Shown: positions 1-64,000 of the stretch, in pieces
How the letters are laid out: each line of letters starts with the position of its first letter
Numbering within the stretch: the first letter of the stretch is position 1
NCBI RefSeq assembly: GCF_000317515.1
Contig: NC_019738.1
Location: 5,172,001 to 5,236,000 of the forward strand
From: Allocoleopsis franciscana PCC 7113
GTDB lineage: Bacteria; Cyanobacteriota; Cyanobacteriia; Cyanobacteriales; Coleofasciculaceae
Direction of reading: 5' to 3'
DNA length: 64,000 nucleotides
The notes under the pieces: generated by a model
The model's database searches: none
Told to the model about the DNA's origin: nothing
The model's input: only the letters and a program-made list of their open reading frames with translations
Program-made: the position numbers and the translations under genes

Positions 1-420
1 GCCAATCCCCAGCCGCCGATAAACCCCAAGCAACGGCAGCAAAATTCCTAGCATCGCCAGCAGTGAGAGAGTGAACCATTGGTACTGGAAGACGAACACC
101 CAGGCAATTTGAGCCAAGCAAGCCACTACCAAAAGATACCCCATTCGCCGCAGACTAGGGTTTTGTGCTTGGGCAGGCAGTACCTGATAAACACCGAAGC
201 TGAGCAAACCTAGATAAATCAGTCCCCAAATGGCAAAGGCATAGTTCGCCGGAACAATCAAAACCTCTCTGAAGAAGGTATTGGAAATTGCGCCAATTGT
301 GAGTCCGTTGAGTGGGGCAATATTTGCCCAAACATTAATGCCAAAGGCGGCAAGGATAGCTGCCAGGTTAAGGAACTGTCTGAGTTTGTCTCGGTCTAAG
401 GCTTTAGTAGATTGTTTCAT
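1..420 (-). CDS. TspO/MBR-like tryptophan-rich membrane protein (5' part, runs off window)
   Basis: An open frame starts with ATG at 420 on the minus strand and is still open at base 1, so about 140 N-terminal residues are visible. The product is very hydrophobic. It has a predicted helix near residues 16-40, a second around ANYAFAIWGLIYLGLLSFG, a third near residues 90-107 and the start of a fourth. The motif FAIWGLIYLG and the Trp/Leu-rich helices resemble cyanobacterial proteins annotated as tryptophan-rich sensory (TspO/MBR) proteins, which bind porphyrins or related ligands in membranes. The match is by pattern only and the second half is missing. Alternative: an unrelated polytopic membrane protein. 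A HetR-site-like sequence lies about 100 bp upstream. Confidence 0.7.
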   Translation of the reverse strand, partial: MKQSTKALDRDKLRQFLNLAAILAAFGINVWANIAPLNGLTIGAISNTFFREVLIVPANYAFAIWGLIYLGLLSFGVYQVLPAQAQNPSLRRMGYLLVVACLAQIAWVFVFQYQWFTLSLLAMLGILLPLLGVYRRLGIG

Positions 421-1051
421 AACTTCAAAAAAATTCCTCGAAAGAAGGCAGAATGCTCTCCCCACTCTCTGGTCTGCTTCTCAATCTCTCAAATTTATGA
501 TACTGTTGGTCAATTAATAAGGGGTCTAACCCTCCATGCCTCAATTGGGCATTTGGGCGTTAACTCTGTGCATAGCGATCGCCTAGCAGTTGCCAGTTAC
601 GTTAGCGTAGCTAGCGTGTTAGGGCGAACCTCAGATTGACACTCTTGCGATCCGTTAGGCAAGGCAGATGATCGAAAAGTTGGTTTGATGGTCACTGTTT
701 CGGCAAAGACTCCCCCTAGATGTGAGGGCTGAAAATACCCAGGAATCGCCCCAGTACTTAACAATCTTCTTTGTTTGTGGGGTTGTCTTTAACCTATCAT
801 CTCTCGCCTCTCAAGTATTGCCCTAGGTATAGGAAAGATAGTCCTAGGTTCCCCAAACTTAGATCAGTACTTTCCTCGATTTTTAACAAATGTTAAAGAT
901 TTTTCTGGTTTTTGGCAACCTGAAGACTTGTGTTCAACCATAATAGTTATCTAAAGACTTCAAATCTAAGATAGGGAAACAGCGTATTCAGGGTGTGTCA
1001 GGAAGTTGCCACACTGCTCCTGCTACCACAACTAGAAACAGAGCCAACGTT
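421..1051. other. Divergent intergenic region without a gene
   Basis: About 630 bases separate the TspO-like start (420, minus) from the cyclic-nucleotide-binding gene (1052, plus). Short reading frames here have no recognisable protein. It holds one HIP1 octamer (575-582), a small repeated CGTTAGCG/GCTAGCGTGTTAG stretch near 597-622, two CCTAGG-containing stretches near 821-850 and a HetR-site-like near-palindrome at 520-532. Promoters for both flanking genes must lie here but none could be assigned. Confidence 0.6.
520..532. promoter_or_regulatory. HetR-binding-site-like sequence
   Basis: The 13-mer AGGGGTCTAACCC is an interrupted near-palindrome (GGGT-CTA-ACCC). As remembered, it is identical to the core of the inverted repeat bound by HetR upstream of Anabaena hetP (AGGGGTCTAACCCCTCA). 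It lies 100 bp upstream of the TspO-like gene. The match is by memory and the sequence is short, so function is inferred. Confidence 0.35.
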
Positions 1052-1615
1052 ATGAAAAAGGTCTTTTTTTTACTGGGTGAACTAGTGGACGAGGACATCG
1101 ATTGGATGATCTCAACGGGTCGTCGCGAGGAAGTGCCTGCGGGAACCGTTCTCATCCAAGAAGGTCGGCCCATCGATACACTCCTGATTCTGCTAGAGGG
1201 AACGCTGTCTGTGTCTGTTGCCGCCCTAGAAGGCAAGACGATCGCTCGCTTAACCAGTGGTGCGGTTGTGGGCGAAATGTCCTTCGCTGATGCCCGTCCC
1301 CCGTCAGCGACGGTTCAGGCGGTAGAAAACTCCTTGATTTTAGCGATTCCCAGAGCGAGTTTGGTCGAAAAATTGAGAGAGGATGAAGGCTTTGCGTCTC
1401 GTTTTTATCGGGCGATCGCCATTTTCATGTCCACCCGACTACGGGGTACAGTCAGATATTTGGGTTATGCCAAAGGTCAACTGTTGCAAGACGATAACAC
1501 CTCAGCCGATGACCTCTCTCCCGAAATGCTCGATAATGTTCCCCTGGCTAAGGCTCGATTTGACTGGCTGCTCAGGCGCTTGAGAAATACGGATTATGCC
1601 GCCCTCCCGGAATAA
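1052..1615 (+). CDS. Cyclic nucleotide-binding domain protein
   Basis: The product is 187 residues from the ATG at 1052. A longer GTG start at 995 would add 19 polar residues unlike the family. Residues about 5-120 form a CRP-type beta-roll: the segments RREEVPAGTVLIQEGRPIDTL, LILLEGTLSVSV and SGAVVGEMSFADARPPSATVQA carry the phosphate-binding-cassette pattern GEMSF-x5-PPSATV, with Pro-Pro where Arg-x commonly sits. No DNA-binding winged helix follows; the C-terminus is a short helical tail. It is therefore probably a stand-alone cNMP sensor or a degenerate one rather than a transcription factor. The FHA-GAF cyclase at 25.7-27.3 kb is a possible source of signal, but that link is inference. 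Confidence 0.85.
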   Translation: MKKVFFLLGELVDEDIDWMISTGRREEVPAGTVLIQEGRPIDTLLILLEGTLSVSVAALEGKTIARLTSGAVVGEMSFADARPPSATVQAVENSLILAIPRASLVEKLREDEGFASRFYRAIAIFMSTRLRGTVRYLGYAKGQLLQDDNTSADDLSPEMLDNVPLAKARFDWLLRRLRNTDYAALPE

Positions 1616-1815
1616 AATCTAAGCCCGACTATAGACTTGTTTCAGGATGGTTAATTAGTTAACAATTTCCATACCATAGTTTGGCTCTTGTGTCAATAAA
1701 ATGACAATTTTTTGCAGAATAAGTAATTTTGGTCATGACAACGACGAGTGAGTCAAGACCGATTGAAGGTTTTTTAATGAAATACTGCCTCCAATCTGTG
1801 TCAAGAGGCAGGAAT

Positions 1816-1836
1816 TAAGGATGCTAGTTATCCTTA
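1816..1836. terminator. Hairpin between convergent genes
   Basis: A perfect 7-bp inverted repeat, TAAGGAT/ATCCTTA, with a 7-base loop lies between the convergent cyclic-nucleotide-binding gene and the Psb35-related gene. There is no U-tract, so terminator function is only inferred from position. A second weak stem (GCCTC/GAGGC) lies just upstream near 1787-1809. Confidence 0.3.
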
Positions 1837-1872
1837 CCAGATTTAGTATGTTAACTAGTCCTAACGGGGTTT

Positions 1873-2076
1873 TTATAAGCCCGGATTATCTTTCTTTTCT
1901 ACCTTGGGCACAATATCAGGACGCTCTTTGTTTTCCCAACCGGGAGGACGCTTCGAGTTGTACCAGGCAATTGAGCCAATGGTTACAGCCGCAATAAAAC
2001 CTACAACGTACACCAGGGTAAAAGAAACTGGAAAATGGGGAGCCGCCTCGACTCCTACTCCCATTAATAAATGCAT
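1873..2076 (-). CDS. Psb35-related small photosynthetic membrane protein
   Basis: A 67-residue protein with one transmembrane helix (about residues 15-38, FPVSFTLVYVVGFIAAVTIG) followed by the charged segment YNSKRPPGWENKERPDIVPKVEKKD. This layout and the conserved SIAWYNSKRPPGWE stretch match the cyanobacterial family annotated as photosystem II protein Psb35-related (Ssl2148-type), a single-helix thylakoid protein associated with high-light proteins. The family call is from memory of the pattern. The gene lies downstream of the penicillin-binding protein gene on the same strand, separated by 223 bases with a hairpin, so it is probably transcribed on its own. Confidence 0.65.
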   Translation of the reverse strand: MHLLMGVGVEAAPHFPVSFTLVYVVGFIAAVTIGSIAWYNSKRPPGWENKERPDIVPKVEKKDNPGL

Positions 2077-2247
2077 CGTTTGTAAACTCCTTATGGTATT
2101 TTGGTTATCCTACCAAAACATAGAGAAGCTTCTATCACTCCTGAGTTGGATCTGCCTGATTGAAGAAGAGAGGGAAAGAAAAAGAATGCTTCAAGGCTCT
2201 GCCCAAGAGGCTTAACTCACATCCCTATCTAGACTCAGACAGACTCT

Positions 2248-2267
2248 CCCCCTTTTTAGGGAGGGGG
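2248..2267 (-). terminator. C/G-run hairpin downstream of the PBP gene
   Basis: CCCCC and GGGGG are separated by 10 A/T-rich bases and sit 33 bases downstream of the PBP stop codon. Such C5-TTTTTAGGGA-G5 hairpins are common behind cyanobacterial genes. No U-tract is present, so this is a tentative terminator. Confidence 0.3.
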
Positions 2268-2299
2268 TGACAAACTTTTGCCAGCCGGGTCTAGCTTGA

Positions 2300-5062
2300 T
2301 TACTCGGCGGCTGGTGCCGGTGGCTCTGGGGGGGGCGCTGGTGCAACAGGAGCTCTCGACCGAGCAGGTTCTGATACTTTTCTAGACGCTGGAGGAGCTG
2401 GAGGAGCCGCTGCTGGTGCGGATTCATACCGGGCGCGGCGGCGTCTAGGCGCGGGAGCTGGTGATGAAGTTGATGGCTCACTCCTCTGGGAAGAGCGCCG
2501 CCTTTTGGAGGATGAGCGGGTCGAAGTCGAGTTGCTGGACTCTGTGGCGTTGGAATCTGAGCTTCTAGAGCTTGAGCGCCGAGAACTTGAGCGCCGAGAA
2601 CTTGAGCGCCGAGAACTTGAGCGCCGAGAACTTGACTCGTTGGAGCTAGTATTTTCCCCAGAGCTTCGCCGACGCCGAGAACTTGACTCAGTGGAGCTAG
2701 TATTTTCCCCAGAGCTTCGCCGACGCCGGGAACGTCTTGGCGTTTCTGATTGACTCTCACTGGAGCTTTGAGAGGCCGATTGACTCTCACTGGATCTGCG
2801 CCGCCGTCGCCGCCGCCTTGAAGAACTGTCGTCTAAAGAAGTATTCTCGGAAGTATTAGAGCGCGAACTCCCGCTATAACTGTTTTCTGTTCTAGAGCGC
2901 CTTCTAGAAGTGCGTTCTGAATTCCTTTCGGAAGCGCTATCAGAATCAGAATCAGAATTAGGAATCGCTTTGGTTATCGCTCGTTTAGGTCTAATGGGTT
3001 GGGCTTTAATCGTGGGCTTGCGGTTTTCTAATTGTGTCGGGCGGTCAGGAAATTTTTCAACTTCCATGTCTTTGACCACCTTTTCCATGAACTGATGCCA
3101 GGTAGAAGCGGCTGTACTACTCGCGCCAGAGGTGGGTTTGTTGTCATCATTGCCGAGCCAGACACCGGCTACCATCTGGGGAATGTAACCAATAAACCAG
3201 AGGTCGCGAGCCTCATCTGAGGTGCCCGTCTTTCCAGCAACCGGGCGATTATCGAGCTGAGCCGAACGGCCGGTACCATCCTTGACGACGTTTCGCAGCA
3301 TCCAAGTCATGATTGCAGCCGTATCTTGGTCAATCGCCCGCTCACTCTTACTTTTCCCCTCGTAAATGACCTTACCGTGCTGATCGAGAATGCGGTGAAT
3401 ACCATAAGGATTGGTATGCAATCCTTGGGTTGCCAGAGTGCCATAAGCACTGGTGATCTCTAACAGATTCACCTCAGAGGCTCCTAAGGCAAGGGAGTAG
3501 GTGGGGTGGAGTGTTGATTCAATCCCCATTTTTTTTGCCACATCAATCGTAGGCTCCCAACCTACATCAATCAGCGTTTTCAATGCGACAACATTAATCG
3601 AATGGGTGAAAGCATCTCGGATATTGACCCAACCCCGGAATTTATCCCCATAGTTTTTCGGTGTGTAGCCATCGACGGTATAGGGCGCATCTAGGTAGCC
3701 GCGATTGGGAGAAATGCCAGCGGCGACGGCTGTGGCGTAAACAAATGTCTTAAAGGTAGAACCAGGCTGACGCTTGGCCTGAGTGACACGGTTAAATTGT
3801 TGATTATAGAAATCCTTGCCTCCCACCATGGCCTTAATCTGACCGGTGCGTGGGTCAATGGCAACCAAAGATGCTTGCTTAAACCCTTGCCAGCGTCCCT
3901 CTCGTTTGACGGTTTCTTGAACGGCTTCTTCAGCGGCGTTTTGCCAGTCCACATTTAAAGTGGTTTCAATCGTCAATCCCTGCTGAGCTAATTTCTCTTT
4001 GGAAATGTACTTGGGGAGTTCCTGTTGAATGTAGTCAGTAAAGTAATTGGCTTTTCGCTCCAGTCGCTTGGGATTGCTCGGTTTAGTCACCACAGGCGTT
4101 GCAATCGCCTCATCCGCTTGCGCTTTTGTGATAAATCCGTTGTTTTGCATCCTTTTTAGGACAGTATCACGGCGCTCTTTGGCGATTTTGGGGTTGCTCA
4201 AAGGTGAGTAGTCATTAGGAGCAGCAGGCAATCCGGCAATCATCGCCATTTCGGGCAGGGTCAAATCTTTTACCGATTTACTAAAGTAGACCCAAGCCGC
4301 ATCCGCAACTCCATAAGCACCTGAACCCAGATAAACTAGGTTTAAATACCGCTCAAGGATAGTGTTTTTGTCAACATTCTTCTCAATTCTTTGCGCCATC
4401 AGCATTTCTTTGAGCTTGCGCGCGATGGTTCGCTCCTGATTGAAGTAGACAATTCGGGCAAGCTGCTGGGTGATGGTGCTTCCACCTTCTACGACATCCC
4501 CAGCTTGAATGTTAGACAGTAGAGCGCGGAGAATTCCTTGGTAATCGACCCCGTGATGTTTTTCAAAGCGCTGGTCTTCAGTCGCTAGAAAGGCTTGAGT
4601 TAAGGTTTTAGGAACGTCGTCAATTTTGATGGTTTCGCGGGTGGCTGGCCCAATTTGCTGGAGAATTTCACCCTTTTCTGCTTTGATCGTAATCGTGTCA
4701 TCTCGGACATAGGTCAAGAGATCGGCAGTGGAATCCGGAAGACTGTTCTCTAGAACTACCCACCCGACACCCAACGCGATCGCACCACCTCCAGCACTGA
4801 TTCCCAACCAAAACCAAGGGCGACGATGTAGCTTTCTCGGTCCTGTGAACTGCTCAATGACTGGCGTCGAAACACGCTTGATGCCGTTGATCGTAACCGT
4901 TACACCCTGTTGGCATCGCGTCAATAGCCCATGACTCGATTTCGGTTGCCCTGTCTTTTCTTGTTGCTGATCAGGAGACAGCGATTCCGGCTCGGATTCT
5001 GTTGACGCCGATGAATTAATCTGACTTGATAAGTCTTTATGCTTTGGGATGAACTTTGACAC
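2300..5062 (-). CDS. Class A penicillin-binding protein (PBP1a type) with Ser/Arg-rich tail
   Basis: A bifunctional peptidoglycan synthase of 920 residues, well above the usual length of about 650-770. It has a cytoplasmic N-terminus, a transmembrane helix at about 83-104, and a GT51 glycosyltransferase domain at about 140-310 with the catalytic Glu in ATEDQRF (E162), GGSTITQQLAR and RKLKEMLMAQRIEK. A transpeptidase domain follows at about 390-670 with the active-site STFK near residue 435, SIN in THSINVV and KTGT near 610. It polymerises lipid II and cross-links stems on the outer face of the inner membrane. Residues about 700-920 are low complexity: Ser/Arg/Glu runs, an eight-Arg run, then Ala/Pro. 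This tail is encoded by tandem repeats and is not part of the family. It is presumably periplasmic, could bind anionic wall polymers, and may vary in length between strains. Confidence 0.95.
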   Translation of the reverse strand: MSKFIPKHKDLSSQINSSASTESEPESLSPDQQQEKTGQPKSSHGLLTRCQQGVTVTINGIKRVSTPVIEQFTGPRKLHRRPWFWLGISAGGGAIALGVGWVVLENSLPDSTADLLTYVRDDTITIKAEKGEILQQIGPATRETIKIDDVPKTLTQAFLATEDQRFEKHHGVDYQGILRALLSNIQAGDVVEGGSTITQQLARIVYFNQERTIARKLKEMLMAQRIEKNVDKNTILERYLNLVYLGSGAYGVADAAWVYFSKSVKDLTLPEMAMIAGLPAAPNDYSPLSNPKIAKERRDTVLKRMQNNGFITKAQADEAIATPVVTKPSNPKRLERKANYFTDYIQQELPKYISKEKLAQQGLTIETTLNVDWQNAAEEAVQETVKREGRWQGFKQASLVAIDPRTGQIKAMVGGKDFYNQQFNRVTQAKRQPGSTFKTFVYATAVAAGISPNRGYLDAPYTVDGYTPKNYGDKFRGWVNIRDAFTHSINVVALKTLIDVGWEPTIDVAKKMGIESTLHPTYSLALGASEVNLLEITSAYGTLATQGLHTNPYGIHRILDQHGKVIYEGKSKSERAIDQDTAAIMTWMLRNVVKDGTGRSAQLDNRPVAGKTGTSDEARDLWFIGYIPQMVAGVWLGNDDNKPTSGASSTAASTWHQFMEKVVKDMEVEKFPDRPTQLENRKPTIKAQPIRPKRAITKAIPNSDSDSDSASERNSERTSRRRSRTENSYSGSSRSNTSENTSLDDSSSRRRRRRRRSSESQSASQSSSESQSETPRRSRRRRSSGENTSSTESSSRRRRSSGENTSSNESSSRRSSSRRSSSRRSSSRRSSSRSSDSNATESSNSTSTRSSSKRRRSSQRSEPSTSSPAPAPRRRRARYESAPAAAPPAPPASRKVSEPARSRAPVAPAPPPEPPAPAAE
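2571..2635. repeat. 15-bp tandem repeat in the PBP tail
   Basis: Four exact copies of CTTGAGCGCCGAGAA plus a partial fifth. On the coding (minus) strand they encode repeated Ser-Arg-Arg-Ser-Ser. The perfect identity suggests recent slippage expansion. Confidence 0.85.
2641..2735. repeat. 51-bp direct repeat in the PBP tail
   Basis: Two nearly identical copies start at 2641 and 2692 (51-bp period). They encode SSGENTSS(T/N)ESSSRR. Together with the adjacent 15-bp array they show that the Ser/Arg tail grew by duplication. Confidence 0.8.
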
Positions 5063-5475
5063 TTTAACTCCTCAGTTACACCACAAGCCGCCACAACTTC
5101 TTGCTTATTTTAGGGCTTGGGATCAAGATTTGCGAAAAGTCGCGATTGTCTTTTTGATGTAATGTTAAATCCGATGCCCCAGAAGCCTCTATCTAATGAG
5201 GGAGCAAGGCTTTCCACACGCTTGGGTTCCCCTAGTTTGGCTGTGCCTTAACTTCTGATCCCCTTGGGTCGCTCAGCACTATTTTCTATTCCCCTGTACA
5301 GCAGATAAACAAGAAGCTCCTTTTTTTTCATGGGGGACTATCTCTCCGGTACAACTCTTCCTAACCGTCGTCAACAAAATATCGTGGTCGATGATACATG
5401 TCAGGTGAGATTTTATCGGAATTATCTCAAAAATACCATCATATTATTCTAGACAGTGGGAGAGACACCCGATAA
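5063..5475. other. Divergent intergenic region without a gene
   Basis: About 410 bases between the PBP start (minus) and the SemiSWEET start (plus). No credible reading frame, tRNA or repeat was seen. Promoters of both genes presumably lie here. Confidence 0.6.
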
Positions 5476-5736
5476 ATGGACACACAATTCATCAATATTT
5501 TGGGGCTAATTGCCGGAACGCTGACAACAATCGCTTTTTTGCCTCAACTGTTCAAAACCTGGAAATCCAAGTCAGCTAAAGATGTTTCTTTAGTCATGAT
5601 GATTACCTTCTCTGTCGGTATTTTTCTATGGATCATATATGGAATTGCGATTGGAGCGATGCCCATTATTGTGACTAACGCCGTCACCCTGGTTTTGGCG
5701 CTAATGATTTTGGTTCTTAAAATTAGATATAGGTGA
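5476..5736 (+). CDS. SemiSWEET-family sugar transporter
   Basis: An 86-residue protein of the MtN3/saliva (PQ-loop) superfamily. It shows the three-helix half-SWEET layout: helix 1 at about 5-25 (INILGLIAGTLTTIAFLPQLFKTWKSKSAKDVS, with the PQ motif at 23-24), helix 2 at about 38-60 and helix 3 at about 63-82. Bacterial SemiSWEETs dimerise to form a passive sugar uniporter in the inner membrane. The start ATG follows GGGAGAGACACC. Its stop overlaps the GTG start of the radical SAM gene (GTGA), so the two are probably translationally coupled, though no functional link is known. Confidence 0.9.
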   Translation: MDTQFINILGLIAGTLTTIAFLPQLFKTWKSKSAKDVSLVMMITFSVGIFLWIIYGIAIGAMPIIVTNAVTLVLALMILVLKIRYR

Positions 5737-7406
5737 AACAATTCATTGATAACCTTCATGCAACGCCTGTGACCTCTGCTGTTTTCGCATCTGAACGCCT
5801 TCTGTTTACGCCCGCTACCCCTCAAGCGGACGCTATTCCTACCATCTTTGCTTTTCCGAATGAATACAGCGTGGGCATTACCAGCCTGGGTTATCAAGTG
5901 GTGTGGGCAACTTTAGCCTCGCGCTCCGACTTGCAAGTCAGCCGCTGGTTCACGGATGTTCATGAACCCCTGCCGGGACAGCCGGAATTACTAGGTTACT
6001 CTATATCATGGGAATTAGATTATGTCAATCTATTGAACTCCCTAGAAGGTTTAGGAATCCCGTTGAGGTCGGTTGAGCGAGAGTCTCACCATCCCCTCGT
6101 TTTTGGGGGAGGTCCCGTATTGACAGCCAACCCAGAACCCTTTGCAGATTTCTTTGATCTAATTTTGCTAGGGGATGGAGAAATTCTGCTGGGTGAGTTC
6201 CTCGAAGCTTACAAAGAAGTTCGCTCCGCTGAAAGAGAAACACAACTAAGGCGTCTAGCGCAGGTACCGGGAATCTATGTTCCCAGCTTGTATGAGGTAA
6301 CTTACCACCACTCGACAGGCGAAATTCAATCCATTCAACCCGTAGAAGCTGAGATTCCCCCAAGGGTGGAAAAACAGACTTATCGAGGTAATACGCTATC
6401 GGCTTCAACTGTGGTAACGGAAAAAGCCGCTTGGGAAAATATCTATATGGTAGAAGTGGTACGCAGTTGCCCAGAGATGTGCCGCTTCTGTTTGGCGAGT
6501 TATCTGACGCTGCCCTTTCGGACGCCAAGTGCGACGGATTCTTTGATTCCAGCTATTGACAGGGGATTAGAGGTAACTAAACGGATTGGCTTATTAGGAG
6601 CATCGGTAACACAGCATCCTGAGTTTGAAGTATTACTCGATTACCTGTCTCAACCGAGGTATGAGGATGTGCGGCTGAGTATTGCTTCCGTGCGAACCAA
6701 TACAGTCACACCAAAGTTAGCAGAAACTCTGACTCAACGAGGGACAAACTCCATTACCATCGCGGTGGAAAGTGGTTCAGAACGGCTGCGGCAAATTATT
6801 AATAAGAAGCTAACCAACGAGGAAATTATTCAAGCTGCCCTTAATGCCAAAGCGGGTGGATTAAAGAGCCTCAAACTCTATGGAATGGTGGGTGTTCCAG
6901 GCGAAGAAATGTCCGACGTGGAACAAACCGTGGCGATGATGAAACAGATCAAAAAAGCTGCTCCCGGTTTACGTTTGACTTTTGGTTGCAGTACCTTTGT
7001 TCCGAAAGCCCATACCCCATTTCAATGGTTTGGGGTGAATTCTCAGGCAGAGAAGCGGCTGAAGTTTTTGCAGAAACACCTGAAACCCCAAGGAATCGAT
7101 TTCCGACCGGAAAGCTATAACTGGTCGGTGATTCAAGCCTTGATATCCAGAGGAGATCGCCGATTATCCCATTTATTAGAACTTACGCGACATTATGGAG
7201 ACTCTGTAGGCAGTTATCGCCGTGCTTTCAAAGAACTGAGAGGACAATTACCGGAACTGGATTTTTACGTTCATACTAACTGGTCAACGGATAAAGTATT
7301 ACCTTGGAATCACTTACAGGGGCCACTACCTCAGGGAACGTTACTCAAGCATCGGGATGCGGCAATTTCTCAATTTGAACAACCTCAAGTTGTGGGTATT
7401 GGATAA
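5733..7406 (+). CDS. B12-binding-domain radical SAM protein
   Basis: A 557-residue protein of the TIGR03960-like family. The N-terminal part (about 30-165) has a Rossmann/B12-type fold with VFGGGPVLTANPEPFADFFDLILLGDGE. The radical SAM core follows, with the 4Fe-4S ligands C246, C250 and C253 in RSCPEMCRFC, then GLLGASVTQHPEF, SITIAVESGSERLRQIINK and KLYGMVGVPGEEMSDVE. No DUF2344 fusion is seen at the C-terminus. The substrate is unknown; members of the larger family act in methylthiolation-like or tRNA-related chemistry. The GTG start overlaps the SemiSWEET stop by 4 bases, and the open frame has no better start nearby. Confidence 0.9.
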   Translation: MKQFIDNLHATPVTSAVFASERLLFTPATPQADAIPTIFAFPNEYSVGITSLGYQVVWATLASRSDLQVSRWFTDVHEPLPGQPELLGYSISWELDYVNLLNSLEGLGIPLRSVERESHHPLVFGGGPVLTANPEPFADFFDLILLGDGEILLGEFLEAYKEVRSAERETQLRRLAQVPGIYVPSLYEVTYHHSTGEIQSIQPVEAEIPPRVEKQTYRGNTLSASTVVTEKAAWENIYMVEVVRSCPEMCRFCLASYLTLPFRTPSATDSLIPAIDRGLEVTKRIGLLGASVTQHPEFEVLLDYLSQPRYEDVRLSIASVRTNTVTPKLAETLTQRGTNSITIAVESGSERLRQIINKKLTNEEIIQAALNAKAGGLKSLKLYGMVGVPGEEMSDVEQTVAMMKQIKKAAPGLRLTFGCSTFVPKAHTPFQWFGVNSQAEKRLKFLQKHLKPQGIDFRPESYNWSVIQALISRGDRRLSHLLELTRHYGDSVGSYRRAFKELRGQLPELDFYVHTNWSTDKVLPWNHLQGPLPQGTLLKHRDAAISQFEQPQVVGIG

Positions 7407-7488
7407 CAAAAATCTTCATGAGCTTTTTTGCGCTTTTATTAGTCACCTTCGCGATTCGATTTTCTCAGCAGCTTTGGATGGCGTAGTC

Positions 7489-10107
7489 TTACCGCCATTC
7501 GCCTTGCACCAAAAATGCAGCCCAGTAATAGGGGGCTTTCCATTGCTCGGTTTTCATCATTTCTAGTTGTGCGGCTCTTAGTGCTGCTACGGGATTGACG
7601 CCTTTGTCGAGCATTTGTTGGTAGTATTTTGTCATTAAGATGGATGTGGCTGTATCGCTGACGCTCCACAAACTGACGGTGACGCTCTTCGCCCCTGCAT
7701 ACATGAAGCCTCTTGTCAAGCCTACCAACCCTTCTCCTTTCACATCCTTACCGAGTCCGGTTTCGCAGGCACTGAGGACGACGAGTTCGGCAGGGAGGTT
7801 GAGGTTGAAGATGTCGTTGAGACGCAGGAAACCATTGGTATCTGCGCCGTTTTCATCGAGTAAGGACAGCACAACTCCGGATAATTCGGGATTGATGGTA
7901 TTGAGGAGTCCGTGAGTGGCGAGGTGGATGATGCGGTATTGGGAGAGGTCGGGTTTCGTGGCGGTGGTACGATTGGCGGCAAAGTCAAAGGCTGAGAACT
8001 GTTGATTGTCTGGGACAAGGGCGAGAATAGCGTCGGCTTCTTTTCGGGTGTATTCTAGGCGTTGCAGGTTGACACCCATCTCTATGGCTGAACGGGTTGC
8101 CTCAGTTGACGTGGAACTGGAGGATGAAGAATTCTCCCCTGCTTTCTTCAAGCGGGGGTCATTGGGTTCAAAAACGGGATCAGCGACGGCTACAAGGGTT
8201 TTAGGGGCTGGTTTTCGGTCTTTGAGTTCGTTTCGGAGTACGGCGATGGTTGAGGCGGAGGGGAGGGAGACGATTTCGTGATTGACGAGGAGGGGGGTGT
8301 AGGAGTTCACGTCCGCCAGGGGTTTAAACCCCTGGCTCATAGCTAAAGTCCTCTGAAGAGGACTGTTTATAGGGGTTTGAGTCGTCTTTAGACGACTTGA
8401 GCTATTAGCCGGGAGATTAATTTCCCGGCGGGGTGCCGGGAGAACCGACGCCTGTGTATTCTGAGGAATGGGCAATGCAGCGAAGGGAATAGATTGCAAT
8501 GCACCATCACCAACGATGAGTAAGCGCTTATTCCCCAATTGATTCATCACCGGTGCCAGTATCATCTGGCTCAATTTCATCCCTTCCTCGATATTCCCGG
8601 CTTCAGATTTGAGTTGCTGGTAAAATTTCTGGGCGGCGGTTTCAATTTCTGTGCGTTTGGGGAGTTCGTAGCTGGTGATACTTGTTTTAGTGACTGCCCA
8701 GAGGTAGCTGCGTTCTTCGCCGAGTGAGTATTCCAACAGAATGGTGTTGTCATCGAGGACTTGTTGTTGAATCTGTGGCAGGGTGAGGGGTTGGGGATAC
8801 TTTAAGGCAGCATAATGGGGGCTGTTGATTCGGATTTCTCCTTCGACTTGCTGCAACTGGGTGAGGAGGGTGGCAATTTGTTGTTTGATTTCGTTTAATT
8901 GTTTATCAGTGTATTGACCTTTGAGCAGTTGTTCTCGGTTGTATTCGGCGGCGCTGAGTTGCTGCTGTAAGGTTTGTTCTCGTTCTAAAAGTTCGGGGTT
9001 GACGCCTTGGCGGATGTTGGCGTTAGCTTCGGTGAGGAGTTCTAACAAAGAGCGAGCACGGGCGCGTTCTGAGGCGTGGAGGGCTAAGGCGTCGTATCCT
9101 TTGGAAGGGTTGGTTTTGTGCAACTGCATCAGCAGGTCGATGTAGAACTGGTAATAATCCTGCTTTGAGGCGAAGTATGAGGCACGGAGTTCCTGGCTAC
9201 CAATTTTAGTGCGGAGGTCTTCGATAATATTGATGGCAGCTTCAATCTGAGTTAAGGCATCGTTGAGATTGCCTTGGCTGCGATCGAGGTAAGCGAAATT
9301 GTAGAGGGTAACCGCTTCCTGTGCCTTGTTCGCAGTTGCCCGACTCAAGGGCAAGGATTGGTTGTAGTATTCCAGCGCTTTTTGCTTTTCTCCTAATGCG
9401 TGGTAGACTACACCAATGTTACTGAGGGTACGCGCTTCCTGTGCCTTGTTCGCAGTTGCCCGACTCAAAGGCAAGGATTGGTTGTAGTATTCCAGCGCTT
9501 TTTGCTTTTCTCCTAATGTGTCGTAGACTACACCGATGTTATTGAGGGTAACCGCTTCCTGTGCCTTGTTCGCAGTTGCCCGACTCAAGGGCAAGGATTG
9601 GTTGTAGTATTCCAGTGCTTTTTGCTTTTCTCCTAATGCGTCGTAGGCTCGACCGATGTTATTGAGGGTAACGGCTTCCCCACGCTTGTCCCCAGCCGCC
9701 CGTCTCAAAGGTAAGGATTGGTTGTAGTATTCCAGCGCTTTTTGCTTTTCTCCTAAATCGGAGTAGACTCGACCAATGTTATTGAGGGTAACGGCTTCCC
9801 CACGCTTGTCCCCAGCCGCCCGTCTCAAGGGTAAGGATTGGTTGTAGTATTCCAGCGCTTTTTGCTTTTCTCCTAAATCGGAGTAGATATAACCAATCTC
9901 GTTGAGAATAAGGGATTCTGATTGCCTATCCCCGACAGCACGATACAGGGGTAGCGCTTCTTCAAATTTGGTAATTGCTTGTCGTAGAGATTCTGCTGTT
10001 CCTTGATTGATTAGTTGTTCTCCCTCCTGAAAGGCTTGTTCTGCTGCGGCGCGGGTGGCGTCTTGCTCACTACCTGCGGGTTGTTGAGCAATGCTGGAAA
10101 TTAAGTT
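7489..10107 (-). CDS. TPR-CHAT caspase-like protease, 5' end missing
   Basis: The frame runs from a stop codon at 10108-10110 to the TGA at 7489 without any ATG or GTG at the front. The first usable start is a TTG at 9828, which would begin in the middle of a repeat (779 residues), yet the upstream frame still encodes family-like sequence ([20 protein letters not shown] and a further TPR). The signal-peptide region is therefore probably lost. Content: about six 40-residue TPR units ([20 protein letters not shown] type), a coiled-coil stretch, then a C-terminal CHAT domain with the catalytic His in LATHG (codon at 7912-7914) and Cys in LSACETG (7765-7767). CHAT proteins are caspase/separase-clan peptidases; many cyanobacterial paralogues are exported TPR proteins. 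The linker before the catalytic half contains an in-frame palindromic insertion (8315-8429). Catalytic residues are intact, so decay is limited to the 5' end. Confidence 0.85.
8315..8429. repeat. Compound palindromic element inserted in the CHAT gene
   Basis: Four consecutive inverted repeats: a perfect 22-bp palindrome at 8315-8336 (centred on GGTTTAAACC), AGTCCTCT-GA-AGAGGACT at 8347-8364, AGTCGTCT-TT-AGACGACT at 8380-8397, and a 22-bp near-palindrome at 8408-8429 (GCCGGGAGATTAATTTCCCGGC without its ends is GGGAGATTAATTTCCC). The element is read through in frame, adding about 38 residues (including [20 protein letters not shown]) to a linker. It looks like a dispersed REP-type element tolerated inside a coding sequence. 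Confidence 0.8.
9301..9900. repeat. 120-bp tandem repeat encoding TPR units
   Basis: Five copies with an exact 120-bp period (each contains GTTGTAGTATTCCAGCGC or a near match at 9361, 9481, 9601, 9721 and 9841). Neighbouring copies are nearly identical at the nucleotide level, including synonymous sites, which indicates recent duplication or gene conversion. Confidence 0.9.
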
Positions 10108-10177
10108 TTAGGATGGGTTACCCTTTCGTCTAACCCACCCAATGCTTGTTATCCCATAATAATGAACGGCCTGAAGA

Positions 10178-11081
10178 TTAACCTGCCTTCCGCAACAATG
10201 CTCCGGCTTGAATCGCACCCTCCACTGTTGCCACTCCCACTAAACCCTCACGCGATCGCAAAGTTACCTTCCCCTTAAGTGCGATCGCATTAAACACTGT
10301 ACCCGGTGCAATCGCGCCCATCTCTACCCCACCGAACCACAACTTCGCTTCATTCCCTTTCACCTCCGTCACCACTGCATCTGCTGCCGGATTGGAGGTA
10401 TTGATGAAATACATCGGTTGCTTTTCATACCCACTTCCCACCTTAATTTCATAACGGGGAGTTTGGTCAAAGATCTTCGGTATCTTAGGCACCACGTAGG
10501 CGATCGCACTTTCTGGCGTACTTGTTTGCTGCCAGAGATACCGCGTCAAGTTGTAGGTAAAAGCCCCTGCATAGAAACCATTAAAACGCGCATCTGCTGC
10601 CGTTTGATTAGGATTGGTTGCTGCCAAGACAACGCCTTTAGCAACTCCCTCCCGATACCGCCTAATATACTCTTCACGAGACAGATTCAGACGTGACAAC
10701 TACTTGTCTTGGTACGCTTTTTCTTCCGGAGAAATCTCTACTTTTTCCCCACCCTCTCGCGCACGAACTGTAAACTTTCTAGTAGCAGCACCTGAATAAC
10801 AACTATCTAAACATCAGTCAAAGATAAATATCTTTGGGATTAAACCCAAAACGGTAAATCAGCAGATTTCGCTGCAATTCGACATCATTCAAACATCCAT
10901 CTAAGGGAGAAAATGAATACTGATTGATGCCAACGAGTAAGGCAAGTTTGCGAGGAGTACTTTGTGCTAAAACCTTTCCATAGCGATCGCCTTGTCGTTG
11001 AATGTTAAGCTGACTTAATCCTAAGCTTGCTAGCGTAGACCCAGCAAATTGAAAAAACTGACGGCGAGAAATACGGTTCAT
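10178..11081 (-). pseudogene. Caspase-like (peptidase C14) protein, internally deleted
   Basis: The 5' piece (10818-11081) encodes an 87-residue N-terminus with a twin-Arg-like signal (MNRISRRQFFQFAGSTLASLGL) and the start of a caspase p20 fold (KLALLVGINQY, LNDVELQRNLLI, FNPKDIYL). It then frameshifts: one base short of a continuing LLTD, followed by TAG. Directly after comes the catalytic-cysteine motif DSCYSGAATR (10790-10807), a segment ending YQDK, an in-frame TAG (10700-10702) where homologues probably have Trp, and a 173-residue C-terminal part (10178-10699). About 70-100 residues carrying the catalytic His are missing at the junction. Signs are thus one deletion, one frameshift and one nonsense change. 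It adjoins the damaged CHAT gene, another caspase-clan protein. Confidence 0.85.
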
Positions 11082-11218
11082 GACAAGCCTATTTCTGAAT
11101 TTCTTCTTAACATCATTTTTAATTTTTAACTTTGAATTTAAAAGTGGTCAACTTGGCTCCGAGATTGGTAGGCTGGAAATAGTCCTCAGGGGCTTTATAT
11201 GATTCAGGAGAGTAGGAC

Positions 11219-12073
11219 TTGAAGTATCAGAATTCACAAAATTGGCAAGCTTTATTGGGGGGGATTTTAGCCGCAGCCTTGATTCTCCTCAGTTTTAGTT
11301 CCTTTGTCATTATCAACCCAGGACAGGCAGGAGTCTTGAGTATCTTGGGGAAAGCGAGAGATGGAGCGTTACTAGAGGGCATTCATCTGAAACCACCCCT
11401 GATTTCAGCGGTAGATATTTATGATGTAACGGTGCAAAAGTTTGAAGTTCCGGCGCAAAGCTCCACCAAGGATCTTCAGGATTTATCCGCTAGCTTCGCT
11501 ATCAACTTCCGCCTCGATCCAACCCAAGTGGTTGAGGTGAGAAGAAAACAAGGCACGTTACAGAATATCGTGTCAAAAATTATTGCACCCCAAACTCAGG
11601 AATCCTTCAAAATTGCAGCCGCTAGGAGAACCGTTGAAGAAGCGATTACCAAACGGGATGAATTAAAGCGAGACTTTGATCTGGCTTTAGGTGAACGCTT
11701 AGACAAGTACGGAATTATCATACTGGATACCAGTGTCGTTGACCTCGCGTTCTCCCCGGAGTTCTCCAAGGCGGTTGAGGAGAAACAAATCGCTGAACAA
11801 CGAGCGCAAAGAGCTGTCTATGTAGCGCAGGAAGCTGAGCAAGAAGCGCAGGCAGACATTAATCGCGCCAAGGGTAGAGCGGAAGCGCAAAGATTGTTGG
11901 CTGAAACCCTCAGAGCACAAGGAGGACAACTCGTCCTTCAGAAAGAAGCCATTGAAGCTTGGAGGCAGGGAGGTGCTCAGATGCCCAAAGTTCTGGTGAT
12001 GGGTAGTGATTCTAAGAGTAGTGTCCCATTCCTATTCAACGTCGGTAATATTCAGGATGAGGCGACTCGTTAG
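11219..12073 (+). CDS. Prohibitin-family (SPFH/Band 7) membrane protein
   Basis: 284 residues. One N-terminal membrane helix (about 12-32, LLGGILAAALILLSFSSFVI) is followed by the SPFH domain (about 33-200: INPGQAGVLSILGKARDGALLEGIHLKPP, ASFAINFRLDP, KIIAPQTQESFK) and a long Ala/Glu/Gln-rich coiled coil (about 185-245). Prohibitin-type proteins form large ring-like scaffolds in membranes and modulate proteases or membrane organisation. The TTG start at 11219 is supported by AGGAG at 11206-11210. The C-terminus ends shortly after FLFNVGN, the normal family length. The start is divergent from the caspase-like pseudogene. Confidence 0.9.
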   Translation: MKYQNSQNWQALLGGILAAALILLSFSSFVIINPGQAGVLSILGKARDGALLEGIHLKPPLISAVDIYDVTVQKFEVPAQSSTKDLQDLSASFAINFRLDPTQVVEVRRKQGTLQNIVSKIIAPQTQESFKIAAARRTVEEAITKRDELKRDFDLALGERLDKYGIIILDTSVVDLAFSPEFSKAVEEKQIAEQRAQRAVYVAQEAEQEAQADINRAKGRAEAQRLLAETLRAQGGQLVLQKEAIEAWRQGGAQMPKVLVMGSDSKSSVPFLFNVGNIQDEATR

Positions 12074-12112
12074 AGCGGGTAGCTGTGCCAGTGCGCTCCT
12101 TATAACACCTCC

Positions 12113-13228
12113 TTACCCCATTGTTTCTGGCAACACAGCAGGCTGAAAAGAACAAGCGATCGCGAGTTTCGCATGTTGTACAAGGGTATCTTGGTCGAGA
12201 GCATGAACGGAATACTGAGGCGTTCCATTTAAGAGCTTTTCTATTCGCGTCTTAGCCGCTTCGATTACAGATTCATCAAGGCTACCATTGCTCAGAGAAT
12301 CAGCAAAATCTTGCGCGATCGCATAAGTGCGTTCAATCGATGAGGAGGGCAGGTTGCGGGATACAATCAACAGATCGCAACCTGCCTGAAATGCCTGTGC
12401 CACGGTGCCACTTTGGGTCAACCGCTCTGAGATAGCCTTCATATCCAAGTCATCAGATACCACAACTCCCTCAAAACCAAGCTCTTTGCGGAGTAAGGTT
12501 TGTAAGATCGTCGGTGAGAGTGTCGCTGGTACATCTGGATCGATTTGGGGAAACAGAATGTGTGCCGTCATTATGAAGGGAATCTGCTCGTTGATGAGTG
12601 ATTGGAAGGGAATAAGTTCACGCGATCGCAATTCTTCTACAGTTAAATTCAGGATTGGCAACTCTAGGTGAGAGTCCTGGCTAGTGTCTCCATGTCCGGG
12701 AAAATGCTTACCACATCCTAGAATTCCAGATTCCCGGAGTCCAAGGTAGTAGTCGCGGGCACCTTGTGTAGCAGTTTGCGGAGTAATCCCAAAGGCACGA
12801 GGCCCAATAATGGGGTTAAGGGGGTTAGAAAAAATATCGGCGACTGGTGACCAAGATACATTAATTCCCAGTGACTTCAATTCTAATCCCGTTGCCTGTG
12901 CAACCTCACGAGCGAGTTCTCCCAACAAATAAGCATGTGGAAATCGGGTAATCGGTAGAGGTGTGCGAACCACAGTACCCCCCTCATGATCGAGAGTCAT
13001 AAACATGGATTCGCGTTCGCTATATTGTCGGACTTGATCGCTGAGTTCCTTAAAGGTTTGCAACCAAACTTCATAGGGTTTGCCCATTTGAAAGTTCTTG
13101 CCAAAGAAAATCACTCCAACGGGTTTCAATTCGCTGAGTACACGCTTATCGTCATCATTTAAAGTAGTACCCGAAAGACCTAAAATCAGGTGATGTCCAA
13201 AGCGCTGAAGTTCTTGAAATGCTGGCAT
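12113..13228 (-). CDS. Beta-N-acetylhexosaminidase, GH3 family (NagZ-like)
   Basis: 371 residues with the single GH3 N-terminal barrel. Visible motifs are GVIFFGKNF, DHEGGTVVR (the usual DQEGG with His for Gln), SPVADIF, the signature CGKHFPGHGDTSQDSH whose Asp/His pair assists catalysis, MTAHILFPQIDP and the nucleophile region VVVSDDLDMKAI. NagZ enzymes remove N-acetylglucosamine from muropeptides in wall recycling. No signal peptide is seen, so it is probably cytoplasmic. It lies 55 bases downstream of larC on the same strand and could be co-transcribed with it. Confidence 0.9.
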   Translation of the reverse strand: MPAFQELQRFGHHLILGLSGTTLNDDDKRVLSELKPVGVIFFGKNFQMGKPYEVWLQTFKELSDQVRQYSERESMFMTLDHEGGTVVRTPLPITRFPHAYLLGELAREVAQATGLELKSLGINVSWSPVADIFSNPLNPIIGPRAFGITPQTATQGARDYYLGLRESGILGCGKHFPGHGDTSQDSHLELPILNLTVEELRSRELIPFQSLINEQIPFIMTAHILFPQIDPDVPATLSPTILQTLLRKELGFEGVVVSDDLDMKAISERLTQSGTVAQAFQAGCDLLIVSRNLPSSSIERTYAIAQDFADSLSNGSLDESVIEAAKTRIEKLLNGTPQYSVHALDQDTLVQHAKLAIACSFQPAVLPETMG

Positions 13229-13283
13229 AAAATTTAATCAATAGTTTTTATAAAATTGAGTACGGTTCAGCAAAAACTAAGTC

Positions 13284-14732
13284 CTAATGGCAAAGTTCCG
13301 GGGACTGAAACGGCTCCCCATACTGGCGATACCAAGCTTGAAGGGCTAACTGATGAATCTCTCGCCATGAGCAATGATTGAATCGGGCGACCCTAGCACA
13401 ATCTTCGTATTCCGGTTGTACGTTAGTAATTCTTTTTTCAGGAGAGCTATTGCTCCAAGCCACTTTGACTCGTATTTCTCCATACTTCGTCTGCACCTGT
13501 TGGATTTCTCTGGATAAAATTGTTCGTTGTTGGGTGAGGCGTCGGATTCCCAAGGTTGTGGTTTCGTGGAATAAGACCGCTTCACAAGCCTCGATATCTT
13601 GAGGATGGCAAATGACTGTGAGCAAAATCCCAGGACGAGATTTTTTCATGCCAATGGCCTGAGTAAAAACATCCACAGCACCCGCCTTAAATAGCGTCTC
13701 AAATACATAACCAATGGCTTGAGGGCTAAGGTCATCAATTTGAGTTTCTAACACTGAGATAGTTTCTAAGTTAGAAGCTTGAATGTTTTTGGGGATTGAA
13801 AGTTGCTGGTTTTGTGGAGTTGAAATTTGATGATTCTGAGATTCAGCTTTCAACGTTCCAACTGTTAATGCTTGTGATGATTCCCCAATCCACAGGCGCA
13901 AAATATTGGGAATCGGTAACTGGATGGAACCCGCACCAAGGCCAACTTTTTGGATGGTCATTGCAGGCACAGAACCAAAGCCAGTGGCGAGGGTAACGGT
14001 AAGGGCGGCTCCCGTTGGCGTTACCAACTCGCGATTGATACCATTACTGTAAACAGGCACCTGACCGGATTCCCACAACTTCAGTACGGCGGGTACCGGC
14101 ACGGGTAAGCGACCATGAGCGGCCTGAACTGTACCGCCTCCAGTGGGGAGAGCCGAACAGTAAAGTTGGTCAATTCCTAACCAATCTAACCCCAAGCAGC
14201 TACCCACAATGTCTACAATGGCATCAGTGGCTCCCACTTCATGGAAGTGGATTTGATCGGGTGCAATGCCATGTACCGCGCCTTCGGCCTCTGCTAGGTT
14301 GCGGAAGACAGCCAGACTCCATTCTGAGACTCGTGGCGGTAACTGGGCCGCTAAGATTAATTGCTCAATTTCCGGCAGATGCCGTGTTGGGGCATACTGA
14401 GGGGGGTAATGAAGATGAGGAAGGTGAGGCTCTAATCCTGAGGTGCAACTTGAGCCATGGTTATGCCCATGTTCGTGTTCATGGGGGTGCTGGTGTTCCT
14501 GATCAGGGTCGTGATGATTGTCTACTGACGTTAGCAAATCTACATGAACTTTTGTTGCTAACTGTCCATTGCGGTGAACCCTTTCTGCTCGTAACCGATA
14601 CTCCGATTCAATCCCCAGACCTTTGAGCTTTTCCGTCAAATATTCCAACGGCACACCTGCTGCCACAACAGCTCCTAGGCACATATCGCCAGAAATTCCA
14701 GTCGGACAATCTAGGTACGCTAGTTTGCTCAT
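13284..14732 (-). CDS. larC: Nickel pincer cofactor biosynthesis protein LarC
   Basis: 482 residues of the LarC/DUF111 family, which inserts nickel into the pyridinium bis-thiocarboxylate cofactor. The N-terminus reads YLDCPTGISGDMCLGAV, followed by the conserved HFHEVGATDAIVDIVG and SALPTGGGTVQAAHGRLPVPVP, then ELVTPTGAAL, and in the C-terminal half LETQIDDLSPQAIGYV and GRRL-like GIRRLTQQRT. Residues about 72-95 form a His/Glu/Asp-rich insert (QEHQHPHEHEHGHNHG) that plausibly binds nickel. No larB or larE is visible nearby, and no lactate racemase gene is present in the window. In one frame here, unlike some bacteria that make LarC by programmed frameshift. Confidence 0.95.
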   Translation of the reverse strand: MSKLAYLDCPTGISGDMCLGAVVAAGVPLEYLTEKLKGLGIESEYRLRAERVHRNGQLATKVHVDLLTSVDNHHDPDQEHQHPHEHEHGHNHGSSCTSGLEPHLPHLHYPPQYAPTRHLPEIEQLILAAQLPPRVSEWSLAVFRNLAEAEGAVHGIAPDQIHFHEVGATDAIVDIVGSCLGLDWLGIDQLYCSALPTGGGTVQAAHGRLPVPVPAVLKLWESGQVPVYSNGINRELVTPTGAALTVTLATGFGSVPAMTIQKVGLGAGSIQLPIPNILRLWIGESSQALTVGTLKAESQNHQISTPQNQQLSIPKNIQASNLETISVLETQIDDLSPQAIGYVFETLFKAGAVDVFTQAIGMKKSRPGILLTVICHPQDIEACEAVLFHETTTLGIRRLTQQRTILSREIQQVQTKYGEIRVKVAWSNSSPEKRITNVQPEYEDCARVARFNHCSWREIHQLALQAWYRQYGEPFQSPELCH

Positions 14733-14770
14733 AGAGTTTTGCTTATGGAATGGTCAATTAGCTCGTCATT

Positions 14771-14809
14771 CATGAATCGTAACTTTTATTCATGTCTCGT
14801 AACTTTTAT
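14771..14809. repeat. 20-bp-period direct repeat between larC and the tsaC-like gene
   Basis: Two copies, CATGAATCGTAACTTTTAT and CATGTCTCGTAACTTTTAT, spaced 20 bp apart in the divergent promoter region. A two-turn spacing would place both on the same DNA face, as for a dimeric regulator, but no regulator is known. Confidence 0.55.
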
Positions 14810-14837
14810 GATTTGACGGTTGAGAGAAAAATTTTTA

Positions 14838-15491
14838 ATGGCTACTATCTATACTGTCCATCCGGAAAATCCCCAAATACGACGAATAGAGGAAATTAAG
14901 GAGGCTCTGCAAAATGGTGCTGTGATGCTGTACCCCACGGACACCGTTTATGCGATTGGTTGCGACCTGAATGTCAAGTCAGCAGTAGAACGTGTGAGGC
15001 GTCTGAAGCAATTATCTAATGATAAGCCCCTGACGTTTCTGTGTTCTTCTCTCTCAGATATTGCCCAGTATGCCTGGGTAAGTGACTCATCTTACCGTAT
15101 TATGAAAAGTCTAATTCCTGGGCCCTATACTTTCTTGCTCCCGGCAACGAAGTTAGTGCCCCGGTTGGTGATGAATCCCAAACGAAGAACCAGCGGTATC
15201 CGTGTCCCTGATCATCCAGTCTGCCAAGCACTACTGAGGGCGTTAGGAAATCCGATTATTTCCACCTCGGCGCATCTAGCGGATGAGAATGGCAAAACCC
15301 CAGCCGTCAATTTGGAACAAGCAAGACTATTCGACGAGTTTGATACTTTGGTGGATATCATCGTAGATGATGGCAACAAGCCAGGGTTTCAAGTGTCTAC
15401 CATTGTGGACATGATCGGTGAGGAACCCGTCATCGTGCGGAAAGGTCTGGGATGGGAAGCTGCAACAAGTTGGGCATCTCTGGTTAGCTAA
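14838..15491 (+). CDS. L-threonylcarbamoyladenylate synthase (Sua5/YrdC family)
   Basis: 217 residues from ATG 14838; a TTG at 14820 is an alternative. The YrdC fold is shown by LYPTDTVYAIGCDL, RRLKQLSNDKPLTFL, GPYTFLLPATK, RTSGIRVPDHPVCQ and PIISTSAHLADENG. The family makes threonylcarbamoyl-AMP from threonine, bicarbonate and ATP for the t6A37 modification of ANN-decoding tRNAs. It is the short (TsaC) form without a Sua5 C-terminal domain. It is transcribed away from larC, with a direct repeat in the shared promoter region. Confidence 0.9.
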   Translation: MATIYTVHPENPQIRRIEEIKEALQNGAVMLYPTDTVYAIGCDLNVKSAVERVRRLKQLSNDKPLTFLCSSLSDIAQYAWVSDSSYRIMKSLIPGPYTFLLPATKLVPRLVMNPKRRTSGIRVPDHPVCQALLRALGNPIISTSAHLADENGKTPAVNLEQARLFDEFDTLVDIIVDDGNKPGFQVSTIVDMIGEEPVIVRKGLGWEAATSWASLVS

Positions 15492-16095
15492 TCGAGGGTG
15501 TAAGGGCACTGAATTCACAATTTGAGATTTTGGATTTTGGAGGATGAAGAACCGGATGCGGCGACAAGCGCGTCGATTCTTCTGATTAGAACTGGCGCAA
15601 ACCCTAAAACGGGTCAATCTTTAAGCCCCGTCCACGGTTGAAAGCAGTACTCTCTGGAATCCAAAACCTAAAATTGGTCACTCTGAGTGCCCGAAACAAA
15701 GTCAGAAGTTCTCGTTTTCACACTCTTCCTCTGTTCGCCGAAACGTAGACTTCAATCGGGGGGTAGGGGATTACGAAGGCGAAGAACTCAATTGATCCAC
15801 TTGTTGAGGTGTCACTGGGACAAACAGCTAGGGGTTTTCGGATGAAATCGGTTCAATGCATTGACATCAAAAGGTTACAGCGTTTTCCATGTCATTCAGC
15901 CACGCTCTTAGTAGCAGGCAAAATATAGTGCTGTGGGAGTTCTGGCACTAATACACAATTCGAGTTCAGGGTAGCAGCCTACATTCAAAGTGTGAAGAGC
16001 CACACAAAGGGAGCATCGCAGCAACCACCTCGCCAAACCCTCCCTCTGTTGAGTCTCGCCGCAGTTCATCAATTAAAGTCTCTAGGGGCAATACC
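15492..16095. other. Long leader region upstream of hetZ
   Basis: About 600 bases with no credible gene on either strand. Anabaena hetZ is also known for a long untranslated leader, so this region probably carries the hetZ promoter and leader. No good match to the HetR palindrome was found; the nearest G-rich stretch is GGGGGGTAGGGGATTACG around 15758-15775. No tRNA or known small RNA motif was recognised. Confidence 0.55.
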
Positions 16096-17334
16096 ATGAA
16101 CGTCAAAACAGCTAATTCTATCCATCAATCTTCCCAAAGCCACTTCCACGCTCCGGAAATTCTCCAAGGAACTGAATCTCAAGCTCTCCAGGAGATGTTA
16201 CTGGAGGAAATGCGCTCAAGCCTCAAGAGCCGTGATTTGGTATCGCACACTGGATTAGACTCTCGCCGCACTCACTCCGTGGTCAACCGGATTGTGCAAG
16301 AGGTGGAACGGATTTGCCGCAAGAGCGATCGCATTCAATCTTCCGGTGAAATCCGTTCCTGGCAGCTGACACTGGCACGTCATCGGCTACAGAAGTGTCT
16401 ATCATACTACAAACTCGGTTCAAAGCAAGGTCGTGTCGAATTACATAGCCACTTGAGTGTGATGATTTATCGCCATGTCGCATCCTCTCAAGCCCAGCTC
16501 AGTTTTTCCGCTCGGTACACCTTAATTGAGGACTTCTTGCAAGACTTTTATGCAGAGTCCCTCAAAGCTTTCCGGCGGGAAAATGAGGTAGAGGCTGACT
16601 ACACCCCTCGCACCCAGATGGAACTTGCCGAGTACATGGCGTTTACCGAACAGTACGCCAAGCGGCGCATCCAATTGCCTAACCGCAATAACCAGCAACT
16701 GATTGTACTCAGAGCGCAGAGTTTTGCTAAACGGCAACCGAGCGAAACGCCCCTGGATATCGAACAGGCGGTGGAGTTTGCCAAGGGAGAGGAAGCACAG
16801 GAGCACAGCCGCTCTCCTGCCATGCAGCAGGTCAGATTGCGCCTCGTGTCTGAAACCGTTGACCCCAGTGAAGCCGTATTGCGCGATCGCGTTGTTGCCG
16901 AACTGGTGCAATATCTCGAAGCTCAGGGTCACTCCGACTGTGCGGATTACTTAGTCTTAAAATTGCAAGACTTGGCAGCACCAGATATCGACGAAATTCT
17001 GGGTTTAACGCCCAGAGAGCGGGACTACCTGCAACAGCGATTTAAGTACCATGTCGAGAAATTCTCTCGCTCCTCCCATTGGAAGCTGGTACACCAATGG
17101 TTAGGGGCAGACCTTGACCAAAAGCTGGGCATGTCCTCTGAGCGTTGGGACGCTTTTGTCGGGCAACTCGACGAGCAACAGCAGCAGTTGTTGTCACTCA
17201 AACAGGGGCAAAAAACCGATAAAGAGATTGCCAAAGTTCTAGGTTGTACACCCAAGCAGGTACAAAAACGTTGGACAGCTTTGCTGGAAGTCGCTTGGAA
17301 GACTCGGAATTCATCTGGTAAGAGTGAGGAATAA
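16096..17334 (+). CDS. hetZ: HetZ, regulator of heterocyst differentiation/patterning
   Basis: 412 residues, close to the 401 of Anabaena HetZ as remembered. Strongly family-like stretches are RLQKCLSYYKLGSKQGRVEL, LIEDFLQDFYAESLKAFRREN, TPRTQMELAEYMAFTEQYAKR, DCADYLVLKLQDLAAPDIDE and ILGLTPRERDYLQQRFKYHV. The C-terminus (about 355-400, TDKEIAKVLGCTPKQVQKRW) is a helix-turn-helix, matching the known DNA-binding role. In Anabaena HetZ acts with HetR to start heterocyst development; many filamentous non-heterocystous strains keep the gene with unknown role. The patU genes that usually adjoin it are not visible here, but a PHP-domain gene follows, an arrangement also remembered from relatives. 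ATG 16096 follows AGGGGCAATACC. Confidence 0.9.
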   Translation: MNVKTANSIHQSSQSHFHAPEILQGTESQALQEMLLEEMRSSLKSRDLVSHTGLDSRRTHSVVNRIVQEVERICRKSDRIQSSGEIRSWQLTLARHRLQKCLSYYKLGSKQGRVELHSHLSVMIYRHVASSQAQLSFSARYTLIEDFLQDFYAESLKAFRRENEVEADYTPRTQMELAEYMAFTEQYAKRRIQLPNRNNQQLIVLRAQSFAKRQPSETPLDIEQAVEFAKGEEAQEHSRSPAMQQVRLRLVSETVDPSEAVLRDRVVAELVQYLEAQGHSDCADYLVLKLQDLAAPDIDEILGLTPRERDYLQQRFKYHVEKFSRSSHWKLVHQWLGADLDQKLGMSSERWDAFVGQLDEQQQQLLSLKQGQKTDKEIAKVLGCTPKQVQKRWTALLEVAWKTRNSSGKSEE

Positions 17335-17753
17335 CGAGTGAGCAAGAATCAGTTCCTGGTTAAGAGTTGACGCTGATCAATTAAAGGGGTTAGACTTTCA
17401 GCTCTTAACTCTTGCTTACTCTGGTATCCAGTGAAACGAAAAGCATTACCTTCATAACAGAATTTCTGCTCAAGCCACTTCCACAATTATTAAGTCTCAG
17501 TCATTTAAAGCTTCAAGCCCTAACTTAGAGAGCCTTTGGCAATATCTATGGCAGTAAAAAAATGACGATTTGGCAACACATCTAGGGTTTCTACTGCTCA
17601 TCAACGCCGAAAGTCAATTATGACTAAGTTTTGCTAAGGTTAGGTTAACAATTAAAAATATTTATCGCTTACCTGATCTAGGCTGACAATCTCTCTCGAT
17701 TGAAGGTAGTATCTCGTCAATTATTCAATCTATCCAACAACCAGCAGGCAGTT
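17335..17753. other. Intergenic region with a nested inverted repeat behind hetZ
   Basis: About 420 bases without a gene. Immediately after the hetZ stop there is a nested structure: outer arms AGCAAG (17341-17346) and CTTGCT (17411-17416), inner arms TTAAGAG (17360-17366) and CTCTTAA (17402-17408). It may be the hetZ terminator. Its loop contains GGGGTTAGAC, the complement of half a HetR-type site. The remainder would hold the promoter of the PHP gene. Confidence 0.45.
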
Positions 17754-18464
17754 ATGGTGGTCAACATTGATCAAGCTTTAGCTTCACCCCAACTAACAGG
17801 ACAAGATGTACCAGCGCTCAGGCAAGTCTGGGAAACCATTGGGCCAGATAGTTGTCCTTGTTCCTACAACTTTCACATGCACACTATCTATTCCGATGGT
17901 CAACTCAAGCCAGAAGATTTGATCAAGCAGGCGATCGCTATTGGTATCAAAGGACTGGCAATTACCGACCACCACACGATTGGGGGCTACCTCGTCGCTC
18001 AAGGCTGGCTGGAATACTTGCATAAACAATCCCCTCCTGTCACACCCTATCCTTACCTTTGGACGGGTGTTGAAATTACAGCGAGCCTACTCGGCACTGA
18101 TGTTCATATCCTCGGCTATGCCTTCGATCCCAAACATCCCGCTATAGAGTCTTATCTCCAAGGCGAAGCACCTCGACATCGCGAAGCTCAGGCGGCAGTG
18201 GTGATTGCTGCAATTCAGCAGGCTGGCGGTTTAGCTGTTTTGGCTCATCCAGCACGCTACCGACGCCCAGCGACAGAGTTAATTTCCGCCGTAGTGCATT
18301 TAGGCATAGATGGCGTCGAAACATATTACGCCTACGCCAACCCAAACCCCTGGCAAACCAGCCCCATGCAAACGCAGCAAGTAAAACAGTTGAGTGAGGC
18401 TTACAATCTGCTGAATACTTGCGGTACGGATACTCACGGAATGAATTTACTGCGGCGACTTTGA
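17754..18464 (+). CDS. PHP-domain phosphoesterase-like protein
   Basis: 236 residues from ATG 17754; a TTG at 17700 would add 18 residues but is less family-like. Metal ligands of the PHP fold are clear: FNFHMHTIYSDGQL (H-x-H and D), AITDHHTIGG, WTGVEIT, HILGYAF, VLAHPARYRR and the closing CGTDTHGMNL. The substrate is unknown; related proteins are nucleoside/histidinol-type phosphatases or 5'-3' exonucleases (RNase AM/TrpH-like). It lies downstream of hetZ on the same strand but 419 bases away. Confidence 0.85.
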   Translation: MVVNIDQALASPQLTGQDVPALRQVWETIGPDSCPCSYNFHMHTIYSDGQLKPEDLIKQAIAIGIKGLAITDHHTIGGYLVAQGWLEYLHKQSPPVTPYPYLWTGVEITASLLGTDVHILGYAFDPKHPAIESYLQGEAPRHREAQAAVVIAAIQQAGGLAVLAHPARYRRPATELISAVVHLGIDGVETYYAYANPNPWQTSPMQTQQVKQLSEAYNLLNTCGTDTHGMNLLRRL

Positions 18465-18522
18465 CCGAAATGACTGAGATTCAAGCTCCGTAACTATTGC
18501 TTTGCTGCCCATCCGAGAACGG

Positions 18523-18564
18523 CTTTGATTTTTGATGTACTGCTTCAACTCTCAAAAATCAAAG
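18523..18564. terminator. Bidirectional terminator-like hairpin
   Basis: Perfect 13-bp arms CTTTGATTTTTGA (18523-18535) and TCAAAAATCAAAG (18552-18564) with a 16-base loop lie between the convergent PHP and acyl-CoA dehydrogenase genes. The T/A runs on both arms suit termination from either side. Confidence 0.6.
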
Positions 18565-18575
18565 GTTAAATACAA

Positions 18576-19712
18576 TTACTCAAACCTATTTGAAACAACT
18601 AACTGAGCGAGAGTCGCTTCCATGACGGCAGTGGTTTGACCCGAAACAGTAAAAACCAATGCCTCAAGATAGACTCGCTGTGCTGCATGATATCGGTAAT
18701 TCGCTGCACCGCTAGAAACCGTAACCGCCGCACTCGCACAGCGTTGCGCTAGATTAATCGCCCATGCTCGCAGTTGCAGGCGCTCTTCCCACGTCTGGGA
18801 ATCGGGTGGTAACGTCTGCATCATTGCAGACTGACAGCGGGTAAGTTCTGCATCGAGAGCATCAAACGCTTGCTTGATCAAGGGAAGTTGTTTCGTCTGG
18901 TAAGCCGCTTCAACAATATCAAGTCCTGCTCTGGCACAGCCCAAGGAATAAAAACCGTGATGCAGAACATTCTTTTGATCGTTCTCGTGAATGGCTCCTA
19001 TAGGTTTGATAAAGATGACACGCTCTTGGGGTAAAAACCAATGGGTGAGTGTTGCCGTAACGGTATTGGTTGAGGACATGGCTCCCAATTGCATGGGTTC
19101 GCTAAACGCAATCGCACCCCCCGTTTCTTGGACTGTGTCCACAAAGGGCACAACCCCATAAATCGCCCGACCATCCGGAAGGGCTGCACCTACAATAAAA
19201 TCTTGAAAGAAGCCAAAACCGGTCACCCAAGGCACCTTTCCTGCAAGCTGATACCCGCCTTCTACAACCACGGCTTTCATGATTGGCTCACCTGAACGTC
19301 GGAGGTGGGAAAAGCCAATCCCAACTAATATCTCACCCTTGCTCATATAGGGTAGATATTGCTGTTTTAACGCTTCATTTTCGCTGTTAGTGAAGAATCC
19401 TGCTGCACTTTGGTGTTGAGTTTGGAGAAAATTTAAAGCGCCCGAATAGCGAGGAACGAGTTGTTGGAAGTGGCGATAGGTGATTTCACTCACTTGTGCA
19501 CCGCCCCAAACTTTGGGAACCCGTAGCGCGAGTAAGGAGCGATCGCCCATTCCCCGAAGTGCCTCTTTCAACACCTGTGGATTGTCATCAATCTCTGACG
19601 CCACGGGTGCAACAGACTCCCGAAGATAAGTCTCAGCAAGATTTAATAACGCTTGCTGATCTTCCTGTTCAATCTGATGAGCAACACCCTGATTCACGGT
19701 TGTCGATGACAT
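18576..19712 (-). CDS. Acyl-CoA dehydrogenase-like flavoprotein
   Basis: 378 residues with the acyl-CoA dehydrogenase layout: an N-terminal helical domain (about 15-115), a beta-barrel middle (about 120-235, GIGFSHLRRSGEPIMKAVVVEGGYQLAGKVPWVTG) and a C-terminal helical bundle (about 240-378). The usual catalytic Glu could not be placed with confidence, and the FAD-motif match is weak, so it may be of the subfamily related to monooxygenases (DszC/NcnH-like) rather than a fatty-acid oxidase. Most cyanobacteria lack complete beta-oxidation, which also argues against a standard role. The 5' flank faces the MazG-like gene on the same strand. Confidence 0.8.
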   Translation of the reverse strand: MSSTTVNQGVAHQIEQEDQQALLNLAETYLRESVAPVASEIDDNPQVLKEALRGMGDRSLLALRVPKVWGGAQVSEITYRHFQQLVPRYSGALNFLQTQHQSAAGFFTNSENEALKQQYLPYMSKGEILVGIGFSHLRRSGEPIMKAVVVEGGYQLAGKVPWVTGFGFFQDFIVGAALPDGRAIYGVVPFVDTVQETGGAIAFSEPMQLGAMSSTNTVTATLTHWFLPQERVIFIKPIGAIHENDQKNVLHHGFYSLGCARAGLDIVEAAYQTKQLPLIKQAFDALDAELTRCQSAMMQTLPPDSQTWEERLQLRAWAINLAQRCASAAVTVSSGAANYRYHAAQRVYLEALVFTVSGQTTAVMEATLAQLVVSNRFE

Positions 19713-19789
19713 CTGAGATACCGTTTTGATCTAATCCCTATATCTGAGAACACGACATTGTCGTACCTTCTCCGCCTCTATTGTTTTGT

Positions 19790-20116
19790 TTATGAAGACT
19801 CAGTCCACAACAACCGCAGGCGTTTCTCAAAGCCACCCCGTTCCGTTCGTTTGCGTGTTTGTTCCTTAATCAAGGATTTACGCTCAATCCCATACACTCT
19901 TAAAAGTGCATCAATCACTTCTTGTAAATCTGCTAACTCACTAACTAAATTTTCCGAACTCGCCGCTACTGCTTCTTGGGCTTCTTCCAGCAGCTTTTCT
20001 CGCAGTGCTTGACTAAACTCCACCTCAGACATCAATACCACTTCGCAGTGGTTCCCTGCTTGGCGAATAATTTCTGGAATGCCGTCTCGCACAAGCTTAT
20101 TGTGTTCTTGGCGCAT
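19790..20116 (-). CDS. MazG-like nucleoside triphosphate pyrophosphohydrolase
   Basis: 108 residues. The start HNKLVRDGIPEIIRQAGN and the helical metal-binding segment EKLLEEAQEAVAA-x-SENLVSELADLQEVIDALL (an E-x2-E-E … E-x2-D pattern) match the short all-alpha NTP pyrophosphohydrolase (phosphoribosyl-ATP pyrophosphohydrolase-like) proteins. Such proteins hydrolyse NTPs to NMP and pyrophosphate, often in house-cleaning. The C-terminus KERTKRGGFEKRLRL-like segment (RGGFEKRLRL) is typical. Substrate unknown. Confidence 0.85.
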   Translation of the reverse strand: MRQEHNKLVRDGIPEIIRQAGNHCEVVLMSEVEFSQALREKLLEEAQEAVAASSENLVSELADLQEVIDALLRVYGIERKSLIKEQTRKRTERGGFEKRLRLLWTESS

Positions 20117-20144
20117 GAAGAAACTAGCTCAAAACTGATAAGGA

Positions 20145-20261
20145 CTAGGTAACAGGTGCGGCAAAAGAGTAGGCCAGAAGGATGAAAGCAACACCCACAA
20201 CGGCACAAATCACAAGAGGAAGTAACTGGGAGAACAGACGGCTGTGAAAAATTCCAAGCAT
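20145..20261 (-). CDS. 38-residue single-helix membrane peptide
   Basis: A short frame, ATG at 20261 to TAG at 20145, with one hydrophobic helix (QLLPLVICAVVGVAFILLAY) after a basic/polar N-terminus (MLGIFHSRLFS). GAGA lies about 9 bases upstream of ATG. Its size and form resemble the small subunits of photosystems, NDH-1 or cytochrome b6f, but it matches none that I remember (PsbX, PsbJ, PetN, PetL, PsaX, Psb30 were considered). It lies 28 bases upstream of the MazG-like gene on the same strand. It could be a chance frame. Confidence 0.45.
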   Translation of the reverse strand: MLGIFHSRLFSQLLPLVICAVVGVAFILLAYSFAAPVT

Positions 20262-20764
20262 GTGTAAATCTCAAAGACGAAGTACTGAGTATAAGTTCAT
20301 GTTGTTCTTAAACACGGCTCATAACCTCTCTCTTTTGTCCCAAATCCGGCGGGAGTTGCCTGTTTCCATAGACTGGGTATATTTACGCATTCACTATAAG
20401 TCTAAATCTTTCATGCCTATTTAGGATAGTCTTTGCGCGAATTATTTTAGGCGATCGCTGAGCCAGTCTCGTAAGTTCCAATGATCATCGCTCATGAGTA
20501 TGGAGGCCAGTTGGGTGGTCTACTGATGATTTTCCCTGTAGGTGCAGGTGAACCATCAAATAATCTGTCACTCGCTACTCTTGAGATTCTATTCATTTTT
20601 TTGCTCAGGCATTATGAATTTTTATTTCACTCAATTGATTACTTTTTTTAATGCATCTCCGATCGGGGATTGATTATATTGTCAGTACAGTGTACTTTAA
20701 TGCGAAAAAAATATTTAAAGTTACGTCTTTATGGCTATCTTCTCAGACGGGTGAACTCAAAACT
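20262..20764. other. Intergenic region without a recognised gene
   Basis: About 500 bases between the small membrane peptide (minus) and the glycosyltransferase (plus). It contains a GCGATCGC octamer near 20452 and turns AT-rich after 20580. A possible 38-residue N-terminal extension of the glycosyltransferase (ATG 20651) falls at its end but looks unlike the family. Confidence 0.5.
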
Positions 20765-21517
20765 ATGCTTAACATATCAGTCATTTTACCGATTTACAAT
20801 GAAGCAGACTGCATCAATACAACTTTTGAGTCCGTTTTAAGATACTCTAAAAGTCACCCCTTTTATCAGTTTATTTTTGTAAATGATGGTTCTACAGATG
20901 ATACCCAAAATATTTTAGAGGAAAACATATCTGAAAAAGCAAAAAATCATCATATATCTTTAATTTCTTATGAGCAAAATCAAGGTAAAGGATATGCCAT
21001 AAAAAAAGGAGTGGAATCGAGTGTTGGAAATTATGTCTGCTTTATAGATAGTGATTTAGCTTATTCTTTATCTCATTTAGATTTATTGGTTAATCAATTA
21101 GAATTATTTGATGTTGTGATTGGTTGTAGAAGCCTGAACAATGAGAATTTGAAACGAGTCAAACCCATAAGATTTTTGGCAGGTAAGTTATTTAATTTAA
21201 TGACTCAAAGCATACTATCACTCAAATTTAGTGATGTTCAGGCTGGCTTAAAAGGGTTTAGAAGAGATGTGGCACAGGCTTTATTCGAGAAACAAACTAT
21301 AAAAAGATTTTGCTTTGATGTTGAGTTAATTTACTTAGCTCAAAAGATTGGATATACCATTGGTGAGATTCCGGCGCTTGTTTCTGTTGCTCATTTAAAC
21401 AAAATATCAAAAGTGAATCTAATTAGAGATTCCGGTAGAATGCTCCAGAGCCTCATTAAAATTAAAATGAATGATATTTTGGGTTTATATGACAAAGCCT
21501 ATATTGTTGAGTTTTGA
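20765..21517 (+). CDS. GT2 glycosyltransferase (dolichyl-phosphate glucosyltransferase-like)
   Basis: 250 residues from ATG 20765 (MLNISVILPIYNEADCINTT). GT-A fold signs are ISVILPIYNE, FIFVNDGSTDDTQ, NQGKGYAIKKGVE and the DxD-like FIDSDLAY. Then come FSDVQAGLKGFRRDVAQALF and KRFCFDVELIYLA, typical of the lipid-phosphate glucose transferases. It would transfer a sugar from a nucleotide donor, perhaps to polyprenyl phosphate. The base composition is clearly more AT-rich than the neighbours. It overlaps the next gene by 29 bases, so the two form one unit. Confidence 0.85.
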   Translation: MLNISVILPIYNEADCINTTFESVLRYSKSHPFYQFIFVNDGSTDDTQNILEENISEKAKNHHISLISYEQNQGKGYAIKKGVESSVGNYVCFIDSDLAYSLSHLDLLVNQLELFDVVIGCRSLNNENLKRVKPIRFLAGKLFNLMTQSILSLKFSDVQAGLKGFRRDVAQALFEKQTIKRFCFDVELIYLAQKIGYTIGEIPALVSVAHLNKISKVNLIRDSGRMLQSLIKIKMNDILGLYDKAYIVEF

Positions 21518-22265
21518 TATCGAAGAATTTGATATTCCGGAAGAATATGGAGAAAAAGTTGATGAGAAGAAGCAGTTTGATGTTTCTTTGCAAGGATTAA
21601 AAGCTGTGCTGTCGTTGATTGATGCCTTAGAGATAAAAGCGACGTTCTTTGTGACAGCGAATTTTGCAATTCATCATGAAGCGATAATACGAGAAATTTC
21701 CCAAAAACATGAAATTGCTTCTCATGGATTCTACCATTCGTCCTTCAGCTTGGAAGATTTAGAAAAATCTCGAAGAACTTTAGAACAAATTACGAATAGT
21801 CGTGTTACAGGATTTAGAATGCCTCGGCTGATGGAGATTGATGAGCAAGCCCTGCACACAGCAGGTTATCAATATAACTCGTCTATGAATCCCACCTATA
21901 TTCCAGGAAGATATAATAATTTTTTCAAACAGAGGACAGCTTATTACTCCCATGAGATATGGAATATTCCAGTTTCTGTAACCCCCAAGATTCGATTTCC
22001 GCTGTTTTGGTTGAGCTTTAAAAACTTCCCTTTATTATGGATGCAAATTGCTACTCAGAGAACTCTTCAGCATGATTCTTACCTGTGTATCTATTTTCAT
22101 CCATGGGAGTTTACGGATATTCAGGATTTTCACCTCCCCAATTTTATTAAAAGACGCTCTGGTCAGGGCATGATTGACCGACTAAGAAAGTATTTGAGCT
22201 GGCTCCAAAAACAGGGAAAATTTATGACTTTTTCAGATTTTATTCATTCGCGAAATTATAGATAG
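21489..22265 (+). CDS. Polysaccharide deacetylase (NodB homology, CE4)
   Basis: 258 residues from ATG 21489 (MTKPILLSFDIEEFDIPEEY). The CE4 metal site is visible: the motif-1 Asp pair in LSFDIEEFD and the H-x3-H in EIASHGFYHSSF. RVTGFRMPRLMEI follows (with Met where Arg-Pro-Pro is typical), and a late CIYFHPWEF His. These are signatures of the PuuE/DUF3473-like deacetylases of exopolysaccharide clusters, which remove N-acetyl groups from sugars. It overlaps the upstream GT2 gene, so both likely act on the same glycan. Confidence 0.85.
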   Translation: MTKPILLSFDIEEFDIPEEYGEKVDEKKQFDVSLQGLKAVLSLIDALEIKATFFVTANFAIHHEAIIREISQKHEIASHGFYHSSFSLEDLEKSRRTLEQITNSRVTGFRMPRLMEIDEQALHTAGYQYNSSMNPTYIPGRYNNFFKQRTAYYSHEIWNIPVSVTPKIRFPLFWLSFKNFPLLWMQIATQRTLQHDSYLCIYFHPWEFTDIQDFHLPNFIKRRSGQGMIDRLRKYLSWLQKQGKFMTFSDFIHSRNYR

Positions 22266-22272
22266 TTGATAG

Positions 22273-23115
22273 TTATTTATGTAGATAGACAGGTTTGTCT
22301 TTAATTTTGCCTGCCAGCGGCCTAACTTTTGCTATTATTTCCATTAACGCTTTATACTCAGGAACCCTGCTGTTGGTTAAGTAGCCGGCTGCTTGGATGG
22401 TGTTTTGAGAGGCAGAGGCTAGCGTCTTACGAATTCGCTCTTGTTGGTAGAGTTCTACCATCGGTCCGACAATAATCGCACCCGGAGGAACCGAACTGGA
22501 ATGAATCACTCGATAATTCGTCTGCTTGAAGTTTTGGCGGTAACGTTCCAAATCAGCTAAAGATAAAGCCCCTGCGGCTACCTCTTTCTTATCAATCCAT
22601 TCCAGAATGGTTTTGGGTGTGGGAGCAATCCGTACCCCGGCTAAAGTGAGACCATAGAGATTGTAGAGGGGTAAAGAATAGCCCGTAGCCGAACCCGGTT
22701 GACCTAATGCCATCGTTTGGTTCTTAAGGTCTGTTAATTTTTTAAAAGGGCTTTCCTCGCGTACCACAATTAGCGATCGCATCTTTTCCACTCCTTCTAG
22801 AGGAAAAAGTGGCGAATACTGTTCCTCAAAAATCGCGATGGCGGCTAAACCGGGAGGCGCGAAGACTAACGACCAATTTTTTCGTTTAATTTGTTCAAGT
22901 GCCTTGATTTCGTTGTACGCCGGTTCCAACTCTATAATCGTCTTGAGTTGAGCTTGTAAGTAGTCAACAAGCGGTGAGTATTGCTCAATGGAGCGATCAT
23001 CTTCACCGTAACTCACTACCCCCATGCTTAATTTCCCTAGTTTAGACGTTTCTGCTGTTTTACAAGCTGTCAGGAGGAGTACTATCTGCCACAGGAAGAG
23101 ACGGCGTGAAAACAT
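22273..23115 (-). CDS. PhnD-like periplasmic solute-binding lipoprotein (orphan)
   Basis: 280 residues from ATG 23115. A lipobox LLTAC gives lipidation at Cys18. The mature protein has the PhnD/phosphate-phosphite-phosphonate binding pattern: LSMGVVSYGEDDRSIEQYSPLVDYLQ, NWSLVFAPPGLAAIAI, LIVVREESPFKKLTDLKNQTMALGQPGSATGYSLPLYNL, and VPPGAIIVGPMVEL near the end. No ATPase or permease gene is next to it. It is divergent from a membrane haem-domain protein (78 bases between open frames) and close to a kinase and a cyclase, so it may serve sensing rather than uptake. That role is inference. Confidence 0.85.
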   Translation of the reverse strand: MFSRRLFLWQIVLLLTACKTAETSKLGKLSMGVVSYGEDDRSIEQYSPLVDYLQAQLKTIIELEPAYNEIKALEQIKRKNWSLVFAPPGLAAIAIFEEQYSPLFPLEGVEKMRSLIVVREESPFKKLTDLKNQTMALGQPGSATGYSLPLYNLYGLTLAGVRIAPTPKTILEWIDKKEVAAGALSLADLERYRQNFKQTNYRVIHSSSVPPGAIIVGPMVELYQQERIRKTLASASQNTIQAAGYLTNSRVPEYKALMEIIAKVRPLAGKIKDKPVYLHK

Positions 23116-23247
23116 AGTTAAAGAATCAGGAAATTTAACTCTTAAGCTTTTACTGTATAACAGAGTCATCAGGTAGTTATTTTACTATTGTTTAGGTAAA
23201 ATATTTGTTCCAAAAAATCTCCAGTTTTCGCTATAAGGAGGCTTCCG

Positions 23248-24153
23248 ATGTTCAAAAACCTCAAGTTAGGGACTAAACTCAATTTACTCTTGCTACTCAT
23301 TTTCTTAGGTGTGGTTGGCATCAGTGGTTTAGCGTTGTCTAAAATTTTAGGGGATAATGCGAAAGAAAAAGTGGCTTCACAGGCTTTTCTCTTGCTCGAA
23401 ACCATGAGTTCTGTCCGTGACTATACAGCGGATCAAATTAATCCTGAATTAGCGCCTCGCTTAGAAAAAGAAGATTGGTTTTTACCACAAACGGTACCCG
23501 CCTATTCAGCCCGTGAAGTTTTTGAAAAGTTGCGTAAACGTGAGCAATACAGTAACTTTTTCTATAAAGAAGCGACTTTAAATCCGACGAACCCAAGAGA
23601 TAAAGCTGACCCTTTTGAAACCACTGTCGTTGAGAAATTTCGCAAGCAATCAGAACTGAAAGAAGTAACGGGATTTCGTTCTCTTCCGAGTGGAGAAATC
23701 TTTTATGTTGCTCGTCCGCTGGTGATTTCTGAGCAAAGCTGCCTACGTTGCCATAGCACTCCCGAACAGGCTCCTAAAAGTCAAATTGCGACTTACGGTC
23801 GTGATAATGGTTTTGGTTGGAAACTTAATGAAATTATTGGAGCCAAAGTGATATCAGTACCCGCTAGTGCTGTTTTTAATGAAGCTCGGCGTTTACAAGT
23901 CTTGGTTATTGGCAGCCTCAGTGTTTTCTTTCTGCTAGCCATGATTATTATTAATCTATTTCTCAAATTTGCGGTTACTAACCCCCTGAAGCGGATGGCT
24001 CACTTGTCGAAACAAGTCAGTACTGGCGACATGAAGGGAGAATTTGAACACCCAGCTCATGATGAAATTGGTATACTAGCCGCCTCTCTGAATCGGATGA
24101 AAGTCAGTTTAGAAATGGCCATGAATATGTTGAATACAGACATACAAGAGTGA
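23248..24153 (+). CDS. Tll0287-like haem domain protein with HAMP
   Basis: 301 residues: membrane helix 1 (about 11-31), an extracytoplasmic Tll0287-like (DUF3365) domain (about 40-210) with one c-type haem motif C165-L-R-C168-H169, membrane helix 2 (about 217-240) and a HAMP linker (about 240-293, NPLKRMAHLSKQVSTGDM, DEIGILAASLNRM). It then ends after a short helix with no output domain. The fold suggests a redox or ligand sensor whose signal goes through HAMP to a separate partner. AAGGAGG lies 7 bases before ATG (23237-23241 area). Neighbours: orphan PhnD, Ser/Thr kinase, adenylate cyclase. The pair PhnD plus Tll0287 recurs in cyanobacteria as far as I recall. Confidence 0.9.
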   Translation: MFKNLKLGTKLNLLLLLIFLGVVGISGLALSKILGDNAKEKVASQAFLLLETMSSVRDYTADQINPELAPRLEKEDWFLPQTVPAYSAREVFEKLRKREQYSNFFYKEATLNPTNPRDKADPFETTVVEKFRKQSELKEVTGFRSLPSGEIFYVARPLVISEQSCLRCHSTPEQAPKSQIATYGRDNGFGWKLNEIIGAKVISVPASAVFNEARRLQVLVIGSLSVFFLLAMIIINLFLKFAVTNPLKRMAHLSKQVSTGDMKGEFEHPAHDEIGILAASLNRMKVSLEMAMNMLNTDIQE

Positions 24154-24187
24154 GGGGATATGCTCTTGTGAACCACTCGCCCTCACT
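24149..24187. terminator. Hairpin between convergent genes
   Basis: Arms AGTGAGGG (24149-24156) and CCCTCACT (24180-24187) bracket a 23-base loop and overlap the stop codon of the Tll0287-like gene. Its position between convergent genes suggests a bidirectional terminator; there is no long U-tract. Confidence 0.4.
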
Positions 24188-24194
24188 TTCAGTT

Positions 24195-25496
24195 TCAGGT
24201 GAGTAACCGACGCTGAAATTCTTGGGAATGCTTCGAGTTGGGAATTTTCTTAGCTAACGCTTCTATAAATTGATTGGCGGACATTCCGGGATTTTGAGCC
24301 AGTGTGCGCTGACAGATAATTGCAGCCATGGGGCCAATATATTCCGCGAGTTCTTGTTGACAATGACGGATAAAATTAGGATCGAGTGCGGGCGCTGTCG
24401 TAGGAATTGATGAGTGACTCGGATTGGCACGCGGCGGGGATACTGGGGGGATTTGGGGTGGTGGGGTGAGGGGTGTCTTTGGGGGAGAGGAGGAAGGTTT
24501 GTAGGGTCTCAGTTCTTCGGTCTGCTCTGCCAATGCCTGTATAGGCAGCGTCTGTTGGAAGTAAATCTGAGGTACAGGCTTTGGCAAAGAATTTTGGGGT
24601 ATATAGGTATCACTGCTAATCTGTTCGAGTTGTTGCAAAATGTCGGCGGCTGTTTGAGGACGCTGATGGGGAAAACGTGCCATCATGTGATCCAACAGGT
24701 CTGCCAGTTGGGGAGAAGCCAAGGGAGCCGCTTCACGCCAGCGCAGCTCGTCGGCATAGGAGTCATACAGTTTACTAGGGTCTTTGCTACTGAGCAGATA
24801 AATAAATGTGCGTGCCAAAGCAAAGAAATCGGATTGGGGTACTGCTTGACCATTGAATTGCTCTGGAGGTGTATAACCGGCAGAAATCACCCCCGTCACC
24901 TCACCCGTGGCTTGTTTCGTGACATAGGTCTCCGTCACTTCCCGTGCCGTACCAAAATCAATTAATACAAGGTGTCCATCGGATCGGAGCATAATGTTGG
25001 ATGGCTTGATATCCCGATGGAAAAAGTTTTGGCTGTGTACCTCCTGTAAGATTGTGACCAGTTGGATCAGCCATTGACGGGCTAATTTATGATCAATCGG
25101 ACTGCCCCGCTGTCGGATATATTGCTCTAAATTCAACCCCTCAATCTTTTCCATGACCAGACAGTGCAATGGCTCTGGTCTGTTTCGAGGCAAGAAGACG
25201 AAGTAGGCATTGGGTTCTACTTTGGGAATGCCATGATGATTGAGTCGCGCTAAGACTTGAGCTTCTCGTTGGAAGAGTTCGACATACTTGGGATGATTAT
25301 TACTCAGGACTTTCAAGACTTGAAGAGGGCCAGAGCGATCGCTCACTTCATAGGTTTTCCCGAAGCCGCCACTTCCTAGCTGGCGCGTCACCCGATAGCG
25401 ACCTTCCAACAATAATTCAGAGCTACAACTCTGACAGAACAGTTGGGTGTCGCGATTGTCGGTATTTGAGCAGCTAGGATTAATGCAAAGGCTCAT
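24195..25496 (-). CDS. Ser/Thr protein kinase with N-terminal zinc ribbon
   Basis: 433 residues from ATG 25496 (MSLCINPSCS), the usual start for this cyanobacterial kinase type; a longer start at 25559 is possible. C4/C9/C21/C24 form a zinc-ribbon-like knuckle. The Hanks kinase domain (about 34-300) has GSGGFG (41-46), K62, HRDIKPSN (H160), DFG (D180) and the activation-segment end TPPEQF. A Pro-rich linker (about 320-375) leads to a conserved C-terminal helical module (about 378-433, RHCQQELAEYIGPMAAIICQR). No membrane helix, so it is soluble. All catalytic residues are present. It lies convergent to the Tll0287 gene and 212 bases downstream of the FHA-cyclase on the same strand; FHA domains bind phosphothreonine, so the cyclase is a candidate target. 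Confidence 0.9.
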   Translation of the reverse strand: MSLCINPSCSNTDNRDTQLFCQSCSSELLLEGRYRVTRQLGSGGFGKTYEVSDRSGPLQVLKVLSNNHPKYVELFQREAQVLARLNHHGIPKVEPNAYFVFLPRNRPEPLHCLVMEKIEGLNLEQYIRQRGSPIDHKLARQWLIQLVTILQEVHSQNFFHRDIKPSNIMLRSDGHLVLIDFGTAREVTETYVTKQATGEVTGVISAGYTPPEQFNGQAVPQSDFFALARTFIYLLSSKDPSKLYDSYADELRWREAAPLASPQLADLLDHMMARFPHQRPQTAADILQQLEQISSDTYIPQNSLPKPVPQIYFQQTLPIQALAEQTEELRPYKPSSSPPKTPLTPPPQIPPVSPPRANPSHSSIPTTAPALDPNFIRHCQQELAEYIGPMAAIICQRTLAQNPGMSANQFIEALAKKIPNSKHSQEFQRRLLT

Positions 25497-25707
25497 CCGG
25501 GTTAGCGAGTAGTGAACTGGGGGATTTGGCTGTCTTCTTCTATGGCTTTGCCTCTCCAACTCTTTGTACTAAGAGCAAGCGCTGGTTCGGGATAAGCACA
25601 ATCTCTTTCCCTAAACCTGGGGAAAGGAAAAACTCACGTCTTCCAATCCTATGGTAGTGGATTGTCATCAGGGAGTTGATCGGTCTAGATTAGAATGTTT
25701 TGACTTC

Positions 25708-27342
25708 CTAAACATTCCACTGGACACGATAGAGCTGAAGCGGATGGTCTTTGCCCTTGACCCATACAGGGGGCATTTTTTCAATCGCTACATTGGGGTC
25801 ATTGAGCTGATCTAGGGTGGTTTGGGAAATCATAATCTCCCCTTCCTGCGCCGCGCTACAGATGCGGCTGGTGACATTGGTGGTATCGCCAATGGTGGCG
25901 TATTGAATTAAATTCTGGGAACCGATATTTCCGGCTGCGACTTTGCCGGTATTGAGTCCAATATGGATTTGAATATCGATCCCGTGTCGCTGTCGCCATT
26001 GCTCGCGCAGGCGCAAAACCGCTCTTTGCATGGCGATCGCCGCATGAACCGCACGCCGTGCATCATCCGGTTGTCGATAGGGAGCGCCCCAAACAGCCAG
26101 TAGAGCATCGCCAATATATTTCTCCAAGGTGCCTTCGTATTGAAATACAATGTCCTCGACCATCACCTCGAAGTATTCATTGAGCATTTCAATAATTTGG
26201 CGCGGCTCCATGGTGGAGGACATGGCTGTAAAGCCGCTGATGTCTGCAAACAGCGCGGTTACCTCCGTATCCACAATCTCCAAGTTCCCTTCTTCCTTGA
26301 GCTTTTTACTTACCGCTTGAGGGAAGAAACGCTCTAGTTTTGTCCGCACGATCGCTTCTGATTGCATCTTCTTGTTGAGTTCTGTATTTTCAATCGCGAT
26401 CGCCGCTTGGTTCGCCAGCGCTGTCAGGAACTCCAAATCTTCCTGGGAATAAATATCCGCCATGGAAAGATTGTCCGTATAGAGTACCCCAATCACCGTA
26501 TCTCGCGGTTTCAAGGGGACACACATCGAGGCTTGGATAGCTTGGTTGAGTACCGACAACGACTCACTAAACCGCTGATCTTGACGGGCATCCGAAATTA
26601 AAACCGAATCCCCATTTTGCTGAACAAAATTGGTAATTGTTGTGCTATAAAACTGGTCATCCGTTGGCACTCCAATTCGGAACTTAACCGCTTTTTGCTC
26701 AAGCTGTCCGGTTTCCTCATTCACCAGTAAAATCACAGCTCGGTCAACATTCATAATCTCGAATAATAAGTCGAGAATTTTCTCAAACAGCCTTTCATTC
26801 TCTTCCGGAGAAGAAAGTTGTTTGCTCACTTCCAATAAAATTTTCAGCTTGTCTACTGCCCGTTGAGTAACATCTTCTTGTCGTAACTTGAGGACTGAGC
26901 GCTGATAGTTTGAACTCTCTTGCTGGAGTAATTCCTGCATTTCTACACGAGTTTGCTCCGGTGAAAACCGTCTCAAAATCGATAGGTTTGCGGTTTCATC
27001 CTTTAAGGGAATTGGTGCCTGATGCTGCTCAATGGAATGGACAAATTTAAACAATACACTCCCACAGCGAACTAAATCTCCATGCCTGAGTTGACATTGG
27101 TCAATTTCCCGCTCATTCACATACGTTTTATTCAAGCTGCCCAAATCCTTCATCATCACACCCTGATCATTAATGATGAGCTGAGCATGGTGACGGGAAA
27201 GACTTTTATGAAGCAAGATGATGGTGTTACTGATCTCACGCCCGATCGTGTTTAAACCAAACTGTAATTCATGAACTTTTTGGTCAGGATTCTCTGGATT
27301 TTGGATTAAGTACGGCACGCTCTCATCTCCCTCAGCGCTCAT
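25708..27342 (-). CDS. FHA-GAF-class III adenylate/guanylate cyclase
   Basis: 544 residues, soluble. FHA domain (about 10-103) with G34-R35, S49-R-x-H52 and N71; a connecting helix; GAF domain (about 170-315); class III cyclase domain (about 355-540) with metal Asp in ALFADISGFT and in EKYIGDALLAVWG, the purine-selecting Lys in TLEKYIG, and YATIGDTTNVTSR with Thr/Asp favouring ATP. The transition-state Asn/Arg are in NVTSR. It is probably an adenylate cyclase activated by phosphopeptide binding (FHA) and a small ligand (GAF). The kinase gene downstream supports a phospho-input. The product cAMP could reach the cyclic nucleotide-binding protein at 1.0 kb. Confidence 0.9.
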   Translation of the reverse strand: MSAEGDESVPYLIQNPENPDQKVHELQFGLNTIGREISNTIILLHKSLSRHHAQLIINDQGVMMKDLGSLNKTYVNEREIDQCQLRHGDLVRCGSVLFKFVHSIEQHQAPIPLKDETANLSILRRFSPEQTRVEMQELLQQESSNYQRSVLKLRQEDVTQRAVDKLKILLEVSKQLSSPEENERLFEKILDLLFEIMNVDRAVILLVNEETGQLEQKAVKFRIGVPTDDQFYSTTITNFVQQNGDSVLISDARQDQRFSESLSVLNQAIQASMCVPLKPRDTVIGVLYTDNLSMADIYSQEDLEFLTALANQAAIAIENTELNKKMQSEAIVRTKLERFFPQAVSKKLKEEGNLEIVDTEVTALFADISGFTAMSSTMEPRQIIEMLNEYFEVMVEDIVFQYEGTLEKYIGDALLAVWGAPYRQPDDARRAVHAAIAMQRAVLRLREQWRQRHGIDIQIHIGLNTGKVAAGNIGSQNLIQYATIGDTTNVTSRICSAAQEGEIMISQTTLDQLNDPNVAIEKMPPVWVKGKDHPLQLYRVQWNV

Positions 27343-27519
27343 CAGTGGTCAATGCTTAGTCGTTAGTGGCAAAAACAACTGATCTTAACTTCCAAGCATA
27401 TAGTTTTTTCCGGCTCTTCCTCCCTGAATCAGGGAAGATGGGTTACTCTTTATTGAACCTTTGTCTGACTTCTTCAGTCTAAAGGAATCAGAAAACCAAC
27501 TGGTGAGGAAGAACCACAG

Positions 27520-28131
27520 GTGTCAGTAATACCTGCCGGGGCGTCAAGCAATGACCCTACTGCTCAAGAAGCTGAAACCGACATCGACTTGGTGCTACAG
27601 TGCCAACAGGGAAACCAACAAAGTTTCCGCCAACTGTATCGGCGCTATTGTGCGCGAGTGCGGTCAACCCTCTACCAACTCTGTGGTGGTGAGGCTCTCG
27701 ATGATTTAGTCCAAGAGGTTTTCCTCCGCGCCTGGAAAGGCTTACCCCAGCTACGGCAGGCGTCCCAATTTTCGACCTGGCTTTATCGGATCTGCTGGAA
27801 TGTGGCATCTGATCAACGGCGGCAATTTGCTCAAGAGCGTTCTTTTAACTCCAAACTCAAAACTGCTCGAGATGTCTTGTCTCCTAGCGACTCGAAACAC
27901 TCTCAATCGCCTGACTTGATGGAACTGCACTATCAAGACATCATACAGAGGGGACTGCAACAGTTGAGTTTTGAGCATCGTGCTGTACTGGTGTTGCATG
28001 ACTTAGAGGATTTGCCACAAAAGGAGGTGGCGCAAATTTTGGGCATCGCTGTGGGAACCGTGAAGTCTCGTCTTTTTCATGCCCGAACATCCCTGAGGAA
28101 ATATATCCAGCAACAAGGAGAGATTCTATGA
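27520..28131 (+). CDS. ECF-type RNA polymerase sigma factor
   Basis: 203 residues from GTG 27520; GAGGAA at 27505-27510 with 9-base spacing supports that start. Region sigma-2 (about 30-100) shows FRQLYRRYCARVRSTLYQL, DDLVQEVFLRAWKGL and FSTWLYRICWNVASDQRR; sigma-4 (about 145-200) shows LSFEHRAVLVLHDLEDLPQK, EVAQILGIAVGTVKSRLFHA. It overlaps the next gene by four bases (ATGA). The neighbour encodes a one-helix membrane protein and the next a CpxP-like chaperone, so this is likely an envelope-stress sigma factor released by an anti-sigma. Confidence 0.95.
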   Translation: MSVIPAGASSNDPTAQEAETDIDLVLQCQQGNQQSFRQLYRRYCARVRSTLYQLCGGEALDDLVQEVFLRAWKGLPQLRQASQFSTWLYRICWNVASDQRRQFAQERSFNSKLKTARDVLSPSDSKHSQSPDLMELHYQDIIQRGLQQLSFEHRAVLVLHDLEDLPQKEVAQILGIAVGTVKSRLFHARTSLRKYIQQQGEIL

Positions 28132-28484
28132 CCCCGTTGCCGCCCGAAGATCGAGAATGGCAAGAGTTTCTGCATAAACATCGTCCCATACCCCCACCTG
28201 CCCAATTTGACTTGGAAGATCAACTGATGAAGGCGGTGGAAAAGTCTCCCCAGCCCAGTATTAATCAGCGGCTTCTGCCTTGTCCGCCAGCGCTAATTGC
28301 CGGTTTACTGATGCTGTTAAGTAGTTATCGCCTGTTGATTGCCGCACCAGAGTCGTCTCGCGCCAATGTGGAAACATTCTTACAAGACAACTGGAATGAG
28401 GTGGTGGGCGATACATCCCCCCAGTTACAGAGTCACGATATTGTACAGGTCGATTGGCGGTTAGAGACGAATGGGGCACGGTGA
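28128..28484 (+). CDS. Putative anti-sigma factor, single-pass membrane protein
   Basis: 118 residues with an N-terminal cytoplasmic part of about 50 residues rich in Pro/Glu (MTPLPPEDREWQEFLHKHRP), one membrane helix (about 52-72, PPALIAGLLMLLSSYRLLIA) and a short outer tail. No HxxxCxxC zinc motif is present, so it is not a ZAS-type anti-sigma. The four-base overlap with the ECF gene and the topology are the basis for the call. Function is inferred from context. Confidence 0.65.
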   Translation: MTPLPPEDREWQEFLHKHRPIPPPAQFDLEDQLMKAVEKSPQPSINQRLLPCPPALIAGLLMLLSSYRLLIAAPESSRANVETFLQDNWNEVVGDTSPQLQSHDIVQVDWRLETNGAR

Positions 28485-28592
28485 ACGTTCTAGAGATAGA
28501 ACACCAGGAAGCATGAAACTCTACACTTCATCCTTCACACGGCGCTAACGCACTGCTTCGCTAACATACTTCATAGTTGATACGTCATTAAC

Positions 28593-29075
28593 ATGTGGTT
28601 ACATCGTGTATCTGTGTCGTCCGTGCTGCTGCTTGCGCTGGGAAGTGCGATCGCCTTGAGCAAACCCAACACCCCATTCCCTCATCTCGTCGGACAAAAC
28701 TTAGGAGGAAAAAAGGGTGGGGGGCAGGGCGAGTTCAAATTGATGGAACAACTCAACCTGACTTCGGTGCAAAAGCAAAAGCTAAAAGCAATTTACTCCC
28801 AGTACAAAGATCGAATATCCCAACACAAACAGGCTGTACGTCAATCGACCCAAGAATTGCGTCAACTCATGGTCAGTACGGCTTCAACTGACGAAGTTCG
28901 GGCTAAATATCAGCAAGTGGAATTGGTGCGCCACCAGCTAGAAGCCGCCAGCTTTGAAAGTATGCTCGCCATGCGAGAGGTGTTAACGCCCACTCAACGC
29001 AGCCAGTTTGCTCAACTGATGGAACAACAAGGGAAATTAGCCGACAATCGGATGGTTCCGCCCAGAGGGTATTAA
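28593..29075 (+). CDS. Spy/CpxP-family periplasmic protein
   Basis: 160 residues with a signal peptide (about 1-24, VSVSSVLLLALGSAIALS) and two LTxxQ motifs (LNLTSVQKQKLK and VLTPTQRSQFAQL) separated by an all-helical basic segment, the hallmark of Spy/CpxP chaperones and metal/envelope-stress sensors. It lies 108 bases after the anti-sigma gene and 3 bases before a hydrolase gene, and probably belongs to the sigma regulon. In CnrX/ZraP-like systems such proteins sense periplasmic metals; here no metal-ligand cluster is evident. Confidence 0.85.
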   Translation: MWLHRVSVSSVLLLALGSAIALSKPNTPFPHLVGQNLGGKKGGGQGEFKLMEQLNLTSVQKQKLKAIYSQYKDRISQHKQAVRQSTQELRQLMVSTASTDEVRAKYQQVELVRHQLEAASFESMLAMREVLTPTQRSQFAQLMEQQGKLADNRMVPPRGY

Positions 29076-29078
29076 GGA

Positions 29079-29723
29079 ATGAAGTTCGTCTACCTTCACG
29101 GTTTTGCTTCAACGCCTGAGTCAGCAAAAGCCTTGTATCTGCGCGAAGCCTTCGCGGCCTGTAAGATTTCCTTGGAAGTGCCTGACCTCAACCAAGGTGA
29201 CTTTTCCCACTTGACCATCGCCCGCCAGATCACTCAAGTTGAGTCTCTCTTTCCCTGTGATGGGACACCTGTGACGTTAATCGGGTCTAGTTTGGGGGGT
29301 CTAACATCCGCTTGGTTAGCCGAAAAGCACTCCCAAGTTCAGCGACTTGTTTTACTGGCTCCAGCCTTTGGATTTCTCGATCATTGGTTGCCGCAACTGA
29401 CAGAAGAACAGCTTTTTCAGTGGCAGACATCGGGATATTTGCCGATTTATCACTACGGAGAACAGCGATCGCTTCCCCTCCATTACCGGTTTGTCGAAAA
29501 CGCCAGCCAGTACCCAGAAACGCAACTTTCGCGATCGGTACCCACCCTGATTTTGCATGGGCGGCAGGATGAGGTGATACCCTTAGCGGCAAGTCAAGCT
29601 TATGCTAATGTGCGTCCTTGGGTACAACTGAGGGAACTAGACAGCGACCACGGATTATGGAATGTCATGCCGCAAGTTTGGCAGGCTATTCAGGTTTTTT
29701 GTCAACCTTCCAATCGAGATTGA
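29079..29723 (+). CDS. YqiA/YcfP-family alpha/beta hydrolase
   Basis: 214 residues. The alpha/beta hydrolase triad is visible: nucleophile Ser in GSSLGG, Asp in HGRQDEVIP, His in DSDHGLW. The opening FVYLHGFASTPESAKALYL and the small size match the YqiA/YcfP esterases. TAAGGA lies just before the ATG, 3 bases after the CpxP-like stop, so it is co-transcribed with that gene. Substrate unknown. It ends 4 bases before the globin gene's 3' end (convergent). Confidence 0.85.
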   Translation: MKFVYLHGFASTPESAKALYLREAFAACKISLEVPDLNQGDFSHLTIARQITQVESLFPCDGTPVTLIGSSLGGLTSAWLAEKHSQVQRLVLLAPAFGFLDHWLPQLTEEQLFQWQTSGYLPIYHYGEQRSLPLHYRFVENASQYPETQLSRSVPTLILHGRQDEVIPLAASQAYANVRPWVQLRELDSDHGLWNVMPQVWQAIQVFCQPSNRD

Positions 29724-29727
29724 AGGA

Positions 29728-30291
29728 TTAGTGAGTGATAGAACCTGCACCTGAAGCAATCAAACGCCGAAATAAAGTTTCTGTCCAACCGGTTTCTTGT
29801 AAAACAGCCGCCGCCGTTACTTCTACATAAGCTTGCTCAATAAAGGCTAAGTCGATCATACAAATCCGACCCAAAGCATCTCGCAGAACTTCATCCTTGC
29901 CATCCCTTTTGATGGATGATCCGACCTCATGAACCACATTAGCCATCGCTGGGACAACGTGTTGAGGAAGAATACCCACTTGTACATGGACTAAACCAAT
30001 TCGCCAACGACGATCCGCGTATGCCTCCCCCCAATTATCCATACCTGTAAACATTTCGTGAAACCATTGAATAAAAGTTTCATGAAGACGATGGAGACGC
30101 CCTTCTTTGGCGTGCAGAATACTATTCATTTCTGGATCATCGTTTAAGTAAGCATAGAAATGCTCTGCCATTTTTGGCGCAATTTCTCTCCCCCAATTGG
30201 CTTCGGATTGGAGAAGATTTTTGTCTTTATCAGTAAAATTAATTCTACTTTGCATCTTTTGCATAAATTCATGAGCATCTAAAGCCATCAT
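29728..30291 (-). CDS. Protoglobin-domain haem protein
   Basis: 187 residues forming a stand-alone protoglobin domain: NFTDKDKNLLQSEANWGREIAPKMAEHFY for the first helices, FIQWFHEMFTGMDNWGEAYADRRWRIGLVH and the distinctive VGILPQHVVPAMANVV. The proximal His is probably in RIGLVHVQVG or ILPQH. Such domains bind O2, CO or NO and usually serve as sensors fused to output domains; here no output is attached. Transcribed alone, convergent with the YqiA-like gene. The ATG pair at 30286-30291 (MMALDA) leaves the exact start open by one codon. Confidence 0.85.
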   Translation of the reverse strand: MMALDAHEFMQKMQSRINFTDKDKNLLQSEANWGREIAPKMAEHFYAYLNDDPEMNSILHAKEGRLHRLHETFIQWFHEMFTGMDNWGEAYADRRWRIGLVHVQVGILPQHVVPAMANVVHEVGSSIKRDGKDEVLRDALGRICMIDLAFIEQAYVEVTAAAVLQETGWTETLFRRLIASGAGSITH

Positions 30292-30576
30292 TATCTCCTG
30301 TGAATATTGTGTAAAGATTAGGTTGCTGAATTTTAAGTTCCAGCGAAATCATTCAATTTATTAAATTTTTCTAGAGTTATCTCTAAAATCCGGATAGTTT
30401 TAGGGTTTTTTAAAAAAGCAATAAATTTTGCAAAGATTCGGTTAAATCACCTAATTTATAAGGGAAAATATACGTCACGTCAATCTGGAAATTCAATCAT
30501 CGAACACTGATGAGCGAGGGAAGAAACACGAGGGGAATGCAGGATTAAATTTAAATTAAGATTTGACAAGATAGCA

Positions 30577-31185
30577 ATGGAATCTACTACCACACACGCG
30601 CTGAAAGAATGGGCTGTTGCCGTTGATGCCTTAGAACAAGGCAACATGATCATGCTGCTACGCAAAGGCGGCATCAAGGAAGAGGGGAACTGCTTCATTG
30701 TCACTCACAATCAGATTTTGCTCTACCCTACCTATGAGCATCAACAGCCTAACTTGCTGAAACCAGAGTACGCGGATCAAGTCACACCTGTAATGTCAGG
30801 TTGGCATCCGGAAACTGTTCGGATTAGTAGTTGGGCTGAAATTACTGATATTTTGCTGGTGAGTGATGAAAAAGCGGTTGTCGCGCTGTTACTCTATCAC
30901 ATTTGGAATGAGCAATTTGTCAGCGAGCGCCTCCGTTGGAAACCCCGTCAGTCCCTGTTTATCCTTTTGTTACGGACTTACCGACTCCCCCAACCCCAAT
31001 TGATTCCTTATCGTCCAGAATATGGAGGTTGTCGCTCATGGATTGACCTAACTGAAGCGATTAATTTAGAGGGAATTGTGTCTGTTTTGGATGATACAAC
31101 CTATACCGATCGGGTGACCCAAATCCGTCACGTGCTTACAACATCAGGACATTCCTATGTCACTCAAAATCCTATATTGTCTTGA
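30577..31185 (+). CDS. DUF1802 family protein
   Basis: 202 residues of a family with no known function. The characteristic opening HALKEWAVAVDALEQGNMIMLLRKGGIKEEG, then FLLYPTYEHQQPNLLKP-like NQILLYPTYEH and the late VALLLYHIWNEQFVSERLRWKP, PQPQLIPYRPEYGGCRSW are family features. It is soluble and without a signal peptide. Roughly 290 bases upstream of it, on the other strand, lies the protoglobin start. Confidence 0.85.
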   Translation: MESTTTHALKEWAVAVDALEQGNMIMLLRKGGIKEEGNCFIVTHNQILLYPTYEHQQPNLLKPEYADQVTPVMSGWHPETVRISSWAEITDILLVSDEKAVVALLLYHIWNEQFVSERLRWKPRQSLFILLLRTYRLPQPQLIPYRPEYGGCRSWIDLTEAINLEGIVSVLDDTTYTDRVTQIRHVLTTSGHSYVTQNPILS

Positions 31186-31213
31186 ATATTAAAGTTCCAT
31201 TTTTTATAGCTTT

Positions 31214-32095
31214 CTATAAATAGCCATAAAGCTTAAGTTCGGCTTGGGCAATTCTTTCAGCTTCTTCAATTTCTTTAGGATTACGTCTTTTATGGATGCC
31301 TATTGACTGGGGATGAGCCTTTTTGATTTGTTTTTGCAGTTGTCGATTCATTTTGGCTCCAAAGTGGCTAGCAATCAGCTCTCCACATTTAAGGCTATCG
31401 CTGACTAAATCTTCGTATTTTATGAGTAGTACTCGACCTGTCTGTGCAACCTCAGGCTGAGAAAAAAAGGTGTGACATCGTCCCACCATCTCCTTCCACA
31501 TCCAAATCGCTCTGACATAGGGGGTGCTGCCCAAAAATTCTTCTTCTCTCCCTTCCTCAACCCACCAAGGAACATAACGCTCATCATATTTACGTCCGAT
31601 GGGCATTTCGGAGGTATTGAGAGCCATTAACTTTTCATCAGTAAGTACATCATAGGTTCTAATCAGGGAATCGGCACAATCTCGACCATCTCGGTAGAGG
31701 TGAAGAATACGACAATCGGGTAGCGCACGATATGTAAATTCTGGGGCAAAGCTGAGAAAAGGTTCTTTATAAATGATGCGTTCAACAACTCGTTTACGTT
31801 GCAAAGCTTGAAAAAACTCTTGGCTACTCATATAGCCTTTGAGCCATTTATGCAAGGCGGAAAATCGTGAAGAGGGAATGCCTGAATCAAGATAGTTCTG
31901 AAGGGAAGCTTCAAGTTCAAAAGCTAGGACATTATAAATATAGTCTGGTAAGGAATAGTTGACCAGATGAGGAATCGAAACGGGAATCAGGAGACCAGAA
32001 ATACATTCTGAATTCGCTAAAGCTCTGAGTGCCGTCATTAAAAATGTCGTTCCTGAACGAGGGCATCCCAGAACGATGCAATATTTTACTTTCAT
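31214..32095 (-). CDS. Sulfotransferase family protein
   Basis: 293 residues with the PAPS-binding P-loop CPRSGTTFLMTALRALA near the N-terminus (about 10-26) and the 3'-phosphate-binding region ILHLYRDGRDCADSLI. The middle and C-terminal parts include WMWKEMVGRCHTFF and LIKYEDLV. It would transfer sulfate from PAPS to a glycan hydroxyl. Together with the neighbouring acyl-, glycosyl- and methyltransferases it probably decorates an exopolysaccharide. First gene (3' most) of an AT-rich block. Confidence 0.85.
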   Translation of the reverse strand: MKVKYCIVLGCPRSGTTFLMTALRALANSECISGLLIPVSIPHLVNYSLPDYIYNVLAFELEASLQNYLDSGIPSSRFSALHKWLKGYMSSQEFFQALQRKRVVERIIYKEPFLSFAPEFTYRALPDCRILHLYRDGRDCADSLIRTYDVLTDEKLMALNTSEMPIGRKYDERYVPWWVEEGREEEFLGSTPYVRAIWMWKEMVGRCHTFFSQPEVAQTGRVLLIKYEDLVSDSLKCGELIASHFGAKMNRQLQKQIKKAHPQSIGIHKRRNPKEIEEAERIAQAELKLYGYL

Positions 32096-32237
32096 GCTTA
32101 GTTTAGATTAAAACCGCCAAGTTCAACTTAGCGTTACTTCTCCCAAAAGATAGATTTACTCTTAAAATATAACGGTTTTAAGAAAATCTACCTCAAAATG
32201 TTGATTTTTTTTATATAATCAATCCTAAAATTAGAGA

Positions 32238-32783
32238 TTAGTAAAACAATCTGCGGTAACTCAGGCGATATTGAAGATTAGTTTGTCGCATTCCTATCGG
32301 TTTAGCCGGAACCCCAGCAACAATGGTGAAGGGGGGAACACTTTTAGTCACAACAGCACCTGCTGCCACAGCGCAGCCTTTCCCTAAGGTGACTCCCGGT
32401 AAAATCATGGCGCGTGTGCCAATAAAGACGTAATCTTCAATATTTACTGGACGAAGACGGCCTGTAAAATCACAACTTTGCAAATCATGATCGGCTGTTA
32501 AGATACATACTTCTGAGGAAATAGAGACATTTTCTCCAATCGTAATACTGCCTCGATTGTCCAATCGGCAATTTTGATTAATTACACTGTTCTTGCCCAG
32601 GTTAAAATTTTTTTTTGAATCAAACCAGGCATCCATGAAAATACTACTATTTGTCCCAATTGTTAAGCCAAGGCAATAACGATAAAAAAATAATCGTATC
32701 ATGTGGGAAGGAATTCGAGAAACTACACGATTAGTTAAGTATAAAATTCCATCAAAATGAATTCTATTTATAAGATTATTCAT
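32238..32783 (-). CDS. Left-handed beta-helix (hexapeptide) acyltransferase
   Basis: 181 residues from ATG 32783; a GTG at 32795 would add four residues and touch the upstream stop codon. The hexapeptide repeats of the left-handed helix are seen at [72 protein letters not shown] and the cap [13 protein letters not shown]. The His in LTADHDLQS is the likely catalytic residue. It resembles WcaF/NodL-type O-acetyltransferases of capsule clusters. Co-directional with the glycosyltransferase upstream. Confidence 0.85.
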
Positions 32784-32794
32784 TGACAATATCA

Positions 32795-33931
32795 CTAAAT
32801 TTTGTTAACTGAATTCCAAAATTTATTTTTTTGTTCTCTCAGAATAAATTGCTCTACGCCCAAATTTAAAGCATTTTGTACGATGTCTACTGTTTTTACT
32901 CGCTCCTTAATCAAAGCTTCTGCGATACAGTGAGGATCGAGGGAATTTATTAGGATTGCAGCTTGATGTTGCCCTAATAGCTGACTTGCTGCTGCTTTTA
33001 TAGGACCATGATAGATAATTGGTAGCCCGCTTCCCAAATAAGTAATCATTTTAGTAGAAAGACTATAACGGACAAAAGACTCATACTCTTGCCCAAAAGG
33101 AAGCGGGAAATATACCATATCTGCTTGTTCCATATCGCGAATGACTTCCTGTTCTGAAGCAAAAGGTAGCTGAGTAACCGGGAATTGAGCAGCTAATAGT
33201 TTTGGACTAATATTGCCACAGCGACAGGTTAAAGTAACATGCCAATCAGGGCGGAGTTTCTGTAATATTTCCAGCGCTTGCAAAAATGCATCGAAGTTGA
33301 CTTTATAACTAATATGGAATAAACCCATAAAGTAGACTCTGCAACTATTTATTGCTCGAATCAGGGGTTTAGCTGCTACTTGCTCAAGACCATCTGTAAC
33401 AATAGTGAAGGCTTTTTGCCCATACCTTTGAGCATATTCTTTTCCGAGTTCATCTGAAATAACAAAGCGTCCCTCTGCTCCCTTCCAGACCTCAGCAATT
33501 TTGCTCATGCCCTCTTTGAACAATACACTACCTTGGAGAGCATATCTTAAATCATCATGTACACTCAGATAGTAAGGCAACTCTAACTTTTTCGCTACCT
33601 GATAGGCATACCAGAAAGTCAAATCATGAGCAATTGCATGAATAGCCGTTGCTTTGAACTGACGGCAGATTCCTGTAAGTCGATATCTAAATATTTCTGC
33701 CAGAGGGAAATAAAAGATATTTACCAACTCCTTAAAACGGGTTCTTTCAATCCGTCCGAAATAAGGTCTTATTGGTAAATATAATTCTTGCCCTACAGTT
33801 GTTGGTGGTGGGGCTTGAGGTGAGGTACAAATGCTTAGAAAAGTTACAGGGGTATCCTTCAGGAGTGCACGTAAAATACGCGAACCACCACCAGGTGAAT
33901 TCAGGCCAAAGGGTTGAACAAAGACGATCAT
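32795..33931 (-). CDS. GT-B type glycosyltransferase
   Basis: 378 residues with the two-Rossmann GT-B layout: N-terminal [22 protein letters not shown], middle [27 protein letters not shown], and C-terminal [25 protein letters not shown] followed by an [15 protein letters not shown] stretch, as in GT4-like enzymes. The E-x7-E signature is only weak ([12 protein letters not shown] region). Donor and acceptor unknown. Stop codon adjoins the acyltransferase start, so the two are one unit. Confidence 0.75.
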
Positions 33932-34306
33932 GCAGATGTTTTATTCTAGTTGCAGTCAACTCGATATTTTTTGTTTGCAACTCACTTAATTGGCTAGGTA
34001 AGGGAGTAGTAATCATTGTCAAGCTGTGGTGGACACAACATCTTCCTTGGATTGCGATCTCACAACTCTCTCATAGGCTACAATTGCGAACAACACTTTT
34101 TAATGATTGCTGCTGGCCTAGCTAAGACTGAGGATTGGCATCCCCATGGCTTGCCCTATCGCTTGCTCGCCACACTGTAAACCAAGTTACAATACTTGAG
34201 CTTAGATACTAAAACACTAGCAGACTCTCTGCCTTTATCCAACCCTTGTCTGAGTTTAAGATGTCAGACGAGCGCCCGTAAGGAATACCTTCTGGAAATA
34301 CAGTCA
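33932..34306. other. Divergent intergenic region without a gene
   Basis: About 375 bases between two divergently transcribed glycosyltransferase genes. Frames here lack family-like content. A long TTG-start frame extends the downstream gene by 37 residues from 34196 but has poor sequence character. Confidence 0.5.
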
Positions 34307-35488
34307 ATGAATAGCTTGAGAATTTTACTCATCTCTTCAGTGCTACCACGAAATACCACCGGTGGTGAGTTACTTCTTTACAGACATTTTTTAAACTTTC
34401 CCGGATTGAGTCTGGCAATGGCTACCGATGATTGCCAAGGTTTACTAACCGCAGAAATAATCGAGATTAAAGCCAATCGATTATTAAATCGACTTGCAAG
34501 AACAAGATTCGCAAAGTGGTTTCACGATGTATTTCAGTGTTTCAATACCTTCCATAACAGCCAAAAAATTCGCACTTATATCAAAAATAATAAACCTGAT
34601 ATCATTCTCACCGTAGCTCACAATGAGTTATGTTGGCTAGCTCAACAGATTTCTCAAGAATTTAATATTCCCCTAGTGACAATTTTTCATGATTGGTGGC
34701 CTGATATGGCTTATGTTCATACATTTGCACGAAAATTTTTAACTAATCGATTCAAGAGACTTTATCAGCAAAGCCAGATGGTATTTTGTGTCGATGAAGA
34801 AATACAACAAGCATTAGGAACCCATCCTAACGTACATATTTTGTACCCTATTCCCAATCCATCCATAAAAGCAAAATCCCCAACACCGTTGGCGATAGAA
34901 GATGCATTCACAGTAATTTATGCAGGAACTCTTTCCGGCATTTACGGCCCTATGATGCAAGACTTGTCTACTTTAGTTCAGGAGTATCCTGAATTTAAGT
35001 TAAAGTTATTCGGTCCACCACTAGATTGGCCAGATTTATTGGTAAAGCAGGTTAAAGCGGCTCAAATCTACAGAGGGTTTATGACCAGTGACTTGATAGC
35101 GCCTGTGCTTAGGGATGCGAGTGCTCTACTTGTTGCTATGTCTTTCAATCCGCCAGACCAGATGCGGATGCAAACAAGCTTTCCTTCTAAAATTCCAGAA
35201 TATTGCCAGTTTGGAAAGCCTATTATCATTTGGGGGCCAGACTATAGTTCGGCTGTTCACTGGGGACGCAAACATCAGTCAGCATTAGTGGTAACCTCTC
35301 CTGTAGCACAGGACTTAGTAAAAGCGATTAAAGAACTGGCAAGTCAACCGGAGGAACAAATACGTCTGGGGGAAAAGGCTTTAGAAATGGCTCAGGGAAT
35401 GTTTAATCCTGAAAAAATTCAAAAGCAGTTTGTTAATAGTCTTTATCAGTTTACCTCTTCAAATATTAATTATAAAACGGGTCAATAG
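34307..35488 (+). CDS. Glycosyltransferase (GT4-like)
   Basis: 393 residues from ATG 34307, preceded by TGGAAA. GT-B features: LRILLISSVLPRNTTGGELLLYRHF, PLVTIFHDWWPDMAYVHTFARK, FTVIYAGTLSGIYGPMMQDL, the donor-site region MRMQTSFPSKIPEYCQFGKPIIIWGP. The lysine/Glu donor motif resembles FPSKIPEY in GT4 enzymes. It lies at the head of a plus-strand trio with a methyltransferase and a GT2 enzyme (gaps of 16 and 15 bases). Confidence 0.8.
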   Translation: MNSLRILLISSVLPRNTTGGELLLYRHFLNFPGLSLAMATDDCQGLLTAEIIEIKANRLLNRLARTRFAKWFHDVFQCFNTFHNSQKIRTYIKNNKPDIILTVAHNELCWLAQQISQEFNIPLVTIFHDWWPDMAYVHTFARKFLTNRFKRLYQQSQMVFCVDEEIQQALGTHPNVHILYPIPNPSIKAKSPTPLAIEDAFTVIYAGTLSGIYGPMMQDLSTLVQEYPEFKLKLFGPPLDWPDLLVKQVKAAQIYRGFMTSDLIAPVLRDASALLVAMSFNPPDQMRMQTSFPSKIPEYCQFGKPIIIWGPDYSSAVHWGRKHQSALVVTSPVAQDLVKAIKELASQPEEQIRLGEKALEMAQGMFNPEKIQKQFVNSLYQFTSSNINYKTGQ

Positions 35489-35504
35489 ATTCAGGAATTT
35501 TGAG

Positions 35505-36467
35505 ATGCTACCTAAAATTTTGAATGAAGCCATAGATGGATTGTTATTATCTATTTTCAAAAAGGCTCCTTTTCGCCTCATCAATAGATTCTTATGGTTA
35601 TTTCATCGAAATCCCACTTTAGGCGATAAGTGGGGTTACTACATCCGAAAATTTCACTACTATGACCCTCTACCTAACTTTTCAGATATTACTCAAGAAC
35701 AGGTTCTTAAAAGACGAATTCCAAAGGCTATAGATTGGAATTTAGAAGCTCAAATCAACCTGATTAAAAAATTAAGTTTGTACCAATCAGAAATTTTTCA
35801 TATTAAGGATGACAAAGATTTTAATTTAAAATTTAATTTCTTTAATAATTTCTACTCAGAAGTCGATGCAGCAATCTACTATACGCTCATCAGAGAGATA
35901 AAACCGAGGAAAATTATCGAGATTGGGTGTGGATATTCTACTCAAATTGCGGCCTTGGCGATCGCTCAGAATCAACAAGAGGGAAAGACGGGTAAAATCA
36001 TTTGTATTGAACCTTATCCTGAACCCCAACTCGTTGAAGCCAATCTTGATGTTGAACTACTGATTGAACGAGTGGAAAATATCGATTTGAAAATTTTTGA
36101 GCAATTAAGTTCTGGCGATGTTCTTTTTATTGATTCCACCCATACCGTAAAATTTGGCAGTGATGTATGTCGAGAAATTCTGGAAATCTTACCAGCTCTT
36201 GCTAGTGGCGTTTGGATTCACTTTCATGATATATTTTTCCCCTACGATTACCCCCCGCAATGGTTAATTGAGAAGCGTTTGGCCTGGAACGAGCAATATA
36301 TGCTAGAGGCATTTTTGGCCTACAATTCTCACTTTGAAGTTGTGCTAGCCAATCATTGGCTCTCTGTAGATTACCCGCAGGAAGTTGCTAATATTTGGCC
36401 CGGAGTTGTTAACTGGGAAAAAGACCCTTATCACCATTGTGCCGGTTTATGGCTCCGTAAAAAATGA
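35505..36467 (+). CDS. Class I SAM-dependent methyltransferase
   Basis: 320 residues from ATG 35505; AGGAA at 35493-35497 with 7-base spacing favours this over an earlier start. The SAM site is IIEIGCGYSTQIAALA, followed by GKIICIEPYPEPQLVE and DVLFIDSTHTVKFGSDV; the HFHDIFFPYDYP segment and YHHCAGLWLRKK end match class I/methyltransf-24-like proteins. Likely O-methylation of a sugar residue in the same glycan. Confidence 0.85.
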   Translation: MLPKILNEAIDGLLLSIFKKAPFRLINRFLWLFHRNPTLGDKWGYYIRKFHYYDPLPNFSDITQEQVLKRRIPKAIDWNLEAQINLIKKLSLYQSEIFHIKDDKDFNLKFNFFNNFYSEVDAAIYYTLIREIKPRKIIEIGCGYSTQIAALAIAQNQQEGKTGKIICIEPYPEPQLVEANLDVELLIERVENIDLKIFEQLSSGDVLFIDSTHTVKFGSDVCREILEILPALASGVWIHFHDIFFPYDYPPQWLIEKRLAWNEQYMLEAFLAYNSHFEVVLANHWLSVDYPQEVANIWPGVVNWEKDPYHHCAGLWLRKK

Positions 36468-36482
36468 TAATAGAATTCTGAA

Positions 36483-37427
36483 ATGCCAACTTTCTCGATC
36501 ATTACTCCCCTACATAACAAAGTGGCCTACATTACCGAAACCATTCAGTCCGTACTATCCCAAACCTATTCGGACTGGGAAATGTTTATCGTAGAAAATG
36601 GCTCAACAGATGGTAGCTTCTTAAAAGCTCAAGAAATTCAAGATTCACGCCTTCATTTTTTGGAATCACCAAAACAGGGGCCAGGGGCTGCTCGTAATTA
36701 CGGGCTAAACTTAGCTCAAGGAGACTGGATTCAGTTTCTAGATGCCGATGATTTGCTAGAACCCAATCATTTAGAGCAACAGTTAATAGCCGCCGAAAAA
36801 AATCCAGAGGCTGAGATTATTGCTTGCTCTTGGCAGGAATTTACAGATGATAATCCTACCCAGAAAACACTGAGACAACCAACAGGTTTAAGACAACCGA
36901 TTCAGGTACTACGGGATTTTGCGATCGCATTTACTCCTTGGGCACCCCATGCTGCTATAATTAAGCGCTCTGTTTTGTCGGCTGATTGCTATTGGCCTGA
37001 ACAACTTGATCGGTATTTAGCAGAAGATATTGCCTTTTGGTTTAAGTTAGTCAACAAATGTAAAGTTGCCTATGGACACAGTCAAGGAGCTGTCTATCGA
37101 TTGCACACTCCTCAGTGCCGTAACCAGGTATCTAATCCTGAAAAGTTGTTTGAAGGAGTCAACGCAGCCATTGAATTGAATTGCCAGTACCTACAAGAAA
37201 AGAACCGCTCTTACACACCAGCGCAATGTGAACATTTGATGACGGCTTACTCACAAATGTATCTTGTGGCACGAAAAAAAAATTCAGTAATCGTAGAGCA
37301 GCAAGCACTATCCATCGCATCTCAATGGTTAAGAGAGTATTTTGGAGTAGTCAAAAAACCTAGATTACCAATGCTAGTTCGTCGTCTGATGGGACTCAAG
37401 CTTTTTTTAAATTTAACCAAAACCTAA
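36483..37427 (+). CDS. GT2 family glycosyltransferase
   Basis: 314 residues, GT-A fold: FSIITPLHNKVAYITETIQSVL, WEMFIVENGSTDGSF, GPGAARNYGLNLAQGDWIQF and the DxD motif LDADDLLEPNHL. Acceptor specificity cannot be read. 15 bases downstream of the methyltransferase, so part of the same unit. Confidence 0.9.
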   Translation: MPTFSIITPLHNKVAYITETIQSVLSQTYSDWEMFIVENGSTDGSFLKAQEIQDSRLHFLESPKQGPGAARNYGLNLAQGDWIQFLDADDLLEPNHLEQQLIAAEKNPEAEIIACSWQEFTDDNPTQKTLRQPTGLRQPIQVLRDFAIAFTPWAPHAAIIKRSVLSADCYWPEQLDRYLAEDIAFWFKLVNKCKVAYGHSQGAVYRLHTPQCRNQVSNPEKLFEGVNAAIELNCQYLQEKNRSYTPAQCEHLMTAYSQMYLVARKKNSVIVEQQALSIASQWLREYFGVVKKPRLPMLVRRLMGLKLFLNLTKT

Positions 37428-37575
37428 GACTCGTCTGCAAGCTTTTATGGAGATAGTAAATCGACTTATTTTGCCTCTTGTATACATTCTCTGTGCCGGG
37501 AGTCGGGCATTACGACAAGCCCGTATGCGTCTACCTTAATAAATCCTTGTAGAGATAGCGGAGGCAATAAGAAGA

Positions 37576-38346
37576 TCACTTCTTTATAAATAGGCTATCT
37601 TGTTGAAGAGGGATACCGTCCCTTGGACTTTTCAGCTCTTCCAAGCTACCTGAGTAGATAAAACCCTGTTTAGATAATAGTTGATAGATATCTGTAAACA
37701 AAGCTTGGCCTTCGTATAGCTCACAAAACGAAGTTTCTACAATAACTACCTTGATACGCTCCAATATATTTTTAGCTCCAAAAATAACTTTATCTTCATA
37801 TCCTTGTACATCTATTTTTAATAAGATATTATCTTTTAAATCTATGAGTTTGAAAATTTCGTCAAGGGTATTAATATCAATAGTTTCTACTTCTTCATTA
37901 GCTGAAAATGGAAAAGTTTGTAGATGGAACTCTGAACACTTTAAAATTGAAGAACCTGGTAAAAAATTGTTACGATACATTTGTAACTTACCTTGGCGAT
38001 CGCCCACAGCTAAGTTGAATAATTTGAAATTTGGTAAATTCAAGTTATGACTTAGTTCTAGAAAATTACTTCTTACAGGTTCAAAACAATAAAAATTAGG
38101 ATATCCTAGAATTTTACAAAGTTCTAAAGCCCATTCTCCTTGGTGCGCTCCTACATCAATAACCGTGTTAATATTCATCGTTTTAAGCCAGTTAAATTTA
38201 TCCCCTTTCGTAGGCTCAAATTGATATACAAAATTATTTTTTACACCAAATAATCCAGAACTACGTCGGCTTATTTTTAAGCCTAAAAAAGACAAAAATT
38301 CTTTTATGAAATCTTTAATTAGCAATTTCAAAGAACTTAGCTGCAT
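37576..38346 (-). CDS. FkbM family methyltransferase
   Basis: 256 residues from ATG 38346. The SAM-binding motif TVIDVGAHQGEWALELC, FYCFEPVRSNFLELS and the late LLKIDVQGYEDKVIFGAK with IVETSFCELYEG define the FkbM family (O-methyltransferases of glycans and natural products). A TTG 12 codons upstream (38382) lies inside the terminal repeat of a MITE-like element, so the ATG is preferred. The insertion sits 24 bases upstream of the ATG and probably replaced or altered the promoter. Confidence 0.85.
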   Translation of the reverse strand: MQLSSLKLLIKDFIKEFLSFLGLKISRRSSGLFGVKNNFVYQFEPTKGDKFNWLKTMNINTVIDVGAHQGEWALELCKILGYPNFYCFEPVRSNFLELSHNLNLPNFKLFNLAVGDRQGKLQMYRNNFLPGSSILKCSEFHLQTFPFSANEEVETIDINTLDEIFKLIDLKDNILLKIDVQGYEDKVIFGAKNILERIKVVIVETSFCELYEGQALFTDIYQLLSKQGFIYSGSLEELKSPRDGIPLQQDSLFIKK

Positions 38347-38370
38347 TTTGGGGTAAGTGCTTGGACAATA

Positions 38371-38502
38371 GACCTCTTGCAAAAGTTATTTTAGCTCTAA
38401 GTTTGGGGCAGGCAGGATGCCTACCCCACAATAATTTTGCTCACGGCGTGCGGGATGAGGCGCATTGCCCATCCAATTGTCCAATTATTTTTGCAAGAAG
38501 TC
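38371..38502. mobile_element. MITE-like element, TA-flanked
   Basis: 132 bases with terminal inverted repeats GACCTCTTGCAAAAG (38371-38385) and its inverse at 38482-38502 (GACTTCTTGCAAAAA on the other strand), differing at a few positions. Both ends are flanked by TA (38369-38370 and 38503-38504), the target duplication of IS630/Tc1-mariner elements. Inside is a strong hairpin (GGGGCAGGC/GCCTACCCC, about 38404-38425). No transposase is encoded. Confidence 0.75.
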
Positions 38503-38514
38503 TAACGTACCAAT

Positions 38515-38928
38515 CTACCAGATACGGTTACGAGTAGCACTTTGTTGTTGGGACTGAGAACGCTTCACATCCGCTAAAAAGGTTCTGGTTTCCTGCACCA
38601 ATTGATCCAGCCGTTGGCAATCTGGGCTGAGGGCTACTTGACTTGGACGTCTAGCGAATCGGCGCGGTCCCATGGGTGCAGAAGCATTACCGCAACGACG
38701 AGAGACTTCATCCAGTTCTTGAGCAAGGCGTCGAGCCGTACTGAGAATTTCCGGAGACAGCTTGCCATTCATCTTAAAGATGGGTGAGACGCTGTTCCAG
38801 ATGTTGCCTCCCGTAATATCGGATTGGTTCCCGGCGGCTGGGTTGCCAGCGTTCGCAGGAATGGCGAACAATCCACTGCTCAACAGTGCCGTGAATAGAA
38901 CCCGACTCATCCATTTTGTTCTAAGCAT
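38515..38928 (-). CDS. Small secreted protein with GNQSDITG motif (copy B)
   Basis: 137 residues with a signal peptide (VLFTALLSSGLFAIPANA, cleavage after ANA about residue 27). The mature start AGNPAAGNQSDITGG shares GNQSDITG with the 208-residue secreted protein at 41.0-41.6 kb. It is basic, with two cysteines (C79, C104 approx.), and ends in a Gln/Ser/Arg-rich helix. No family recognised. It lies 32 bases downstream of an outer-membrane beta-barrel gene, as the paralogue does. Confidence 0.75.
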   Translation of the reverse strand: MLRTKWMSRVLFTALLSSGLFAIPANAGNPAAGNQSDITGGNIWNSVSPIFKMNGKLSPEILSTARRLAQELDEVSRRCGNASAPMGPRRFARRPSQVALSPDCQRLDQLVQETRTFLADVKRSQSQQQSATRNRIW

Positions 38929-38960
38929 GATTCTTTCTCCTAATGTGAGTTTTGAGTAAT

Positions 38961-40619
38961 TTAAAACTTGAATGCCAAGCCAGTACCTAAGACAAATCGA
39001 GGCCCATCTCCAGCACCCACAATGTCCCGCACCGCAGGCGTAATCACCAAGGGGATGTTTTTAAAGGGCGCGAGTGAAAGCCCAACTCCCAAGTCTTGCC
39101 CACTCCACTCCGCGATTAAACTAACCGGTCGAGCAACACGAACCGCAACATTACCAAAAACACCGATTCCACCATCATCCTTGGCTACAGCATCTTCCGT
39201 GCGGAACTGTCCGTTACCGACACCCGCCGTAACCGCAACTCGGCTAAAGAGCGAGTTGATGTCGTCTCGCGTCCGGAACACTTTGCTAACCACACCATAA
39301 ATGGAATTTTCAAAGTCATTACGACCGCCTAGATTAGCAAAGCCATTCCAGCCAGCGGCAACGGCTAAGCCATCACCAATTTGGCGGTGTACTTTGGCAT
39401 TAAAACCGCCACCCCCAAAGTCTCGACTACCCCCAAAGCTAGCAGTCGTATAAGATAGCTCAACACCAACCGCTTTTTGTGCATCGCCCAACCCAACACC
39501 AATCACCGCACCGCCATCACTGACGTTACTGTACCGGGTTCGCTCCTGAAACGTTGCACCGATAAAACCGGTATTGTTATCCGCACCAAACCCAGTAGGA
39601 ATATAAATACTCAGAGCGGGTGAAGCCTCAAATCCTTGATCAACTTTGACGTTCTCCAAATCCCGCAGCTCATTTTGCAACCCTTCAGCCTGCCGCAAAG
39701 TTTCAACCGGAGGACAGAATCTTGTTTGTACAGCCTGTGCGACAACCTTCCCTGTCTGCTGAGAATTGACAGCCTCCTGCGAGGCGGGAGCGTAGGCAAG
39801 ACAGGAAGATGTTGGTGTGGCCTGTGCCACAATGTCCCTAGTCTGCTCAGGATTGACCGTTCCTGGGAGAGTGGGAATCTCACGATTAGAGAGGGACGTT
39901 GCACTCCACTCCAACGTCGGAACTCCCTGTAAATCCCGCGCACTGTTGCTCTGTAAAGCCGCAAGGTTTTTCGCGGCAACAAGTTGCGGGTTACGGCTTG
40001 GGGATGGGGAATTGGAGGCAGGGGAGGCAGAAGCCGTGGAGGAAAAATTTTCCTCCCGCTCCAGAAATTGTTGACTTGGCTCAGTCTCCACTCCCCGGAT
40101 TGATGGCTCATTTTGAACCGATGTCCGCGCCAGTCTCACCTCTGTTCCTGGCGGTGCCATGTTCGCACGAATGGATTCAGAAGCTGCCGTCTTCAGAGTT
40201 GGTGCAACGGCTTCTGATTCGCCGAGGCTCGATGGAGTGACAAGAGGTGCTGAAGCTTGAGCAAATTCCGGTGCAAATTCTTGTACGTTTAGGGATTCCG
40301 GCGAGGCAACGGCACTCTGGCTAGAAGCCAGCCTCGCTTCTTCTGCTGCCGTGGGAAGCCCATCGCCTGCCTGTTTAATTTGTGATTGTTGAGCAAGGTC
40401 TACTACGGGAGCCGCAAAGGCTTGATGGGCAAAATCCTGAGCGGCAAGGGCAGCTAAGGTATAAATGGCAACACTGGAAGCCTGCCTTAGAGGGGAAGCC
40501 AACCCATTTTTGGATAGGTTCGGTAAATCTTTCAGCTCTAACTTGACTGGATTCTTATCAGGTCGATGCTCAAAAAGTAAATCTCGGTGAGAACATTGAG
40601 TGAAAGTCTCTTTTGACAC
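38961..40619 (-). CDS. Outer-membrane beta-barrel protein with Ser/Ala-rich N-terminal half (copy B)
   Basis: 552 residues. Residues 1-70 include a hydrophobic stretch (SVAIYTLAALAAQDFAHQAFA) that may be an atypical signal or anchor. About 70-310 is low-complexity Ala/Ser/Glu/Pro. The C-terminal about 225 residues (from PALSIYIPTGFGADNN) alternate beta strands and end with phenylalanine (LGTGLAFKF), as outer-membrane proteins do. This domain is clearly paralogous to that of the SLH-containing protein at 41.7-43.4 kb: shared TGFGA, QERTR(Y/F), GLGDA, VHR, YGVV(S/T)KV, LIAEW(S/T)GQDL and PLVITPA. No SLH domain here. Function unknown. Confidence 0.75.
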   Translation of the reverse strand: MSKETFTQCSHRDLLFEHRPDKNPVKLELKDLPNLSKNGLASPLRQASSVAIYTLAALAAQDFAHQAFAAPVVDLAQQSQIKQAGDGLPTAAEEARLASSQSAVASPESLNVQEFAPEFAQASAPLVTPSSLGESEAVAPTLKTAASESIRANMAPPGTEVRLARTSVQNEPSIRGVETEPSQQFLEREENFSSTASASPASNSPSPSRNPQLVAAKNLAALQSNSARDLQGVPTLEWSATSLSNREIPTLPGTVNPEQTRDIVAQATPTSSCLAYAPASQEAVNSQQTGKVVAQAVQTRFCPPVETLRQAEGLQNELRDLENVKVDQGFEASPALSIYIPTGFGADNNTGFIGATFQERTRYSNVSDGGAVIGVGLGDAQKAVGVELSYTTASFGGSRDFGGGGFNAKVHRQIGDGLAVAAGWNGFANLGGRNDFENSIYGVVSKVFRTRDDINSLFSRVAVTAGVGNGQFRTEDAVAKDDGGIGVFGNVAVRVARPVSLIAEWSGQDLGVGLSLAPFKNIPLVITPAVRDIVGAGDGPRFVLGTGLAFKF

Positions 40620-41002
40620 AAACAGCTCCTAATTAAAGATGCTGTCCACTTTTACAGAAACTCTGTTAATAATCAGGATAAATTAAACTTTATATATTGA
40701 CAAAGATGCAAAGTTGTGCATAAATTTTCTCTAAAAGAAAAATTTGAGCAGCGCTAAGCTATATCAACGCGAGCAAACCCAAAAAGCGTTGCACATTGCT
40801 CTATGGAGTGGCAAACCCAATAAGTCCAGCCTGTTTGAAGAGTACAGGCTCGACTTTAATACCTAAAAGGCGCTCCCAGTCGGCAAGCCCATTAGTCTTA
40901 TTCCTTTGACCTGCCTTCGATGCTTAAGTTCCCTGATTAAGTCAGCTTTTGGCTCACCGACCACTGTGGAGGCCAGTCTAACTGAGAGGATGAATTACAT
41001 CG
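40620..41002. other. Intergenic region inside the duplicated barrel module
   Basis: About 380 bases upstream of barrel copy B and downstream of the copy A small gene. AT-rich near 40660-40740. No gene seen. Probably the promoter of copy B. Confidence 0.5.
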
Positions 41003-41629
41003 TTATCGGCTAGCATAAGCCGCATTCAACAATTGGGCCAACACAGAGCGAATCGCCCGAAGTTCATCAGGGTTATTGGTGAGTAGAGCAAGCGTACTGC
41101 TTTCAATAAACACATTGTAGGAACGAATCACGTTCTGGCACTGAGCGGCCTCAACGTTACCATTGGCGGTCAATCCCACCATGCTAAGCACCAAGTTCCG
41201 GGAGAGTTGCACATCAGCTCCGGCATTGACCAAACCGTTCACAAACTGCGTCACTCTGGCATCCACATTGGTCGTGTTATTCAGGATAATAAACAAGGTT
41301 TGCTGCACGGTTGGAGCGACTGCCGCTTGAGAAGCATCTGTCGCAACAATCGCTAAGCTTTGCTGCTGTAGCTGCTGATTAATTGAAATAGCGGCACTGT
41401 TGACAGAACTTTGAATTCCTGGGTTGGCGAAAGCGATGAGTCTGCGGCGACCACCACCGCCACCACTAAAGTTAAAACCACCCGCCACATCACTCGTTGT
41501 GATAATCACACCCGTGATATCGGACTGGTTGCCTGACTGCGCTTGAGCTTGTGGGGTTTGAGCAACAACACCTGAAATCGCTAGGGCAAAACCCAAGCTC
41601 AACTGTAAAGGAAGATGTTTAATGTTCAT
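41003..41629 (-). CDS. Secreted protein with GNQSDITG motif (copy A)
   Basis: 208 residues with a signal peptide (LSLGFALAISGVVAQTPQAQA, cleavage about residue 31). The mature protein starts QSGNQSDITGVIITT, then a Gly/Phe run (GGFNFSGGGGGRRR), followed by a Ala/Asn/Gln-rich helical domain (QQTLFIILNNTTNVDARV). One Cys. Similar in its opening to copy B at 38.5-38.9 kb, but the remainder differs. 23 bases downstream of the SLH-barrel gene. No family recognised. Confidence 0.7.
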   Translation of the reverse strand: MNIKHLPLQLSLGFALAISGVVAQTPQAQAQSGNQSDITGVIITTSDVAGGFNFSGGGGGRRRLIAFANPGIQSSVNSAAISINQQLQQQSLAIVATDASQAAVAPTVQQTLFIILNNTTNVDARVTQFVNGLVNAGADVQLSRNLVLSMVGLTANGNVEAAQCQNVIRSYNVFIESSTLALLTNNPDELRAIRSVLAQLLNAAYASR

Positions 41630-41652
41630 AACTTTACCTTGATAAGGATGAC

Positions 41653-43386
41653 TTAAAACCGGATGCCGTAACCAACACCGAGAATGAACCGGACACCATC
41701 TCCAGCATTACCTGTCACATCAGCCGCCGCCGGGGTAATCACGAGGGGCACACCACGAATGGGATAAATCGAGGCTCCCAAATTCAAATCTTGACCCGTC
41801 CATTCGGCAATCAGGTTAACGGGTTCAGCCACTTTTAGAGCTACACTACCAAACACATTGGTCCCGCCTTCTCGATTGTTAACCTTCTCTTCTGAACGGA
41901 AACGACCCCCACCTAAGCCGAGGGAAACCGTGAGCGCGCTTAAGGGATCAGTGGGGTCTTGAGTTAGGGGAAGGACTTTAGTGACAACCCCGTAAACACT
42001 CTTGCCTGCATCGTTATTCCCCCAATCAATCGCATTCTCAACACCAACGGCAACGGCTAAGTCACCGCCCGTCTCATTGGTAAAGGTGCGGTGTACCTTA
42101 AAACTCACGCCACCATTTTCCCCAAAACCTTGCCGGAGGGTAGAATAAGAGGTGACCGCGACTTCAGCCGCCACTAGCTTTCTGGCATCCCCTAAACCAA
42201 AACCTGCGGTAACGGCACCATCATCAGTATTCGTAAAGCGGGTTCGTTCTTGATAGCCAAAGCCCACAAAAGCATCACGCCATTGAGCGCCAAACCCTGT
42301 GGGTGTACTAATACTGGTGCCGCCGCCAAATAGTCGCCGAGTGATGGTCGAAACAGGCGGTTCTGGAAGGCGATACTGTTGTCTCAAAGCCGCCAGATCA
42401 TTTTGGGGCGGGGGAGAAGGCTGTGTTGCAACGGGGGGTTGGTAGCCAATGATATAGCGTGATGCCATATCCGAAGGATTAACGGGTGGCAGAGTACCCT
42501 CTTTCACTAAAGCCTGATAGATAAAGGCCGCTACGTCGGCGCGAGTGGCGTTGATGTTGGGATTTAAGAGAGCAACATTTGGGTAGTTAACCACCAGTTG
42601 ATTCAATGTTGCCGCCGCCACCTTAGGACGGGCAAAATCAGGAATTTGTGCAGCGTCTTGAAAGCTACTGTTTAAGACGGAGGCGACTTGGGTAGGTGGA
42701 GACAGATCCAGTCCAGTCACCAGAGAGACTAACACCTGAACGCGAGGAATATTTTGTTCAGGCAGGAAGATACTGTTGGGGTATCCTTCCAGAAATCCTG
42801 TGCGATAAGCCGTTTGAATTGCCTCGAATCCCCAGTAATTGCTAGGGACATCCACAAACTGAGTGCCTGGGCGTTCAGCCGCTCGGGGAAACGCCTTACG
42901 AATCATTGCCGCAAACTGAGCGCGGGTTACTGGGTCATCGGGTCGGAATGTTCCATCGGGAAAACCCAGAATCACACCCCGTTCTGCTAGGGTTTCAATA
43001 AATGTCTGTGCCCAGTGACCTTGAACATCAGGAAAGGTTCTGTACTGAGCCAGTTGCATGGCGGTTGCTCTTGCCGGTTGTTGTTGCCCTACACTGACGG
43101 TGGTGGGCTGGCTCTGGTTGGGCACAGTGCTCCCCTGATCTGGAGCTTGGGGACGAAGAGCCTCGGCTCCCAGCATATTTTTCAGGAGAGATTGACCCAA
43201 AGAACCACCAGAAGAAGCCTTAGCTGTCGTTTTAGGAGGAGAGGGCGGTGTGGGATTGGCAACACCCGCCACAGCGGATAGCATAGTACTGCTTAAGATA
43301 GAGCTGATTAAGATATGCGCCCAAAGGCGTAGATTTTTGCTGACTTGATAGAAACGACCCGTGCATCTGGCTTTCCTCATCACCAT
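41653..43386 (-). CDS. SLH-domain outer-membrane beta-barrel protein (copy A)
   Basis: 577 residues. A long signal region (about 1-43, ending VAGVANP) is followed by a Pro/Ser/Gln-rich linker, then three S-layer-homology repeats (about 116-300: FPDVQGHWAQTFIETLAERGV, FVDVPSNYWGFEAIQTAYRTG, FQDAAQIPDFARPKVAAATL), which bind peptidoglycan or its polymers. The barrel domain (about 350-577, from STPTGFGAQWRDAFV) ends in FILGVGYGIRF with a terminal Phe. In cyanobacteria SLH plus barrel proteins link outer membrane to wall. Followed by a small secreted protein; the unit is duplicated downstream. Confidence 0.9.
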   Translation of the reverse strand: MVMRKARCTGRFYQVSKNLRLWAHILISSILSSTMLSAVAGVANPTPPSPPKTTAKASSGGSLGQSLLKNMLGAEALRPQAPDQGSTVPNQSQPTTVSVGQQQPARATAMQLAQYRTFPDVQGHWAQTFIETLAERGVILGFPDGTFRPDDPVTRAQFAAMIRKAFPRAAERPGTQFVDVPSNYWGFEAIQTAYRTGFLEGYPNSIFLPEQNIPRVQVLVSLVTGLDLSPPTQVASVLNSSFQDAAQIPDFARPKVAAATLNQLVVNYPNVALLNPNINATRADVAAFIYQALVKEGTLPPVNPSDMASRYIIGYQPPVATQPSPPPQNDLAALRQQYRLPEPPVSTITRRLFGGGTSISTPTGFGAQWRDAFVGFGYQERTRFTNTDDGAVTAGFGLGDARKLVAAEVAVTSYSTLRQGFGENGGVSFKVHRTFTNETGGDLAVAVGVENAIDWGNNDAGKSVYGVVTKVLPLTQDPTDPLSALTVSLGLGGGRFRSEEKVNNREGGTNVFGSVALKVAEPVNLIAEWTGQDLNLGASIYPIRGVPLVITPAAADVTGNAGDGVRFILGVGYGIRF

Positions 43387-43594
43387 TTCCTACTATGCGT
43401 GCAGTTGAGTTAATACCTCAAAGGTACACGAGGTTAGTCTATTTTATGTCATCACTATATCTTCCGGAACTTTCCCCAAAAATAGAGTGACTTGGTGTAA
43501 AGAGAGTCAACATTTGATTAATCGAGACGGTTTGAAAGTGAGCCCAAAAAGACCCTTTGAGATGTTTTGTCGAATCGGTATGACAGGTAGTGGT

Positions 43595-45202
43595 ATGAGG
43601 AAACGCCTGAATCCACCCATCGCGGGTTTAACCTTGATCACATTGATGGCGACGGCTGTACCCGCTCCTAGCCATGCCCAACTTCCCACCTTACCAGCTC
43701 CTAGGGATTCACAAACTTCCCCTTCCCCTAATCCGAACAATGTTCCATTTCCTCCAGCATCTGCGCTTGAGGGTTCCCCAATTCCCTCATTTTCCACGCC
43801 TCCCTCATCCCCGGAGGCACCCCCTCCTCCGGCTGGGAGTCGCCCCTCTGGATTTAGTAACTTACCACCGGAAACCCCTTACACCCTCGGCGCTGGCGAT
43901 CGCGTCAGAGTTGATGTCTTTGATGTTCCTGAATACAGTGGCGAGTTTGCGGTTTTAGTGGATGGTACCCTGAACCTACCGGTGATTGGTGCCGTTACCG
44001 TGCGAGGGCGGACACTGCAACAAGCCAGTGAAACCATTTCTCAACTCTATGCTCGCTACGTGAGGCGTCCCCTTGTCACCGTAGGACTCCTAGCTCCCCG
44101 CCCCGTCACGATTGCCGTCGCGGGTGAAGTCAATCGTCCGGGAACTTACACCGCAGGTGCTCAAGGTGGCGCTGGTGCTGGTACAGTCGCAGGACAATTT
44201 CCCACCGTCACCCAGGCGATTACTCTGGCGGGTGGCATTACTCAAGCGGCTGCTGTAGGGGAGGTCAAACTCCGGCGTCGTAATTCACCCACAACCTACA
44301 CCATTAACCTCTGGGCTTTATTAAACCAGGGCGACATCTCCCAAGATGTAGCGTTAAGAGATGGAGACACCCTGTTTATCCCCACGGTTACGGATGTCAA
44401 TCCCACCGACACTCGGACACTGGCGGATGCTAGTTTCGCCAACCGACAAGCTCAACCGATTAATATTGCGATCGTGGGCGAAGTTGCTCGTCCTGGCCCT
44501 TATGAAATCACAGGTGGAGGAGCCGGGACGGGCGGTGCTACAGGCGCAGTCACCGGTGCCACGACGGGTGTAGCGGCAGGCGGAGGCACGGCGGGCGGCC
44601 CACCAACGATCACCAAGGCGATTCAAGTGGCTGGAGGGATTACCTCCCAGGCGGATGTACGCTCTGTCACTATCCGGCGTCCAACTCGCTCAGGCCAATC
44701 CAAAGTCATTGAGGTCAATTTATGGGAGATGTTGCGTACCGGTGACATCTCTCAAGACGTAATCTTACAAAATGGCGACACCATTACAATTCCTACCGCC
44801 ACGGCGATTGACCCCGCCGAGGCAACCATACTGGCTGGAGCGAGTATTTCTCCCAATACCATTGTGGTGAACGTGGTTGGGGAAGTGACCCGAGCCGGTG
44901 CTATCCCCGTGCCCCCCAACACCCCCTTGAATCAAGCCATACTGGCAGCAGGTGGATTTAACACTCGCGCCAAGAAGAGTAAGGTTGACCTAATTCGCCT
45001 CAATCCCAATGGCTCGGTTTCCAAACGAGAAGTTGAGGTCGATTTGGCTCAGGGCATTAATGAAGAAGGTAATCCTACTTTACGCAACAATGATGTTGTG
45101 GTTGTCAGACGCTCTACCGTCGCTAGCATTGGGGATACTCTGGGTACGGTTTTGTCACCGATTACTAACTTCTTCGGCTTCTTAAACCTGTTTGGTTTTT
45201 AA
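43595..45202 (+). CDS. Polysaccharide export outer-membrane protein (OPX/Wza-like, SLBB)
   Basis: 535 residues from ATG 43595 (alternative ATG 43580). Signal peptide (about 1-30, LTLITLMATAVPAPSHA), Pro-rich linker (about 32-90), Poly_export domain (about 94-180: YTLGAGDRVRVDVFDVPEYSGE, FAVLVDGTLNLPVIGAV, SQLYARYVRRPLVTV), then three SLBB-type beta-grasp repeats (VAGEVNRPGTYT, IVGEVARPGPYEI, VVGEVTRAGAIPV) each with a Gly/Ala-rich loop. Such proteins form the outer-membrane channel of Wza/Wzc-type capsule exporters. Divergent from the SLH barrel; the BY-kinase lies 306 bases downstream on the same strand. Confidence 0.9.
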   Translation: MRKRLNPPIAGLTLITLMATAVPAPSHAQLPTLPAPRDSQTSPSPNPNNVPFPPASALEGSPIPSFSTPPSSPEAPPPPAGSRPSGFSNLPPETPYTLGAGDRVRVDVFDVPEYSGEFAVLVDGTLNLPVIGAVTVRGRTLQQASETISQLYARYVRRPLVTVGLLAPRPVTIAVAGEVNRPGTYTAGAQGGAGAGTVAGQFPTVTQAITLAGGITQAAAVGEVKLRRRNSPTTYTINLWALLNQGDISQDVALRDGDTLFIPTVTDVNPTDTRTLADASFANRQAQPINIAIVGEVARPGPYEITGGGAGTGGATGAVTGATTGVAAGGGTAGGPPTITKAIQVAGGITSQADVRSVTIRRPTRSGQSKVIEVNLWEMLRTGDISQDVILQNGDTITIPTATAIDPAEATILAGASISPNTIVVNVVGEVTRAGAIPVPPNTPLNQAILAAGGFNTRAKKSKVDLIRLNPNGSVSKREVEVDLAQGINEEGNPTLRNNDVVVVRRSTVASIGDTLGTVLSPITNFFGFLNLFGF

Positions 45203-45508
45203 ACTGTTTAGATGGCTTGGCAATTAATCATGAGCGGTTTTTTCGGTTGTCTTTCGGGTTCAAGCGTTGGTGCCGACGACAACCGACTTAACCTTTTCGG
45301 GAGCCTCAAGTATTGGGAATGGCATGAGGGGGAAGGAGGCGGTTAACCAGATTCGCAATCTTCAGCCTTGATCCGCAGGGCGAGGGAGCATCAATTCCCA
45401 CCCTGCCTAGATTCTGTGTAGTATCCTAGGCATACTAGATACAGAATTAGATAAACCAGTAAATTTTTTCCACATTCTTTCCATTTATCAAGAAGGGCGG
45501 GGGCAAGT
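45203..45508. other. Spacer between OPX and BY-kinase genes, with inverted repeat
   Basis: No gene. Contains inverted repeat TCGGTTGTC (45243-45251)/GACAACCGA (45278-45286), a possible terminator for the OPX gene, and a promoter region with AT-rich bases before the ATG at 45509 (RBS-like GGGCGGGGGC). Confidence 0.45.
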
Positions 45509-47836
45509 ATGGAGATGGGCAATATTCAAGATCCATTACTACCGAATGGCAATGGTAAGCGCTTGCCGTCAATGCCGCTCATCTATCCCACTAAACCGCC
45601 AGAGAATCCTGATGATGATGACCTCAATCTTCGGCAGCTATTGACCGTATTCAAGCGTCGTGCCCTTGTCATTGCTGGGGTCGCGATCGCTGTAACTTCG
45701 GGAATTGGTTTTTGGAGTTTTCGTCAGGAGCCAAAATACGAAAGTCGCTTCCAGCTTTTGGTCGAACCGGTCACAGCCGAGGGGGGAAAGCTGAACAAAT
45801 TGGCACAAGTGCCCGGTGTCACTGATGTTCCCTATTCGGTTCTGGATTACGACACGCAAATTCAGGTGCTGCGTAGCCCGAATTTAATGAGTCCCATTCT
45901 TAAAGAAATCCAAAAGCGCTATCCCGACGTTAGCTACGATTCCCTAATTACCAGTACTAAGCTCAAAATTGGTCGATTGGAAGAAACAAAAATTCTAGAA
46001 GTCCGCTATCGGGACACAGACGCCAAAAAAGTTCGGGAAATCTTACACCAGGTTGCCAGGGGTTATTTGCGCTATTCACTGCAAGAGCGGCAGATGAACC
46101 TGAAGAAGGGTATTGAGTTTGTGGATAGTCAATTACCTCAACTACGCCTGCGGGTAGACAAACTCCAAGCTGATCTGCAAGCATTTCGGCAGCGCAACGA
46201 ACTCCTCGACCCGGAAAGCCAATCCCAACAGCTCGCGATGCGGGTGAATACAATTGAGCAACAGCAGGTAGACACACAAGTCAAGATCAGAGAAAACCAA
46301 TCTCTGTATGCTACCCTTACGTCACAACTGGGGTTGCAACCGGAGCAGGCGATCGCGACAACTAGCCTCAGTGAAGCTCCTCGCTACCAACAACTCCTCA
46401 ACCAGCTACAAGAAATTGAAGCCAAAATTGCTAAGGAGTCAGCACGTTTTACGGAAGACAGCCCGACCATTGTTGCCCTACGCAACCAACAGCGCAATCT
46501 CCTACCTCTGCTGGAACAAGAATCCCAAAAAGTGATCGGGACGAATCTGCAACAGGCCGGTGTCACCAATGATTCACCGAGTTCGATTCGTAACCAACTG
46601 TCACAGCAACTGGTAGATGCCGCTAACCAAATTCAAGTTTTGCAAATGCGACAAAAGGCGATCGCTCAAGCTGAACGCCTGTTAAACCAGCAAGTTAGAC
46701 AAATGCCGGTGGTTGCTCGCCAATACACCGATTTACAACGAGAACTGAATGTGGCGACGGAGAGCTTAAATCGCTTTCTGGGGGTTCGGGAGGGATTGCA
46801 AATTGAAGTTGCCCAGAAATCTCTGCCTTGGGAAATCATTTTAAAACCTGAAGTGCCTAAATTTCCGGTTTCTCCTAATAATGAGCGGAACCTTATTTTA
46901 GGTGCGATCGCGGGTTTATTATTGGGCACGGTTGTTGCCTTAATGGTCGAACGTTTAGACAATGTTTTCCACTCTCCCGATGAACTCAAAGACCGCACTA
47001 AACTGCCACTGCTGGGTGTCATTCCCTACAGCAAACAACTGAAAGAAATCATGCCTGCGGCTACTTTGGCTGATAAAATGCCAGAGCCAGAAGATGCCAC
47101 ACCCAAAAAGGGCAATCGCCGCCAGCCCCAATGGTATAAAGCATCGCCCTTTTTAGAATCCTTCCGTTCTCTGCATACCAATATTCGCTTTCTGGGTAGT
47201 GATACACCTATTCACTCCATTGTGATTAGCTCGGCAACACCAGGCGATGGCAAATCGACCGTTTCCGTTCACCTCGCTCAAGCGGCGGCAGCAATGGGGC
47301 AACGGGTACTGCTAGTCGATGCTGACTTGCGCTTACCACAGGTGCATAAAGTTTTGGGCTTGGAAAACCAAATTGGTCTGAGTAACGTAATTGCCACTGG
47401 ATGTACGGCGAAACAAGCCATCCAGCGATTACCGATGTGGGATCACTTGTATGTCTTAACCGCTGGTCAGCTTCCACCTGACCCCACTCGGCTCCTATCT
47501 TCTAAGAAAATGCTGTATCTGATGGAGCAATTTCATGCCGTTTTTGACCTGGTGATTTACGATACACCCCCTGTCCTAGGACTGGCGGATGGTCAACTTT
47601 TGGCCGCTCATACCAATGGGGTTGTCATGGTAGGAGGATTGGGTAAAACGGATCGGTCAATGATGATGCAATCCTTAGATCGGCTGAGAATTTCTAACGC
47701 TACTGTTTTAGGTGTGGTTGCCAACGGTGTCAAGGGGTATACCACCCAATCTTACTATCATTATCAACACTACTATGCCCCAACTGAATCAGAAGTGATG
47801 AAGGCGAAGAAGCTGTTGCAAAAAAGGATGGGTTAA
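45509..47836 (+). CDS. Polysaccharide biosynthesis tyrosine autokinase (Wzc-like)
   Basis: 775 residues. N-terminal Wzz-type domain with membrane helix at about 51-70 (LVIAGVAIAVTSGIGFW) and a second at about 470-488 (NLILGAIAGLLLGTVVALMV), between them a long coiled coil (about 200-420). The C-terminal BY-kinase (about 550-740) has Walker A SATPGDGKSTVSVH (~577), Walker A' LLVDADLRLP and Walker B LVIYDTPP. The tyrosine tail YTTQSYYHYQHYYAPTE is the autophosphorylation cluster. It drives chain-length control and export together with the OPX protein. The D-D-D-D acidic stretch at 37-40 precedes the first helix. Confidence 0.95.
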   Translation: MEMGNIQDPLLPNGNGKRLPSMPLIYPTKPPENPDDDDLNLRQLLTVFKRRALVIAGVAIAVTSGIGFWSFRQEPKYESRFQLLVEPVTAEGGKLNKLAQVPGVTDVPYSVLDYDTQIQVLRSPNLMSPILKEIQKRYPDVSYDSLITSTKLKIGRLEETKILEVRYRDTDAKKVREILHQVARGYLRYSLQERQMNLKKGIEFVDSQLPQLRLRVDKLQADLQAFRQRNELLDPESQSQQLAMRVNTIEQQQVDTQVKIRENQSLYATLTSQLGLQPEQAIATTSLSEAPRYQQLLNQLQEIEAKIAKESARFTEDSPTIVALRNQQRNLLPLLEQESQKVIGTNLQQAGVTNDSPSSIRNQLSQQLVDAANQIQVLQMRQKAIAQAERLLNQQVRQMPVVARQYTDLQRELNVATESLNRFLGVREGLQIEVAQKSLPWEIILKPEVPKFPVSPNNERNLILGAIAGLLLGTVVALMVERLDNVFHSPDELKDRTKLPLLGVIPYSKQLKEIMPAATLADKMPEPEDATPKKGNRRQPQWYKASPFLESFRSLHTNIRFLGSDTPIHSIVISSATPGDGKSTVSVHLAQAAAAMGQRVLLVDADLRLPQVHKVLGLENQIGLSNVIATGCTAKQAIQRLPMWDHLYVLTAGQLPPDPTRLLSSKKMLYLMEQFHAVFDLVIYDTPPVLGLADGQLLAAHTNGVVMVGGLGKTDRSMMMQSLDRLRISNATVLGVVANGVKGYTTQSYYHYQHYYAPTESEVMKAKKLLQKRMG

Positions 47837-48083
47837 CTACCCCTTTTTTAGTGGGGATAAGGTAGATGGCAGATGGAACAAAAAACCTAAGCTGAAAAGG
47901 GGGTTATCAAGACGGATTTTGTATCAAATGTTCTGAATTTGGGGTTGGAAGTTTAATCGTAAAAATCCTACCTTTTCTAATCGTTGACAAAAGCTTACCT
48001 CTAAAAAATTAAAAGAAAAGGCGATAAAGTCACCTACTGAGGCAGAATAATCCTATTATCATTGTTCGCAACTTTTCAACCCA

Positions 48084-48482
48084 TTAACCACCACTAATCT
48101 TGGCTTTATAACCCATCTGAATCAGCAGTGGAACAAGTTTTTGAGTATGGTCACCCTGAATTTCTAGGGTATTATCCTTTACCGCACCCCCACTACCACA
48201 CTGGGTTTTGAGTTGCTTTAATAACTTCGCTAAAGTTTCGGGCGTGGCTTGAAATCCACTAATGACGGTTACCGTTTTTCCCTTACGTCCCTTACGGGAA
48301 GCTTGTACCCTCAAATCTTGTTGATTGGCAGGTAGTTCTTGAACAGCTCGTTCAGTGGCAGCCGGCTTACTGCCCGAACCAAACTCTTGGTAAACAACAC
48401 GATTGCCTGTGGCATCCCCTTTTTGGCTATCGCTAGAGGATTGAGAATTAGACGATTTCCGGTTTGATTTTGATGAAGTCAT
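48084..48482 (-). CDS. SUI1/eIF1-family translation initiation protein (YciH-like)
   Basis: 132 residues from ATG 48482; AAAGGT immediately upstream also fits. The C-terminal SUI1 fold (about 60-130) shows LRVQASRKGRKGKTVTVISGFQAT, LAKLLKQLKTQCGSGGAVKDN and TLEIQGDH-x2-KLVPLLIQMGY. The N-terminal 55 residues are Ser/Asn/Gln-rich and probably disordered. In bacteria the family is of uncertain role in start-codon selection. Confidence 0.9.
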   Translation of the reverse strand: MTSSKSNRKSSNSQSSSDSQKGDATGNRVVYQEFGSGSKPAATERAVQELPANQQDLRVQASRKGRKGKTVTVISGFQATPETLAKLLKQLKTQCGSGGAVKDNTLEIQGDHTQKLVPLLIQMGYKAKISGG

Positions 48483-48632
48483 ACCTTTTAACAAAATAGT
48501 GAAGATGAAGTATGAAAGATGAATTTTTACTTTCTCAGGTAACCCCTGGTAAACAAGTCGTTATGTTTATAATTCAACCTTCATACTTCAAGTATTATTG
48601 ATTCACCTTGGCGCAAAAATTAGACTCTGCTG

Positions 48633-50879
48633 CTACGGTACCGTAATGGGAACCAAAGCATTCTCCGGTACATAAGTACGGTAAATCCCATTATCAGCAA
48701 AAACTAAAGTCAGCCGTATCGGATAATCGGGGCTAATTTGTAAATCGGCCCAAGGCACTGCCACCTCCAAGCACTGCTCAAATGCAGCTTGAGCACGACT
48801 GGCTCTGGGATGCCAAAGTAGATGCTCCCCAGCTTCCTCAAACCAAGTTGAGGCCGTTTGCAAATTAATCCCTAGATGGTGGTGGAACAGATAGTTCAAC
48901 GGTGCCTCTTCCGGCAATTCTGCGATCGGTGCAGGACTGTTGTGCATAATTTGATCGGGGTAAAACCACAACAGGTGCAATTCTGAGGGAATGTCCTTAC
49001 CCGGTTGCATCCCACTCTTGAAGTCAACGCGCAGGTAAAAGTTGAGGTGATCGACCCCGTACCATAGGCGCTGAACTGCACTGCTGCGGTGCATTGTACC
49101 TCGTGCGCCCCCAATCTCCAGACGACCCGCCTTATCCCAATCCTGCTCATCTCCCTTGCCATTGATCACAGGGTGAATGAAACTTTCGGGTTGATGGTCT
49201 CCCCGAATTTCGTGGATTTCTACCTCTTTTTTAAGATTGCGAGGAATCGGCTCATTCAAGCTGGTGTAAATGGCGCTGAGATGTTCCCGGAATAACTGGT
49301 CGAATATGGCATCGTGGTTAGAGGAATGACCCTCGCCAAACCACCAGAACCAATCTGAACCTTCCGCCGCATACAAGGCTTCCCAAACTTCTGGGTTATT
49401 TTCTTCCGTCGCTTCTGGATGATTCGCTAAGACTTGCCGTGCTTCTGTCAGCAAGTCCCAAGCTCGATTTTTGGCAGGGTCTCCAATCCAAGTGGTGAAG
49501 CTACCATCCACCCAGGAACCACTGTGGAGTTGTTCTGATGGAATAATTTCGGTGGCTGGAAACTGTTCGATAAATTCACTCACCGTTACCAGCTTGATAT
49601 CTGAATGGTCGCTTAGGGTCTGATAAAGCGATTCTAGGAAGGGGATGCCGTCTTTGTAATAATACTCCCAGCAATTTTCCCCATCTAGAGCAATGGTGAC
49701 CAACCATGGGTTTTCTAAGGAGGTGCCACCTTCATGTTGCCGAGATTTTAAAGAACGAGAAATTGCTTCTAAATGTCCCACCAAGTTGCTAGAAGCCTGC
49801 TTCGCATCCATGGTTCCATAAGTAAAACCAATTAAATCCGATAAGCGATGGTCTCGGAATACGATCGCCAGAGGGCCATAAGGGGTTTCCAGGCGATAGG
49901 GACGGTAGAGTACCTCCGGATCTACCACATTCCCGGCCTCATCCCGGTGGAAGAAGTGCTTCAGCGTACACCCCAACACCGCCTCATCGGAGCAAATCCA
50001 CTCAAACCCTTGTTGAGCAATGTAAGGTAAAACCTCAGGGCTAACGGACTGCTCCGAAGGCCACAACCCACGCGGAGTTCGACCAAAGCGGTCTTGATAC
50101 ATCGTCCACGATTTCTTCAGGTGCCGGGGAATATCTTCTTCCCACTGAAATCGATGTTGGGGCAAGTTCATGTGAGGGACAGCCCGACGCCCTGCATTGG
50201 TATCTGCCAGTAGGGGCAAAATGGGGTGGGTGTAGGGTGTTGTGGTCACTTCTAGCTGACCGGCATCCTGCATTTTCCGGTGCTGGGGAATAATCCGACC
50301 GATGATTTCTCTCTGCTTGGAATAAATGCGTTGGCGATCGCTTAAGGTAAAATTCCGCCCTTGCTTTAACCATCCCTCAATCTCTGGGTCATCCCAAAAC
50401 AGAGGGTCAATCCAGGCTAGATTGTGCCACGCCAGCAAGTCACTAAAATCTTCGAGCGTCCAATTATCCAGACACCATTCCCTTCCTTTGTCCTGTCGCA
50501 ACCCGTACAGTTCCCGGTAGCGAGGATGGGGGTCAATCAGGGTGTGGTGATTGCCATCAAAAAAATGCTCGATGATAAATTGCTTCTGTTCGATGTTGAG
50601 CTGTTCGCTGGGTGTCAAAGCCACTTCCAGATAGGGATCGAACGCTTTACCCGCGACATAATCTTCGAGCTGCAAAATCAGCGAAGGAACCAAGTTCACT
50701 GTCTGATGCAGCTTGGGATAGCGCTCTAAAAGTAGCACTAAATCTAAGTAGTCTTTTGTACCATGTAACCGCACCCAAGGTAGACGGTATTGCCCTAGAG
50801 TACCCGATCCGCGATCGCGACATTTGTACAAGGGTTGGTGCTGATGCCAGATAAAAGCGACGTATAAGGGATAAGACAT
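48633..50879 (-). CDS. Glycoside hydrolase family 57 (alpha-amylase/amylopullulanase-like)
   Basis: 748 residues. GH57 motifs are clear: HQHQPLY (motif 1), GLWPSEQSVS (motif 2), WICSDEAVLG (motif 3, nucleophile Glu about residue 298), ALDGENCWEYY (motif 4/5 region with the acid Asp). The C-terminal about 200 residues hold a beta-sandwich-like module (HLLWFYPDQIMHN to the end). No signal peptide, so likely cytosolic glycogen or maltodextrin processing. ATG at 50879; the next gene upstream on the same strand (Nfu, 50973) is 93 bases away. Confidence 0.9.
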   Translation of the reverse strand: MSYPLYVAFIWHQHQPLYKCRDRGSGTLGQYRLPWVRLHGTKDYLDLVLLLERYPKLHQTVNLVPSLILQLEDYVAGKAFDPYLEVALTPSEQLNIEQKQFIIEHFFDGNHHTLIDPHPRYRELYGLRQDKGREWCLDNWTLEDFSDLLAWHNLAWIDPLFWDDPEIEGWLKQGRNFTLSDRQRIYSKQREIIGRIIPQHRKMQDAGQLEVTTTPYTHPILPLLADTNAGRRAVPHMNLPQHRFQWEEDIPRHLKKSWTMYQDRFGRTPRGLWPSEQSVSPEVLPYIAQQGFEWICSDEAVLGCTLKHFFHRDEAGNVVDPEVLYRPYRLETPYGPLAIVFRDHRLSDLIGFTYGTMDAKQASSNLVGHLEAISRSLKSRQHEGGTSLENPWLVTIALDGENCWEYYYKDGIPFLESLYQTLSDHSDIKLVTVSEFIEQFPATEIIPSEQLHSGSWVDGSFTTWIGDPAKNRAWDLLTEARQVLANHPEATEENNPEVWEALYAAEGSDWFWWFGEGHSSNHDAIFDQLFREHLSAIYTSLNEPIPRNLKKEVEIHEIRGDHQPESFIHPVINGKGDEQDWDKAGRLEIGGARGTMHRSSAVQRLWYGVDHLNFYLRVDFKSGMQPGKDIPSELHLLWFYPDQIMHNSPAPIAELPEEAPLNYLFHHHLGINLQTASTWFEEAGEHLLWHPRASRAQAAFEQCLEVAVPWADLQISPDYPIRLTLVFADNGIYRTYVPENALVPITVP

Positions 50880-50972
50880 GCGTTTTGAGTCGGATGAGAC
50901 GTGTGAGTCAAGAGTTGGGGAAGATCATGACAGTCCTCCCCGTCTTAACTCTTAACTTTTAACTCAAAACGG

Positions 50973-51215
50973 CTACATGACTTGCTCAACTTCAGCAATT
51001 TCTGGGATGAATTCGCGTAAGCGCCGCTCAATCCCCATTCTCAGGGTCATGGTTGAACTGGGGCAAGACCCGCAGGCACCTTGAAGCCGAAGTCTAACAA
51101 TCGGGCCATCTAACTCGACGAGTTCGACATTTCCACCATCCGCCATCAAGTAGGGACGCAAGTCATCCAAAACTGTTTCGACGTTCTCAGGAGTTAGCGC
51201 CATTGCTTGGGACAT
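50973..51215 (-). CDS. NifU-like iron-sulfur scaffold (Nfu)
   Basis: 80 residues, a single Nfu domain: [31 protein letters not shown] and the cluster-binding C-G-S-C motif in [23 protein letters not shown]. In cyanobacteria this small protein (NfuA/CnfU type) assembles 4Fe-4S clusters for photosystem I and is expected to be important for growth. An ATG four codons downstream (MALTPE) is an alternative start. Confidence 0.95.
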
Positions 51216-51423
51216 AATTGTTCATCCTTTGTGCTTTGTGATTTTTTGATTGAATCGCAGCTATCTTCATCCTAGCTTCCTTGAGTAGAGCAGAAAGACT
51301 AGCTTTCAGCAATTAGCTTCGTTGTCTGGCACATCGGAAGAACGAATCGTTTAGATTGGTTGTGTTCTATACCAGCTCAATCAGCTCGCTAATCACTGAA
51401 AGATCATAGCGAATCGATCAGGA

Positions 51424-52074
51424 TTAAACCGCTACGGGTTCGAGGAGTTTGATATTAGAAAAGCCGAACTCGGTAGTGAGTCGATTGTCTCCATCGATCG
51501 CGTGAACGACTTGGCGCGTCATGACATAATAATTGCCGACTTTCTCATAGGTTTCCTCAAACTCTCGTTTGGTCTTGAGATTGCCCGTCTTAGCCTCTCG
51601 GAAGATGGCGTTGTAGCCTGTGGAAACATAGCCTTCCCCGGTATCTAAGCTTTCATTGGTATTAATCGTAAACGCCATCGGTCCCATCACCCGGCTCACC
51701 TGGCAAATTTCGGTACCTCGGACTTTGTAATTCGACCCCATGGCATCGCCCTTGACCCGAATTTCTACAGCACCAGTAGCGTCTGTTTCACCGAGGCTAA
51801 ATTCATTCTTGCCATGAGCCTTTTCAAAGGATGAGCGCTTACGGTGGGTAACAATATCCCGCATTTGGTTATAAACGCTTTCTTGAACTTTTTCGTCTTC
51901 AATGCCAGCAACTTCTACTGTAAGGTCACCATTAATCCGAACTTCCCCCTTGTAGACTTCATCACCCTGCTTAATTTCGATATCCGCACGGTAACCTGGG
52001 AAGTTGGCGTCCCAGGTGTAGCGGTTTTCGTAGGCAGCTTGAAACAACTCACGAGCGCTGGTTTGCTCTGTCAT
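51424..52074 (-). CDS. DUF3386 family protein
   Basis: 216 residues, cyanobacterial/plant family without assigned function. The conserved opening ARELFQAAYENRYTWDANFPGYRADIEI and late FGFSNIKLLEPV are recognisable. It has no signal peptide or membrane segment. Often thought to bind ligand as a beta-rich fold, but nothing in the sequence shows a catalytic site. Confidence 0.85.
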   Translation of the reverse strand: MTEQTSARELFQAAYENRYTWDANFPGYRADIEIKQGDEVYKGEVRINGDLTVEVAGIEDEKVQESVYNQMRDIVTHRKRSSFEKAHGKNEFSLGETDATGAVEIRVKGDAMGSNYKVRGTEICQVSRVMGPMAFTINTNESLDTGEGYVSTGYNAIFREAKTGNLKTKREFEETYEKVGNYYVMTRQVVHAIDGDNRLTTEFGFSNIKLLEPVAV

Positions 52075-52221
52075 AAATCCTTAATATCAATCAACACTCT
52101 CTAGTTTAAGAATCTTTACTGAGTATTGAACTTCTCAGCCAAAAATTGCCGAACCAAAAATGGATTGAAAATTGGACTTTTGACAGTTGACTTTTGACTT
52201 ATTATGTCATTCTTCAGTCCA

Positions 52222-53928
52222 TCAGGACGCACTCGGCTGGATGGGTTCCTGATAAAGTGGCACCGTAAACGTAACGGTTGAGCCTAATCCTTCACCCATA
52301 CTATAAAAGTTGACAACACCTCCCATCGTTTCCACGAGTCGTTGAGAGATAGTCAGACCTAAACCTGTGCCGCCATATTGACGAGTGCGTTCACCATCCA
52401 CCTGACTGAAAGCCTGAAATAGCTTGTCTTGCTTATCCAGAGAAACACCAATCCCTGTATCAGCAACTCGGATTTTAACCATACCGGGGAATTCCTGATC
52501 CTTAAACGGTACTTTTTTCCTGAGGACTTCAGCACTAATGGTTACCCCACCTTCGTGGGTAAATTTGATCGCATTGCCAGTCAGATTTAAGAGAATTTGC
52601 AGGAGCCGCTGATAGTTCCCGTATACAATGATTTCATCACGAGTATTGGGTAGCTCAACATTGAAACTGAGGTTCTTTTGTTGAGCTTGATTCTGAGTAA
52701 AATCTCGAACATCATCCAGCAGTTCATTGAGCTGAACTTGGCCTAATTCCAGCTCCATTTTACCGGCTTCAATTTTGGCGATATCTAAGATATCGTTGAT
52801 GATGTCCAATAGATGCAGCGCTGATTTATGGGCATCATCCATAAATTCCGCCTGTTCTTCAGGCGTATCTACCATGCCGTCAATGATCAGCTTAAGGCTA
52901 CAGATAATGCCATTGAGAGGGGTTCGTAACTCGTGGGTTGTGTTGGCGAGAAATTGGCTTTTCAGCCGAGAAACCGCTTCAGCTTGTTCGCGAGCTTCTT
53001 CTAACTCTTTATAGAGGGTGGCATGGGCGATCGCAGTTCCCACTTGTTCAGCCAGTTCCCTCACCAATTCGATTTCTGCCTCACTCCAGAGCCGGTGGCG
53101 ATCGCACTGTTGTAGTTTAATCAAACCATTGGGTTGGTCTGTATAGGTAGTAGAAACCACTAGCACGGATTGCTTTTGGCATTCTGAGGTTGTGGCTTGC
53201 TCAACCACGACGGGTTCGCGACTAAACAGCGCTTGTCTCAGGGAGGGTTCCTCTGCCAGATCCAGCTTTTTCCCCACGTTGGAGCGACGCGAGTCTTGGG
53301 AGTATTCTGCCTTGATTCGGACTTCTGGATCGTCTGGTTTGTACGAGCAAATCATGCAGTGGCTGACTTGAAGCGCCTTCCCTAGACTTTTGACCGTTTC
53401 TTGCCAAATTGTATCCAAATCGAGGGTACGACGGATTTTACGAGCAATTTGAGTTAGAAGCTTAGAGTTGGGGTCTAAGCTTAGAGGGACAAAAGAGTCA
53501 ATAACTTGTTGTACCGAGGCTTCCGGCAACAAATGACCCATGACCAGCACCCTTGTTGCTTTGCCATCGGCTTGTAAAATGGGGCTGATCACCAACTCAA
53601 ACGGTAAAAGTTGATCCTTGTAGGCCAACGAGTGGATGCAACGTTCAGGAGTTCGTTGCTCCAGAATTCGCTGAATTTGTTCTAGATAGGCGTCAGCCGC
53701 GATCGGATGAAATGTTTCACGTAGGGGAAGCCCAAGCACTTGTTCGTTTGTCAGACCATAGCGCTCAGCGCCTTGCCAGTAAAATGAGTGGTACTGACCA
53801 GATGCATCCTGAGTAAACACAAGTTCGGACCCTAACCCCTGCAAAAAGCTCGATTTGCTTGGTGCAGTAGCAGATTCCATATCGGTATACCCAGAAAGAG
53901 GATGTTGTAAATTAACAGGAGCAGTCAT
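52222..53928 (-). CDS. PAS-GAF sensor histidine kinase
   Basis: 568 residues from ATG 53928 (MTAPVNLQHP); an upstream start would add a cysteine-rich run unlike the family. PAS (about 30-150, FYWQGAERYGLTNEQVLG), GAF (about 175-330, with SHCMICSYKPDDPEV), coiled coil, HisKA (about 340-405, SQFLANTTHELRTPLNGI, phospho-His about 346) and HATPase (about 445-560: NLTGNAIKFTH, VADTGIGVS, GGTGLGLTISQR). No membrane helix, no receiver. Complete N, G1, F and G2 boxes. GAF may bind a bilin or other small molecule; there is no Cys-x-His near the centre, so phytochrome-like binding is unlikely. No response regulator adjacent. Confidence 0.9.
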   Translation of the reverse strand: MTAPVNLQHPLSGYTDMESATAPSKSSFLQGLGSELVFTQDASGQYHSFYWQGAERYGLTNEQVLGLPLRETFHPIAADAYLEQIQRILEQRTPERCIHSLAYKDQLLPFELVISPILQADGKATRVLVMGHLLPEASVQQVIDSFVPLSLDPNSKLLTQIARKIRRTLDLDTIWQETVKSLGKALQVSHCMICSYKPDDPEVRIKAEYSQDSRRSNVGKKLDLAEEPSLRQALFSREPVVVEQATTSECQKQSVLVVSTTYTDQPNGLIKLQQCDRHRLWSEAEIELVRELAEQVGTAIAHATLYKELEEAREQAEAVSRLKSQFLANTTHELRTPLNGIICSLKLIIDGMVDTPEEQAEFMDDAHKSALHLLDIINDILDIAKIEAGKMELELGQVQLNELLDDVRDFTQNQAQQKNLSFNVELPNTRDEIIVYGNYQRLLQILLNLTGNAIKFTHEGGVTISAEVLRKKVPFKDQEFPGMVKIRVADTGIGVSLDKQDKLFQAFSQVDGERTRQYGGTGLGLTISQRLVETMGGVVNFYSMGEGLGSTVTFTVPLYQEPIQPSAS

Positions 53929-54062
53929 CAGACAAGACCTGGAAACTGCGAGTTGACAAAAAAAATGATTGGCTGGAGCGATGCGACCGAAAGGGAACGG
54001 GGCGTAGCTCAAACTTTAAAGATTTGGCTTTAAAGCAACAGCCGATACTTGTTTGTTTGACC

Positions 54063-54293
54063 TCAATCATTCCATTCGCCTCGTGGAGGCACGGGGGGAT
54101 TGCGGTCTAAGGCACGGGTCAGTTCGTCATCCCGTTCCCGTTCACCTCTTAGCCACTGACGAATTGCTGTTTCAATAACCCGACTCGGATCATTGGTTAG
54201 GTGCTGGATTTGCTCTAATAGTTCTGAATCCAAATGAATAGAGATTTCTTCTTTGTCAGTTGAAGGCTCTCTATGTACGGCATGATCGTTCAT
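54063..54293 (-). CDS. Ribbon-helix-helix-like small protein
   Basis: 76 residues from ATG 54293 (102 from 54371). The core EEISIHLDSELLEQIQHLTNDPSRVIETAIRQWL resembles RHH antitoxin/regulator proteins (beta strand, then two helices). The tail is acidic/Arg-rich with a Pro-rich end. No toxin gene is adjacent (next genes are the histidine kinase and lepA), so it is either a solo regulator or an orphan antitoxin. Confidence 0.7.
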   Translation of the reverse strand: MNDHAVHREPSTDKEEISIHLDSELLEQIQHLTNDPSRVIETAIRQWLRGERERDDELTRALDRNPPVPPRGEWND

Positions 54294-54497
54294 AAGCCCA
54301 GTGTTAGGTTCCCTAATAAACATTTTACGATAACTATCAATTCGCCGTCTTTCGATTCTGCACACGCCCAAAGGGTATCTTTAATGAAGCCTCGAAGCCA
54401 TTCCCTAAGAGGGGGATCTCCCGATTTTGTAGGCAAAAACATTAAAATAAGTTAAGCGCTATTGAATTTTACAGCCCTTTCTTGTTGTCACCCTGAT

Positions 54498-56309
54498 ATG
54501 ACTGACGTTCCTGTCTCTCGCATTCGTAACTTTTCAATCATCGCCCATATCGATCATGGGAAATCCACTTTAGCCGATCGCTTGCTACAGACGACGGGCA
54601 CAGTCGAGGCGCGGCAGATGAAGGAACAGTTCCTGGACAATATGGATTTGGAACGGGAACGGGGCATTACAATTAAGCTGCAAGCTGCACGGATGAACTA
54701 TACCGCCAGCGATGGTGAGCAATACGTCCTCAATCTCATTGATACACCCGGTCACGTCGATTTTTCTTATGAGGTATCGCGATCTCTCGTTGCCTGTGAA
54801 GGAGCTTTGTTGGTTGTAGATGCATCTCAGGGCGTTGAGGCACAAACTCTGGCTAATGTTTACTTAGCACTGGAGCATGACCTAGAAATTATCCCGGTTC
54901 TGAATAAAATCGACTTACCCGGAGCCGATCCTGAACGAGTTAAGAGCGAAATCGAAGAGATCATTGGTCTTGATTGTAGCGGGGCAATCAAGGCTTCGGC
55001 AAAGGAAGGCATCGGAATTCATGAAATCTTAGAATCCATCGTCCATTTAATCCCTCCTCCCCAGGATACGGTAAACCAACCCCTGCGTGCATTAATTTTT
55101 GACAGCTACTATGACCCTTACCGGGGTGTGATTGTTTATTTCCGAGTTGTGGATGGAACGGTTAAAAAAGGCGACAAAGTCCGCTTAATGGCATCCCACA
55201 AAGAGTACGAGATTGATGAGCTTGGTATTCTTTCCCCCACCCAAATCCAAGTCGATGAACTCCATGCTGGTGAGGTGGGTTACCTAGCCGCCGCCATCAA
55301 AGCTGTAGAAGACGCCCGTGTTGGTGATACGATTACCCAGGCAGCGAAACCTGCCGAGGCTCCCTTGCCTGGTTATGCGGAAGCCAAACCGATGGTCTTT
55401 TGCGGCTTATTCCCCATCGATGCGGATCAGTATGAAGATTTGCGGGATGCCTTAGAGAAGCTGAAGCTGAATGATGCTGCACTGCATTATGAGCCGGAAA
55501 CATCCAGCGCTATGGGTTTTGGCTTCCGTTGTGGCTTCTTGGGCTTGTTGCACATGGAGATCGTTCAGGAGCGGCTGGAGCGAGAATACAATCTAGATTT
55601 AATCATTACCGCGCCGTCTGTGGTGTATCAAGTCACAACGAATAAAGGCGAAGTCTTCGAGATTGACAATCCTAGCAAACTCCCGGCACCCAACGAACGG
55701 GAAAGTATTGCTGAACCCTATGTCCAAGTGGAGATGATTACTCCTGAAAGCTACGTTGGCACCCTGATGGAACTGTGTCAAAATCGACGTGGGGTGTTTA
55801 AGGACATGAAATATCTCACCCAAGGGCGAACGACGTTAGTTTATGAATTGCCATTGGCAGAAGTCGTAACGGATTTTTTTGACCAGTTGAAGTCCCGTTC
55901 TCGCGGCTACGCTAGCATGGAGTACCATCTGATTGGCTACCGAGAAAACACACTCGTCAAGTTAGATGTTCTGATTAATGGTGACCCTGTTGATTCTTTG
56001 GCAATGATTGTTCACCGAGATAAAGCTTACAATGTGGGTCGTTCCTTGGTGGAAAAATTGAAAGAACTGATTCCCCGTCATCAATTCAAGATTCCCCTCC
56101 AAGCATCCATTGGCAGTCGCGTGATCGCCAGTGAACATATCCCAGCTTTACGCAAAGACGTACTCGCCAAATGTTATGGCGGCGACATCAGCCGGAAGAA
56201 GAAACTGCTTCAGAAACAGGCAAAAGGGAAGAAGCGGATGAAATCCGTTGGTACTGTGGATGTCCCGCAGGAAGCGTTTATGGCAGTGTTGCGCCTCGAT
56301 CCGCAGTAG
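54498..56309 (+). CDS. lepA: Elongation factor 4 (LepA)
   Basis: 603 residues from ATG 54498 ([14 protein letters not shown]), the usual family length and start; a start at 54462 is less likely. GTPase motifs: G1 [10 protein letters not shown]2 RERGITI, G3 DTPGHVDF, G4 NKIDLP, G5 SAKEGIG. Domain II, III and V follow, and the LepA C-terminal domain includes [21 protein letters not shown] and [21 protein letters not shown]. It aids ribosome back-translocation and initiation under stress. Confidence 0.97.
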
Positions 56310-56848
56310 GACTTCAATCCGGAAATGGGGTGAGTGTTAGAAGGGACTATTGCAATATGCCCCTTCTACTCCCCTACTAACAATCTTCAGCAAATCTTGA
56401 TGACTTGATCGACGCTCTAAGCTCAATCTATTGAAAGGGGGTAGCCCAAGGCGGATGGATACAAACTATGAACCATCGATTGGAGCTTTGGCACTCGGTC
56501 GTACTGATGCAGCACGGGTACGACTTTTTTATCGATGAGGACTTGGTTATCCTTAATTTCGTAATCGCTTTCCGAAGTTTCAGCGATCGTAAAGATGAGA
56601 CCTGATAGATTCGAGTGGCTTACTATGAACTCTTCATCCTCATCTAAAATTGATGCAATCTTTAATTGCAGAAGAGAAAAATGACGACTGAGGAGGCTAC
56701 TTCATGCCTATGCCTAGATATGGCTGTGCCATGTAACCTTTTACTTGGCTCCAGTTCATTCTTCAGGACGAATTTCAGAATTTGTGGCACTTAGAGTTGA
56801 AAGCGATTAGCATAGTGCTGCAAGATTGGTAGATCTGTACGTAAAACT
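56310..56848. other. Intergenic region between lepA and the UDP-xylose synthase gene
   Basis: About 540 bases. Apart from the doubtful reverse frame at 56423-56701 and one GCGATCG near 56583, no feature is evident. The promoter of the downstream gene presumably lies in the last 150 bases. Confidence 0.5.
56423..56701 (-). pseudogene. Possible 5'-truncated hypothetical protein
   Basis: A 92-codon open frame without ATG/GTG/TTG near its front, bounded by TGA at 56702-56704 and TGA at 56423. Its composition is protein-like: LDEDEEFIVSHSNLSGLIFT, AETSESDYEIKDNQVLIDKK, VVPVLHQYDRVPKLQ. An ATG-AAG sits just upstream in another frame, so a frameshift could have detached the start. No family recognised. 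Might be a chance frame. Confidence 0.35.
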
Positions 56849-57805
56849 ATGAGAATTCTGGTTACAGGCGGTGCCGGTTTCATCGGCTCCCACTTGATTG
56901 ATCGCCTAATGGCAGAGGGGCATGATGTTATTTGCTTAGATAACTTCTATACCGGCCACAAGCGTAACGTTCTGAAATGGCTAGGCAACCCCTACTTTGA
57001 ACTGATTCGCCACGACATCACCGAACCGATTCGGTTAGAAGTAGACCAAATTTACCATCTCGCTTGTCCAGCTTCGCCAGTTCACTACCAATACAATCCC
57101 GTTAAGACCATCAAAACCAATGTCATGGGCACTCTGCACATGCTAGGGTTAGCCAAACGGGTAAAAGCAAGATTCTTATTAGCATCTACGTCAGAAGTGT
57201 ACGGCGATCCGGAAGTTCATCCTCAATCAGAAGATTACAGGGGAAACGTTAATACCATTGGTATTCGTAGCTGTTACGACGAGGGTAAGCGAGTCGCAGA
57301 GACCCTAGCCTTTGACTACCATCGGCAAAATAATGTAGAAATTCGCGTAGCTCGAATTTTTAACACTTATGGACCTCGTATGCTCGAAAATGATGGTCGG
57401 GTTGTCAGCAACTTCGTGGTGCAATCCCTGAGAGGTCAACCTTTAACCGTCTATGGGGATGGTTCTCAAACCCGTAGCTTCTGCTATGTCTCTGACTTAG
57501 TCGATGGACTAATGCGGTTGATGAATGGTGAGCATACCGGACCGATTAATTTAGGGAATCCTGGTGAATACACAATTCTGGAACTCGCTCAGGCGGTGCA
57601 GAAGATGGTGAATCCGGATGCTGAAATTATCTTTAAAACTCTTCCGCAGGATGACCCGCGCCGCCGCCGTCCCGACATTACAAAAGCCCAGACTTTGCTC
57701 AATTGGCAACCTACTGTACCCTTACAAGAAGGGTTAAAACTGACAGTGGAGGATTTTCAAAATCGTATAGCCTCTGCTGAAGAATATCGCTTAGCTTCCA
57801 TTTAA
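56849..57805 (+). CDS. UDP-glucuronate decarboxylase (UDP-xylose synthase), SDR family
   Basis: 318 residues. NAD-binding [16 protein letters not shown], then [31 protein letters not shown] (UXS signature), the catalytic STSEVYGDP and Y-x3-K in [11 protein letters not shown], and [11 protein letters not shown]. The Arg-rich [13 protein letters not shown] motif near the end is typical. It converts UDP-glucuronate to UDP-xylose via a UDP-4-keto intermediate. Next gene on the same strand is UDP-glucose dehydrogenase, whose product is its substrate; 194 bases separate them. Confidence 0.95.
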
Positions 57806-57999
57806 GGAATCCATTGAAACTCAGGGTGCCCAAAAAGGATACAAGACTTAACCTAGAGTGAGCAATCCTGTGCCAAATACTATGAGTAGAGGCTAGAGAA
57901 GAAGGGGTTGCGATGCCTCTAGACCTCGTGTATAAGTCTTGAGAGCTTCAAAGAGCTGAGCTTCCCTAACTCCTATTTGTATTAGCCAGGAGCAAGAGT

Positions 58000-59391
58000 A
58001 TGCGTGTTTGTGTGATTGGGACTGGATATGTCGGTTTGGTGACGGGTGCTTGCTTAGCGCACATTGGGCATCACGTCATCTGCGTGGACAATAATGAAGA
58101 AAAAGTCAAGTTAATGAAGTCGGGACACTCCCCCATCTACGAGCCTGGACTGTCAGAAATTATGCAGGCAGCCAGTCATGCTGGGAATCTGGAGTTTACA
58201 TCAGATCTCGCAGCGGGCGTGGCTCATGGCGAAATTTTGTTTATTGCCGTAGGAACACCTGCCCTAGCGAACGGTGAAAGCGATACACGTTACGTTGAAG
58301 CTGTAGCACGCGGCATTGGTTCCCATCTGGATGGCGGCTATAAGGTGATTGTGAATAAGTCTACCGTACCGATTGGCTCTGGTGATTGGGTGCGGATGAT
58401 TGTGCTTGATGGTGTGGCAGAACGTCAGGCGGCGTTGGTGACGGCGGGTGGCGTTCCTGGAGAAGAAGCAATATCACAAAGTGGCACCCAGTTTGACGTA
58501 GTGAGTAATCCAGAGTTTTTGCGGGAAGGGTCAGCCATTTACGACACATTTAACCCAGACCGAATTGTTCTGGGGAGTACCAGTGATCGGGCGATCGCCA
58601 TGATGAAGGAACTCTATACTCCCATCACCGAGCGCCAGTTTGCAGAAGATAAATCATTGCCTCCAGTGCCGGTGCTGGTGACAGACATTAGCTCGGCTGA
58701 GATGGTTAAATACGCGGCAAATGCGTTTTTAGCCACTAAAATTAGCTTTATCAACGAAGTTGCCAATATTTGCGATCGCGTCGGTGCTGATGTCACTCAA
58801 GTTGCCAAAGGCATTGGCTTAGACTCCCGGATTGGGAGTAAATTTTTGCAAGCTGGCATTGGCTGGGGTGGTTCTTGTTTCCCCAAAGATGTCTCTGCGC
58901 TGATTCATACCGCCGATGATTATGGCTATGAAGCTCAACTGCTCAAAGCGGCGGTTAGTGTTAATGATCGCCAGCGCTTGATTTCCCTGGAAAAACTTCA
59001 GCAAGAACTGAAAATTCTCAAGGGGAAAACCATTGGACTACTCGGCTTAACGTTTAAGCCCGATACTGATGATTTGCGCGATGCCCCGGCACTCAATTTG
59101 ATTGAGCAACTCAACCGATTGGGCGCAAAAGTTAAAGCTTACGACCCCATTATTTCCCAAACTGGAATGCGTCACGGACTATCGGGCGTGCTTGTGGAAA
59201 CCGATCCAGAACGACTCGCAGACAGTTGCGATGCTTTAGTCCTCGTCACCGACTGGGAACAATTCCGTAAGCTGGACTATGCCAAGATGGCACAGTTGAT
59301 GAACAATCCCGTGATGATTGATGGTCGCAACTTCCTAGACCGGGAAATGCTAGAACGTGCCGGTTTCCACTTCCGAGGAATTGGTCGATAG
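58000..59391 (+). CDS. UDP-glucose 6-dehydrogenase
   Basis: 463 residues. MRVCVIGTGYVGLVTGACLA at the N-terminus, SNPEFLREGSAI, the KSTVPIGSG motif, the catalytic Cys in WGGSCFPKDVSAL and the C-terminal LGLTFKPDTDDLRDAPAL. It oxidises UDP-glucose to UDP-glucuronate with two NAD+. An insert of about 14 residues (APAL-like DGVAERQAALVTAGGVPGEE at about 147-165) lengthens it slightly. It supplies UDP-glucuronate to the upstream decarboxylase. Confidence 0.95.
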   Translation: MRVCVIGTGYVGLVTGACLAHIGHHVICVDNNEEKVKLMKSGHSPIYEPGLSEIMQAASHAGNLEFTSDLAAGVAHGEILFIAVGTPALANGESDTRYVEAVARGIGSHLDGGYKVIVNKSTVPIGSGDWVRMIVLDGVAERQAALVTAGGVPGEEAISQSGTQFDVVSNPEFLREGSAIYDTFNPDRIVLGSTSDRAIAMMKELYTPITERQFAEDKSLPPVPVLVTDISSAEMVKYAANAFLATKISFINEVANICDRVGADVTQVAKGIGLDSRIGSKFLQAGIGWGGSCFPKDVSALIHTADDYGYEAQLLKAAVSVNDRQRLISLEKLQQELKILKGKTIGLLGLTFKPDTDDLRDAPALNLIEQLNRLGAKVKAYDPIISQTGMRHGLSGVLVETDPERLADSCDALVLVTDWEQFRKLDYAKMAQLMNNPVMIDGRNFLDREMLERAGFHFRGIGR

Positions 59392-59547
59392 AAGAGTTGA
59401 ACGTTGAAATTTGTGAGCTTATCGGTTGCCGTTCGCGTTAACCAAGCCAGATATCCTAGTACTCAAAGAACCATGATTCGCCTAAGGTGCTAGGTTTCAG
59501 GTTTATCGGTGATAACTTGAGCTTACAAACCTTCAAGTGGTAACCTT

Positions 59548-60027
59548 CTAAGCGGGGCTAAGCCCCGCTTGGGCTTTCTCTTTTTTCTCGAAATACTGCT
59601 GATGCTCCTCGGTAGCTAAATAATATTCCTGCGCCGCCTTAATCTCCGTCACAATATCTTTGTCAAACTTGCCAGACCTTTGCAGCTTCTGTTTTGAGCG
59701 TTTCGCAGCTTCCTCCTGCTGGGCATTGTGGAAAAAGATGACGGATCGATATTGTTCCCCTCTGTCTGGGCCTTGACGGTTTAGGGATGTGGGGTCGTGG
59801 ATATGCCAAAACACATCAAGAAGCTGATCATAGCTGACTTGATTGGGGTCATATTCGACCTGTGCCACTTCTGCATGACCTGTGATTCTCGACAAAACAT
59901 CGAGATAACAAGGGTTTGGGAAATGCCCTCCCATGTACCCCACAGAAGTGGATGTTATTCCCTTAACTTTCCGAAAGGCTGCCTCTACGCCCCAAAAACA
60001 ACCCGCTCCAAATGTTGCCTTTTCCAT
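59548..60027 (-). CDS. msrA: Peptide methionine sulfoxide reductase A
   Basis: 159 residues. The catalytic GCFWGVEAAFRKVKG at the very N-terminus, GYMGGHFPNPCYLDVLSRITGHAEVAQVEYDP and EQYRSVIFFHNAQQ. A C-terminal resolving Cys typical of longer MsrA proteins is absent, so recycling would depend on Cys at about 44 or thioredoxin directly. Reduces methionine-S-sulfoxide in proteins. Divergent from the GH8 gene. Confidence 0.95.
   Translation of the reverse strand: MEKATFGAGCFWGVEAAFRKVKGITSTSVGYMGGHFPNPCYLDVLSRITGHAEVAQVEYDPNQVSYDQLLDVFWHIHDPTSLNRQGPDRGEQYRSVIFFHNAQQEEAAKRSKQKLQRSGKFDKDIVTEIKAAQEYYLATEEHQQYFEKKEKAQAGLSPA
59550..59570 (-). terminator. Hairpin overlapping the msrA stop codon
   Basis: Perfect 9-bp arms AAGCGGGGC/GCCCCGCTT with a 3-base loop (59550-59570). 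The stem begins in the stop codon of msrA (TAG, 59548-59550) and covers its last seven codons. No U-tract. It could act as a terminator or a mRNA 3' stabiliser. Confidence 0.5.
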
Positions 60028-60332
60028 TGGTGTTATTCACTCCAATTTAGAGCAGTTCTCTAACTCCTTATTATTATCTGAATTTCATCGGCTTAGTAGC
60101 CGCTACAAACTCACCTTTGAGCAAATCCTTCACCCTATTGCTCGATAGTTGTGTACGTGTGGCGATGGAGCAATAAAGCAAATGGGCAATTAAATTTGAA
60201 AAAATCCGGATTACATAAAAAATAGAGCGTCTTAAGTATATCAGGTTGTTGTTAAGTCGCCAAACACCCATCCCTTTGTTAAAGTGGCGACAGGGTGCAG
60301 GGAAAACAGTAACAAATTATACCACATGGGCA
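60028..60332. other. Divergent intergenic region
   Basis: About 300 bases between msrA and the GH8 endoglucanase. No gene or repeat recognised; AT-rich in the centre around 60180-60235. Confidence 0.5.
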
Positions 60333-61682
60333 ATGAACCCAATGCTCCCTCAATTTACTGAAATTGTCTCTCTCAATCCGGGTCAGCGGTGTTTGAGGGC
60401 GGTTACAGCCGTCGCGCTTTTGCTGAGCTTAGCGGGCTGTACTTCCGGCTCTTCTCAGGGACAACCGGAAACGCCACAACCGACTTCATCCGATTCCTGG
60501 GAGTCACCAGAGCCAACACCAACGCCCAAGTTACCAACACCCACGCTGCCTGGGTTGAGAAATGCGCCTTCTTTACCCAAATCAACGGCCAACCGGGAGC
60601 TACTCGAAGAAAGCTGGGACATTTATCGGCAGCAATTCATTCAAGTTGATGGGCGAGTCATCGACTATGAAGATAGCGATCGCTCCACCTCTGAAGGGCA
60701 AGCTTATGCGATGCTGCGAGCGGTTCTAATTGATGACCCAACCACGTTTGCTCTCTCCTTAGATTGGGCCGAAAAAAATCTCCACCGACTTTCGGAAACC
60801 GGCACTCATCGCGACCAACTTTGGGCGTGGAAGTGGGGACAAGCTCAACCGGGAAAATGGGGGCCGATTGACAAAAATTTTGCCAGTGATGCGGACATTG
60901 ATGCAATTACCGCTCTCATCCTGGCTTCGCGCCGCTGGAATCAGCCAGAATACCTGAATTTAGCACGCCGCAAGCTGCGAGATTTGTGGTATTTCTCCAC
61001 CATTGAGGTGCCGGGAGGTAAACGCTATCTCTTACCCGGGCCGGCCGAAGCCTTTGCACCCACGCCCACGACTATCTATCTCAATCCCTCTTATTATGCC
61101 CCTTATGCTTTTCGCCTGTTTGCCCAGGTTGACAAAGAGCACGATTGGATGAGCCTGGTTAAAAGTAGCTATGAATCCCTCGAACAGTCGTCCAAGGTTT
61201 CGGCGGCTGGCTTACCCAGTGACTGGATTGCCCTAGACACTCAAACCGGAAAGTACCAGCCGGTACCACCTCAGAGCAAGCTTCAGAGCGTTTATAGTTT
61301 TGATGCCTATCGAGTTTGGTGGCGAGTGGCTTGGGATGCGGCTTGGTTTAACGCTCCCGAAGCTAAAAAATATCTCAGCACAGCGACCAAACATTTAGAG
61401 AAGCAATGGCGTGAGCAAAAGCGCCTGAGTGCTCGGATTGACCTCCAGGGAAAACCGACCGTGAACTACGAGGCGACATCTCAATATGCGATGCTCATAC
61501 CCGCCTTTCGGATAACCAACCCCGATTTAGCCCAGGAGTTACTTAAAGATAAACTGTTACCTCAATATAAACAGGGGATTTGGGATGATGAATCGGCTTA
61601 CTATACCCAGAATTTGGCCTGGTTAGGGATACTGTCTCCCAATGTTGTTAGTCCTCAACTTCTACAACCTCAGCCGAAGTGA
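60333..61682 (+). CDS. GH8-family endoglucanase, lipoprotein
   Basis: 449 residues from ATG 60333; an earlier start at 60246 adds an unlikely sequence. Lipobox LLSLAGC at about residues 29-35 followed by a Thr/Pro linker (about 40-85). The GH8 (alpha/alpha)6 domain (about 90-440) shows the acid Glu in TSEGQAYAMLRAV, the conserved Asp in ASDADIDAITALI, and YLNPSYYAPYAFRLF, TVNYEATSQYAML. GH8 enzymes cut beta-1,4-glucans (BcsZ-like) or related glycans. In the outer or inner membrane leaflet facing the periplasm it could trim an exported polysaccharide. Followed 94 bases later by an SGNH-like hydrolase gene. Confidence 0.9.
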   Translation: MNPMLPQFTEIVSLNPGQRCLRAVTAVALLLSLAGCTSGSSQGQPETPQPTSSDSWESPEPTPTPKLPTPTLPGLRNAPSLPKSTANRELLEESWDIYRQQFIQVDGRVIDYEDSDRSTSEGQAYAMLRAVLIDDPTTFALSLDWAEKNLHRLSETGTHRDQLWAWKWGQAQPGKWGPIDKNFASDADIDAITALILASRRWNQPEYLNLARRKLRDLWYFSTIEVPGGKRYLLPGPAEAFAPTPTTIYLNPSYYAPYAFRLFAQVDKEHDWMSLVKSSYESLEQSSKVSAAGLPSDWIALDTQTGKYQPVPPQSKLQSVYSFDAYRVWWRVAWDAAWFNAPEAKKYLSTATKHLEKQWREQKRLSARIDLQGKPTVNYEATSQYAMLIPAFRITNPDLAQELLKDKLLPQYKQGIWDDESAYYTQNLAWLGILSPNVVSPQLLQPQPK

Positions 61683-61776
61683 CATCCTAACCGGCTAAAT
61701 CGAAATAAATTGAAGGTGGAAGGCTTGAAGGTTTGAAGGTTAATAATGCCAATTCTCTAGGAAGTATTACCCATCT

Positions 61777-63246
61777 ATGACATCTACCATCCGTCAATTC
61801 AGCCGTCGGCATTGGTTGAAGCTATGCCTATCTTTTGTTGTCCTGATCTTGGTTGTGCTGTCCGTTCCGATGTTGAGAGCCTCTGATAAAACGGCAGACT
61901 ATCCACCACCTGCGCCAGCGAAAGATGACTCCTATTTTGGTGCGAACATTCAGCGAACGATGACGCTGTTGGCAACCAGTACTCCCAAGCATCGCCATCG
62001 GGTACGGATTCTGTTCTACGGTCAATCCATTACGAAGCAGGAATGGTGGCTTGAGGTAGAGAAGGACTTGAGGCAACGCTTTCCTAATGCGGATTTGCAA
62101 ATCGAGAATCGTGCGATTGGGGGATTCGCCTCTCCTGTGCTCATCCGTACCGCTGAACATGACTTATACCCCTTCTATCCCGATCTTTTGATCTTCCATG
62201 TCTATGGGCCAGAACCGGAATATGAGTCAATTATCGCCAACGTGCGCCGCCGCACCACCAGCGAAATCGCATTTCACTCCGACCACATCACTTGGCTACC
62301 CACAGGCACTTTCTTGGATGATAAAGAAAAGGTTAATGGCTACCAGTGGCACGACTCTCATTCCACTGAATGGTTGCCCCAAATAGCCCAAAAGTATGGA
62401 AGTGAATTGATCGAAATTCGTGAACCCTGGAAGCAATACTTAAAAGATAATTGGTTGAAACCCAAAGATTTGCTGTCCGACGATGCTCACTTAAACGATC
62501 GCGGCAATTTTCTGCTAGGAAGTCTCGTCAAGCGACAACTTCGCTACAACCCAAAATTTCCCACCGATTCCTGGAAAGATTTGGTGAAAACTTATGTTGT
62601 GGGAAAGGATGTGAAGTGGAAAAATGGCAAGCTGGTTCTAGAGTTTGAGGGGAATCGGGTAGATGTTATTGCTGCCAAAAGTACTGATAGCAAATCCCAC
62701 CAAGGGCGGATTTTAATTGATGGCAAACCCCCTTCTCAATTTCCTGAACTTTATACCATTACACGACCAAGTCAAGCGATTGGTGTGGATTGGCCCGCTA
62801 TCATACAAGTCTCTTGGGAAAAACCACTGATTATTGAAGATTGGACGGCACGAATTACTGAAATTAACGAAGATGCCAGCCAATTTAAATTTGAAGTTAG
62901 AGGTTCTAAGACAGGGTTTGATGGCAGTGAGGTTAGCGATCGCAAGTTTGTGTCTAATTCCGGTCGAGTTGTGATTGAACCAGATAATTGGTGGTTGAAA
63001 AATTCCTATGAATACTCTCGCCAGCCGATTCCGAAAGGTTTTGAGGTTAAGTGGCAAGTTTTACCAATGTTTGTAGATGAATATGTTGTACCGAAGGTTG
63101 AAGACTCAAGTCAAGAGTATCTAACAACGTTGGCACAGAACTTGAGTAATGCCAAACATACGCTGGAAATTATCCCCAACGAAAAGGGGATTTTGCCGAT
63201 TCAATCTATTCGCGTTTACCGACCTCCACTTGTAGCTAAAGAGTAA
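61777..63246 (+). CDS. SGNH-like hydrolase, exported
   Basis: 489 residues with an N-terminal membrane helix/signal (about 15-32, LCLSFVVLILVVLSVP). RILFYGQSIT carries a Ser in GQS where GDS(L) is usual; NRAIGGFASPVLIRTA and DDAHLNDRGNFLLG (Asp/His of the catalytic dyad) complete the SGNH pattern in residues about 85-260. The remaining 230 residues form a beta-rich C-terminal region. Probably an ester hydrolase acting on acylated glycans such as an O-acetylated polysaccharide. It follows the GH8 gene in the same orientation, and the two may be co-transcribed. Confidence 0.7.
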   Translation: MTSTIRQFSRRHWLKLCLSFVVLILVVLSVPMLRASDKTADYPPPAPAKDDSYFGANIQRTMTLLATSTPKHRHRVRILFYGQSITKQEWWLEVEKDLRQRFPNADLQIENRAIGGFASPVLIRTAEHDLYPFYPDLLIFHVYGPEPEYESIIANVRRRTTSEIAFHSDHITWLPTGTFLDDKEKVNGYQWHDSHSTEWLPQIAQKYGSELIEIREPWKQYLKDNWLKPKDLLSDDAHLNDRGNFLLGSLVKRQLRYNPKFPTDSWKDLVKTYVVGKDVKWKNGKLVLEFEGNRVDVIAAKSTDSKSHQGRILIDGKPPSQFPELYTITRPSQAIGVDWPAIIQVSWEKPLIIEDWTARITEINEDASQFKFEVRGSKTGFDGSEVSDRKFVSNSGRVVIEPDNWWLKNSYEYSRQPIPKGFEVKWQVLPMFVDEYVVPKVEDSSQEYLTTLAQNLSNAKHTLEIIPNEKGILPIQSIRVYRPPLVAKE

Positions 63247-63272
63247 AAGCTCAAGGATAAAAAGTTCAGTCT

Positions 63273-64000
63273 TTAAGCAATGGGAATAGAGATCGCAAAC
63301 TCCGTTCCCTCTCCCAATACCGAATAACAAGTCAGACTACCACCATGAGTTTCTTCCACAATCTGACGGCTAATAGATAACCCTAATCCTGTTCCTTGAC
63401 CGACGGGTTTTGTCGTAAATAATTGGTCAAAGATTCTCGACTCAACGTCTTCTGTCATCCCGGTGCCATTGTCTTTAATTTTAATCACGACACTTTGATG
63501 ATTCTCACTCAATTGAGTTTGAATTGTGATGGTATTAGGCTGCTCAGTGATATCAGCCAAGCTACGACTCTCATTCAAGTCTTCACAAGCATCGATCGCA
63601 TTTGCTAAAATATTCATAAATACCTGATTCAGTTGACCCAAATAGCATTTAACTAAAGGAATTTCTCCATAGTCTTTAATGACTTGAATTTCTGGACGGG
63701 TATTGTTACCTTTTAATCGATGTTGTAATATCATCAAGGTACTATCAATTCCCTCATGAATATTGGTTGATACTTGAGAATCTATATCTCCACGCGAAAA
63801 AGTCCGCAGGGAGTTACTAATATGAACAAGGCGACTGGTACTTTCTGTCATGACAGAAAGCATCCTAGGTAACCGTTCTAAGAAATAATCTAACTTTATA
63901 TTTTTTGCATGTTGCTCAATCTCTAATCCTGGCTCAGTAAATTGTTCTTGATAGAGTCGGATATGATTAATTAAATTTCTGACCCCCTCACTGGATAGCT
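63273..64000 (-). CDS. Sensor histidine kinase, C-terminal part (window edge)
   Basis: The frame reads from the window end (codon at 63996-63998) down to the stop at 63273, so the 5' end lies outside. About 242 residues visible. The first 45 form a helical/coiled-coil stretch (NLINHIRLYQEQFTEPGLEIE). HISNSLRTFSRGD is a dimerisation-type helix in which a phospho-His could lie, then NQVFMNILANAIDACED (N box), IKIKDNGTGM (G1), TTKPVGQGTGLGLSISR (F/G2). It resembles the NtrB/cyanobacterial HKs ending AISIPIA. No receiver is fused. Convergent with the SGNH gene, 26 bases apart. Confidence 0.9.
   Translation of the reverse strand, partial: LSSEGVRNLINHIRLYQEQFTEPGLEIEQHAKNIKLDYFLERLPRMLSVMTESTSRLVHISNSLRTFSRGDIDSQVSTNIHEGIDSTLMILQHRLKGNNTRPEIQVIKDYGEIPLVKCYLGQLNQVFMNILANAIDACEDLNESRSLADITEQPNTITIQTQLSENHQSVVIKIKDNGTGMTEDVESRIFDQLFTTKPVGQGTGLGLSISRQIVEETHGGSLTCYSVLGEGTEFAISIPIA

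Follow-up and report, generated by a model that had tools for sequence, protein, structure and literature searches.

Curli subunits reach the pore CsgG by an N-terminal address located directly after the signal peptide, and two-partner secretion also relies on an N-terminal address after the signal peptide of a dedicated client. CsgG is a 36-stranded pore, TpsB is 16-stranded and bears POTRA domains, and in the autotransporters the passenger and the barrel are one polypeptide.

The cysteine protease FapD, which has a C39 domain, takes part in the Fap system of Pseudomonas, according to the portion of its description considered here (PMC5557850). The FapF-like 12-stranded barrel GfcD/YjbH is encoded beside OPX and PCP genes, and the group 4 capsule and yjb operons also encode a small, possibly secreted protein, GfcA/YjbE, with GfcA being Thr-rich and 101 amino acids long (PMC8592465, PMC9603273). 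The composite OPX/beta-barrel translocons of Myxococcus (EpsX, ExoB, and WzpB) have 18-stranded barrels and short OPX proteins of 280 amino acids or less, as described in the relevant part of PMC9601211.

The passage of both proteins and polysaccharides across the cyanobacterial outer membrane is poorly known. We analyzed a window of 64,000 nucleotides from Allocoleopsis franciscana PCC 7113, which contains two pairs of genes, each encoding an outer-membrane barrel and a small secreted partner. As judged from sequence comparisons, these channel and partner pairs with their common tag point to what may be an undescribed channel-and-client system.

Two barrel-partner units and their relatives

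A preliminary description of the window had placed both units on the minus strand, with gaps of 23 bases in unit A and 32 bases in unit B and with several motifs shared by the barrels. The reading frames, strand, gaps, and motifs were borne out (Table 1), as were the SLH domains in one barrel, a long N-terminal region, here of low complexity, in the other, and the position of GNQSDITG right after a signal-peptide-like N-terminus in both small proteins.

Table 1. Coordinates of the two units and of the neighboring export genes in the window
Feature	Position	Strand	Remarks
Barrel gene A, 577 aa	41653..43386	-	Signal sequence, Pro-rich linker, SLH domains, C-terminal 12-stranded barrel domain; fold taken from models of relatives
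SLH region of barrel A, ~residues 117-300	42487..43038	-	Pfam PF00395, 2 stretches, E 6.7e-27; predicted to bind peptidoglycan/cell-wall glycan
Barrel domain of A	41653..42327	-	Motifs GLGDA, QERTR, IAEWTGQDL, PLVITPA; from alignment
Partner A, 208 aa	41003..41629	-	Signal peptide, tag, conserved ITTSD..GG stretch, C-terminal domain (AYN..I ... RAI..VL) common to relatives
Tag GNQSDITG of partner A	41510..41533	-	Directly after predicted cleavage, AQAQS|GNQSDITG
Barrel gene B, 552 aa	38961..40619	-	Long low-complexity N-terminal periplasmic part, C-terminal barrel domain
Partner B, 137 aa	38515..38928	-	Signal peptide, tag, NIWN motif, predicted helical hairpin (from relative L102), two conserved Cys (C79, C104)
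Tag GNQSDITG of partner B	38809..38832	-	
OPX (Wza-like) polysaccharide export protein, 571 aa	43487..45202	+	Divergent from barrel A; Poly_export and several SLBB domains
PCP/BY-kinase (Wzc-like)	45509..47836	+	Within the same polysaccharide locus as OPX

All four barrel copies in the genome have a signal-peptide protein with the tag or a tag variant directly behind them. An immediate partner is present in nearly all of 103 non-redundant barrel loci, with a median gap of 19 bp; an automatic test recognized an immediate signal-peptide partner in 89 of 100 testable loci, and most of the remainder were recognized by eye. Matches to two partner profiles adjoin barrels in 7/7 and 15/17 places, respectively. 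Barrel and partner are separate adjacent genes in all loci examined, and the barrel occurs in 33 of the 116 cyanobacterial genera sampled. Barrels lacking a partner, which had been named beforehand as evidence against the pairing, are rare, and a divergent barrel clade keeps a partner that has no tag. The Fusobacteriota and Alphaproteobacteria contain distant homologues of the barrel that are likewise accompanied by a small secreted protein. The tag is absent from these non-cyanobacterial pairs, and the Cereibacter partner showed no homology with either of the window partner families.

Barrels A and B are 47% identical and fall into two anciently separate clades by alignment and tree (partner-only rows, which misaligned onto the barrel, were left out of the alignment). 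The partner class tracks the barrel clade, with 10 changes on the tree versus 59 in shuffles. The idea of a duplicated module is half correct; the units do not represent copies of a single module, and their partners are unrelated beyond the tag. A recent tandem duplication of the module is rejected by the barrel tree and by partner families that share only the tag.

The tag and the partner families

The exact sequence GNQSDITG occurs at two sites in the whole 7.97-Mb genome, those of partners A and B. A looser pattern gives six genomic sites, four of them in tag genes directly after barrels. The pattern GNQSD[ITVA]TG has seven matches in 285 cyanobacterial genomes, every one directly behind an independently detected barrel. 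The expectation that each match would follow a barrel was thus confirmed, and the tag was not seen in unrelated genes. The strict tag is found in 37 of 89 partners and in none of the 475 other signal-peptide-like ORFs of the same loci, after two raw matches, both partners of near-identical loci, had been discounted. The association of tag and barrel is beyond chance. In some partners the tag is repeated, even far from the N-terminus (four copies in L076; also in L023), a pattern more in keeping with docking than with an export signal used once.

The bodies of the partners belong to unrelated families: a 208-aa type, a 137-aa type, and a secreted CHAT protease. Comparison of two partner families yielded only 19 columns in common, consisting of the cleavage site and the tag, and partners A and B are unrelated in this comparison apart from the tag. 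In two genomes, the profile of one partner family recognizes the tag carried by CHAT partners. A third pair in this genome has a cysteine protease of the CHAT type as its partner (Pfam CHAT, E 4e-66), and the AlphaFold model of a relative's CHAT partner resembles TPR-CHAT/Csx29 (Z ~17). Most CHAT partners keep the His-Cys dyad.

No family in Pfam, NCBIfam, or PHROGs covers the barrel domain, partner A, or partner B. We found no literature on the tag, or on CHAT proteins with barrels in cyanobacteria.

Barrel fold and candidate functions

Two independent AlphaFold models of barrels from relatives have 12 strands, with pLDDT mostly above 85 in the barrel. The best structural match of both models is FapF (Z 16.9 and 18.1, ~195 residues), and the KdgM, NanC, NalP, and COG4313 barrels score close to it. 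Given the near-equal scores of KdgM, NalP, and COG4313, the substrate is not fixed by the fold alone. The 12-stranded outer-membrane fold is common to several unrelated barrel families. A profile of 68 barrels compared with PDB chain sequences gave no match to FapF, or to any other chain, at E up to 10. Membership in the COG4313/PF13557 family was rejected, with no match in the barrels' own genome, as was assignment to the SLH iron-uptake/OprB-like porins (NF033921; 31 bits against a cut-off of 100, with the best stretch in the SLH part only).

Lumen-facing positions are conserved better than lipid-facing ones, and there are near-invariant charged residues. An N-terminal segment, which aligns from FapF residue 88 on, is confident but non-helical. 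Co-folds came from relatives with an in-frame partner, in which the stop codon was read through as an artificial linker (no real read-through is claimed). The structure prediction of the pair suggested earlier thus gave a confident 12-stranded barrel but no docked tag, since the tag was not placed confidently in either AlphaFold co-fold (tag pLDDT ~40-58 and 26-40).

We favor, with confidence a little short of even, the reading that the two units are dedicated channel-client pairs of the outer membrane, in which the tag at the N-terminus of the client serves for recognition and export is most likely FapF-like. The client encoded by the next gene would be Sec-exported across the inner membrane, and signal-peptide cleavage would expose GNQSDITG at or near the new N-terminus. 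There it could serve as an address read by the barrel, a small FapF/autotransporter-like pore with a conserved polar lumen. The client may then be passed through, or lodged in, its cognate barrel, and we infer that it would thereby reach the cell surface or sheath. In pairs A and B it would be a small protein of the matrix or surface, produced together with the exopolysaccharide of the locus; in the third pair it is the CHAT-type protease. The matched channel and partner of the preliminary description are well supported by genetic evidence, namely adjacency, co-inheritance of clade and class, and the shared tag; the partner may be either cargo or a plug. The CHAT domain, and the two conserved cysteines found in the 137-aa class, hint at periplasmic folding of these bodies, which would not fit a 12-stranded lumen; this counts against passage through the barrel. 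The untagged divergent clade and the untagged non-cyanobacterial pairs count against the address model.

Both window units sit inside a surface-polysaccharide locus, and genes for sulfotransferases, glycosyltransferases, OPX, PCP, and UDP-sugar dehydrogenase surround the pairs. A conserved divergent OPX gene lies beside the barrel in the window and in the loci L044, L045/L020, L049, L091, and L095 of relatives. A gene for export (OPX, PCP, or ABC permease) was located in the vicinity of 7 of 25 loci of the 137-aa and 208-aa classes versus none of 28 CHAT loci (p=0.003). In Cetobacterium, a Wzz/CpsD/CpsB gene cluster begins with the genes for the barrel and the small protein. This context argues for a pore that forms the exit of the exopolysaccharide of the OPX/PCP neighbors, or is accessory to it, with the partner acting as a tag-bound plug, gate, or adaptor and the CHAT partners as a specialized offshoot. 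KdgM and NanC, with scores near that of FapF, are 12-stranded oligosaccharide porins, and the repeated tag would suit docking. We nevertheless consider such a pore rather unlikely: no polysaccharide export genes lie near the CHAT pairs, which form the largest class, the lumen is narrow for a polymer, and the window OPX differs in its length from the short OPX proteins described in the relevant part of PMC9601211, which depend on a separate barrel.

The barrel and partner could also be merely co-operonic, with the tag a sorting, processing, or glycan-binding signal read by some other factor. A motif as short and polar as the tag might be processed or might bind sugars, the partners of divergent barrels carry no tag, and binding of tag to barrel rests on inference. 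This explanation is improbable in view of a tag and barrel almost inseparable across genomes and a partner class that follows the barrel clade. The SLH domains of barrel A, the one-to-one gene order, and the short gap would suit a partner that helps to assemble the barrel or forms a structural subunit of it, with the SLH-bearing barrels mainly envelope tethers. A CHAT peptidase whose His-Cys pair is retained by most members would be an odd assembly factor, however, and the partner bodies are too diverse, making this role very improbable.

Comparison with known systems

As in the composite translocons, the polysaccharide locus couples a barrel gene with one for an OPX protein. Membership in that class is ruled out by the 12 strands (not 16-18) and by the long OPX with its several SLBB domains, although polysaccharide exit is retained as a functional rival; the relevant part of PMC9601211 describes no small partner. 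The 12-stranded barrel, OPX/PCP neighbors, and a small protein, possibly secreted in their case, are shared with the Gfc/yjb operons. GfcD, however, which binds GfcB/GfcC, is a double barrel containing an internal domain, whereas the barrels here are single with an SLH or low-complexity N-terminus. The gene order also differs, and no tag is reported for Gfc/yjb.

The Fap operon likewise joins a barrel with small Sec-exported proteins, and a cysteine protease is again present, as the CHAT partners of one class. Here the protease is CHAT rather than C39 and is itself the tagged partner, and the portion of the Fap description considered here mentions no comparable N-terminal tag. No FapC-like amyloid repeats were noticed on inspection of the alignments of either window partner family, and the partner B class is modeled as a helical hairpin. 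FapF has a helical plug and a periplasmic trimeric coiled coil; in the models here, each of one barrel chain, no trimer or coiled coil was seen.

The pairs offer a defined, testable channel and client with an eight-residue putative address, and they link a class of secreted CHAT proteases with a pore in the outer membrane. Should the tag act as an address, chosen proteins could be routed to the cyanobacterial surface. Curli, two-partner secretion, and the autotransporters resemble these pairs in having an outer-membrane pore with a dedicated client, although the pores differ, and the passenger-like client and barrel, fused in type Va autotransporters, are two genes here. We tentatively propose, with less confidence than the channel-client reading itself, that one barrel family may serve unrelated secreted proteins through a portable N-terminal tag. 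It would deliver sheath proteins and surface CHAT (separase/Craspase-like) proteases in filamentous cyanobacteria, with tag-less forms in the Fusobacteriota and Alphaproteobacteria, and would constitute a split, tag-addressed analogue of the autotransporters and FapF.

Barrel and partner genes

Re-examination of the sequence bore out the four open reading frames of the preliminary description, two barrels each followed by a small protein, and placed the SLH domains claimed for one barrel in barrel A. Both small proteins begin with the tag GNQSDITG, directly past the apparent cleavage site. Pfam gave no meaningful match for either partner or for either barrel domain alone, NCBIfam gave only weak sub-threshold matches for barrels and partners, and PHROGs matches were confined to the SLH part.

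This cyanobacterial assembly (7.97 Mb, 9 contigs) encodes four barrels of this kind, and its relatives in the barrel tree are filamentous cyanobacteria. The tag, or a variant of it, likewise marks the secreted proteins behind both barrels outside the window: at L012 a protein with two copies (GNQSDTTG and NQSDTTG), and at L013 a 137-aa-type protein with GSFSDISG. Besides L012 there are 37 CHAT-class loci, and most keep the His-Cys dyad. A third conserved secreted gene comes after many 137-aa-type pairs (L013, L078, L086, L091, L123 and others); its L013 copy had no match in Pfam.

Coordinates of barrel pairs and associated genes
Feature	Position	Strand	Remarks
Barrel A	window 41653-43386	minus	208-aa signal-peptide protein 23 bases on
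Barrel B	window 38961-40619	minus	137-aa signal-peptide protein 32 bases on
Sulfotransferase	window 31214-32095		
GH8 hydrolase	window 60246-61682		
L012, third pair of this genome	L012:4760-7359 (C1:6816759-6819358)		barrel, then secreted CHAT (separase/Craspase-like) protease
L013 third gene	L013:3476-4144		~220 aa; VEFEFxESNGAYQSxFGVxxLDTG
L023 partner (genome G229)	L023:2190-3680		~490 aa; helical domain twice
Divergent-clade loci	L147:1007-3414; L148:737-2571		barrel, then two secreted proteins
Cetobacterium plasmid pairs	L135:2824-6290; L137:5004-8537		immediately ahead of Wzz/CpsD/CpsB; annotated merely as hypothetical proteins

The check for a barrel ahead of each tag was extended to 285 cyanobacterial genomes, where a DNA pattern for GNQSD[ITVA]TG had seven matches in five genomes, all seven directly behind barrels found independently of the tag. 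Among 103 non-redundant barrel loci, 3 lay at contig ends; a crude automatic test found a signal-peptide-like ORF directly downstream in 89 of the remaining 100, and the median gap across non-redundant loci was 19 bases. Inspection by eye revealed a partner in 8 of the 11 misses; the other three, L121, L118 and L039, are true or possible exceptions. At L039, a distant barrel, an RTX-like repeat protein with no signal peptide replaces the usual partner. The strict tag occurs in 37 of the 89 partners versus none of 475 other signal-peptide-like ORFs in the same loci (p ~1e-33, only a guide because the background ORFs are unverified as genes and the loci are related by descent).

Partner families and the tag

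Partners comprise the 208-aa type of partner A; the 137-aa type of partner B, which carries TNIWNN and a conserved pair of cysteines; CHAT proteins of roughly 450-690 aa; and a mixed remainder. Mapped on a maximum-likelihood tree built from 115 barrels, partner class changed 10 times, versus 59 with labels shuffled: partner type stays with the barrel clade. Matches to the partner profiles adjoined a barrel in 7/7 and 15/17 cases, and the two that did not rank among the weakest. When the 208-aa and 137-aa families were compared profile against profile, only 19 columns aligned, those of the cleavage region and NQSDITG; the 208-aa-family profile matched the tag in CHAT partners from two genomes. 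A common tag on unshared bodies is the pattern expected of an address or docking motif.

The C-terminal domain of the 208-aa family also turns up in the divergent clade, which lacks the tag: secreted proteins encoded close to its barrels contain it, in some cases as the product of a third gene. Of the two secreted proteins that follow the barrel at L147 and L148, the first is Gly/Ser-rich in L148 and the second bears the helical domain of partner A, so that partner A looks like the two joined in one protein.

Polysaccharide genes and wider range

The locus around both window pairs is a surface-polysaccharide locus, with glycosyltransferases, methyltransferases, UDP-sugar enzymes, a divergent OPX (Wza-like) protein and a Wzc-like kinase. 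The sulfotransferase and GH8 hydrolase point to a sulfated exopolysaccharide as its probable product. Of 25 non-redundant loci of the 137-aa and 208-aa types, 7 have an OPX, PCP or ABC-permease gene nearby, versus 0 of 28 CHAT loci (p 0.003), and a divergent OPX stands beside the barrel in the window and at L044, L045/L020, L049, L091 and L095. Given these neighbours, the two window pairs probably take part in exporting exopolysaccharide or in assembling the sheath; CHAT pairs have no such link.

Outside cyanobacteria, plasmids from Cetobacterium somerae, a member of the Fusobacteriota, and from Cereibacter, in the Alphaproteobacteria, carry distant homologues of the barrel; hhalign gave probabilities of 99.5% (E 8e-23) and 96.9% (E 1.6e-10), respectively. 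Next to each, after 12 bases and 1 base, comes a small protein with a signal peptide but no tag. Two Cetobacterium strains have Wzz, CpsD and CpsB genes after the pair, and a stealth (capsule phosphotransferase) gene lies ~1 kb upstream of it in Cereibacter. The pair, minus its tag, thus ranges beyond cyanobacteria.

Structure and possible function

Two co-folds were made by reading through the barrel stop in relatives with an in-frame partner, a purely computational trick. The structure prediction proposed in the preliminary description thus yielded a 12-stranded barrel in both models (pLDDT mostly above 85), while the tag was confidently placed in neither, so that its binding to the barrel is something we infer. 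The top structural match of both barrels was FapF, which exports functional amyloid in Pseudomonas (Z 16.9 and 18.1), with KdgM, COG4313 and NalP close behind; a PDB search for sequence relatives of the barrel found none. Among strand positions, with sides assigned by hydrophobicity rather than coordinates, conservation was 3.19 bits facing the lumen versus 2.78 facing lipid (p 0.005), and K84, H86, R216, D207 and E179 (numbered as in L102) are near-invariant and lumen-facing. The 137-aa partner was modelled as a helical hairpin; for the CHAT part, the matches were Craspase TPR-CHAT and separase.

We tentatively propose, as the best available reading though one short of probable, that the client is exported by Sec, that removal of its signal peptide would expose the tag, and that the cognate 12-strand pore would recognise the tag and pass the client out or hold it at the surface in a FapF-like manner. 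The FapF-like fold and the N-terminal position of the tag favour export. In the main rival, which we consider rather unlikely, the client would be anchored by its tag and act as plug, gate or adaptor for a pore aiding polysaccharide exit. Docking is favoured by folded client bodies and by repeated tags: the L076 partner has four copies, L107 has degenerate arrays, and the L023 partner has several scattered GNxSDGT tags, some near the C-terminus, a placement that speaks for a motif used in docking and not for an export signal read once.

Our literature search found, in the papers searched, no barrel family whose unrelated clients share one short tag; 12-strand exporters and OPX-linked barrels are already known kinds. 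The closest known arrangement is GfcD/YjbH. According to two sources (PMC9603273, PMC8592465), its first barrel is FapF-like and its operon holds a small, possibly secreted protein by OPX/PCP genes.
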